Part shown: positions 1 through 35,745 of the stretch, one piece after another | Layout: every line of letters begins with the position of its first letter | How positions within the stretch are numbered: the stretch's first letter is position 1 | Source of the DNA: Flaviaestuariibacter sp. | GTDB taxonomy: Bacteria; Bacteroidota; Bacteroidia; Chitinophagales; Chitinophagaceae | Direction: 5' to 3' | NCBI GenBank assembly: GCA_028288515.1 | Contig: JAQBNP010000166.1 | Location: 1-35,745, forward strand | Length of the DNA stretch: 35,745 nt | Translations under genes and position numbers: made by a program | The notes under the pieces: generated by a model | Told to the model about the DNA's origin: nothing | Database searches by the model: none | Seen by the model: the letters and a program-made list of their open reading frames with translations, nothing else

Positions 1-515
1 AGCACGCCGGCATCCCGTCGCTCAACATTTGCATGAACTGTCACAAGGCCATCGGCGCCTACGAGAAGGGTCCGAAGATCTATGACGAGGATGGCAACGA
101 GGTGAACGGAACGGCCGAGATCCAAAAGCTTTATAAATACGCCAATTATACACCGGGCAAACCCTGGGATCCATACAAGGCCACGTCACCGGAGTGGGTC
201 AAGATCCACAACCTGCCTGACCACGTGTACTTCAACCACGCCCAGCACATCAATGCCGGCAAGGTTGCCTGCCACACCTGCCACGGCAATATCCAGGAAA
301 TGGACGTCGTGGAGCAGAAGGCCGAGCTGAGCATGGGCTGGTGCATCAACTGCCACCGCGAAACGAAGGTCAACTTCTTCAACTCGAAAGACAGCAGCGG
401 CAACAAGTTCTACAGCATTTACGAGAAGTTTCATAACGATATCCGCAACGGCAAGATGGACAGCGTGACCGTGAAAGATATCGGCGGCCTCGAGTGCCAG
501 AAGTGTCACTATTAA
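1..515 (+). CDS. actA: ActA, multiheme cytochrome c subunit of alternative complex III (3' part)
   Basis: This is the C-terminal part of a periplasmic multiheme cytochrome c. The reading frame is open to the left edge (first full codon at position 3), so the ATG at 33 is internal: it lies inside a heme motif CMNCH. Three more CxxCH motifs follow (CHTCH, CINCH, CQKCH), so at least four heme c groups are carried by the visible part; known ActA proteins are pentaheme, so the rest should lie upstream. ActA takes electrons from the iron-sulfur subunit ActB and passes them towards the terminal oxidase. It heads the visible act operon, 125 bases before actB. The family call rests on the heme spacing and on the act gene order that follows. 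Confidence 0.9.
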   Translation, partial: HAGIPSLNICMNCHKAIGAYEKGPKIYDEDGNEVNGTAEIQKLYKYANYTPGKPWDPYKATSPEWVKIHNLPDHVYFNHAQHINAGKVACHTCHGNIQEMDVVEQKAELSMGWCINCHRETKVNFFNSKDSSGNKFYSIYEKFHNDIRNGKMDSVTVKDIGGLECQKCHY

Positions 516-640
516 GCTCCCGCCGGGGTGGCCCGGAAGCTCCAGTTCTTATTTATCTTGAAAGGTAGTCCGGGTGCAAACCGGGTATTCGTCAACATCT
601 AAACCAAAACTCTCCCGGTAAGGGATGGGGGGTTTCAAAT

Positions 641-3600
641 ATGAGCAATAAAAAGTATTGGCAAAATTTCGCTGAGCTGACTGATAACGAGCGTTTTCAG
701 AAGGAGAACAAGGATGAATTCCGCGAGGATCTTCCGTTCGCAGACTTTGACGACAAAGGACTGCTGGACGCGAAGACACCACGCCGGGACTTCCTGAAAT
801 ACCTCGGCTTCAGCACGGCAGCCGCCACCCTGGCTGCCAGTTGCAAGATGCCGGTCCGCAAGGCCATTCCTTATGTGAACCGCCCCGAGAACATCACGCC
901 GGGCATCGCCAAGTATTACGCCACGACCTTTGTGCAGGACGGTGAGGTTGTGCCCGCCGTCGCCAAAGTGCGCGATGGTCGCCCCATCAAGCTGGAAGGC
1001 AACACGCTTTCCTCGCTGACAAAAGGTGGCACCTCCCCGCGGATGCAGGCCTCCGTTCTCGACCTGTACGATATGTACCGCCAGACGCATCCGCGCCGCA
1101 ATGCAGGCAATGGCAAATGGGAAGAAGTGCCTACCTACGAGCAGCTCGATACGATGGTCGCCAACGCCCTCGCGAGTCTCGGCGGTGCGCCCGTTGTTCT
1201 CCTGACCAGCACGATCGTTTCCCCCTCCACAAAACAGATCATCGCCGGCTTCCTGGGTCGCTACCCCGGCAGCCGCCATGTACAATACGATGCCGTTTCC
1301 TACAGCGGCATGCTGCAGGCAAACGAAGCGAGCATGGGCCGCCGGGCGATCCCCGCGTACCAGTTCGACAAGGCCGCAGTGATCGTCAGCCTGAACGCCG
1401 ACTTCCTCGGCACCTGGCTGAGCCCGGTTGAATTTGCGCGCCAGTATTCCTACGGCCGCAAGATCAATGAGGCCAACCCCACCATGAGCAAGCACTACCA
1501 GGTGGAAAGCTACCTGAGCCTCACCGGCAGTAATGCCGACGAGCGCTTCACGATGCGTCCTTCCGAGACCGGCATGGTTGCGCTGGCACTCCTCAACGCC
1601 ATTGGCGGTGGTGGACAGGGCGCAAGACTGGCGGATCCAAAGCTTCAGGCGGGCATCACCAAGATCGCCAAGGACCTGGTGGCCAACCATGGCCGCGCTC
1701 TCGTGGTCTGCGGCAGCAACGACCCCAACGTGCAAACCGTGGTCAACGCCATCAACAGCGCGATCGGCGCCAACGGCACCACCATCAACTGGAGCACGCC
1801 GCTGCAAACAAAAGCCGGCATCGACCGTGAAATGGCCGACCTCGTGACGGCCATGAATGCCGGCCAGGTGGGCGCCCTGCTGATGTATGACGTCAACCCC
1901 GCTTACGACTATTTCAACGCGAAAGGATTTACCGACGGCCTGAAGAAAGTGAAGCTCTCCATCTCCTTCAACGGAAAGATGGACGAGACCGCCGAGCTCG
2001 CCAACTATATCGTTCCAACGCATCACTACCTCGAAAGCTGGGGTGATGCCGAGCCGCGCCCAGGCTACGTGTCCTTTATGCAGCCAACGATCTACCCGCT
2101 GTTCAAGACACGTCCCTTCCAGACATCGCTTCTCAAATGGAGCGGCGCCAACCAGGATTGGGAAACGTATTTCCGCACCTACTGGAGTGGACGGCTCGGC
2201 GGCATGCAGGCCTTTGACCAGGCGCTGCAGGACGGTGTTTGGGAACCGAACGGCGCTAACGCCGGTGCCGCACACGCAATCACGGCACCCGTTGCAGCGA
2301 TCGCCCGCACCATTACCGACACCATCACAGCTGCCGGCACAACCAACACGATCATCAACCCGCAGCCAATGGCACCGGTCACGGGCGGCGGCTCTTACAA
2401 CGGTGGCGGCCTCGGCGGCGCAACTGCGGCGATCCTGGCCCCGGCCAACCGCGGCAAGAACGAGGTGATCCTGTACCAGAACGTATCGATGGGCAGCGGT
2501 AAGCAATCCGGCAACCCCTGGCTGCTCGAGCTTCCCGACCCCGTTACGAAAGCCACGTGGGACAACTACGCGATGATCTCCGTTGCAAAAGCAAAAGAGC
2601 TCGGCATCGCGCTCGACATGGAGTATGAATATTACCGCGACAAGCCGACGATCGACCTGACGGTAAATGGAAAGAAGATCACGCTCCCCGTGCTGGCCGT
2701 ACCGGGCATGCAAAAGGACACGATCGCCGTTGCTCTCGGCTATGGCCGCAACGCCGCCTTCGGCGCGGCTACGCAGGGAACGGGACAGAACGTGTTCGGC
2801 TTCGCCCGCTTCAACAACGCCACCGGCACGGTGGATTACCACAACGATGTGACCCTGTCCGAAAAATCGACAGGCTCTTATAAGATCGCGCAGACACAGG
2901 TCCACAACTCGTATGAGAACCGGACCGAGGTGGTACGCGAAACAACGATGGCTTCGTTCCTGCGCAACCCGAAAGAGTTCCAGGAGCAGCGCGAGGAAAT
3001 GTACAAGGATTATGCACCGGATGAAATGACATTCCGCGGGCAGCAGTCCACCCTGTACTCTCCCGAGAACCACATGCAGCCCGGCGCCAAGTGGGGCATG
3101 GCCATCGACATGAACTCCTGTATCGGTTGCGGCGCCTGCGTGGTTGCCTGCCATACCGAGAACAACGTTCCTGTGGTGGGCAAGAGCGAGGTGCTCCGCG
3201 CCCATGAAATGCACTGGCTGCGGATCGACCGCTACTTCGTTTCCGACGAAAAAGATGCGGACGACCTGAAAGCCGTTGTGTTCCAGCCGATGCTTTGCCA
3301 ACACTGCGACAATGCTCCCTGCGAAAACGTTTGCCCGGTGGCCGCCACCATGCACAGCTCGGAAGGCATCAACCAGATGGCTTACAACCGTTGCATCGGT
3401 ACGCGCTACTGCGCCAACAACTGCCCGTATAAAGTACGCCGCTTCAACTGGAGCGACTACACAGGCGCGTCAACGCACGGCGTTCTCGGACCAAGCAGCG
3501 GCGTCGGCAAGCTCGACGACGTGGTTCACCAGATGAACGACGACCTGACACGCATGGTCCTCAACCCGGACGTTGTGACACGCAGCCGTGGCGTGATGGA

Positions 3601-3964
3601 GAAGTGCACGTTCTGCGTGCAGCGCACACAGGAAGGAAAGCTGAAAGCGAAGCTGGAGAACCGCGCCCTCGGCGGTGACGAGATCCAGTCAGCCTGCGCC
3701 CAGGCCTGCCCGACAAGCGCGATCGTTTTCGGCAACGCGAACGACCCGAACAGCACGGTGGCACAGGTTCGCAAGAACAACCCGCAGCGCCTGTTCCACG
3801 TGATCGAGCAGATCCACACGCTGCCGAACGTGAGCTACCTCGCACGGATCCGCAACTCGGACGAGATCGTGGAGAACCGCGAGAATATGGCCGAGCATGG
3901 AAAGCAGGGCGATAACCCCGGCGTGCCGAGCGAGCACAAAGCGGAGCCTGCGGAAGCGCATTGA
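641..3964 (+). CDS. actB: ActB, fused molybdopterin-oxidoreductase-like and 4Fe-4S subunit of alternative complex III
   Basis: A 1107-residue subunit built as a molybdopterin oxidoreductase-like domain (about residues 90-780) fused to a ferredoxin-like domain (about 810-1060). The N-terminus has a Tat-type motif (TPRRDFLKYLGF near residue 47) some 40 residues in, a known feature of this family, followed by a lipobox-like LAASC, so export by Tat with lipid anchoring is likely. The C-terminal half shows four cysteine clusters (CIGCGACVVAC, CQHCDNAPCENVCP, CIGTRYCANNCP, CTFC with CAQACP), as expected for several Fe-S clusters. By family knowledge the molybdopterin-like domain has lost its cofactor and the Fe-S wire carries electrons from quinol at ActC to ActA hemes. 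Start at ATG 641 gives the usual KKYWQNF opening. A heptamer array follows the stop. Confidence 0.95.
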   Translation: MSNKKYWQNFAELTDNERFQKENKDEFREDLPFADFDDKGLLDAKTPRRDFLKYLGFSTAAATLAASCKMPVRKAIPYVNRPENITPGIAKYYATTFVQDGEVVPAVAKVRDGRPIKLEGNTLSSLTKGGTSPRMQASVLDLYDMYRQTHPRRNAGNGKWEEVPTYEQLDTMVANALASLGGAPVVLLTSTIVSPSTKQIIAGFLGRYPGSRHVQYDAVSYSGMLQANEASMGRRAIPAYQFDKAAVIVSLNADFLGTWLSPVEFARQYSYGRKINEANPTMSKHYQVESYLSLTGSNADERFTMRPSETGMVALALLNAIGGGGQGARLADPKLQAGITKIAKDLVANHGRALVVCGSNDPNVQTVVNAINSAIGANGTTINWSTPLQTKAGIDREMADLVTAMNAGQVGALLMYDVNPAYDYFNAKGFTDGLKKVKLSISFNGKMDETAELANYIVPTHHYLESWGDAEPRPGYVSFMQPTIYPLFKTRPFQTSLLKWSGANQDWETYFRTYWSGRLGGMQAFDQALQDGVWEPNGANAGAAHAITAPVAAIARTITDTITAAGTTNTIINPQPMAPVTGGGSYNGGGLGGATAAILAPANRGKNEVILYQNVSMGSGKQSGNPWLLELPDPVTKATWDNYAMISVAKAKELGIALDMEYEYYRDKPTIDLTVNGKKITLPVLAVPGMQKDTIAVALGYGRNAAFGAATQGTGQNVFGFARFNNATGTVDYHNDVTLSEKSTGSYKIAQTQVHNSYENRTEVVRETTMASFLRNPKEFQEQREEMYKDYAPDEMTFRGQQSTLYSPENHMQPGAKWGMAIDMNSCIGCGACVVACHTENNVPVVGKSEVLRAHEMHWLRIDRYFVSDEKDADDLKAVVFQPMLCQHCDNAPCENVCPVAATMHSSEGINQMAYNRCIGTRYCANNCPYKVRRFNWSDYTGASTHGVLGPSSGVGKLDDVVHQMNDDLTRMVLNPDVVTRSRGVMEKCTFCVQRTQEGKLKAKLENRALGGDEIQSACAQACPTSAIVFGNANDPNSTVAQVRKNNPQRLFHVIEQIHTLPNVSYLARIRNSDEIVENRENMAEHGKQGDNPGVPSEHKAEPAEAH

Positions 3965-4086
3965 GGAAACGTGAATAGTGAATACTGAATACTGAATGGC
4001 AGTCGCGGGATGAAGCTGACCATTTTGAAAAAAAGTGTAACGAATAAGCTGGCAGCGAACAGCGAACAGCTCAAAGCAAAAATTGT
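3965..4086. repeat. actB-actC spacer with two heptamer tracts
   Basis: The spacer contains four in-phase heptamers at 3971-3998 (GTGAATA, GTGAATA, CTGAATA, CTGAATG) and a second, different tract at about 4054-4081 based on AGCGAAC. No hairpin with a T-run is visible, so the operon probably reads through. These belong to the same intergenic heptamer family found elsewhere in the window. Confidence 0.7.
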
Positions 4087-5532
4087 ATGGCATTACTTAA
4101 GTACGAGTCGCAGGTAAGACCACCACTGGTTGAGGGTAATAAGGATTACCACCAGGTCACAGAGGATATTTGCCGTCCGGTGGAGGCCAAGCCGTCCATG
4201 CTTTGGTGGATCGGTTTTCTCATCTCCCTGGCCCTCCTGGGCTTTGGTGTGATCTCCGTCGGCCGCGAGGTCTGGTTCGGTACCGGACAGTGGAACCTGA
4301 ACCGCACGATCGGTTGGGGCTGGGACATCACCAACTTCGTGTGGTGGGTCGGTATCGGTCACGCCGGAACCCTGATCTCGGCGATCCTCCTGCTGTTCCG
4401 CCAGGGATGGCGGACGGGTGTGAACCGCGCGGCGGAAGCGATGACGATCTTTGCGGTGATGTGCGCGGGGCAGTTCCCGATCTTCCACATGGGTCGTGTC
4501 TGGAACGCCTTCTTTACCCTTCCCTACCCGAATACGCGCGGCCCGCTGTGGGTGAACTTCAACTCACCGCTCCTTTGGGACGTGTTCGCGATCTCGACCT
4601 ATTTCACGGTATCTCTTCTTTTCTGGTACTCCGGCCTTCTTCCCGACCTTGCCACGCTGCGTGACCGGGCCCGTGAAAAATGGCGCAAGCATTTTTACGG
4701 CGTCGCGGCCTTCGGCTGGACCGGCTCCACGAAGCACTGGCAGCGCCACGAGAGCCTTTCTCTCGTTCTTGCCGGTCTCTCCACGCCGCTCGTACTTTCC
4801 GTACACACCATTGTATCCTTCGACTTCGCCACCTCGGTCATCCCCGGCTGGCATACCACCATCTTCCCTCCTTACTTCGTTGCCGGTGCGATCTTCTCCG
4901 GCTTCGCGATGGTGCAGACCCTGCTCCTCGTGACGCGGAAGGTCCTGAGCCTGGAAGAATACATCACCATCGAGCACATCGAGGTGATGAACAAGGTGAT
5001 CGTGCTGACCGGCTCGATCGTGGGCATCGCCTACCTCACCGAGCTCTTCATGGCCTGGTACTCCAACGTGAAGTACGAGTGGTTCGCCTTCGAGCAAAAC
5101 CGCGTGAACCTGGCGTCTCCCTATGGATGGAGCTACTGGATCATGATGGGTTGCAACGTCCTGTCGCCGCAGATCTTCTGGTTCCGCAAGATGCGCCGCA
5201 ACCTGCTGGTCACTTTCTTTATGTCGATCCTCGTGAACATCGGTATGTGGTTCGAACGCTTCGTGATCATCGTTACGTCGCTCTACCGTGATTACCTGCC
5301 GTCGAGCTGGAGCCCTTATTACACGCCAACCATTTGGGAGGTCGGGTTTTACATGGGAACGTTCGGCCTGTTCTTCACCTGCTATTTCCTCTTCTCGAAA
5401 TTCTTCCCGGTCATTGCCATCGCGGAGATCAAGCATATCCTGAAGAAAAGCGGGGAGAATTATAAAGAGAAAATGGACGTGGTTGAAAATGAAAGCGTGG
5501 AGGCGTTCGCGCACCACCATGTGCATCACTAG
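4087..5532 (+). CDS. actC: ActC, NrfD/PsrC-like membrane subunit of alternative complex III
   Basis: A 481-residue polytopic membrane protein of the NrfD/PsrC type and one of the two quinol-facing subunits of alternative complex III. Many long hydrophobic helices are visible, starting at about residue 38 (MLWWIGFLISLALLGFGVIS), with the family-typical NRTIGWGWDITNFVWWVGIGHAGTLIS stretch split here into shorter recognisable pieces (GWGWDI, WWVGIGHAGT). The C-terminal tail is cytosolic and ends in a His-rich HHHVHH. It should oxidise menaquinol near the periplasmic side and hand electrons to the Fe-S clusters of ActB. The ATG at 4087 is the natural start and no strong Shine-Dalgarno sequence precedes it, which is normal for Bacteroidota. 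Confidence 0.95.
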   Translation: MALLKYESQVRPPLVEGNKDYHQVTEDICRPVEAKPSMLWWIGFLISLALLGFGVISVGREVWFGTGQWNLNRTIGWGWDITNFVWWVGIGHAGTLISAILLLFRQGWRTGVNRAAEAMTIFAVMCAGQFPIFHMGRVWNAFFTLPYPNTRGPLWVNFNSPLLWDVFAISTYFTVSLLFWYSGLLPDLATLRDRAREKWRKHFYGVAAFGWTGSTKHWQRHESLSLVLAGLSTPLVLSVHTIVSFDFATSVIPGWHTTIFPPYFVAGAIFSGFAMVQTLLLVTRKVLSLEEYITIEHIEVMNKVIVLTGSIVGIAYLTELFMAWYSNVKYEWFAFEQNRVNLASPYGWSYWIMMGCNVLSPQIFWFRKMRRNLLVTFFMSILVNIGMWFERFVIIVTSLYRDYLPSSWSPYYTPTIWEVGFYMGTFGLFFTCYFLFSKFFPVIAIAEIKHILKKSGENYKEKMDVVENESVEAFAHHHVHH

Positions 5533-5602
5533 GAATGAGGCCGCCAGGGTTTGACGGCCGCGACGGAACGCGCTTCTTTAAAGAACTTTTGAAATCGATT
5601 CT

Positions 5603-6193
5603 ATGCCGATCAAGAAATTTGTTGTAGGAAATTTTTACGATGAGCAGGTGCTCTTCCCCGCGATCAAGAACGTGCGGAAGACAGGCTACAAGATCCACGA
5701 CGTGTATACGCCGTTCCCGATCCACGGCCTCGATACCGCCCTCGGCCTCCGTGATACAAGCCTGCACACGGCCGGCTTCATCTACGGGATCACAGGTACG
5801 ACCACGGCCTTCAGCTTCATCACATGGACGCTGACGACCGACTGGCCTCTGAACATCGGCGGCAAGCCGTTCTTCTCCCTGCCGGCGTGGATCCCCATCA
5901 TGTTTGAGCTGACCGTACTGTTTGCGGCCGTAGGCATGGTGCTTACCTTTTGCTATCTCTGCCAGCTGGCGCCCTTCGTGAAAAAGGATCATTTCAACCC
6001 GCGCTCCACCGACGATACGTTCACCATGGCCATCGAGCTGAACGAGCGCAGCAATGAGCAGGAGATCGTCAGCTTTCTCCAGAGCGTCGGCGCGCAGGAC
6101 GTGAGCGTGCAGCTGAAAGAAACCGGCTGGTGGCTTGGCCGCTACGACAAGGAGCAAACATTATACAACCAGCCGATCGAGGTAGCCGGCTAA
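5603..6193 (+). CDS. actD: ActD, DUF3341 membrane subunit of alternative complex III
   Basis: A 196-residue protein of the DUF3341/ActD family. It has a soluble N-terminal part (about 1-55, beginning MPIKKFVVGNFYDEQVLFPA), two transmembrane helices (about residues 57-80 and 95-125), and a soluble C-terminal part that includes a short alpha/beta stretch ending VQLKETGWWLGRYD. In alternative complex III, ActD packs against the membrane subunits and carries no cofactor. It sits 70 bases after actC and only 14 bases before actE, as expected for one operon. Confidence 0.92.
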   Translation: MPIKKFVVGNFYDEQVLFPAIKNVRKTGYKIHDVYTPFPIHGLDTALGLRDTSLHTAGFIYGITGTTTAFSFITWTLTTDWPLNIGGKPFFSLPAWIPIMFELTVLFAAVGMVLTFCYLCQLAPFVKKDHFNPRSTDDTFTMAIELNERSNEQEIVSFLQSVGAQDVSVQLKETGWWLGRYDKEQTLYNQPIEVAG

Positions 6194-6207
6194 AACGAAA
6201 CTGAACG

Positions 6208-6894
6208 ATGAAAAAATCAGCAATACTGACAGGACTTTTTGCGGGCGCACTGGCGATGGCCGGTTGCGGCGGCGCCCATGGCGACGACCCGGGCCGCGCC
6301 TACATGCCGGATATGTATTATAGCCGCGCCTACGAGGCCTACGGCTACAACAACCAGCCTGAGGATCACGACCTGAAAAGCCGCGGCGCTTACTTCAACG
6401 GCATGCCGGTCATCGGCACCGTTGCCCGTGGCGAGTCGTTCCCGTTCCCGATCGCAGCCGGCGACAGTGGCTATGCGCGTGCCGCCTCTTTCGTCAGCCC
6501 GCTGCCTTCCATGAAGCTGACGGCTGCTCAAACGAAAGAAGCCGAGCGCATTTACCTGATCAACTGCGCGATCTGCCACGGCACAGCCCTGGATGGGAAC
6601 GGCCCGCTCTGGAAAAACGGTGACGGTCCATTCCCGGCCGCCCCCCGTAACCTGAAGGACGACTACACCAAGAAATTGTCCGATGGCCAGATCTACCATG
6701 TAATCACGTACGGCAAAGGCCAGATGGGCAGCTATGCCTCCCAGGTCAAGCCTGAGCAGCGCTGGTGGATCATCAACTATATCCGTGGCAAGCAGGGTGG
6801 CGGCGCACCGGCCACCGACTCCACCACTGCAGCTGCCGGCGCACCTGCCGGAGGCGCGATGGCGGGCACTGACTCAACCACGAAAACCAAGTAA
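6208..6894 (+). CDS. actE: ActE, monoheme cytochrome c lipoprotein of alternative complex III
   Basis: A 228-residue cytochrome c with one heme motif (CAICHG at about residue 112) and a probable methionine ligand in GQMGSYASQ near residue 175. The N-terminus is a lipoprotein signal with lipobox-like AMAGC, so the mature protein is likely anchored to the outer face of the inner membrane. The C-terminal 35 residues are low-complexity Gly/Ala/Thr. ActE is the subunit thought to hand electrons on to the oxidase. This fits the absence of a fused cytochrome domain in the CoxB encoded downstream. It lies between actD and actF with short spacers. Confidence 0.93.
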   Translation: MKKSAILTGLFAGALAMAGCGGAHGDDPGRAYMPDMYYSRAYEAYGYNNQPEDHDLKSRGAYFNGMPVIGTVARGESFPFPIAAGDSGYARAASFVSPLPSMKLTAAQTKEAERIYLINCAICHGTALDGNGPLWKNGDGPFPAAPRNLKDDYTKKLSDGQIYHVITYGKGQMGSYASQVKPEQRWWIINYIRGKQGGGAPATDSTTAAAGAPAGGAMAGTDSTTKTK

Positions 6895-6920
6895 CGAGCG
6901 GTCTATCTAAATTGAGAGAA

Positions 6921-8159
6921 ATGGCAATCAAAGAGCAATACGTTATTCCGAAAAGATACAATACCCTGTCGCTTGCGCTGATGGCGATCGGTATCCTGTC
7001 CATCATTATTCTTTACATCACGCACGGCGCGGCCAGCGGGTCCTCCGAAGAAGCGATCCATGAGCGCTCCCGCTTCTGGGCATCGCTGCTGCAAAACAGC
7101 GTGTACTTCCTGCTGGTTGTCAATGCCGCGATGTTCTTCATCTGCGCAACGACCCTGGCGTGGGGTGGTTGGCAGCTGTCGTTCCGCCGCGTGAGCGAGG
7201 CGATTGCCGCCTGCGTTCCGGTTGTGGGCATCATTGCTTTTGTTGTGCTGATGGCCGTCGTCTTTGGTGGCGACCACGCCCTCTACCACTGGACGGAGCC
7301 GAAAGACGAGCTGGATGCATCCCTGCTGCACAAGCACGGCTTCCTGAATAAGACATTCTTTACGGTCTGGACGAGCATCACGATCGCCGGCTGGGCACTC
7401 CTCGGACGCAAGATCCGCAGCATTTCCCGCAGCATCGACGACCGTCCGCTGACGATCTCCGAAGGCAAGCGCTATATCTGGAAGAACACCGTTTGGTCGG
7501 CCATCTTCCTGGTACTGTTCGGTCTTACGGTGATGTCGACCATTCCATGGCTCTGGCTGATGAGCATCAATGCCCACTGGTATTCCACGATGTTCAGCTG
7601 GTACACGTTCGCTTCCTCATTCGTTGCCGGCGTGGCGCTGATCACCCTGTTCGTGGTGTTCCTGAAGAACAATGGTTACCTGGAGTACACAACGCGGGAG
7701 CATCTTCATGACCTTGGCAAATTCCAGTTCGCGTTCTCGATTTTCTGGACCTATCTCTGGTATTCACAGTTCATGCTGATCTGGTATGCGAACATCCCCG
7801 AGGAGACGATCTATTTCGAGCCACGCCTGCAGGGTGTTTACCGCGGCCTGTTTTTTCTCAACCTCATCATCAACTTTTTGGCGCCGCTTCTCATCTTGAT
7901 GAGGAGGGGATCGAAGCGGAACTACGGAACCATCACAATGATGTCCGTGCTGATCCTTTTCGGTCACTGGATCGATTTTTACCAGATGGTCATGCCGGGC
8001 ATTTCACCGAACCACGTGCCGAATATGCTGCTTGACCTTGGCATTGCGCTTGGCTTTGTGGGCCTGATCATGTTCCTCACGGTCCGCAACCTGGCGAAGG
8101 CGCCGCTGATCGCGAAGAACCACCCGTTCCTGAAAGAAAGTATCGTTCACCATACGTAA
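6921..8159 (+). CDS. actF: ActF, second NrfD-like quinol-binding membrane subunit of alternative complex III
   Basis: A polytopic membrane protein of about 412 residues, the last subunit of alternative complex III and a shorter paralogue of ActC. About ten hydrophobic helices are visible from residue 20 onward, with family-typical stretches FQFAFSIFWTYLWYSQFMLI and FGHWIDFYQMVMPG. The track starts at a TTG (6912); I prefer the ATG at 6921, which gives MAIKEQYVIPKRYN, the usual opening. Its stop is followed by a heptamer-rich inverted repeat that separates the act genes from coxB. Confidence 0.93.
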   Translation: MAIKEQYVIPKRYNTLSLALMAIGILSIIILYITHGAASGSSEEAIHERSRFWASLLQNSVYFLLVVNAAMFFICATTLAWGGWQLSFRRVSEAIAACVPVVGIIAFVVLMAVVFGGDHALYHWTEPKDELDASLLHKHGFLNKTFFTVWTSITIAGWALLGRKIRSISRSIDDRPLTISEGKRYIWKNTVWSAIFLVLFGLTVMSTIPWLWLMSINAHWYSTMFSWYTFASSFVAGVALITLFVVFLKNNGYLEYTTREHLHDLGKFQFAFSIFWTYLWYSQFMLIWYANIPEETIYFEPRLQGVYRGLFFLNLIINFLAPLLILMRRGSKRNYGTITMMSVLILFGHWIDFYQMVMPGISPNHVPNMLLDLGIALGFVGLIMFLTVRNLAKAPLIAKNHPFLKESIVHHT

Positions 8160-8162
8160 AAC

Positions 8163-8238
8163 AAGTAAAAAGTAAAAATTCAAAACAGAGTACACAGGTC
8201 GAAGTTTTTGACTTTTGACTTTTGACTTTTTAATTTCA
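8163..8238. repeat. actF-coxB spacer: inverted heptamer tracts able to form a hairpin
   Basis: The left arm (about 8164-8187) reads AAGTAAAAAGTAAAAATTC and the right arm (about 8201-8236) is built from TTGACTT heptamers. The reverse complement of the right arm, AAAGTCA repeated, pairs well with the left arm across a loop of about 14 bases. It lies between stop and start of two genes expected to be co-transcribed. The T-rich right arm is not preceded by a GC-rich stem, so I do not call it a classical terminator. It could trim or attenuate the transcript. Confidence 0.6.
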
Positions 8239-8244
8239 TTGTTT

Positions 8245-9342
8245 ATGTCAACCACTTGGATCTTTATAGCGCTGATATTGGGTTTTGTGATCATCTTCCA
8301 GATCGCGAAAGCGAGCGAATACGTTTCGATTCTGAAGGGTGAGGAAAAGACACGCAAGGAAAACAACCGCATCAACGCCTTTCTCCTCCTGGCTTTCCTG
8401 ATCGCCGGCCTGTTCGGTGTCTGGTATTGCAACCATCGCCTGAGTGGAAAGATCCTCGGCGAGGCGGCTTCGAACCATGGCGAGCGCATCGACAATATGC
8501 TCTGGATCACATTGGCCATCACCGGCGTCGTGTTCCTGCTGACGCAGATCGCCCTGTTCTGGTTCTCGTTCAAATACCAGGAGAAAGAAGGACGCAAAGC
8601 CTTCTACTACCCGCACAACAATAAGCTCGAGCTGATCTGGACGGTTATCCCCGCCATTACGCTGACGGTCCTCGTTGGGTTTGGTCTCTACTACTGGTTC
8701 CAGATCACTGGTGAGGCCCCGAAAGACGCGATGGAAGTCGAGGTCACCGGCAAGCAATTCAACTGGGAATTCCGCTATCCCGGCAAGGATGGCACGTTCG
8801 GCAAGCGCATTTATAAAGAAGTGAACGAAGCTAAAAGCAACCCGCTCGGACAGATCTGGGACGATGCTGCCAACCATGACGACATCTACACGACCGGCGA
8901 GATGCACATTGTCGTCAACAAGCCCGTAAAGCTGATCATCGGCGCGAAGGATGTGATCCATGACGTTGGTCTCGCGCACTTCCGCATGAAGATGGACGCC
9001 GTTCCCGGTATCCCGACGACCATGTGGTTCACACCGAAGTTCACGACACGCCAGATGCGCGACAAGTACGGTCCTGATTTCAACTACGAGATCTCCTGCG
9101 ACCAGATGTGCGGCAAGGGCCACTTCAGCATGCGCGGAACGATCGTCGTTGAGACACAGTCCGAGTACAATGCCTGGATGGCCACCAAGCAGCCGCAATA
9201 CCTGGCCGCGATGGAAGCCATGAAAGGCGGCGCCGAAAAGGGTGCGGTGCCTGGCAACGTGAAGCCTGTTGAGGCGGGAGCCGGCGCAGCCGATTCCTCA
9301 GCCACTGCCGGTAAGCCCGTCGCTGCCCTCACAAAACACTAA
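8245..9342 (+). CDS. coxB: Cytochrome c oxidase subunit II (aa3 type, CuA site, no cytochrome c domain)
   Basis: Subunit II of a heme-copper oxidase, about 365 residues. Three hydrophobic N-terminal helices are visible (the family normally has two), followed by the cupredoxin domain. CuA ligands are clear: a histidine in DVIHDVGLAHF and the CDQMCGKGHFSM motif (Cys-x3-Cys-x3-His-x2-Met). There is no CxxCH, so unlike caa3 oxidases no cytochrome c is fused; electrons probably come from ActE or ActA of the adjacent complex. The last 50 residues are low-complexity Ala/Gly/Val. The track begins at a TTG within the upstream repeat; the ATG at 8245 (MSTTWIFIAL) is the better start. Confidence 0.93.
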   Translation: MSTTWIFIALILGFVIIFQIAKASEYVSILKGEEKTRKENNRINAFLLLAFLIAGLFGVWYCNHRLSGKILGEAASNHGERIDNMLWITLAITGVVFLLTQIALFWFSFKYQEKEGRKAFYYPHNNKLELIWTVIPAITLTVLVGFGLYYWFQITGEAPKDAMEVEVTGKQFNWEFRYPGKDGTFGKRIYKEVNEAKSNPLGQIWDDAANHDDIYTTGEMHIVVNKPVKLIIGAKDVIHDVGLAHFRMKMDAVPGIPTTMWFTPKFTTRQMRDKYGPDFNYEISCDQMCGKGHFSMRGTIVVETQSEYNAWMATKQPQYLAAMEAMKGGAEKGAVPGNVKPVEAGAGAADSSATAGKPVAALTKH

Positions 9343-9375
9343 TTGACAGAAACACCATTTCTAAAAGAAATAGTT

Positions 9376-11211
9376 ATGAACGAGAATATAAATCCGAACG
9401 TGCACACCGAAACGCATACAGGCCACGGCGGTTTGCATACAGATCACCACGGCCATGATCATGATGGCCACCACCATCACAAGCAGAGCTTTGTCTCCAA
9501 ATATATTTTCAGCCAGGATCACAAAACGATCGCAAAGCAGTTCCTGATCACGGGTATGCTGTGGGCGATCGTGGGAGGCCTGTTCTCGGTCCTCTTCCGG
9601 CTGCAGCTCGCCTACCCGGACGAAACCTTCCCGATCCTCGAGACCTTCTTCGGTCGCTGGGCGAAGGGTGGCCAGATCCAGCCTGAATTCTACTATGCGC
9701 TGATCACGATGCACGGTACCGTGCTGGTGTTCTTTGTACTGACCGGCGGCCTCTCGGGCACATTTGCCAACCTTCTCATTCCCCTGCAGGTCGGTGCGCG
9801 CGACATGGCGTCTCCGTTCATGAATATGCTGTCCTACTGGTTCTTCTTCCTCGCCAGCGTGGTGATGTTCAGCTCCCTGTTTGTACAGACAGGTCCGGCA
9901 GCGGGCGGATGGACATCCTACCCGCCGCTCAGCGCGCTTCACGAAGCGTCGATCGGGTCGAAGGCGGGCATGGACATGTGGATCATCAGTATGGCTCTGT
10001 TCGTTGTCTCCTCGCTGCTTGGCGGCTTGAACTATATCGCGACCATCCTCAATATGCGCACGAAAGGCATGAGCATGACGCGCATGCCGCTGACCATGTG
10101 GGCGATCCTGTTTACCGCGATCCTCGGCGTTCTTTCCTTCCCGGTTCTCCTCTCGGGCTTTATCCTCCTGCTGTTCGACCGCAACGGCGGCACGAGCTTC
10201 TACCTGAGCGATATCGTTGTCAACGGCAAGATCCTTCCGAACGAAGGCGGCAGCGCGATCCTTTACCAGCATTTGTTCTGGTTCCTCGGTCACCCTGAAG
10301 TGTATATCATCATCCTTCCGGCGATGGGACTGGTTTCTGAAGTGATGAGCGTCAATGCGCGCAAGCCGATCTTCGGTTATATGGCGATGGTTGGCTCCCT
10401 CCTGGCGATCACCATCCTGGCGTTCCTTGTGTGGGCGCATCATATGTTCGTATCGGGACTGAATCCCTTCCTCGGATCGGTGTTCGTGCTCCTGACGCTT
10501 CTGATTGCGATCCCTTCGGCCATCAAGGTGTTCAACTGGATCACCACCATCTGGCGGGGCAATATCCGGTTCACGCCGGGCATGATGTTCTCGATCGGTT
10601 TCGTGAGCCTGTTCATTTCAGGTGGCCTGACCGGTATCTGGCTTGGTAACTCCACGCTCGATATTCACCTGCACGATACCTATTTCGTTGTCGCTCACTT
10701 CCATATCGTCATGGGTGTCTCGGCGTTCTTCGGAATGTTTGCCGGTGTCTACCACTGGTTCCCGAAAATGTTCGGCCGCTACCTGAACAATACCCTGGCG
10801 TATATCCACTTCTGGGTGACGCTGGCCGGGGCTTACCTGATCTTCTGGCCGATGCACTACCAGGGTCTTGCCGGTGTGCCGCGCCGTTATCTCGACTTCC
10901 GCCTGTGGTCGTCGTTCAACCATTTCACGGACCTGAACAAGATGATCACGATCGTATCGATCATCGTATTCGCAACGCAGCTGATGTTCGTGTTCAACTT
11001 CTTCTATTCCATTTTCAAGGGACGGAAAGTGCGTTCGACAAACCCATGGGGCTCAACGACGCTCGAGTGGACAACACCGATCAACCCCGGTCACGGAAAC
11101 TGGCCTGGTGAGATCCCGGAGGTTCATCGCTGGGCATATGATTATGCAAAAGATGGCCGCGATTTCATTCCGCAAACAGAGCCTCTGAACCCGGGTGAGT
11201 CGAAACACTGA
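9376..11211 (+). CDS. coxA: Cytochrome c oxidase subunit I (heme-copper A1 type)
   Basis: The catalytic subunit (about 611 residues) that reduces oxygen at a heme a3-CuB centre and pumps protons. Key motifs are all present: heme a ligand in ITMHGTVLVFF, GHPEVYI with the helix VI glutamate typical of A1 oxidases and the cross-linking Tyr, CuB histidines in WAHHMFVSG, and HDTYFVVAHFHIVMG with heme a3 and heme a ligands. The N-terminus has an unusual His-rich run (HHGHDHDGHHHHK near residue 23), which could bind metal; this is inference. I chose ATG 9376 rather than the TTG at 9343. It follows coxB by 33 bases. Confidence 0.96.
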   Translation: MNENINPNVHTETHTGHGGLHTDHHGHDHDGHHHHKQSFVSKYIFSQDHKTIAKQFLITGMLWAIVGGLFSVLFRLQLAYPDETFPILETFFGRWAKGGQIQPEFYYALITMHGTVLVFFVLTGGLSGTFANLLIPLQVGARDMASPFMNMLSYWFFFLASVVMFSSLFVQTGPAAGGWTSYPPLSALHEASIGSKAGMDMWIISMALFVVSSLLGGLNYIATILNMRTKGMSMTRMPLTMWAILFTAILGVLSFPVLLSGFILLLFDRNGGTSFYLSDIVVNGKILPNEGGSAILYQHLFWFLGHPEVYIIILPAMGLVSEVMSVNARKPIFGYMAMVGSLLAITILAFLVWAHHMFVSGLNPFLGSVFVLLTLLIAIPSAIKVFNWITTIWRGNIRFTPGMMFSIGFVSLFISGGLTGIWLGNSTLDIHLHDTYFVVAHFHIVMGVSAFFGMFAGVYHWFPKMFGRYLNNTLAYIHFWVTLAGAYLIFWPMHYQGLAGVPRRYLDFRLWSSFNHFTDLNKMITIVSIIVFATQLMFVFNFFYSIFKGRKVRSTNPWGSTTLEWTTPINPGHGNWPGEIPEVHRWAYDYAKDGRDFIPQTEPLNPGESKH

Positions 11212-11290
11212 CCCGGACCGGAGAATGCAAATAAAGGATCTATCGCTATTTGAAATAGAACGTTTGCAGCACTTGACAGGCACGAAACAT

Positions 11291-12223
11291 ATGAATGTGA
11301 CACAAGTAGCAAACAGGAAAAACAACCGGCTGAAGGACTACCTGCAGCTGATGAAGCCCTCCCTGAACATCATGGTGGTCTTCTCCAGCGTGATCAGTTA
11401 CCTGCTGGCCCCCAACGTGGTCGCGTATGACTGGAGCCGGATCGGCCTTCTGTTCATCGGTGGCTTCCTGGTGGTGGGCAGCGCCAACGCGATCAACCAG
11501 GTGGTTGAGAAGGACACGGATGCGCTCATGAAGCGAACGGCCACGAGGCCTGTCGCGTCGGGGCGGATGTCGACAACCGAGGGGTGGATCTTTTCCATCA
11601 TCACCGGCATTGCAGGCGTCGCCATTCTTTGGTACTTCTTCAATGCGATCAGCGCGGGAATGGCCGCGTTCAGTCTCTTCCTGTATGCCTTTGTGTATAC
11701 GCCGCTGAAGAAGGTGAATGCGATCTCTGTGTTTGTCGGTGCGTTTCCCGGTGCTCTTCCCTGCCTTATCGGCTGGATGGCGGGCACGGGGCTTTTGGGA
11801 CCGTTCGAGCAGATGACCGTGGGTGGCCGGGTGCATTCGAATCTTGGCGGCTGGGTTCTTTTCCTGCTGCAGTTTCTCTGGCAGTTCCCCCATTTTTGGG
11901 CGATCGCCTGGGTGGCTCATAAGGACTATTCGAATGCAGGCTTCAAGCTGCTGCCGAGTGAGAAAGGACCGACGAAGTTCACGGCCCTGCAAACGATCAT
12001 TTATTCGCTGCTGCTGATACCGGTCTGCACGTTGCCCTATTTTATCGGGATGACGGGCACGCTGAGCCTGGTGATCGTGACGCTGGTGAACCTGTTTCTC
12101 GTGTTCCAGTGCATTCGCCTCTACCGCGAGAACGATGCAAAGGCCGCGCGCCGGGTGATGTTCAGCAGCTATATTCACTTGCCGCTGGTTCTGCTGGCGC
12201 TTTTGAACGACAAGATCTCGTAA
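11291..12223 (+). CDS. cyoE: Protoheme IX farnesyltransferase (heme O synthase)
   Basis: A UbiA-family membrane prenyltransferase that farnesylates heme B to heme O, the precursor of heme A used by the adjacent oxidase; also called ctaB. The prenyl-diphosphate/Mg binding region NQVVEKDTDALMKRT with RPVASGR lies at about residues 69-92, followed by several transmembrane helices and the second conserved region FLWQFPHFWAIAW with HKDY. The track extends the frame upstream to 11195, overlapping coxA; homologues begin close to the ATG at 11291 (MNVTQVANRKNNRLKDY), giving about 310 residues. ATG 11225 is an alternative. No heme A synthase (ctaA) is seen in this window. Confidence 0.93.
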   Translation: MNVTQVANRKNNRLKDYLQLMKPSLNIMVVFSSVISYLLAPNVVAYDWSRIGLLFIGGFLVVGSANAINQVVEKDTDALMKRTATRPVASGRMSTTEGWIFSIITGIAGVAILWYFFNAISAGMAAFSLFLYAFVYTPLKKVNAISVFVGAFPGALPCLIGWMAGTGLLGPFEQMTVGGRVHSNLGGWVLFLLQFLWQFPHFWAIAWVAHKDYSNAGFKLLPSEKGPTKFTALQTIIYSLLLIPVCTLPYFIGMTGTLSLVIVTLVNLFLVFQCIRLYRENDAKAARRVMFSSYIHLPLVLLALLNDKIS

Positions 12224-12246
12224 ACGAAAAGACGTATAAAGAAGAG

Positions 12247-12810
12247 ATGGACATTGTGAGCAATCAAAGACAAAAAATACATCCACACAAGTTCACCTTG
12301 TGGGTCGCTATTGGCAGCATCCTTATGATGTTTGCCGGGCTGACCAGTGCCTATATCGTCAAGAGCAACCAGGCAAACTGGGAGGAGGTGGAAACGCCTG
12401 TTGCCTTCTGGTTCTCCACCGCGGCGATCCTGCTCAGCAGCCTGACCATGCAGATGGCGCTGCGGGCATTCAAGCAACGGTCCATGAGGCACTACAGGCA
12501 GCTGGTGGCGGCAACGGTGGTCCTCGGCATTGCGTTCGTCGTGCTGCAGTGGACGGGGTTCAAGTGGCTCTGGGACAATGGGGTCAGGTTTCGTGGAGCG
12601 GGCGCAGGCCAGTTCCTTTATATCATCGCAGGTCTCCATGCCATCCACGTTCTGGGCGGCATCGTGACGCTGACGGTGATCTTTTTGAAAGCGTTCTTTG
12701 GAAAATCGAGGAATTACAACCCGGTTCCGGTTGAAGTGGCGGCCACGTACTGGCACTTTGTCGACCTGCTGTGGCTGTATCTTCTTGTCTTTTTCGTTTG
12801 GTTAGCATAA
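12247..12810 (+). CDS. Cytochrome c oxidase subunit III-type protein, first copy
   Basis: A 187-residue membrane protein of the subunit III family with five hydrophobic helices. It keeps the family-typical C-terminal block AATYWHFVDLLWLYLLVFF and the HAIHVLGG segment before it. It lacks the first two helices of full seven-helix subunit III, as is usual for bacterial five-helix versions. The frame is open upstream into cyoE, but the ATG at 12247 (MDIVSNQRQKIHPHKF) is the sensible start, 23 bases after cyoE. It is followed by a second subunit III-type gene, so the cluster encodes two such proteins. Confidence 0.9.
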   Translation: MDIVSNQRQKIHPHKFTLWVAIGSILMMFAGLTSAYIVKSNQANWEEVETPVAFWFSTAAILLSSLTMQMALRAFKQRSMRHYRQLVAATVVLGIAFVVLQWTGFKWLWDNGVRFRGAGAGQFLYIIAGLHAIHVLGGIVTLTVIFLKAFFGKSRNYNPVPVEVAATYWHFVDLLWLYLLVFFVWLA

Positions 12811-12867
12811 ACGGTTCCGCGCAGGCGGATCCCGATTCATAAATAAGTAGAACTATTAAATTTTATT

Positions 12868-13545
12868 ATGGCACAAACTGCTGTCGTACAAGGAAAACAA
12901 TGGTGGGCAGGGGGAAAGAGTCCCTTCAACGTCGAGTATGGAAAGCTGATGATGTGGTATTTCCTGATGAGTGATGCCTTCACCTTCGGCGCCTTCCTCA
13001 TCTCTTACGGAACGGTGCGGTTCTCCGCCAATTCCTGGCCTGACCCGAACCACGTGTTCAACGCGTTCCCCGGTGCCGGCCACTCCAACCTGCCGCTTGC
13101 GTTCGTGAGCCTGATGACGTTCATCCTCATCATCAGCTCCGTTACGATGGTGCTTGCGGTTCATGCCGGCCACAATGGCGACAAGAGAGGCGTGTCGAAA
13201 TGGCTGATCTGGACGATCATCGGCGGCTTCGCGTTCCTTGGCTGCCAGGCGTGGGAATGGACGCACCTGTATCATGAAGGCGCGTGGTGGGGCATGAACC
13301 CGTTCCCGAACGCGAACGGTACGGCATCATCCACCAACTTCACAAACTTCTTCTTCACCATCACCGGCTTCCACGGTTTCCACGTGTTCTCCGGCGTCGT
13401 GATCAATATCATCATGCTGCTGATGACCCGCAACAATGTCTTCGAGAAAAAGGGTCATTACCTGATGATCGAGAAGGCCGGTCTCTACTGGCATTTTGTC
13501 GACCTCGTATGGGTCTTCGTTTTCCTTTGCTTTTACCTCGTTTAA
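12868..13545 (+). CDS. coxC: Cytochrome c oxidase subunit III-type protein, second copy
   Basis: A 225-residue subunit III-family membrane protein with the conserved TGFHGFHVFSGVVIN segment and the terminal GLYWHFVDLVWVFVF block. Compared with the first copy it has a longer N-terminal half (PFNVEYGKLMMWYFLMSDAF) that resembles standard CoxC, so I give it the coxC symbol. Subunit III stabilises subunit I and its proton uptake. It lies 57 bases after the first copy and 24 before the subunit IV gene. Having both genes side by side is common in Bacteroidota oxidase clusters. Confidence 0.92.
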   Translation: MAQTAVVQGKQWWAGGKSPFNVEYGKLMMWYFLMSDAFTFGAFLISYGTVRFSANSWPDPNHVFNAFPGAGHSNLPLAFVSLMTFILIISSVTMVLAVHAGHNGDKRGVSKWLIWTIIGGFAFLGCQAWEWTHLYHEGAWWGMNPFPNANGTASSTNFTNFFFTITGFHGFHVFSGVVINIIMLLMTRNNVFEKKGHYLMIEKAGLYWHFVDLVWVFVFLCFYLV

Positions 13546-13569
13546 CCGAACCCTTAAAGAATTTATCGA

Positions 13570-14013
13570 ATGGAACATAGCACAACATCCGAAGTCACGT
13601 TCACCCAACACCACAGCGATGCGGAGTTCAGGAGCAGGGTTCGCAAGACGACCATCCTGCTGAGCGTGATCACCATTATCGAGCTGATCATCGGCCTCGT
13701 CATCTATAAGATGCACAAGGGCGACCATCCAAGCGAATTCCTCATCATGCTGTTCAAAGGCGTGGTGTGCATCCTGACGCTGGCCAAGGCGTTCTACATC
13801 GTCAGCGTGTTCATGCATCTCGGCGACGAGGTCCGCAACCTGATCATGACGATCATCGTTCCGCTGATGCTGTTTGTATGGTTCATCGGGGCCTTCCTCT
13901 GGGACGGCGGATCATACCGAAAGCTGCGCAACAGGTATCATCCCGTGATCGAAACCCCGGCGCGCCAGGGTGAGCACGAGAAGTCGGATACGGCGACGCA
14001 TCCGCTCGACTAG
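13570..14013 (+). CDS. coxD: Cytochrome c oxidase subunit IV (prokaryotic, COX4_pro type)
   Basis: A 147-residue small membrane protein with three predicted helices (about 28-48, 57-82 and 92-115), matching the prokaryotic subunit IV family; MHLGDEVRNLIMTIIVP is the recognisable stretch. It probably stabilises the oxidase core. The C-terminal tail is charged and soluble. It is the last structural oxidase gene, and a strong intrinsic terminator follows 25 bases after its stop, dividing the cluster from the assembly factors. Confidence 0.87.
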   Translation: MEHSTTSEVTFTQHHSDAEFRSRVRKTTILLSVITIIELIIGLVIYKMHKGDHPSEFLIMLFKGVVCILTLAKAFYIVSVFMHLGDEVRNLIMTIIVPLMLFVWFIGAFLWDGGSYRKLRNRYHPVIETPARQGEHEKSDTATHPLD

Positions 14014-14038
14014 CAAAGAATTTAACAAGCTCTACAGA

Positions 14039-14074
14039 CCATCGCCTGCCTACCTTTGCGGCGATGGTTTTTTT
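14039..14074 (+). terminator. Intrinsic terminator after coxD with a promoter-like loop
   Basis: A perfect 8-bp stem, CCATCGCC (14039-14046) and GGCGATGG (14060-14067), encloses a 13-base loop and is followed by seven T (14068-14074). It should terminate the act-cox transcript. The loop contains TACCTTTG, a full match to the Bacteroidota -7 element, so the same DNA may start the next transcript. Confidence 0.75.
14051..14058 (+). promoter_or_regulatory. Promoter -7 element TACCTTTG for the SCO gene
   Basis: TACCTTTG matches the Bacteroidota sigma-ABfr -7 consensus TAnnTTTG. Its last G is 6 bases before ATG 14064, so transcription would begin at about that codon. The same geometry is seen before pdxH and tadA in this window. 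I see no clear TTTG at -33. Confidence 0.5.
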
Positions 14075-14120
14075 ATGTCCCGACCACCAGGAAGGACAGG
14101 CCATCGGAAAAGAACCTACC

Positions 14121-14948
14121 GTGAACAAGACTGCCCTCCTCGGCTTACTGGTCGCCCTTCTTCTGCCTCTCACCGGCTACCTGATCGTGAACTCTTTCAG
14201 CGACCAGGTGGTCCCGATGCCGCGCCACATGATCTATGATTCTGTTTCAACACGCACCGTCAACGGCAAGGAGCAAAACGATACGACGTGGCACCGCATT
14301 CCTGATTTTTCCCTCACCAACCAGCTCGGCAGGCAGGTGGGCTGGAACGACATGAAGGGCAAGGTTGTCGTGGCTGATTTCTTCTTTACACATTGCCCAA
14401 CGATCTGTCCCCGCCTGACCACGAATATGAAGCGGCTGCAGGACGGCATCTCCAGCGGCCAGAAGATCGGTGACCAGCAGCAGCGCTTCGTGCAATTCCT
14501 TTCGTTCACGGTCGACCCCGAGCGTGACAGCGTAGAAGCGCTCCGTGAATGGGGCAACCGGTTCAGCATCGACCCCGACAACTGGTGGCTGCTCACGGGC
14601 GACAAGAAAGCGATCTATGACCTGTCCATCAAAGACATGAAGGTCCTTGCCATTGATGGCAAAGGAGTCGATACCAATTTCTTTCACACGGACGTCATGG
14701 TCCTGATTGATAAGAATCGCCTCATTCGCGGCTTTTACCATGGCCTCGATACGGCCTCGGTCGGCCAGCTCTCGCGCGACATCATTCTCGTTTCGCTGGA
14801 GAAGGACCCGAAGCGTGCCGGCCTCTTTGCAGGTCAGCTCGGCCTTCTCGCCGTCGTCTTTGGTGCAGCGATCGTCTGCGTCATTGCGCTGTTCGTGTTC
14901 CTCAAAAAAGAAAAACCCAGCTATGGCCCTCGCACTGACCAAGAATGA
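14121..14948 (+). CDS. SCO1/SenC/PrrC-family copper chaperone
   Basis: A membrane-anchored thioredoxin-fold protein of the SCO family that delivers copper to the CuA site of oxidase subunit II. The copper-binding motif FTHCPTICP (Cys-x3-Cys) and the distal histidine in NFFHTDVMVLID are present. There is an N-terminal helix (LLGLLVALLLPLTGYLIV) and a second hydrophobic helix near the C-terminus followed by a short Lys-rich tail. The track begins at ATG 14064, inside the 3' arm of a terminator hairpin. I prefer GTG 14121, which places the anchor helix at the N-terminus, but a leaderless start at 14064 is possible. It overlaps the next gene by 26 bases. Confidence 0.9.
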   Translation: MNKTALLGLLVALLLPLTGYLIVNSFSDQVVPMPRHMIYDSVSTRTVNGKEQNDTTWHRIPDFSLTNQLGRQVGWNDMKGKVVVADFFFTHCPTICPRLTTNMKRLQDGISSGQKIGDQQQRFVQFLSFTVDPERDSVEALREWGNRFSIDPDNWWLLTGDKKAIYDLSIKDMKVLAIDGKGVDTNFFHTDVMVLIDKNRLIRGFYHGLDTASVGQLSRDIILVSLEKDPKRAGLFAGQLGLLAVVFGAAIVCVIALFVFLKKEKPSYGPRTDQE

Positions 14949-15462
14949 CCGGCTCGCCAGGGTCGTGATCCTTTCCTTATCGGTACTTGTCTTCGCGGCG
15001 GTGGTGCTGCTGAGCCGCGTCACGCTGCACGTTGACCTCGGCTTCAACGTTCATGTGTTTGCGCAGGTCAATGCCATCATCAACTCTCTGGTCGCCATCC
15101 TGCTGATTGCGGGCATTATCACGGCGAGGCGGGGCCAACATGGGGTTCACAGCCGTATCATGCTCACTGCAATGGTGCTTTCCGTCCTGTTCCTGGTCTC
15201 CTATATCTGTCACCACCTGTTTGCAGGTGAAACCAAGTTCGGCGGGCATGGTCCCATCAGGGCGATCTACTTCGTGATCCTGGGCACGCACATCATCCTG
15301 GCCGCCATCATTCTTCCCTTCATCCTCTTCACTGCCTACCGCGCGCTGATCGGCGAGAATGCGCGGCACCGCAAGCTGGCACGCATCACGTGGCCCATCT
15401 GGTTTTATGTGGCGCTGACGGGACCGGTCGTCTACCTTCTGATCAGCCCCTATTATACCTAG
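14923..15462 (+). CDS. DUF420 membrane protein, CtaM-like oxidase assembly factor
   Basis: A 179-residue membrane protein of the DUF420 family with five predicted helices. Conserved histidines lie in NVHVFAQVNAIINS, ICHHLF and LGTHIILA; in the related CtaM/YozB proteins of Firmicutes this family is needed for heme-copper oxidase biogenesis. The start is the ATG at 14923, overlapping the end of the SCO gene, which suggests translational coupling; the track's upstream start at 14707 is not credible. It closes the respiratory cluster and its stop codon overlaps the stop of the convergent gene. Confidence 0.85.
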   Translation: MALALTKNDRLARVVILSLSVLVFAAVVLLSRVTLHVDLGFNVHVFAQVNAIINSLVAILLIAGIITARRGQHGVHSRIMLTAMVLSVLFLVSYICHHLFAGETKFGGHGPIRAIYFVILGTHIILAAIILPFILFTAYRALIGENARHRKLARITWPIWFYVALTGPVVYLLISPYYT

Positions 15463-18032
15463 AGTGGCCGCACCAGCACCACAGCCGTCTTGTCCGAATG
15501 CCTGCCGCCATCAAGGTCGTAGACCTCTGTAAAGACAACATAGATGCCCGCAGCCAACGGACGCCCGTTCTCTCCCAGCCCATCCCATGTCAGCACGTCG
15601 TTACGCCCTAATGTAGTATTGCGCGCCACCGACCGAACTATGCGTCCCTCGGCATCAAAGACAGTGACGTTGGCAAGGCATCCTGGCTTTTCAGTGGCCA
15701 GCCGGATCATCAGCACATCGTCGCGGCCATCATTGTCGGGCGAAAAAACAGGTGGCGACACGATGACCGAAGCAGCTCCATTGCCTTGATCTTGTGAATT
15801 GCGGTAGCCGGGCGTTCCAAAGCCGGCCGTGGAGGCGGCCGAATGCCAGTTCGCCGCGGATTGCGTCGGGCCGTGCGGATCAAGCCGCTCAAGGGCAATG
15901 CCTTCCGGGTCCGTGATCAACGCGAAATGCCAATGTGTGTCATACGCCAAATCGTCTATGATGCGACCTGCCGCATCAAGCAGGAGAACACGGCCCTTGT
16001 CGTCCGGGAGCGTGGGAAGGGCCAGCTTCATGACCGCCATCGGGTTCTTGACGAAATATTGCATGCCGAGGGATCCGGGATCCTCGGTTAGTACCACGTA
16101 AGCGCCAGGAAACAGGAGGTAGGCATCCGCGCGAAGCCGCCGTGGTACCGAGCCTGCGGTTCCATTGGACAGGTAGATATGAGAAAGGTCGACGATCTCC
16201 ACGCCTGCGTTGTAGACTTCGAGATAATCGAAGGCGCCGGGCCTTGGGTCAAACAACACCTCGTTGATGACAAGCGCGCCAGGACCCGCAGCCGACGGTA
16301 GGCCGGCCTTTGCGGAATGAAACCCGCCGATCGCATTGCCGCTGCAGTCGGTGACATCCCGAACGTCGAGCTCGTAGACCGTACGGGGAGCCATCGGTTG
16401 CGCGAGCCGCAAAGAAACGGACTGAAAAAGAGGTGGCTCCGGAGTCGCCGCTCTGATCGTTTGGCCGCTGAGCAGGTAGCGCGCCGTCACCGAGGCGGAC
16501 AGGCTGTCGAGCGGCTCGTCGAACAGTGCGACCACCGTAAGGCTGTCCGGTGAAACGGATCGCAGCAGCCGGGGCGGCAACTGGTCGGCCACTGTACCTG
16601 TGACACTGTTTGCGCGACCAGGCGTGCCTCCTGCCGGGTTCGTGCTGGCCTTCCAGTTTGGTTGTCCCACACAGGGCCGGGCCGGGTCGATAATCTCCAG
16701 CGACCATCCACCATCACGCTTCAGGTCATTATCGTACCAGTCGGCCGTATAGGCCACCGCATGGATGGTTTGCCCACCTGATGACGCTAGCGACACCGTC
16801 GTTCCCGAATTGTCAAACTGTGGGAATGAAGGCACGCCCAGCACGCGGATGCCTGGAGGGAAGCGGGTCACCTGCGACAGGGCCGTCAGTACCAGGAAAC
16901 TATCCGGCGGGAGCATATAAAACGGAAACGCGCCGCTGGACGAGGACGCGGAGGAGAGGCGCCATCCGTCCAGTGACAGTGCATGGCCGCTCCTGTTTTT
17001 CAACTCGATGAACTCCGCATCGGGTAGCCCGTTGGGAGGGGAGGGGTCGGCCATGATCTCGCTGATGACGATATCGTAGCGATGCGGGAGGTCATACCGA
17101 AATGATGCCGTTCCGTTTGTCAGTACGTTGCCGGCAAGGTCTGAGATGCCATTGACCGCCAGGAGGTGGTCGATGCCGGCAGGCAGTGGTCCAGGGAAGC
17201 TCAGGTGGACCAGCGACTGGTTTGCCGCATCGAGCAGGGCCAGCGCCGGAAAGCCTGCAGCGGGCGCCACCTGGTAATGAAGGAGTGATTGCCCGCTGCC
17301 AGGATCAAGGGCCTCCGAGAACAAGGCATCGACCTGCAAAGGCGATCGGAACGTGGCGCCGAGCAAGGCCGGCGGAACCGTATCCGCGAGGAAGGGCCGG
17401 ACGCTGACCTCGTCAAAGACATGCTTTTGAAAAAAGGAAGCCGTGCTTTGGCGAACAAGAAAACCAAACCAGCCGGAACCCGTGAAGACACCATCGGTAG
17501 CGGCACCGGTGAGACTGAGCGACTGCCCGGTGCCCGACACATCGACAAAGAGACGAAAGACACCACCGGTGCGCGTGACGCGGATCAAGAGATGGTTGTC
17601 GGAGGAATTTGTGGTTCCGTCGGCGCCGTCAATGAGACGGACAAGTGACGAAGGATCCTTTCGATACAGCGAGATATCGTCAGTGCTGTTGCCGATGCGG
17701 ACGAAGTAGCCCGTGGTCGTTGCCGCGCCAAGGTCGGGCGCCGACGCGGTGAGAAACACATCGACATAATTAACGGACGACGTGTTGAAGGCTAGCCCTG
17801 CATAGAATGTCCATTCGGTCTCCATGGCAAGCGTATTGGGAGTGCTCAGGAAAAAGCTTGCGTTCACGGCATTGCTCGCGCTCTGCAATTGGGCAGCTGC
17901 GTTGACGGTCCAGTCTGCCGTGTTGCCGGTCCATGTGGGTGCGGTTGTGAAGTCGCCATCCGCAAAATTGTCCACCACCTGTGCGGCCAGCGAGAGAGGC
18001 AGGAGCGTGAGTGAAAGGAGGGCGCGGCGCAT
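15459..18032 (-). CDS. Secreted lamin-tail-domain protein with C-terminal FlgD-like/T9SS-type domain
   Basis: An 857-residue secreted protein. It has a signal peptide (MRRALLSLTLLPLSLAAQ), a jelly-roll-like N-terminal region (about 20-215) resembling a concanavalin-type fold, two Ig-like regions of SbsA type (about 217-310 and 480-570; DLAGNV and DCSGNAIGG motifs), and two lamin-tail domains (about 318-435, DIVISEIMADPSP and EFIELKN; about 583-700, LVINEVLFDPRPG and YLEVYN). The C-terminal 95 residues contain FSPDNDGRDDV and a FlgD-like Ig fold, as in proteins exported by type IX secretion. Substrate and function are unknown; a surface or nuclease-associated role is only a guess. It is convergent with the respiratory operon. 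Confidence 0.85.
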   Translation of the reverse strand: MRRALLSLTLLPLSLAAQVVDNFADGDFTTAPTWTGNTADWTVNAAAQLQSASNAVNASFFLSTPNTLAMETEWTFYAGLAFNTSSVNYVDVFLTASAPDLGAATTTGYFVRIGNSTDDISLYRKDPSSLVRLIDGADGTTNSSDNHLLIRVTRTGGVFRLFVDVSGTGQSLSLTGAATDGVFTGSGWFGFLVRQSTASFFQKHVFDEVSVRPFLADTVPPALLGATFRSPLQVDALFSEALDPGSGQSLLHYQVAPAAGFPALALLDAANQSLVHLSFPGPLPAGIDHLLAVNGISDLAGNVLTNGTASFRYDLPHRYDIVISEIMADPSPPNGLPDAEFIELKNRSGHALSLDGWRLSSASSSSGAFPFYMLPPDSFLVLTALSQVTRFPPGIRVLGVPSFPQFDNSGTTVSLASSGGQTIHAVAYTADWYDNDLKRDGGWSLEIIDPARPCVGQPNWKASTNPAGGTPGRANSVTGTVADQLPPRLLRSVSPDSLTVVALFDEPLDSLSASVTARYLLSGQTIRAATPEPPLFQSVSLRLAQPMAPRTVYELDVRDVTDCSGNAIGGFHSAKAGLPSAAGPGALVINEVLFDPRPGAFDYLEVYNAGVEIVDLSHIYLSNGTAGSVPRRLRADAYLLFPGAYVVLTEDPGSLGMQYFVKNPMAVMKLALPTLPDDKGRVLLLDAAGRIIDDLAYDTHWHFALITDPEGIALERLDPHGPTQSAANWHSAASTAGFGTPGYRNSQDQGNGAASVIVSPPVFSPDNDGRDDVLMIRLATEKPGCLANVTVFDAEGRIVRSVARNTTLGRNDVLTWDGLGENGRPLAAGIYVVFTEVYDLDGGRHSDKTAVVLVRPL

Positions 18033-18035
18033 GGT

Positions 18036-18052
18036 GCGAAGCTCCGCAAGCT
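18036..18052. other. Small hairpin in the 5' leader of the lamin-tail gene
   Basis: CGAAGCT and AGCTTCG (7-bp perfect arms, 5-base loop) lie 3 bases upstream of the start codon of the minus-strand gene. It could occlude translation initiation. It may also be chance. Confidence 0.35.
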
Positions 18053-18099
18053 TCGGAAAATAGTTCGGGGGAAAGACACAGCAAATGCTGGAAACTTTC

Positions 18100-18107
18100 T
18101 ATTTTCG
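18100..18107 (+). promoter_or_regulatory. Promoter -7 element for the asd leader
   Basis: TATTTTCG matches TAnnTTTG at 7 of 8 positions. It ends 7 bases before the ATG of the lysine-rich leader ORF, so the transcript would start almost at that codon. No convincing TTTG is seen about 19 bases upstream. Confidence 0.4.
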
Positions 18108-18114
18108 CTTCGAA

Positions 18115-18174
18115 ATGAAATTCGTAAAACAGTCCAAGAAGAGCAAACAGGATTCCACAAAGGAAGCTGCTTAG
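18115..18174 (+). CDS. Lysine-rich leader peptide of asd (19 codons)
   Basis: A short ORF too small for the ORF track. It reads MKFVKQSKKSKQDSTKEAA, with six lysines in 19 residues, three of them in a KKSK cluster. It starts just after a -7-like element and stops 77 bases before the asd start. Its last codons (AAG GAA GCT GCT TAG) contain a sequence able to pair with the 5' arm of the downstream terminator. Asd is a lysine-pathway enzyme, so the arrangement fits ribosome-mediated attenuation. Translation of this ORF is not proven, and the region is A-rich, which by itself favours Lys codons. Confidence 0.5.
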   Translation: MKFVKQSKKSKQDSTKEAA

Positions 18175-18226
18175 TATTGGTCTGTACTCAATAAATGGCA
18201 AGCCTTCCTCACCGGGAAGGCTTTTT
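18162..18226 (+). promoter_or_regulatory. Putative lysine-responsive attenuator of asd: antiterminator strand and intrinsic terminator
   Basis: A 9-bp perfect stem, AAGCCTTCC (18200-18208) with GGAAGGCTT (18215-18223), has a 6-base loop and leads into a T-run (18222-18226), 25 bases before the asd ATG. The same 5' arm can pair with an upstream strand GGAAG-CT-GCTT (18162-18172), leaving a 2-base bulge. That strand covers the last codons and stop of the lysine-rich leader ORF. A ribosome reaching the stop would mask it and allow termination; a ribosome stalled at earlier Lys codons would leave it free for antitermination. The two structures are mutually exclusive on paper. Confidence 0.55.
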
Positions 18227-18251
18227 AATTCATGTAAATCGAAAACAAGAA

Positions 18252-19241
18252 ATGAGAGTAGCAGTCGTGGGCGCCACCGGTCTCGTGGGTACAAAAATGT
18301 TGCAGGTCCTGGCCGAGCGGAACTTCCCGGTCGATGAGCTGATTCCGGTTGCTTCCGAGCGGTCCATCGGGAAAGAAGTGCAGTTCAAGGGGAAGGCCTT
18401 TACAGTCGTTTCTATGGCGGATGCGATCGCCGCAAAGCCGCACGTGGCCTTGTTCTCAGCGGGTGGAAGCACGTCGCTGGAGTGGGCGCCCAAATTCGCA
18501 GAGGCGGGGATCACGGTCATTGACAATTCATCAGCGTGGCGTATGGATCCTGCCAAGCCGCTGGTAGTTCCCGAAGTGAATGCGTCGATCCTTACGCGCG
18601 CCGACAAGATCATTGCCAATCCCAACTGCTCCACGATCCAGATGGTTGTGGCGCTGCAGCCGCTGCACCAGCGGTACCGCATCCGGCGGGTTGTTGTATC
18701 GACGTACCAGAGTGTGACCGGCACCGGGAAGAAGGCCGTTGACCAGCTGTTCAACGAACGTGCCGGCAAGGAGGGTGAGATGGCGTACAAGTACCGGATC
18801 GACCTGAACGCGTTGCCGCAGATCGATGTCTTTCTCGTCAACGGCTATACGAAAGAGGAGATGAAGATGGTGAATGAGACGAAGAAGATCATGGGCGATG
18901 ACAGCATCCGGGTAACGGCCACGACCGTGCGCATCCCGGTGATGGGTGGCCACAGCGAAAGCGTCAATATTGAGTTTGAAACTGAATTCGACCTGGCGGA
19001 GCTGCGACAGGTGCTGACGGAAGCACCGGGCGTGATCGTGCAGGATGATCCTGCGCAGCAACTGTACCCGATGCCGCTGTGGGCGCATGAAAAGGACGAG
19101 GTATTTGTCGGCCGTATCCGCCGCGACGAGACGCAGGCCAGGACGGTAAACATGTGGATCGTCAGCGACAACCTGCGCAAGGGCGCGGCGACGAACGCGG
19201 TGCAGATCGCGGAGTACCTGTTGGCGAATGAGATGTTTTAA
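18252..19241 (+). CDS. asd: Aspartate-semialdehyde dehydrogenase
   Basis: A 329-residue enzyme that reduces aspartyl phosphate to aspartate semialdehyde with NADPH, the branch point to lysine/diaminopimelate, threonine and methionine. The nucleotide motif GATGLVG is at residues 7-13, the catalytic cysteine is C126 in NPNCSTIQM, and the active-site histidine is H234 in RIPVMGGHSE. The frame is open upstream to 18195, but that would translate the terminator hairpin; the ATG at 18252 gives the canonical MRVAVVGATG start. It stands alone, with its own leader, and a heptamer-bearing spacer separates it from a convergent gene. Confidence 0.96.
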   Translation: MRVAVVGATGLVGTKMLQVLAERNFPVDELIPVASERSIGKEVQFKGKAFTVVSMADAIAAKPHVALFSAGGSTSLEWAPKFAEAGITVIDNSSAWRMDPAKPLVVPEVNASILTRADKIIANPNCSTIQMVVALQPLHQRYRIRRVVVSTYQSVTGTGKKAVDQLFNERAGKEGEMAYKYRIDLNALPQIDVFLVNGYTKEEMKMVNETKKIMGDDSIRVTATTVRIPVMGGHSESVNIEFETEFDLAELRQVLTEAPGVIVQDDPAQQLYPMPLWAHEKDEVFVGRIRRDETQARTVNMWIVSDNLRKGAATNAVQIAEYLLANEMF

Positions 19242-19363
19242 AATACGCAAGTTGACCAACGAAATCACGTGCGCGCACAGAACGACGAAAGGAGCTCCGC
19301 TGCTTCTTTGTCGGAAATCTATTCCATGCATTTAGGCGACCCAACTCACCACTCACTGACCAA
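19242..19363. repeat. asd-SDR convergent spacer with heptamer tract
   Basis: The tract at about 19342-19372 reads, on the minus strand, as TGA-centred heptamers (GTGAGTT, GTGAGTG and decayed copies). The stop codon of the minus-strand dehydrogenase lies within it. An imperfect hairpin at about 19281-19313 (GACGAAAGGAGC with GCTGCTTCTTTGTC) could serve as a weak terminator of asd. Confidence 0.5.
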
Positions 19364-20200
19364 TCACTCCTCAAACACCACGCTCAGCGCGATCTCTTCG
19401 TTTGCTTTGAGGTCGGCCTCAACCTGGGAAAGTTTGGCGCGGATGGCTTGTAGTGGCGCCTTGCCAAGCGGCAGCCGCAGTGCCGTGCGTCCATCGTGAA
19501 CATAATCAACCATGGCGCGGGCACCTTTCTCGGGATCGCCTTCCTGCTTACCGTCGACCGTTTGAATATAGCGGTACATCTGTGCGACTGGCGTTTTCTC
19601 GTATTCACCGAGGCGCGACTCCGCCAGGCGGATGGAAGACCCGGCAAACTTTGTTCGGAAGGGTCCCGGCTCTACGATCGTGACCCTGATACCAAAAGGC
19701 GCCAGCTCCAGGGACAGGGCTTCACTGAATCCTTCCAGCGCAAACTTGCTCGCATTGTACACGCCGAAGCCCGCCATGCCGCGAAAGCCCGCCGATGAGG
19801 AGATCTGCAGGATATGGCCGGCACCGGCTTGTCGCATGAGTGGGATCACCTCCTTTGTTACGGCCATCGCGCCGAAGAAATTGGTTTCCATCTGCGCGCG
19901 TATTTCGGTCATGCTGAATTCCTCGACGGCGCCGATCGTTCCATAGCCGGCATTGTTCACGAGGACGTCGATCGTGCCGAACCGTGACACCGCCGCCTGC
20001 ACCGCTGCACGGACCTGCTCCTCGCTTGTGACATCCATCACGACGCCGAGGCCGGTCCCGGGATTGGCTTCCGTGAATGCGCGCGATGCATCGTCCTTCC
20101 GAAAGGTAGCAACGACGCTGTCGCCGCGCGCGATGACCGCTCTCGAAAGAGCTTCGCCGAGACCGCTGGAAGCGCCTGTAATGAGCCAGACTTTTGCCAT
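19364..20200 (-). CDS. Short-chain dehydrogenase/reductase (classical SDR)
   Basis: A 278-residue NAD(P)-dependent oxidoreductase of the classical SDR family. The Rossmann glycine motif TGASSGLG is at residues 8-15, NNAG at 82-85, and the catalytic triad appears as Ser in ISSSAG, Tyr148 and Lys152 in YNASK. The length and C-terminal part resemble the retinol dehydrogenase-like 'oxidoreductase, SDR family' group common in bacteria; the substrate cannot be deduced. It is a single gene with no close operon partner, transcribed away from the repeat-rich region that follows. Confidence 0.92.
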   Translation of the reverse strand: MAKVWLITGASSGLGEALSRAVIARGDSVVATFRKDDASRAFTEANPGTGLGVVMDVTSEEQVRAAVQAAVSRFGTIDVLVNNAGYGTIGAVEEFSMTEIRAQMETNFFGAMAVTKEVIPLMRQAGAGHILQISSSAGFRGMAGFGVYNASKFALEGFSEALSLELAPFGIRVTIVEPGPFRTKFAGSSIRLAESRLGEYEKTPVAQMYRYIQTVDGKQEGDPEKGARAMVDYVHDGRTALRLPLGKAPLQAIRAKLSQVEADLKANEEIALSVVFEE

Positions 20201-20340
20201 ACTGATTGATTGTTTTGAATGAACAAGCAGGATGATGCAAAGTTCAGGAAGGACCGCGGCGCCACCAACGGGACTACAAAACCGTTTTTAGGATTCATGG
20301 CTTGGCGCACCTCGGCCTTATCGTGCAGGGACCCGAGGAG

Positions 20341-20437
20341 AGGTTGGGCCACGAAGACACAAAGGCTCAAAGGAGCACAAAAGAAAACCCTTTGCGGTTC
20401 CTTTGCTGCCTTGCGGCCTTTGCGTTTCATGTAGTTT
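20341..20437. repeat. Dispersed ACCACGAAG/CTTTGCG palindromic element, copy 1
   Basis: The left part reads CCACGAAGACACAAAGG and the right part CTTTGCGGTTCCTTTGC and CCTTTGCGTTTCAT; the two halves are partly inverted. The right part recurs almost unchanged at 21196-21247, both ending in CATGTAGTT. Related elements occur at 23637, 25781 and 32192. Confidence 0.65.
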
Positions 20438-20489
20438 TTTTTGGTAAACAGGTTTTTTCGCCTTTTTGATGTAACTGAATCGCTTTCCC

Positions 20490-20665
20490 ATATGGGAGCG
20501 ATATGGGTAGGATATGGGTTGGATATGCGTTCAGTATGCTTCTGGTATGCGTGTGATATGGGTTGGATATGGGTGCGATATGCGTTGTATATGGGTACAA
20601 TATGGGTTGCATATGGAGAATATATGGAAGATATATGGAGAACATATGGAAGACATATGGAAGGA
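20490..20665. repeat. Sixteen tandem 11-bp repeats (ATATGGGTNNN)
   Basis: I counted 16 consecutive units of exactly 11 bp with no indel. Units 1-11 follow RTATGSGTNNN (for example ATATGGGTTGG) and units 12-16 follow ATATGGARRAN. Because 11 is not a multiple of 3, three units make 33 bases, so each frame reads as an 11-residue peptide repeat (MGxIWVxYxxD-like on the plus strand). The period is close to one DNA helical turn, so the ATATG cores lie on one face of the helix. Confidence 0.9.
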
Positions 20666-20975
20666 ACAGGCAAGAATCGTGATGGAAGGGATGGAGCATG
20701 TGGCCCTCTCGCGGAGCATGCTGTCCGTGACGCGGAGCATGCTGACCTCCGCCCAGAGCATGCTGACCGTGACGCAGAGCATGCTGTCCGTGGCGCGGAG
20801 CATGCTGACCGGAAAGCATGTCATGCTGACCGCCGCGCAGGAGTCGCTGTCCACTACGCAGGAGTCGCTGCCCGCCGCGCAGCGCACGCTGCCCGACGCG
20901 CAGAGCACGCTGACCAGCACGCAGACCTGGCTGCCCGACGCGCACGAGTCGCTGCCCGGCAACATGAGTCGCTGA
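20514..20975 (+). CDS. Doubtful repeat-protein ORF (11-residue then 7-residue repeats)
   Basis: This frame reads the 11-bp array as three 11-residue repeats and then the 21-bp array as heptads of the form SMLTxxQ or ESLPxAQ. In the heptad part almost all third codon positions are G or C, as in the surrounding genes, which weakly supports coding. ATG 20682 is a possible start just before the heptads. A 20-base unit at 20946-20965 breaks the frame and gives a stop at 20973; the heptads continue in the frame of the 20441-21121 ORF. No family is recognised, and competing ORFs exist on both strands. It may be a decayed gene or not a gene. Confidence 0.2.
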   Translation: MGWICVQYASGMRVIWVGYGCDMRCIWVQYGLHMENIWKIYGEHMEDIWKEQARIVMEGMEHVALSRSMLSVTRSMLTSAQSMLTVTQSMLSVARSMLTGKHVMLTAAQESLSTTQESLPAAQRTLPDAQSTLTSTQTWLPDAHESLPGNMSR

Positions 20976-21132
20976 CCGCTGCGCAGAACAGGCTGACCGG
21001 TCCGCATGGCTCACTGACCAGCGCGCAGGAGGCCCTGACCGGCACGCACGCATCGCTGATCGGCAATCATGTCATGCTGACCAGCAAGCAGGGGTTGATG
21101 GCTCCCAGGCAGGCGTGCTGACCGGCAAGCGT
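20694..21132. repeat. Tandem 21-bp repeats, about 20 units, encoding a seven-residue repeat
   Basis: From 20715 there are 19 units with the consensus AGCATGCTGACCGNGNCGCAG; all are exactly 21 bp except unit 12 (20946-20965), which is 20 bp. A twentieth unit of 20 bp ends at about 21132, and a decayed unit precedes them at 20694-20714. Divergence grows towards the 3' end. In the main frame the units read [SE]-[MS]-L-[TP]-x-x-Q, which could form an extended or coiled structure. Confidence 0.88.
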
Positions 21133-21195
21133 AAAGCTTTAATGCGGGTGCGGCTTGTGTTTGTCCCATGCGGGTCTTCATGCACCATGATCAGC

Positions 21196-21247
21196 TCCCT
21201 TTGCGGTTTCCTTTGCTTCTTTGCGCGCTTTGCGTTTTCATGTAGTT
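21196..21247. repeat. Dispersed CTTTGCG element, copy 2 (half element)
   Basis: CCCTTTGCGGTTTCCTTTGC and CTTTGCGTTTTCATGTAGTT repeat the right half of copy 1 with only small changes. The left half with ACCACGAAG is missing. Confidence 0.65.
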
Positions 21248-21310
21248 GCGGGGTGACAGCCGGGGAGAGGCCGGTGGGCTGGTGAGAGAACGACCGCGCG
21301 CAACGTCTTG

Positions 21311-21439
21311 GAGGGAAAGGTGCTGACATACGTCAGCATGACACCGAGAGTGCATGGGTTCACTGGCAGGGCGCGCGGGTCCTTTTTGAGGGAAAGGTGC
21401 TGACATACGTCAGCATGACACCCCGAGAGTGCATGGGTC
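21311..21439. repeat. Duplicated 50-bp module, each copy with a TGCTGAC hairpin
   Basis: GAGGGAAAGGTGCTGACATA begins both copies (21311-21360 and 21388-21438), which stay nearly identical through GAGAGTGCATGGGT and are 77 bp apart. Each contains TGCTGAC-ATAC-GTCAGCA, a perfect 7-bp inverted repeat. The second copy has two extra C. On the minus strand each reads TGTCATGCTGACG, resembling a dispersed repeat type I know from Bacteroidota genomes. Confidence 0.8.
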
Positions 21440-21498
21440 TCCAGGTGAGTCGTCACAAATCGTAAATCGTCAGGCTAAAATCTAAATGGCCTCATGCG

Positions 21499-22179
21499 TT
21501 AGTCGTTCCCCTCCCCTCCCAGCGCGCGGTTCAGAAACCCCAGTAATGGCTGGAGCGCCGTGAAGGCGGCCTTTGTTTTTTTGTGCAGGGTGGCCTTCGT
21601 CAGCTCTGCGTCCGTGACGGTCACCTCGGCGATAAAGCTTTTGAGACGCAGGTAGGCAATGGCCGGGTTCTCACGCTCATAGCCCTTCGGCAAAGTTTTC
21701 AAGGAAACGTCCTCACCCTGGTGAAGGTCACGGAAGATCTTCTTGAACGAGGACTCCGTCAGAACGCCGCGAAACTCTTCCCAGTTATAATCGATCTCCT
21801 GCCGCACAGCCTTGAGAGGACCGGCCTCCGGCATCCACAAGCCACCGCCAATGAAGGAGGCGCCAGGCTCGAGGTGAAAATAGTAGCCGGCAAAACCCGA
21901 CTTGCGGCCGCCTCGCTTGATACTCGCGCCGAAATGACTCTTGTAGGGTGTCTTGTCGTTTGAAAACCGGATATCACGGTTGATGCGGAAAATGGCGCTG
22001 CGGGCGCTGGTCCCCGCGATGGTCGGATCCTGCCGCTCGAGGTCCTCGATGAGTAGCTGAATGAAATTGGAAAAATCGATCCGTGCCGCTTCATAGGCCA
22101 CCCTGTTGGCATCGAACCAGGCCTTGTTATTGTTTTCTTTCAGTTGCCGCAGGTACTGCAGCGTTTGAGGAAGGAGCAT
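21499..22179 (-). CDS. DUF2461 family protein
   Basis: A 226-residue cytosolic protein of the DUF2461 (TIGR02453) family. The recognisable blocks are the N-terminal FLxxLKxNNxxxWF-like segment (YLRQLKENNNKAWFDANR), the central RINRDIRFSNDKTPYKSHF, and the following GGYYFHLEP-like AGYYFHLEPGASFIGGGLWMP. The biochemical role of the family is not established. The gene is followed by the repeat region and lies 53 bases downstream of the unrecognised minus-strand gene, so the two could be co-transcribed. Confidence 0.9.
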   Translation of the reverse strand: MLLPQTLQYLRQLKENNNKAWFDANRVAYEAARIDFSNFIQLLIEDLERQDPTIAGTSARSAIFRINRDIRFSNDKTPYKSHFGASIKRGGRKSGFAGYYFHLEPGASFIGGGLWMPEAGPLKAVRQEIDYNWEEFRGVLTESSFKKIFRDLHQGEDVSLKTLPKGYERENPAIAYLRLKSFIAEVTVTDAELTKATLHKKTKAAFTALQPLLGFLNRALGGEGND

Positions 22180-22232
22180 GGCGTGAAGGTAGAACCGAAA
22201 CGAGTTTGCCCGCGGGGAAGGCTAGCACGGAT

Positions 22233-22904
22233 CTACCAGAATTTCCACCAGGGCCTGCGTGTGGAAGACGGCAACGACGTGGGCTCGTGCCGTTCCGCCG
22301 AGGTCTCGAACCGGTACACGGTGCCTGCGGGCTTGCCGTCATCCTGGAAGGGAAAGGGCAGGCGCAGAGCCCGCATGAAATCGAGCAGCTGCCAATCCTC
22401 CTGCCCGTACTGGTCGCTTGCAAACGCCTTGGTGTCTGCCTCGCTATCGGGATCCCAGCGGACGAGGTAACGACTCACGGATCGCGCATCGGCGCCGGGT
22501 ACGGCCTCGGCGACGCGGGCTGCCGATCCTTTCCATGTCGCTGCGGCGGCCTCATCCATCTCTTCCCAGTAACCCGGGAGCGGGTTGAAGCGGTCGATCA
22601 CTGCGCCATCGCGATAGAGCAGGTACATCCAGAAGTCTCCATCATGAATGTGGAAGGAAAAGACGGTGGTTGACAGCACCGCGGACAGTGTTTGGGCGGC
22701 ATCGTCCCAACCCATGAAAGCCGCGGGATAGCTGATGGTCGTATGGCCGTTCGATTCGCGGATCACGCAGCTGTCCGACAGCTCTTCGGACGCCACCCGC
22801 GGCTCGAGACGACCACCGCTTTTTTCGGCATAGGTGCGCAGCGCATTGGTGACGGTTGCCGCGTCGCGGCCGATAACTGTGGAGAGGGAGAGGAATGTAC
22901 CCAT
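22233..22904 (-). CDS. Unrecognised protein, conserved-looking, with WWKFW C-terminus
   Basis: A 223-residue protein I cannot assign to a family. It is soluble, without signal peptide or membrane segment. Central residues HIHDGDFWMYLLYRDGAVID and RFNPLPGYWEEM suggest a compact alpha/beta domain; the last residues are RRPWWKFW. The track extends the frame to 22976, but that extension (FTIHHSLF) is translated from an intergenic heptamer tract; the ATG at 22904 (MGTFLSLSTVIG) is the real start. It lies between a GNAT gene and the DUF2461 gene on the same strand. Confidence 0.75.
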   Translation of the reverse strand: MGTFLSLSTVIGRDAATVTNALRTYAEKSGGRLEPRVASEELSDSCVIRESNGHTTISYPAAFMGWDDAAQTLSAVLSTTVFSFHIHDGDFWMYLLYRDGAVIDRFNPLPGYWEEMDEAAAATWKGSAARVAEAVPGADARSVSRYLVRWDPDSEADTKAFASDQYGQEDWQLLDFMRALRLPFPFQDDGKPAGTVYRFETSAERHEPTSLPSSTRRPWWKFW

Positions 22905-22911
22905 GGGAACG

Positions 22912-22946
22912 ACAAATAGTGAATGGTGAATGGTGAATCGTAAATC
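22912..22946. repeat. Heptamer tract between GNAT and unrecognised gene
   Basis: Five in-phase heptamers: ACAAATA, GTGAATG, GTGAATG, GTGAATC, GTAAATC. They lie in the 62-bp spacer and are followed by less regular copies up to the GNAT stop codon. Confidence 0.75.
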
Positions 22947-22966
22947 TGAATGCTCAATGAAAAATG

Positions 22967-23503
22967 TCAGGGCCACTCGTGTCGAAGGAGTGAGTAGCAG
23001 TCTGAGTCCTGGTTTGTTCCGTCCACCACATAGTCGCCGCGCATCGTTCCTTCGAAGGTGAAGCCATAGCGTTTGAGCAGCTTCTTCGATGGCGCGTTGC
23101 CGTCATCGATCAGGGCGGCTACGCGGTGCAAGCCCATGGTGTCAAAGCCGAAGGGGATCACGGCTTCCAGGGCTTCGGTCATAAACCCTTTTCGCTTGTC
23201 TTCGTCATTGCGCAGGAGATAAAAGAGCTCGGCGCGGCGGTGCGTGCGGTTCCAGGAATGGAAGCCGCATTCGCCGATCGGGCGACCGCTTTCCTTCTCA
23301 ACGAGAAGAAAGACAAAGAGTGAAATGCGATGATTTTCCGCGCCTTTCTCGTGCATGTCCTTGTAAAGAAGGTAGCCTTTGTCATCGACACCGAGGAAGG
23401 TCCTGATCTCTTCTTCCGTGCGGGTCATAAAAAGATCATTGATCACCTGCGGTGAGATGCCTTTCAGAAGAAGACGTGGCGTGTGCAGGACGATATCGGT
23501 CAT
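22967..23503 (-). CDS. GNAT acetyltransferase (RimJ/RimL type)
   Basis: A 178-residue acetyl-CoA-dependent N-acetyltransferase. The N-terminal LHTPRLLLKGIS opening, GRPIGECGFHSW, the RRAELFYLL strand, the acetyl-CoA region (EDKRKGFMTEALEAVIPFGF) and the ending GLHRVAALIDDGNAPSKKLLKRYGF with MRGDY are all typical of the RimJ/RimL-like group that modifies protein N-termini or small amines. The substrate cannot be told. The track's longer start (23665) runs through dispersed repeats; ATG 23503 fits the family. Confidence 0.9.
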   Translation of the reverse strand: MTDIVLHTPRLLLKGISPQVINDLFMTRTEEEIRTFLGVDDKGYLLYKDMHEKGAENHRISLFVFLLVEKESGRPIGECGFHSWNRTHRRAELFYLLRNDEDKRKGFMTEALEAVIPFGFDTMGLHRVAALIDDGNAPSKKLLKRYGFTFEGTMRGDYVVDGTNQDSDCYSLLRHEWP

Positions 23504-23752
23504 GAGCAGTCGGTTCCCTCGAAGATCGTCAATTTGCGGGAAAGGGGGGACGTGGTGACTGGTGAGAGAGTGAATGGGTCGATCAAAGTGCTGGCTGCCG
23601 AATCGGCCGGCTGTCATCCCGAGCGCTTGAGGAGAGCTTGAACCACGAAGCCAGGAAGCGCGCAAAGGGGCACAAAGGGACTCCTTTGCGCTGCTTGGGT
23701 CTTTGCGCTTCTTGGTTCAAGTGGCTTGAACGTCTCTCACTAAAAAACCTGA
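23504..23752. repeat. Repeat-filled spacer upstream of the GNAT gene
   Basis: It contains a decayed heptamer tract (about 23552-23577), a TGTCATCCCGAGCG sequence (23612-23625) of a dispersed repeat type common in Bacteroidota, and a palindromic element at 23637-23728. That element's left arm starts TTGAACCACGAAGC and its right arm ends CTTCTTGGTTCAAG, with GCGCAAAGG/CCTTTGCGC near the centre, so a long imperfect hairpin is possible. Confidence 0.7.
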
Positions 23753-24040
23753 TCAATGGCGGATCAGCGAATCGCCGGTTGTGCCTGTGCCGCCCGTCGG
23801 GCGGCCTGTTGTGCTGCCCGACACGCTGCTGTGGTTGCCGGTGCTGTCACCAATCCCGCGGTTTTTTTCAAGCCCGCGGCCGGAGTTGTCGTTGACCGCA
23901 TTGGTATCGCCAGGTGCCGGCGATGGAATATTCTGGTTGGTCGTATCCGGGCCTGCACCGCCCTCGCCACCGTGAAGATCGCTGTTGCCGCAACCGGCGG
24001 CCATGGTGCCCAGAAGGGCAAAGAAAAGGAGTTGTTTCAT
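23753..24040 (-). CDS. Small low-complexity lipoprotein
   Basis: A 95-residue protein with a lipoprotein signal peptide (MKQLLFFALLGTMAAGC). The mature part is Gly/Asn/Ser/Thr-rich with no recognisable domain (GGEGGAGPDTTNQ, TTGRPTGGTGTTGD). It lies 23 bases after the response regulator gene on the same strand, so the two are probably co-transcribed. Function unknown; such small secreted lipoproteins are frequent in Chitinophagaceae. Confidence 0.7.
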   Translation of the reverse strand: MKQLLFFALLGTMAAGCGNSDLHGGEGGAGPDTTNQNIPSPAPGDTNAVNDNSGRGLEKNRGIGDSTGNHSSVSGSTTGRPTGGTGTTGDSLIRH

Positions 24041-24063
24041 ATCAATTTTGTTTAGTTCAGTCT

Positions 24064-24456
24064 TCAGGCACTGTGCTGCAGCAGGCCGGCAATGGCAGTC
24101 ACCGCATCGCGATAAGAGGCCGGCTTCACGACCAGGTCGGCACCGTATTCCTTCGCCTTCAGCGCATCGTCTGATGAAGACGAGGTTGTGAACATGACCA
24201 CCGGGATATTGCGGTACCGCGCATCGGATTTCAACAGGCGCAGGACATCGAGTCCCGACAGGAACGGCATGTTGATATCGAGAATGATCAGCGATGCCGT
24301 CACGGGTTGCGCCTGCAGGTGATCGAGCAGCTTGTTGCCATGCGGCAGCGTCATCAGGTGATGCGTCTTGACATTGAGAAAGGCGTCTTCCATGATCATG
24401 CGGTCCTCCGGATCGTCATCAACATAGATCACAAGCTTGGATGGGGAAGAGGTCAT
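24064..24456 (-). CDS. Stand-alone response regulator receiver protein
   Basis: A 130-residue CheY-like receiver domain without output domain. The acidic pocket is IYVDDDPEDR (D13-D15), the phospho-acceptor is D60 in ILDINMP, the conserved Thr/Ser is in MFTTSSS and the Lys is K111 in VVKPAS. Proteins of this type in Bacteroidota often belong to Rcp1-like or phosphorelay regulators. No histidine kinase is encoded in the window, so its partner is unknown. It precedes the small lipoprotein gene. Confidence 0.92.
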   Translation of the reverse strand: MTSSPSKLVIYVDDDPEDRMIMEDAFLNVKTHHLMTLPHGNKLLDHLQAQPVTASLIILDINMPFLSGLDVLRLLKSDARYRNIPVVMFTTSSSSDDALKAKEYGADLVVKPASYRDAVTAIAGLLQHSA

Positions 24457-24502
24457 ACGTAGGTTAAGGTTATGAAAGCAATGTTACAGCAAAAATCGCC
24501 AG

Positions 24503-24521
24503 CGCGGGGCACCGTCCCCCG
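24503..24521 (-). terminator. Possible weak terminator after the DUF2541-like gene
   Basis: GCGGGG and CCCCGC arms with a 7-base loop follow directly after the minus-strand stop codon. A run of five T comes only about 8 bases after the stem, so termination may be inefficient. Confidence 0.35.
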
Positions 24522-24968
24522 CTAGTAGCCATAGGGATTATACCGTTTGCCGAGCACGAGCACATTGGCGCGGCCCTTGAGCACATTGCCGGTGGTCCGG
24601 TACCGGAACTCGATCTTGTCGATCGTGCGGCCCTCGGGATTCAGCTCGATCACCCGGCTGTACTGATCAGCAGCGATCTCATCATCAATCGACGGCTCGA
24701 GCTTGTCTCCATTCGTGAAAAAGATGGTGAGGTCATTGATCCGCACAGCTCGATCCTCGACGCGGAAGCGCACCGCCGTGAAGCGCTGGTCGCTCGTCAC
24801 ATCGATCTCATCTTTATCGCGAACGAAATTCACCTTTTGCTGCCCGAGCATTTCCCAGTCCTTTTCCAGGACAACGGTCTGGCGGGCGCTGCCGCAGGAC
24901 AGGAGGCCTACGCCAAGAAGGGTGGTGAACAGGAACAGGAAGGAACGTCGAAAAGGGAATGCGTGCAT
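24522..24968 (-). CDS. DUF2541-like lipoprotein
   Basis: A 148-residue protein with an N-terminal signal and lipobox (LLGVGLLSCGS). The mature part shows an alternating strand pattern with VNFVRDKDEIDV, FRVEDRAVRINDLTIFFTNGD and RTIDKIEFRYRTT, resembling the DUF2541 family of small periplasmic beta proteins. The resemblance is from pattern recognition only. The track's first codon is a TTG; I place the start at the ATG two codons later. It is on the same strand as the HNH gene upstream and the response regulator downstream. Confidence 0.75.
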   Translation of the reverse strand: MHAFPFRRSFLFLFTTLLGVGLLSCGSARQTVVLEKDWEMLGQQKVNFVRDKDEIDVTSDQRFTAVRFRVEDRAVRINDLTIFFTNGDKLEPSIDDEIAADQYSRVIELNPEGRTIDKIEFRYRTTGNVLKGRANVLVLGKRYNPYGY

Positions 24969-25016
24969 CGTCAATTTTTTGACTGCTTCCCTTCAAAATT
25001 CAGGCCGCACGGATCC

Positions 25017-25580
25017 TTACCGGATGCGCGACCAGTTCTCGCCACTCTTGATCCGGTACAGGGTCATTTCGCTGACGCTGTATTTTTCAGCGATCTGCCT
25101 GATGGTGAGCCTCCGGTTCGGGTTGGACAGCTGCTCCCGGATCTTCCTGACCTGCGCAGCGGTGAGCTTCATGCCCACCTGGCGGCTAGCCTGCGCTTCT
25201 TTATAGGCGCGCTTGGCCGGACTTTCCTGCTGGTGCGCGATCATTTCCTCGGGGCGTACCCATCTGAGGTTGACCGGCCGGTTGTCGAGCTTGTCATGGT
25301 TGATGTGGACGAGCGCCGTGTGGCGTGGCGAGGGCTTCTTCACGAACTGCTCGGCAATCACGCGGTGCACATAGATGGTGCCTTTACTGACGCGCGTATG
25401 TAGATTGAGCGTGCGGTACCCGGTTGTCAGGGAGCCGTTGAGAAGCTTGCCATCTGTTTCGATGTCATCTCTGAAAGAGCAGATACGGCCGCGGTTTGAG
25501 ACAGCATACGTGTTGCGCATGCCTTCGTGTCCCAGGAAGCTGATTGGCTTCCATTGTTCGCCGGGCAAATTCTTTATCAT
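25017..25580 (-). CDS. NUMOD4/HNH endonuclease with C-terminal helix-turn-helix
   Basis: A 187-residue solitary homing-endonuclease-like protein. Residues 6-40 form a NUMOD4 motif (GEQWKPISFLGHEG, YAVSNRGRICS). An HNH nuclease core follows with HRVIAEQFV and ALVHINHDKLDNRPVNLRW (about 70-110). The C-terminus has a helix-turn-helix like those of resolvases and NUMOD1-type domains (LTIRQIAEKYSVSEMTLYRIKSGENW). No intron or intein is visible around it, so it is free-standing. Such genes are often mobile or carried by phages; here it lies between a lipoprotein gene and the heptamer-rich spacer before ligA. Confidence 0.9.
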   Translation of the reverse strand: MIKNLPGEQWKPISFLGHEGMRNTYAVSNRGRICSFRDDIETDGKLLNGSLTTGYRTLNLHTRVSKGTIYVHRVIAEQFVKKPSPRHTALVHINHDKLDNRPVNLRWVRPEEMIAHQQESPAKRAYKEAQASRQVGMKLTAAQVRKIREQLSNPNRRLTIRQIAEKYSVSEMTLYRIKSGENWSRIR

Positions 25581-25904
25581 GGTGGATCCGTTTGTGCCGA
25601 CACCAGCCGGCGGTTTCCCCGCCCGATAAAGATAGCGATCCTAAACGGAATGCGGACAATACTGAATTGCCGGCCGCAGCGACTGTATTTGTACGGTAAG
25701 GGAAAGTGAGTGGTGAGTGGTGAATAGTGAATGGTGAATAGTGAATACTGAATAGTGAATAGTGAATGGTGAGTGGACCTCGAAGACACGAATTAGGGAA
25801 CACAAAGGATCTCTCTTTGCCCCATTTTTCGCAGCGTGCATACATGCTTCCTGCACGCCAGGCGACCGACTCGTATTCACTATTCACCATTCACCACTCA
25901 CCAT
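25581..25904. repeat. Spacer made of two oppositely oriented heptamer arrays around a dispersed element
   Basis: This 324-bp spacer holds ten perfectly phased heptamers at 25706-25775 (GTGAATA/GTGAATG/GTGAGTG/CTGAATA) and five in opposite orientation at 25874-25908 (TATTCAC/CATTCAC/CACTCAC). Between them lie a CGAAGACACGAA...CACAAAGG element (about 25781-25835) and a small hairpin (GCGTGCA/TGCACGC). The two arrays could pair into one large stem. No gene is seen. Confidence 0.85.
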
Positions 25905-27995
25905 TCACTTTCCGACCATCTTTAAAAACTCGTCCTCCGAGATGATCCGCACCGACGTGATCTTCTTTGCTTTCTCGAGCTTGCTGCCCGCATCCTCGCC
26001 CACCACCAGGTAGCTGAGCTTGCTGCTCACCCCCGAAACGATCGTGCCGCCGTTGTCCTCCACCAGCTGTTCAGCTTCGCTGCGCTTCAATCGAACCAGC
26101 GTGCCCGTGAACAAAAAGCTCAGGCCCTGCAGATCGCCGCCGGTTGTGTCTTTGCGGTGATCGTTCGTGAGCGTCAGGCCGAGATCCTCGAGCTCCTTGA
26201 GCAGCGCGCGGTTGTCGGCGTTGGCAAAAAAGCTGGCCACGCTGCCGGCCACTTTCGGACCGATGTCTTCCAGTCCTTTCAAAGCCTCCTCATCGAAGGA
26301 TTGAAGATCGAGAAGGTGGTGGACGGCGTGAGCAAGCGTCTTGGCCGTCGTTTCCCCAACGTACCGGATGCCGAGCGCGAAGAGCAGCCGGTGAAGCGGT
26401 TGTGTCTTTGAGCTGTCGATCGCCGTCCTGAGCTTTTCAAGTGATTTTGCGCCGAAGCCTTCGAGCTTGCCGATCGCCTCGAAATCGAGGCGGTAGATAT
26501 CGGGGATGGATGACAGGAGGCCGATCTTGTAAAACTTTTCGATGTTGGCCTCGCCCAGGCCGCGGATGTCCATGGCATCCTTCGACGCGAAATGGAACAG
26601 GCGCTCCAGGGCCTGCGCCGGGCAGGATGCATTGGGACAGCGCCACGCAGCTTCATCGGCAGCACGGTACAGGGCATCGCCGCAAGAGGGGCAGCAGGTG
26701 GGAAAGACGATGGGCTGCTCGGTGCCGTCCCGCAGCTCCGTCAGCGGCTTGACGATATACGGGATGACATCGCCGGCGCGCTCCACCAGCACTGTGTCCC
26801 CGATGCGAATGTCCTTGTCGCGGATGATATCCTCATTGAACAAGGATACCGATGTGACGGTCACGCCGCCGATGGGTACCGGCTCGATCTTGGCCACCGG
26901 ACCGATATTGCCTGTGCGGCCCACCTGGTACTCGATGCGCAGGAGCTTGCTTGTCGCCTGCCGGGCCTTGAACTTATAGGCGATGGCCCAGCGTGGATGG
27001 TGGCTCGTCATGCCGAGGGTTTCCTGCAGCGCAAATTCATTCACCTTGATCACCATACCGTCGATCTCGTAGGGCAGGTCGTCACGGCCTTCCTCGAAAG
27101 CAAGGCAATAATCAATGACGGCCTGGATCCCGCTAAATACCTTCATCTCGCGCGCCGGGCTTCGAAAGCCAAGCTCGTACAGCATCGCCAGGGTTTCGGC
27201 GTGGGTGGTGAAGTCCTCGGTCCGACCCGGCAGCGTTGTATAATACCCCAGGCTGTAAACGAAGGCCTCGAGCTTGCGGCGGCCGACCTCCACCGGGTCC
27301 TTGATGCGGAGCGTGCCGGCTGCAGCATTGCGCGGGTTGGCCAGGGGTTGCCCGCCGGCCTCAACAAGGGATTCGTTGAAGGCGGCGAAATTCGTTTTGT
27401 TGATGAGCACCTCGCCCCGGATCTCGGCGGTGTGCAGGCCATGTGCGGCGAACTTTGCCGCAAGAGGAATGGTACGGATCTGGCGGATATTCGGTGTGAT
27501 GTCGTCCCCGTGGACACCGTCGCCGCGGGTGGCTCCGCGTATGAGGCGATCGTCCTCGTAAACGAGGGAGATGGAAGCGCCGTCGAACTTGGGCTCCACG
27601 CAGTAGTCGATCGTCTCGCGGCCGGTTGCCTCACGTGTCTTCCGGTCGAAGGCCAGGAGGTCGTCCGCATTGTAGGAGTTGTCGAGGGAGAGCATGGGAA
27701 CCAGGTGGGGTACCGTTGGGAATTCCTTGGTCAGTCCCTTGCCGACGCGCTGCGTGGGCGAATCCGCAATGATAAGGTCGGGGTTGTCGGTTTCCAGTGC
27801 CTCGAGGCTTTTGTAGAGCGTGTCGTATTCGAAATCGGAAATGAGCGGGTCGTTCTGGATATAATAGCGGTATTCATGAAAGCGCAGCGCGTCCCGGAGA
27901 GAGTCGATCTCGTGCACGGTGATGCCGCCGCCGCGCGCCGTAGCGAGCAGGGCCGTGGTTTTTGCCTGGATCTCTTTGATGGAATCGGTGGTCAT
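25905..27995 (-). CDS. ligA: NAD-dependent DNA ligase
   Basis: A 696-residue essential replication and repair ligase. It has the Ia-type N-terminal domain (EYRYYIQNDPLISDFEYD), the nucleotidyl-transfer motif with Lys136 in EPKFDGAS, an OB fold (VGRTGNIGPVAKIEPV), a four-cysteine zinc site (CCPSCG and CPNASCPAQ), helix-hairpin-helix repeats and a C-terminal BRCT domain (FLFTGTL, EDNGGTIVSGVSSKLSYLVVG). The start is ATG 27995; the track's longer start at 28070 is not supported. Its stop codon TGA (25905-25907) lies inside a heptamer unit, so the repeat array directly forms the gene end. Confidence 0.97.
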   Translation of the reverse strand: MTTDSIKEIQAKTTALLATARGGGITVHEIDSLRDALRFHEYRYYIQNDPLISDFEYDTLYKSLEALETDNPDLIIADSPTQRVGKGLTKEFPTVPHLVPMLSLDNSYNADDLLAFDRKTREATGRETIDYCVEPKFDGASISLVYEDDRLIRGATRGDGVHGDDITPNIRQIRTIPLAAKFAAHGLHTAEIRGEVLINKTNFAAFNESLVEAGGQPLANPRNAAAGTLRIKDPVEVGRRKLEAFVYSLGYYTTLPGRTEDFTTHAETLAMLYELGFRSPAREMKVFSGIQAVIDYCLAFEEGRDDLPYEIDGMVIKVNEFALQETLGMTSHHPRWAIAYKFKARQATSKLLRIEYQVGRTGNIGPVAKIEPVPIGGVTVTSVSLFNEDIIRDKDIRIGDTVLVERAGDVIPYIVKPLTELRDGTEQPIVFPTCCPSCGDALYRAADEAAWRCPNASCPAQALERLFHFASKDAMDIRGLGEANIEKFYKIGLLSSIPDIYRLDFEAIGKLEGFGAKSLEKLRTAIDSSKTQPLHRLLFALGIRYVGETTAKTLAHAVHHLLDLQSFDEEALKGLEDIGPKVAGSVASFFANADNRALLKELEDLGLTLTNDHRKDTTGGDLQGLSFLFTGTLVRLKRSEAEQLVEDNGGTIVSGVSSKLSYLVVGEDAGSKLEKAKKITSVRIISEDEFLKMVGK

Positions 27996-28103
27996 ACGTT
28001 CCTCAAAATAAAGCCATCCGGCTGTCCCGGCCAAGCATCGGTTTGGCGGTCCGCAGCCGGCCTGGCGCACGTCAATTTGTTTTCATGCAACCGGGCAATC
28101 GCC

Positions 28104-28111
28104 TATCTTCG
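28104..28111 (+). promoter_or_regulatory. Promoter -7 element for pyrH
   Basis: TATCTTCG matches TAnnTTTG at 7 of 8 positions and lies 24 bases before the start codon. A TTTG-like AATTTGT at 28074-28080 is 24 bases upstream, a little far for a -33 element. Confidence 0.45.
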
Positions 28112-28134
28112 CCGCGCTATACTTAACTACTTCT

Positions 28135-28854
28135 ATGCTTCCTAAGTACAAACGCATTCTTCTCAAGCTTTCCGGCGAATCACTCATGGGCAGTAAGAGT
28201 TTCGGCTTCGATACGGCCGTTATGAGCCAGTACGCGCAGGACATCAAAGCCATTGTGGACCTCGGCGTGCAGGTGGCCATCGTGATCGGCGGCGGCAATA
28301 TTTACCGCGGCATGAACGAGGCCGAGACCGGCATTGAGCGCGCCCACGGCGATTATATGGGCATGCTCGCAACGGTCATCAATGGCATGGCCCTCCAGGC
28401 TGCGCTCGAGAAAGTAGGCGTGTACACGAGGCTTCAAAGCGCCATCAAGATGGAGCAGATCGCCGAGCCGTATATCCGCCGCCGTGCCATGCGCCACCTG
28501 GAGAAGGGCCGCGTGGTCATCTTCGGCGCCGGCACCGGTAATCCTTATTTCACCACCGATACAGCCGGCTCGCTGCGCGCCATCGAGATCAAGGCCGACG
28601 TGATCATGAAAGGCACGCGGGTGGACGGCATCTATACCGCCGACCCGGAGAAAGACCCGACTGCTACGAAGTACGGCGTGATCACGTTCCAGGAATGCAT
28701 TACCCAAAAGCTCAACGTGATGGACATGACGGCCTTCACTCTCTGCATGGAGAACACGCTGCCCATCGTTGTGTTCGACATGAATACACCGGAGAACCTG
28801 CGCCGCGTGGTCACCGGTGAAAAGGTCGGCACGCTTGTTCGCAGCGAACGCTAA
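28135..28854 (+). CDS. pyrH: UMP kinase (uridylate kinase)
   Basis: A 239-residue amino-acid-kinase-fold enzyme that phosphorylates UMP to UDP in pyrimidine nucleotide synthesis. Typical blocks are [11 protein letters not shown] near the N-terminus, [13 protein letters not shown], the [17 protein letters not shown] segment that contacts [20 protein letters not shown] and [16 protein letters not shown]. Length and start match the family. It is divergent from ligA, with the 139-bp gap carrying its promoter. Confidence 0.96.
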
Positions 28855-28911
28855 AGCGTTTCGGAAAAAAAGTACGATCTTGGGGAACAACCCCGTGAAG
28901 CTGACTGCCAT

Positions 28912-29517
28912 ATGCTTATTGTGATCCTGCTCTCCGTTTCCCTCGTCTGCCTCCTGGCATTGTTTCTCAACAAGAAGCTGCTGGCAGACCTCCTGGCGCG
29001 TGTTGCGCCGGCCGGACCGCTTCCGGTACGTGTGAAGCTTCCATCAAAAACGTCCCAGCCCAGACCCGCAACCGACGCACCTTCCGACGAGCTCACCATG
29101 GAGTTCGACGACCTGCAGTGGCTTCTGGAGAAGAAGAAAACAGAGCTGCGACTGCTGGCCGCGGAACAGTCACTGAAAGATGAAAATGCGGTGCGCCTCG
29201 ATGCCATCGAAGACACCATCGACGTGATCGAGAGTCGTCTTCTCCGCCTGCAGCACAGCCTCGCCAATGTGCGCCAGACGGTCATTCAGCTCGACGAGCT
29301 CACGATCATCAACAGCCGTCTTCAGCGCGAGCTTTCCCAGTGCAAAGGCCAGTGGCAGTCGGCCCTGGAAGACAATGGAGCGCTCCGGGAAGAGCTCGAC
29401 GACGTTCGTGACTATGCAGCGGACCTCAAGCAGCAGCGACAGCAGCTGCACAAGCAGGTCAGCCTTCTCGAAAACCTTCTTGGCGCCGGAGCCGCTTCTC
29501 AGACGGTCCGCGGCTAA
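28912..29517 (+). CDS. Unrecognised membrane-anchored coiled-coil protein
   Basis: A 201-residue protein with one N-terminal membrane helix (MLIVILLSVSLVCLLALFL), a Pro/Ser linker (about 35-60) and a long coiled coil from about residue 63 to 192, with repeated Leu/Ile heptads (DDLQWLLEKKKTELRLLAAEQ, LLRLQHSLANVRQTV, LKQQRQQLHKQVSLLENLL). I recognise no family. It follows pyrH by 57 bases and precedes pdxH by 27, on the same strand. A structural role at the inner membrane is possible but not shown by the sequence. Confidence 0.7.
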   Translation: MLIVILLSVSLVCLLALFLNKKLLADLLARVAPAGPLPVRVKLPSKTSQPRPATDAPSDELTMEFDDLQWLLEKKKTELRLLAAEQSLKDENAVRLDAIEDTIDVIESRLLRLQHSLANVRQTVIQLDELTIINSRLQRELSQCKGQWQSALEDNGALREELDDVRDYAADLKQQRQQLHKQVSLLENLLGAGAASQTVRG

Positions 29518-29531
29518 GCCCCGTTTGCTCC

Positions 29532-29539
29532 TACCTTTA
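29532..29539 (+). promoter_or_regulatory. Promoter -7 element for pdxH, with almost no leader
   Basis: TACCTTTA matches TAnnTTTG at 7 of 8 positions and ends 5 bases before the pdxH ATG. Transcription from it would start at or next to the start codon. Confidence 0.45.
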
Positions 29540-29544
29540 GGGCC

Positions 29545-30189
29545 ATGAATCCCCAGATCGCGAGCCTGCGGCAGGAGTATGCCGCCCAGGTCTTATTGGA
29601 AGAAGACGCACACGCAGACCCGCTGGGTCAGTTTGCAAGATGGTGGGACCAGGCCATCCAAAGCCAGATTGTTGAGCCCAACGCCATGACCCTTGCCACG
29701 GCCTCATGCGACGGGTTTCCATCGGCGCGCATCGTCCTGCTGAAAGGCTTCGACCATCGTGGTTTTGTTTTCTATACCAACTACCAAAGCTTTAAGGGCA
29801 TGCAGCTGCAGGAGAACCCGAAAGCCTGCCTCGTTTTTTTCTGGAAGGAGCTGGAACGGCAGGTGCGGGTAACAGGACTTGTTTCGAAACTAGATGCGCT
29901 TGAGAGCGATGCCTATTTCCTGTCACGGCCCGAAGGAAGCCGGCTGGGTGCCTGGGCGTCGCCGCAGAGCACGGTGGTTGAAAGCCGCGCCTGGCTTGAT
30001 ACGCGCTATGCGGACCTGGTGCGTGAGGCGAAGGAGAAGGTGGCTGTGCGGCCCCCGCATTGGGGAGGCTACCTGGTGAAGCCGGTCATCGTGGAATTCT
30101 GGCAGGGAAGGCCCAGCCGCCTTCACGACAGGCTGCAGTATACAATGGAGGAGAACGGTGGTTGGAAGCTGGAGCGCCTTGCGCCCTAG
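29545..30189 (+). CDS. pdxH: Pyridoxamine 5'-phosphate oxidase
   Basis: A 214-residue FMN enzyme that oxidises pyridoxine or pyridoxamine 5'-phosphate to pyridoxal 5'-phosphate. Family blocks are visible: PNAMTLATASCDGFPSARIVLLKGFDHRGFVFYTNYQS in pieces (ARIVLLKGFD, FYTNYQS), the FMN-binding WKELERQVRVTG, SRPEGSRLGAWASPQS and the C-terminal PPHWGGY with VEFWQGRPSRLHDR. Length is normal. The gene converges on the THX gene, with an 81-bp gap. Confidence 0.96.
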   Translation: MNPQIASLRQEYAAQVLLEEDAHADPLGQFARWWDQAIQSQIVEPNAMTLATASCDGFPSARIVLLKGFDHRGFVFYTNYQSFKGMQLQENPKACLVFFWKELERQVRVTGLVSKLDALESDAYFLSRPEGSRLGAWASPQSTVVESRAWLDTRYADLVREAKEKVAVRPPHWGGYLVKPVIVEFWQGRPSRLHDRLQYTMEENGGWKLERLAP

Positions 30190-30270
30190 ACCACCGGAAA
30201 TGGAACAAGGAACAGGGCGCCGCCGAAAGGGACACCATATTCCTTGCTCACCTGGACCGTACCGGTATGC

Positions 30271-30399
30271 TTAAGCTTCTTTCTTCGTAGCGGCGGCAGG
30301 CGCGTTGCCTGTGATCTTTTTTTCAGTGGCCGGGCGCGACTTGCCGAATGAGCCTTTGAAGATCTTTCCTTTTTTGGTTTTCTTATCACCTCTTCCCAT
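30271..30399 (-). CDS. 30S ribosomal protein THX
   Basis: A 42-residue basic ribosomal protein of the THX family (bTHX), bound to the small subunit. The sequence MGRGDKKTKKGKIFKGSFGK followed by SRPATEKK matches the short Thermus THX pattern ([22 protein letters not shown]). It carries a 14-residue Ala/Lys-rich C-terminal extension (ITGNAPAAATKKEA). The track shows only a longer frame from 30474 that reads through the HU terminator; the true start is the ATG at 30399. It lies downstream of HU on the same strand but behind a terminator, so it likely has its own promoter. Confidence 0.9.
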   Translation of the reverse strand: MGRGDKKTKKGKIFKGSFGKSRPATEKKITGNAPAAATKKEA

Positions 30400-30427
30400 T
30401 GTAATCGTTTTTAGTGTTGCAAATGTG

Positions 30428-30472
30428 CAAAAAAAAAGGCATAAAGAAGCCCCCGTTTTTGGCGGAGGCTTC
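30428..30472 (-). terminator. Intrinsic terminator of the HU gene
   Basis: On the minus strand GAAGCCTCCG and CGGGGGCTTC form a 10-position stem with one A-C mismatch (30446-30472) around a 7-base loop; TTTATGCC and then nine T (30437-30429) follow. It lies 22 bases after the HU stop codon. Confidence 0.7.
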
Positions 30473-30494
30473 AAATTGCATGCGAAAGATCGCG

Positions 30495-30764
30495 TTATAC
30501 CTTGGCAGACAGCTCTTTGCCGGCTTTGAATTTCGGCACTTTGCGGGCCTTGATCTTGATCACGGCGCCGGTCTGAGGGTTGCGGCCGTTGCGGGCTGCA
30601 CGCTTTGTAACGGAGAACGTACCAAAGCCAACGAGGGTAACCTTGTCGCCTTTTTTCAATGTCTTTGTGACAGCAGCAACGAATGAATCCAGGGAAGCAT
30701 TCGCTTGAGTTTTGGTGATGCCTGCATCTTCTGCAATCTGTGCAATCAGTTCAGCTTTGTTCAT
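30495..30764 (-). CDS. hup: HU family DNA-binding protein
   Basis: An 89-residue nucleoid protein with the complete HU fold. It starts [20 protein letters not shown], has [14 protein letters not shown] and the DNA-contact arm [12 protein letters not shown], and ends with [17 protein letters not shown]. It should bend and compact DNA as a dimer. A consensus promoter lies 28 bases upstream of the ATG and a terminator follows the gene, so it is a single-gene unit. Confidence 0.97.
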
Positions 30765-30792
30765 AGTTAAATGTTATAAAGTTTGAGTGTGA

Positions 30793-30822
30793 CAAATTTA
30801 GAGGCTTTTTGATACCGACAAA
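30793..30822 (-). promoter_or_regulatory. Consensus Bacteroidota promoter of the HU gene
   Basis: On the minus strand TTTG (30822-30819) is followed after 18 bases by TAAATTTG (30800-30793), a perfect TTTG/TAnnTTTG pair of the sigma-ABfr type. The predicted transcript would have a leader of about 24 bases. Confidence 0.75.
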
Positions 30823-31049
30823 ATATTTGAGCACCTAATTTTCAAAAATAAGCCGGCCTGAAAGCCGCACGGGTAGCGGGTTTTACGGGTTTACGCTTAA
30901 GCCACACATATAAACCGAATGCCATTGATTTCAGCAAAGCCGCGCTGCAAGCGGGTTTTGAGCGAAGCTCCTGAGACCGGCGAGGCTGCGGTTATGGGAT
31001 TCATCCGCGCAAAGGCAGGCCCACAGAAGTTTTGCACGTCATGTGGATA

Positions 31050-31370
31050 CTAGGCGACGACCTCCATAACGGAGCGGAATGCGATGAAGTTGGCGCCCCA
31101 GCGGTTGGTGGAATCCTGCCGGAAATAGTCGGCGTGTTCGGCAATATACCGTGCGTATTCGGCGGCATCCGCAGCTGTGTATTGAACAGCGAAAGTCGGC
31201 CCGTCGCTTTCGTCGGTTTCAAGGAGACGCACGACGCGGTAGTCCGAAAAGCAGCCGGTACCCATGATACCGGGGATGTGCTCGGAGAGGAGCCAGGTGC
31301 GCCAGGCGTCTGCAATGGAAGGGTCCACTTTGATCGTCACGTTATAGATGATGGTTCCGGGTTGTGGCAT
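31050..31370 (-). CDS. DUF4286 family protein
   Basis: A 106-residue small soluble protein of the DUF4286 family, seen mostly in Bacteroidota. Recognisable parts are the opening IIYNVTIKVDPSIADAW and the centre FSDYRVVRLLETDESDGPTFAVQY, with an (alpha/beta) dimeric-barrel-like pattern. The function is not known. It lies 9 bases downstream of xth on the same strand, so the two are probably one transcript. The 285-bp gap between it and HU contains the HU promoter and otherwise nothing I can name. Confidence 0.88.
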   Translation of the reverse strand: MPQPGTIIYNVTIKVDPSIADAWRTWLLSEHIPGIMGTGCFSDYRVVRLLETDESDGPTFAVQYTAADAAEYARYIAEHADYFRQDSTNRWGANFIAFRSVMEVVA

Positions 31371-31379
31371 GTGGGGTGT

Positions 31380-32162
31380 TTATGCGTTAACGGCGGCGAG
31401 GTCGACCTCGGCGAAGATGGGGCAATGATCGCTGTGCTTCACATCGGGATAGATGTCGGCTCCCTTCAGGTGCGGCTTGAGGGATTCCGTGACGCTGATA
31501 TAGTCGATCCGCCATCCCTTATTGTTCAGGCGCACGGAGGGAAATCGCTGGCTCCACCACGAATACAGGTGTGGCTCGCTTTTGAAATGCCGCAGGCTGT
31601 CCACCCACCCGTTGGTGTAAAGCTGGTCCATCCACGCGCGCTCTTCCGGCAGGAAGCCGCTGTTCTTTTTATTGCCCTTCGGGTCGTGGATATCGATCTC
31701 GCGGTGCGCAATATTGTAATCGCCGCAGAGGATCAGGTGTGGATGCACGCTGCGCAGATCCTGCAGGTAGGCATAGAACTCTTCGAGCCATTGATATTTG
31801 TAGGTTTGGCGCTCATCACCGGACGTGCCGGATGGAAAGTAAGCGTTGATGAGGCGCACCTTACCGAAGTCGAGCTGGATCACGCGGCCTTCATCATCGC
31901 TGACCTGGTGGCCTGTGCCGCACTGGACATGGTCCGGCTTCACCCGTGTAAATACGGTAACGCCGCTGTAGCCTTTCTTTTGTGCGCAGAACCAGTGATC
32001 GTGGTAGCCGAGGTCGTTGAACGCTTTCGCATCTACGTCAGTTTGCTGCGCTTTATTTTCCTGGATGCAGATCACGTCGGCGGGGTGCGTCTTCAGCCAG
32101 TCGAGAAATCCTTTCTTGACGGCGGCGCGGATCCCATTGACATTGTAGCTGATGATCTTCAT
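31380..32162 (-). CDS. xth: Exodeoxyribonuclease III (AP endonuclease)
   Basis: A 260-residue enzyme of the exonuclease III/Ape1 family that cuts DNA at abasic sites during base excision repair. The metal and catalytic motifs are present: MKIISYNVNGIRAA at the start, IQENKAQ, NAYFPSG, GDYNIAHREIDIHDP and SDHCPIFAEVDL at the end. The track start at 32372 reads through dispersed repeats; ATG 32162 fits the family. It is divergent from tadA across a repeat-filled gap. Confidence 0.95.
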   Translation of the reverse strand: MKIISYNVNGIRAAVKKGFLDWLKTHPADVICIQENKAQQTDVDAKAFNDLGYHDHWFCAQKKGYSGVTVFTRVKPDHVQCGTGHQVSDDEGRVIQLDFGKVRLINAYFPSGTSGDERQTYKYQWLEEFYAYLQDLRSVHPHLILCGDYNIAHREIDIHDPKGNKKNSGFLPEERAWMDQLYTNGWVDSLRHFKSEPHLYSWWSQRFPSVRLNNKGWRIDYISVTESLKPHLKGADIYPDVKHSDHCPIFAEVDLAAVNA

Positions 32163-32429
32163 GAAAACAAATGTAGGCGTTTCCGTTTTTCGGGTGAACC
32201 ACCAAGGCACGAGGGCCACGAAGAAGCACGATGGAAGCCTTCTTTGGGGCTTCCTGTCTTCGTGGGCCATTCCCGCCTTACCTGCCTGCTTGAGGTCCCT
32301 GCGGGACAGCCTCGGAGGTGCAGGTGATTGCTTCGTTCCTCGCATTGACGGACAGCACTGGATCGCACCCACTCACTACTCACCATTCACTATTGACTAT
32401 TCACAATTCACTCTTCCTACCTTCGTCCC
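32163..32429. repeat. xth-tadA spacer with three repeat families
   Basis: It holds an ACCACCAAGGCACGAGG...CTTCGTGGGCC palindrome (about 32192-32270), a GATTGCTTCGTTCCTCGCAT sequence (about 32326-32345; reverse complement resembles the widespread CGTCATTGCGAG repeat with one change), and six in-phase heptamers at 32370-32411 (CACTCAC to AATTCAC). The heptamers abut the tadA promoter element. Confidence 0.75.
32418..32425 (+). promoter_or_regulatory. Promoter -7 element for tadA, with almost no leader
   Basis: TACCTTCG matches TAnnTTTG at 7 of 8 positions; its last base is 5 bases from the ATG at 32430, so a leaderless or nearly leaderless transcript is expected. It follows directly on the heptamer array. 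Confidence 0.45.
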
Positions 32430-32867
32430 ATGGATGACAGTCACTACATGAAGCAGGCCCTGGCCCAGGCACGGCAGGCCTTTGACGAGGAGGAAGTGCC
32501 TGTCGGCGCGGTCATTGTGCTGCAGGACAGGATCATCGCCCGCGGCTTTAACCAGGTGGAGAAGCTGAACGACTGTACTGCCCATGCCGAGATCATCGCG
32601 CTTACGTCGGCGTTTAGCTTTCTGGGGTCCAAGTACCTTATGGATGCCACCCTTTATGTCACGGTTGAGCCCTGTCTCATGTGCGCCGGGGCTTTGTATT
32701 GGAGTAAGATCGGCGCGATCGTTTATGGCGCGGCCGATGAAAAAAATGGCCACCGCCGCATCACGGGCACCGTCTCCCCGTTTCATCCGAAGACGGTCGT
32801 CAGGACCGGCGTGCTGGGTGACGAATGCACGACGCTGATGAAGGATTTCTTTGCCCGCCGCCGCTGA
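32430..32867 (+). CDS. tadA: tRNA-specific adenosine deaminase
   Basis: A 145-residue zinc deaminase that converts the wobble adenosine 34 to inosine, mainly in tRNA-Arg(ACG). The zinc site is H52-A-E54 in TAHAEIIAL and P81-C-x2-C85 in VEPCLMCAGAL, as in TadA. The N-terminus (MDDSHYMKQALAQARQA) and the GAVIVLQDRII strand fit. A bidirectional terminator follows 12 bases after the stop. Confidence 0.95.
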   Translation: MDDSHYMKQALAQARQAFDEEEVPVGAVIVLQDRIIARGFNQVEKLNDCTAHAEIIALTSAFSFLGSKYLMDATLYVTVEPCLMCAGALYWSKIGAIVYGAADEKNGHRRITGTVSPFHPKTVVRTGVLGDECTTLMKDFFARRR

Positions 32868-32878
32868 TTTCATTGCAT

Positions 32879-32919
32879 AAAAAAAGAAGGCTGACCAGAT
32901 GGTCAGCCTTCTTTTTTTT
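32879..32919. terminator. Bidirectional intrinsic terminator between tadA and the SusD-like gene
   Basis: GAAGGCTGACC (32886-32896) and GGTCAGCCTTC (32901-32911) form a perfect 11-bp stem with loop AGAT; flanking A5 and T8 runs extend it and give a T-run on either strand. It serves both convergent genes. Confidence 0.92.
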
Positions 32920-32937
32920 ATCGAAACCGAAACGGTA

Positions 32938-34449
32938 TTAATCGACGTCCCAGAAGAGACGGCCGGTAAATACGTTGATGCCGGTTGGAACGTTCGGGTT
33001 GGAACCTTCCTCAGTGCTCGGGTAGAACAGGCGGACAGCAGGCTGTGTGCCGGCAGGCGCCGACGCTGATGCCGGGATCGGAGGGAAGTTGGTGCGGCGA
33101 TACTCGCTCCAGGCCTCGAAGCCGCTGAAGTTCGTCAACGCGATCCACTTCTGCATCCAGATGGCTTTCAGCTTATCAGGCGATGCGGTCCAATCGGCCA
33201 GGTCCTTGCCGCTTGTGAGCAGCGTATTGGCCGCGGCAGCGCCATAGGCCGCCGTTGCGCCGGTTGTCCGGAAGGATTCTTTCACGCCGGTCTCGTAGTA
33301 CGTCTGCGCTGTCAGTGGGAGTGTTACCGCTGCACCGTAGCGTTGCTTTGCTTCTGAGAGCAGGAAGAAGCTTTCAGCAGCGAGCATGATATACATCGGG
33401 CGGTTGAATTCGCCACGCTTGATCACAGATGGCCCGAGGAAGGACGTGTTCTGTGCCAGGTAGCCGGATGATGCGCCGTACGGCACGCCAACATAATTGC
33501 TGACGATCTCTGCGTTCCCTGCCAGCTCGCCACCTTTTGGATAAGCAAGGCGTTTCAGGCGGAAGGTATCGTCGGTGCTGATGAGGCTGGTAAAGAGGAA
33601 GGTCGTTGGGCGCGGGAAGCGACCCAGCGCCTGTGCGCCGCCAGCGGCATTGTAGCCCCAGTTCTCATAGAACGGGTTGAGCTTGCCAGCTGATGCGACA
33701 TAGCCAGGGTTGGCAGTCACGTCCTGGCCTGCGGCGAGGAAGCCCTCGGCAGTGGCCGCAGCTTTGTTGATCTCGGCGATGATGTATGCGTCGCGACCTG
33801 TGATGCGGCTCTGGCGGATGAGGATGCGCATTTTCAGGCTGTTCGCGAAGCGGATCCAGCTTGTCGTATTGCCACCGAACACGATATCAGATGCTTTCTG
33901 AGCCGTCGGAGCCGGGTTGGCGCGAAGCTCGGTGATCGCTGTATCCAGGACCTTGATCAGGTCTTCATAGATCAGCTTCTGATTGTCGAATTTAGGAGCA
34001 AGGACGTCAGAGCCTTTGAACGCTTCGAAATAGGGAGCGTCTCCATAGGAGTCCACAACCATCTGCATCACGTAGCTTTTCATGATGCGCGCGGGGCCTT
34101 TGAAGAACGGCTCTGCTTTGGCGTCCGCATTGTTGATCACGAACTGGAAGTCCTCCATGATATCATACCAGGTATCCCAGAAGTTGAAGTTCGTGTTGTT
34201 GAACTGACCCTGGAAGCGCTCCGGAGCGATGATGTACGTATTGGACTGTGTCCACTGGCCCGACCAATAGGAGCCGAGCTCGTTGGGCGTGAGGAAAGCC
34301 ACCGTGCGTGCCACCCCGGAGGTGAACACAAAATCCGGTGTCGATGTTGGAAGCTGGTTGGGGTTCGTATTGACGTCCAGCCAGGTCTTCTTGCAACTCG
34401 TGGCAATGACAGCCACAAGCGCCATGCACATAAGGAATTTATATTTCAT
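32938..34449 (-). CDS. SusD/RagB-like outer-membrane lipoprotein
   Basis: A 503-residue lipoprotein of the SusD-like_2 family. It has a signal peptide and lipobox (VAVIATSCKKTWLDVNTNPN), and alpha-helical TPR-like regions. FPTTFLF-type and AESFFLLSEAKQRYG segments near the C-terminal third are typical of the group. It binds the ligand at the cell surface above the partner SusC-like channel, encoded immediately upstream on the same strand with a 22-bp gap. The ligand cannot be deduced; no glycoside hydrolase or peptidase gene is visible in the window. Confidence 0.93.
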   Translation of the reverse strand: MKYKFLMCMALVAVIATSCKKTWLDVNTNPNQLPTSTPDFVFTSGVARTVAFLTPNELGSYWSGQWTQSNTYIIAPERFQGQFNNTNFNFWDTWYDIMEDFQFVINNADAKAEPFFKGPARIMKSYVMQMVVDSYGDAPYFEAFKGSDVLAPKFDNQKLIYEDLIKVLDTAITELRANPAPTAQKASDIVFGGNTTSWIRFANSLKMRILIRQSRITGRDAYIIAEINKAAATAEGFLAAGQDVTANPGYVASAGKLNPFYENWGYNAAGGAQALGRFPRPTTFLFTSLISTDDTFRLKRLAYPKGGELAGNAEIVSNYVGVPYGASSGYLAQNTSFLGPSVIKRGEFNRPMYIMLAAESFFLLSEAKQRYGAAVTLPLTAQTYYETGVKESFRTTGATAAYGAAAANTLLTSGKDLADWTASPDKLKAIWMQKWIALTNFSGFEAWSEYRRTNFPPIPASASAPAGTQPAVRLFYPSTEEGSNPNVPTGINVFTGRLFWDVD

Positions 34450-34471
34450 ACTGTTTTTTCTAAGGTTTGAG

Positions 34472-35745
34472 TTACTTGAAATTGATGTTCAGTGTGAAGC
34501 CATACTGGCGCACCGGTGGTGTTTGTGACGTCGTGCTCACACCAACACCGTTTGATGTTGTGAAGCTGAACTCAGGATCGGTGAACTGGTTTGCCTTGTC
34601 TACAATGGTGATCAGGTTCCGGCCATACAGACCTACAGTTGCCGTTGAGAAGATACCGCTCTTCGCTACGAGGGAGCTTGGGATCGCATACGACAGGTTG
34701 ATGTCACGGAGCTTGATGAACCAGGCTGGAACAACAAAGTTCTCGGCGATCAGGCGATACGAGTCAACCCACAGGGCGTACTCTGCTTCGCGCACGTTGA
34801 CAGTTGTGTTTGGTACAACTTTGCCTGTCGCAACATCGCGGTAAGCCGAGTTCGGGAAGATGTGCGGAGCGCGGTCTTCTGTCCATTTGCCGGAGCCTGT
34901 GAAGGTCATCTGGCGGCCGAGATCGCTGTACAGCACGTTGCCGCCGCGGTATTCCCAGTTCGATGTCAGTGTAAATGCCTTGTAGCCAATCTTCGTACCG
35001 GCGCCAAGGATATGCTTCGGTGTTGTACGACCGAAATTCTTCAGCGGTCCGCCCGTGATCGGGTAGCCAGTTGATGCGTTGACCATCACACGACCGGTAG
35101 CCGTATCACGGAAATAAGAGATCGCTTTCAGAGCCGGGAATGGCTCATTCAGGATCGCATAAGGAGCGGCATAGGAGAAGGCGCCATAAGAGAACTCGGG
35201 AACACCCTTGTACAGGGAGGTCACCTTGTTGTCATTCATTGAGTAGCGAACGTTCAGGTCCCAGTTGAAGTCTTTCGTGCGAATAATCTTCGCGCCGAGG
35301 TCGAGCTCATAACCCCAGTTCTTCGTGCTGCCCACGTTCAGGCGGAGGTTCGAATAGCCTGTGGAGTTCGGGATCTTAACCGTGAGTACGCTGCCCACGC
35401 TTTTTTGCGTGTAGTAGGTTGCCTCGAGGCTAAGGCGGCCGTTCAGAAACTGGAACTCGCCACCAACTTCGAATGACGTTACTTCTTCAGGCTTCAGGTT
35501 CGCATCAGGCAGGACGTCACCTACGGTGATACCAACGTTGTTGCCATACGGGAAGCCACCGGCGTTCGGGAACGAAAGGTCCAGGCCGTAGTCGACGGGC
35601 AGGTTATCGTTTCCGTTCTTGTTCCAGCCGGTACGCAGCTTGGCGTAGATGAGGATGTTGTTTTTCAGTGTTGGTACGAGGTCGTTCAGGAACGCTGAGA
35701 CGTCGCAGCCTTACGTCTGGTAGAGGTAGAGGCTCTTGTCGCTGT
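34472..35745 (-). CDS. SusC/RagA-like TonB-dependent receptor, C-terminal part
   Basis: The C-terminal beta-barrel part of a TonB-dependent transporter, about 420 codons in the window, cut by the right edge. Alternating amphipathic strands, LRTGWNKNGND, FEVGGEFQFLNGRLSLEATYYTQKS and the final strand YGFTLNINFK are typical of SusC barrels, and it is paired with a SusD-like gene. The track shows only 34472-35398 (GTG start), but the frame continues upstream to an in-frame TAA at 35711-35713, and barrel-like sequence (SDKSLYLYQT) resumes beyond it in the same frame. The stop may be a real nonsense mutation or a sequence error near a contig end. Confidence 0.88.

Follow-up and report, generated by a model that had tools for sequence, protein, structure and literature searches.

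A terminator hairpin with a conserved promoter box in its loop between the cytochrome c oxidase genes and SCO in Flaviaestuariibacter: a probable fused terminator/promoter

The window analysed was a stretch of 35,745 nucleotides (contig JAQBNP010000166.1, assembly GCA_028288515.1) of Flaviaestuariibacter sp., whose source genome is a draft of 3.28 Mb in 303 contigs. The + strand of the window was found to contain a cytochrome c oxidase cluster in the order COX2, COX1, UbiA-type, two COX3-type, COX4_pro, SCO1/SenC and DUF420. The gap between COX4_pro and SCO was found to be 107 nt long. The features of this junction are as follows.

13570..14013, + strand: COX4_pro (coxD-type cytochrome c oxidase subunit IV), the last gene of the cox cluster (Pfam PF03626, 7e-08, above the gathering cut-off)
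14036..14046, + strand: 5′ stem arm AGACCATCGCC, with the core ACCATCGCC at 14038-14046 (sequence, fold and covariation in 16 congeners)
14047..14059, + strand: terminator loop TGCCTACCTTTGC (folds)
14051..14058, + strand: candidate sigma-ABfr -7 element TACCTTTG (T-12 to G-5) in the loop (exact TAHHTTTG; the six fixed bases are the same in 16/16 congeners)
14060..14070, + strand: 3′ stem arm, GGCGATGGT (14060-14068) and two T (fold and covariation)
14063..14064, + strand: predicted transcription start (G or A), 4-5 nt past the -7 element and within the 3′ arm (spacing in F. johnsoniae, PMC6847099)
14068..14074, + strand: T7 tract, where the upstream transcript is predicted to terminate and which corresponds to about +5 to +12 of the predicted downstream transcript (sequence)
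14121..14948, + strand: SCO1/SenC-type copper assembly factor with a GTG start (Pfam SCO1-SenC PF02630, 2.7e-25; homologues align from the GTG)
14957..15462, + strand: DUF420 membrane protein, next in the presumed SCO transcript (Pfam PF04238, 4.5e-41); the listed ORF is 14707-15462 and 14957 is an approximate start

An intrinsic-terminator hairpin followed by T7 was found by sequence and fold at 14036-14074, 3′ of the COX4-type gene. The core stem contained nine Watson-Crick pairs between ACCATCGCC (14038-14046) and GGCGATGGT (14060-14068), followed by an outward extension of 14036-14037 with 14069-14070. The nucleotides G14048-C14049 and G14058-C14059 of the loop may also pair in the RNA. 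The fold of 14030-14075 was found to have -19.5 kcal/mol against -6.35 +/- 2.15 kcal/mol for the shuffled sequences (z -6.1), and 0 of 200 shuffles were as good. The stretch was thus found to contain both marks of an intrinsic terminator, a stable GC-rich hairpin beyond chance and a U-tract immediately 3′ of the stem. The hairpin with T7 after coxD and a promoter box in its loop, as claimed in the original prediction, was therefore borne out. The hairpin escaped a generic terminator scan, in which loops were limited to 8. No Rfam match was found in 13500-14600 at E up to 1, and an RNA-family identity (riboswitch, leader) was rejected since no curated model matches.

The + strand of the whole window contained TAnnTTTG at two sites, 14051-14058 and 31801, and TACCTTTG was the sole TAnnTTTG of the coxD-SCO gap. 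The promoter of the primary Bacteroidota sigma factor (sigma-ABfr) is TTTG / TAnnTTTG (PMC6847099; PMC9723704; PMC7366714). In F. johnsoniae, the consensus was refined by transcriptome mapping to TAHHTTTG (H = not G), with T at -12 and G at -5, starts 4-5 nt beyond the box, and a -33 element that was not clear (PMC6847099). The base at the 4-nt spacing was G in 15 of the 16 species. The motif was found to be enriched in the forward orientation at -40 to 0 before ORFs, with 12 forward against 1 reverse in G000 and 24 against 4 in G077, and it is therefore very probably a working promoter motif in the genus. With the register anchored on the box, no conserved TTG of the -33 element (TTTG/TTG) was found 17-23 nt upstream of the -7 box among the congeners. 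A weak TT was seen about 30 nt before the box and was rejected as a -33 element, being too far away. The missing -33 was not counted as disqualifying because F. johnsoniae promoters likewise contain no evident one (PMC6847099). The GC-rich stem takes the place of the AT-rich motifs usually present at -18 and -28 and, together with the lack of a conserved -33, suggests that the promoter may be weak.

The SCO junctions were sought in 19 genomes of the genus and 16 were readable; those left out were G064 (no SCO match), G072 (contig starting 92 nt before the gene) and G073 (non-orthologous match only). All 16 readable coxD-SCO junctions were found to contain a terminator hairpin that encloses TAnnTTTG, the only copy of the motif in the gap, so that the alignment of this junction in related genomes agreed with the original prediction. 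In G066, the program's best terminator was another, upstream hairpin, and the second hairpin likewise held TACCTTTG. The six bases of TA--TTTG were identical in 16/16 species, whereas the two free bases were CC, TT, AT, AA or CA and never G; on the SCO tree, TT and AT had two origins each. Over the same span of divergence the SCO proteins averaged 56% identity, and the fourfold-degenerate sites of SCO were saturated, with a mean identity of 0.34 (34%) and 0 of 15 shared columns invariant. Because these sites are saturated, the neutral persistence of the six bases in 16 lineages does not appear credible. The element would thus be selected and chance excluded, as every readable species of the genus keeps it. 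The distance from the hairpin to the SCO start varied from 8 to 198 nt among the congeners. The start codon was only 8 nt (G063) and 15 nt (G077) past the hairpin, which leaves no room for a further downstream promoter in these two genomes.

The stem was found to be of two types, a ACCATCGC-like type with a loop of 12-16 nt and a ACCGCCGC-like type with a loop of 8 nt. The eight pairs shared by the 16 sequences were 100% standard and none was broken. Compensatory changes were found in five of the eight pairs (A-U/G-C, C-G/G-C, A-U/G-C, C-G/U-A and C-G/U-A). The covariation score was reached by 0 of 500 shuffles, a test which ignores relatedness, and the signal was lost in slid registers. The ten long-stem sequences alone also contained five covarying pairs. 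The pairs were counted on an alignment of the arms and the motif without the loop flanks, since the whole-element MAFFT alignment misplaced the short-stem arms. Because the stem pairs covary, the hairpin has been kept as a hairpin. The T-run was uninterrupted in most congeners; five species contained the shorter stem, and in three of them (G066, G069, G071) the T-run was broken by C after about five T. The hairpin, the U-tract, the motif, the covariation and the conservation of both parts are properties of the sequences themselves.

The survey of outgroups covered 48 other genera of the family with one genome each, three of which were without a recognised adjacent coxD. None of these 48 junctions contained TAnnTTTG within a hairpin. 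A coxD-SCO terminator was found in about 32 of the 48, often with the same arms ACCATCGC..GCGATGGT, and TAnnTTTG was found elsewhere in 12 of the 48, mostly downstream. As most other genera contained the terminator and no TAnnTTTG before SCO, the SCO gene there is probably served by read-through or by a promoter of an unrecognised type. Most of these genera had neither the motif nor a promoter further downstream, so that SCO can evidently be provided by read-through alone, a point that counts against the fused element. When the composite was built into a covariance model and searched in 249 family genomes, strong matches (E < 1e-8) were obtained in the genus only, at one site per genome, at the coxD-SCO junction. 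Four further weak matches (G062, G074) were without the loop motif, and the weaker matches in general were mostly plain terminators, several of them adjoining SCO. Since the composite is confined to the genus and plain terminators occupy the same junction elsewhere, an ancestral terminator with a loop promoter gained later is probable. The genus did not form a clean single clade on the SCO tree, so that the element may have had one origin followed by loss or more than one origin. The coxD-SCO terminator loops of G060 (L013) and G008 (L183) were found to contain GCACCTTTGC, with C for T at -12 and thus one base short of TAnnTTTG; these loops may represent a precursor or a decayed state of the fused element.

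The loop motif was found in 1 of 131 terminators sampled from this genome (about 288 kb) and in 1 of 151 from 400 kb of G077, where 0.4 and 1.2 were expected, respectively. As these counts are near expectation, the fused element is not a general device. A single coincidence is not improbable at 0.4 expected per 131 terminators, so it is the retention in 16 of 16 species that argues against chance. A search with a short-arm pattern in 299 family genomes returned four sites, one of which was the coxD-SCO junction. A dispersed repeat or a general loop preference was ruled out by the 1/131 and 1/151 counts, by the one strong model site per genome and by the four pattern sites.

The ATG at 14064-14066 was found within the 3′ arm and in the reading frame of SCO, as had been stated in the original prediction, whereas the proposed start of SCO at this ATG was not upheld. 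The homologues were found to align from the GTG at 14121, the hairpin-to-start distance was variable (8 to 198 nt), and the ACCGCC-type stems contained no such ATG. A leaderless SCO mRNA from ATG 14064 was thus ruled out by the homologue alignment and the variable spacing, and the ATG appears to be incidental, present only because this stem type reads GATGG. The larger claim, that the oxidase transcript would end and the chaperone transcript would begin at one and the same segment, gained strong support from comparative sequence, namely the 16/16 conservation, the covariation, the TAHHTTTG constraint and the sole -7 box per gap.

The preferred reading is that the 35-base element between the oxidase genes and SCO is a fused terminator/promoter, to which a probability of about 0.8 was given from the sequence comparison. 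In the upstream transcript, the element would form an RNA hairpin with U7 behind it, at which the cox operon would end after coxD. In duplex DNA, the bases of the RNA loop would serve as the -7 box read by the primary sigma factor of Bacteroidota, and the polymerase would start there for SCO and DUF420. As the predicted start (14063/14064) falls in the 3′ arm, GAUGGUUUUUUU.. would be the first bases of an SCO mRNA without the 5′ arm; because the 5′ arm would be missing, the terminator could not re-form on this mRNA and the promoter would escape it. The termination, the initiation, the start site and the effect on SCO relative to oxidase expression are predicted.

Three other explanations were weighed against the fused element. 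The element may be a terminator only, with SCO expressed by partial read-through and the loop motif being either a chance likeness or a hitch-hiking loop that descends from the genus ancestor. Such a supply is plausible in the other genera, which have the terminator and usually no TAnnTTTG, and loop motifs were genome-wide no commoner than chance. This explanation is nevertheless very improbable, as the six key bases were kept in 16 species while the synonymous sites were saturated and the stem and the free positions changed, and as the free positions avoid G just as real promoters do. The conserved bases would equally be exposed in an RNA loop, where UAnnUUUG at the 3′ end of the cox mRNA may bind an RNA-binding protein or a small RNA, and the lack of an Rfam family match was noted in favour of this. 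However, the pattern, including the exclusion of G at the free positions, is the known DNA promoter consensus, the motif is oriented towards SCO, no other promoter was found in the gap in any of the 16 genomes, and the other terminators of the genus are without such a loop; an element acting at the RNA level was therefore considered highly unlikely.

It is also unlikely that the junction is a promoter with an inverted repeat that causes little termination, the hairpin being an operator or a protection of the mRNA 3′ end and cox and SCO being largely co-transcribed. The short or broken T-runs of some congeners (G066, G069, G071) fit this explanation, whereas the copy in the window contained a 9-11 bp GC-rich stem followed by T7, an ordinary terminator was present at the junction in most other genera, and compensatory change maintains the stem with the T-tract directly after it.

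For the fused terminator/promoter, the regulatory outcome may be independent control, occlusion of the promoter by the terminating polymerase, or handover. The decoupling of SCO and DUF420 from the structural genes, as originally predicted, is thus only one possible consequence, and the geometry would fit equally well with coupled transcripts, through occlusion of the promoter or through the terminated polymerase being used again. In E. coli, the polymerase frequently remains on the DNA after intrinsic termination and can re-initiate nearby, and the distance between terminator and promoter is a key variable (PMC6978380, PMC6978322, PMC11347151). This distance was found to be about zero at the coxD-SCO junction. 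By analogy, a polymerase terminating at the U-tract, within about 10 bp of a correctly oriented -7 box, might take up sigma and re-initiate on SCO, a handover that is considered rather doubtful. If it were true, copper-chaperone synthesis would track oxidase transcription at a set ratio; promoter occlusion by the terminating polymerase is the alternative and would have the opposite sign.

The junction shares with sigma-ABfr promoters the exact -7 box, the predicted purine start 4-5 nt downstream and the enrichment of the motif before ORFs, whereas its box is flanked by GC-rich arms in the loop of a terminator, a conserved -33 is missing and its start is a predicted one. It shares with intrinsic (Rho-independent) terminators the GC-rich stem and U7 after the last gene of an operon, whereas the loop inside the eight-pair stem is 8-16 nt instead of short and holds a conserved promoter box. 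The same junction in G010, G030, G037, G045 and G251 contained the same genes and in principle the same function as a terminator followed by a separate promoter, with TAnnTTTG about 10-93 nt beyond the terminator, whereas in this genus it is found inside. As in E. coli polymerase recycling in vitro, a promoter near a terminator could by analogy re-use the terminated polymerase; however, that system concerns E. coli RNAP and separated elements (PMC6978380, PMC6978322, PMC11347151), whereas the predicted termination zone and the predicted start overlap here. A search of the open literature for a bacterial promoter that occurs naturally within a terminator yielded only synthetic parts or unrelated papers, which is weak evidence of absence since little of the subscription literature was covered.

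The terminator and the promoter are each ordinary, and what is unusual is their fusion, fixed across the genus with the stem covarying and the loop constrained base by base. A design rule would follow, in which a promoter can hide in a terminator if the start site lies past the 5′ arm. The junction would also provide a natural zero-distance case for the in vivo question of whether terminated polymerases can re-initiate at a neighbouring promoter, and its two products, the oxidase and its copper chaperone, are functionally linked.

Other overlaps of a terminator and a promoter box were also observed. In G046 (L034), TAATTTTG was found to overlap the coxD-SCO terminator at its T-tract and at the base of its 3′ stem arm. 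The response-regulator/valS junction of G077 (G077:C1, L117, - strand, about 12369) was found to contain a 15-bp hairpin with TAACTTTG in the loop, followed by a T-rich tail directly before the valS start codon; the two genes are co-directional, and this is a second, independent promoter-in-hairpin arrangement. The DinB-like/GyrI-like junction of G262 (L161:1501-1537), from a different genus, contained GCTGTTGTCTGCATACCTTTGCAGGCAACAGC followed by TTTTT, with an ATG about ten bases on. The gene names at the G077 and G262 sites were read from translation, and these two putative sites show that a promoter-in-terminator arrangement can arise elsewhere.
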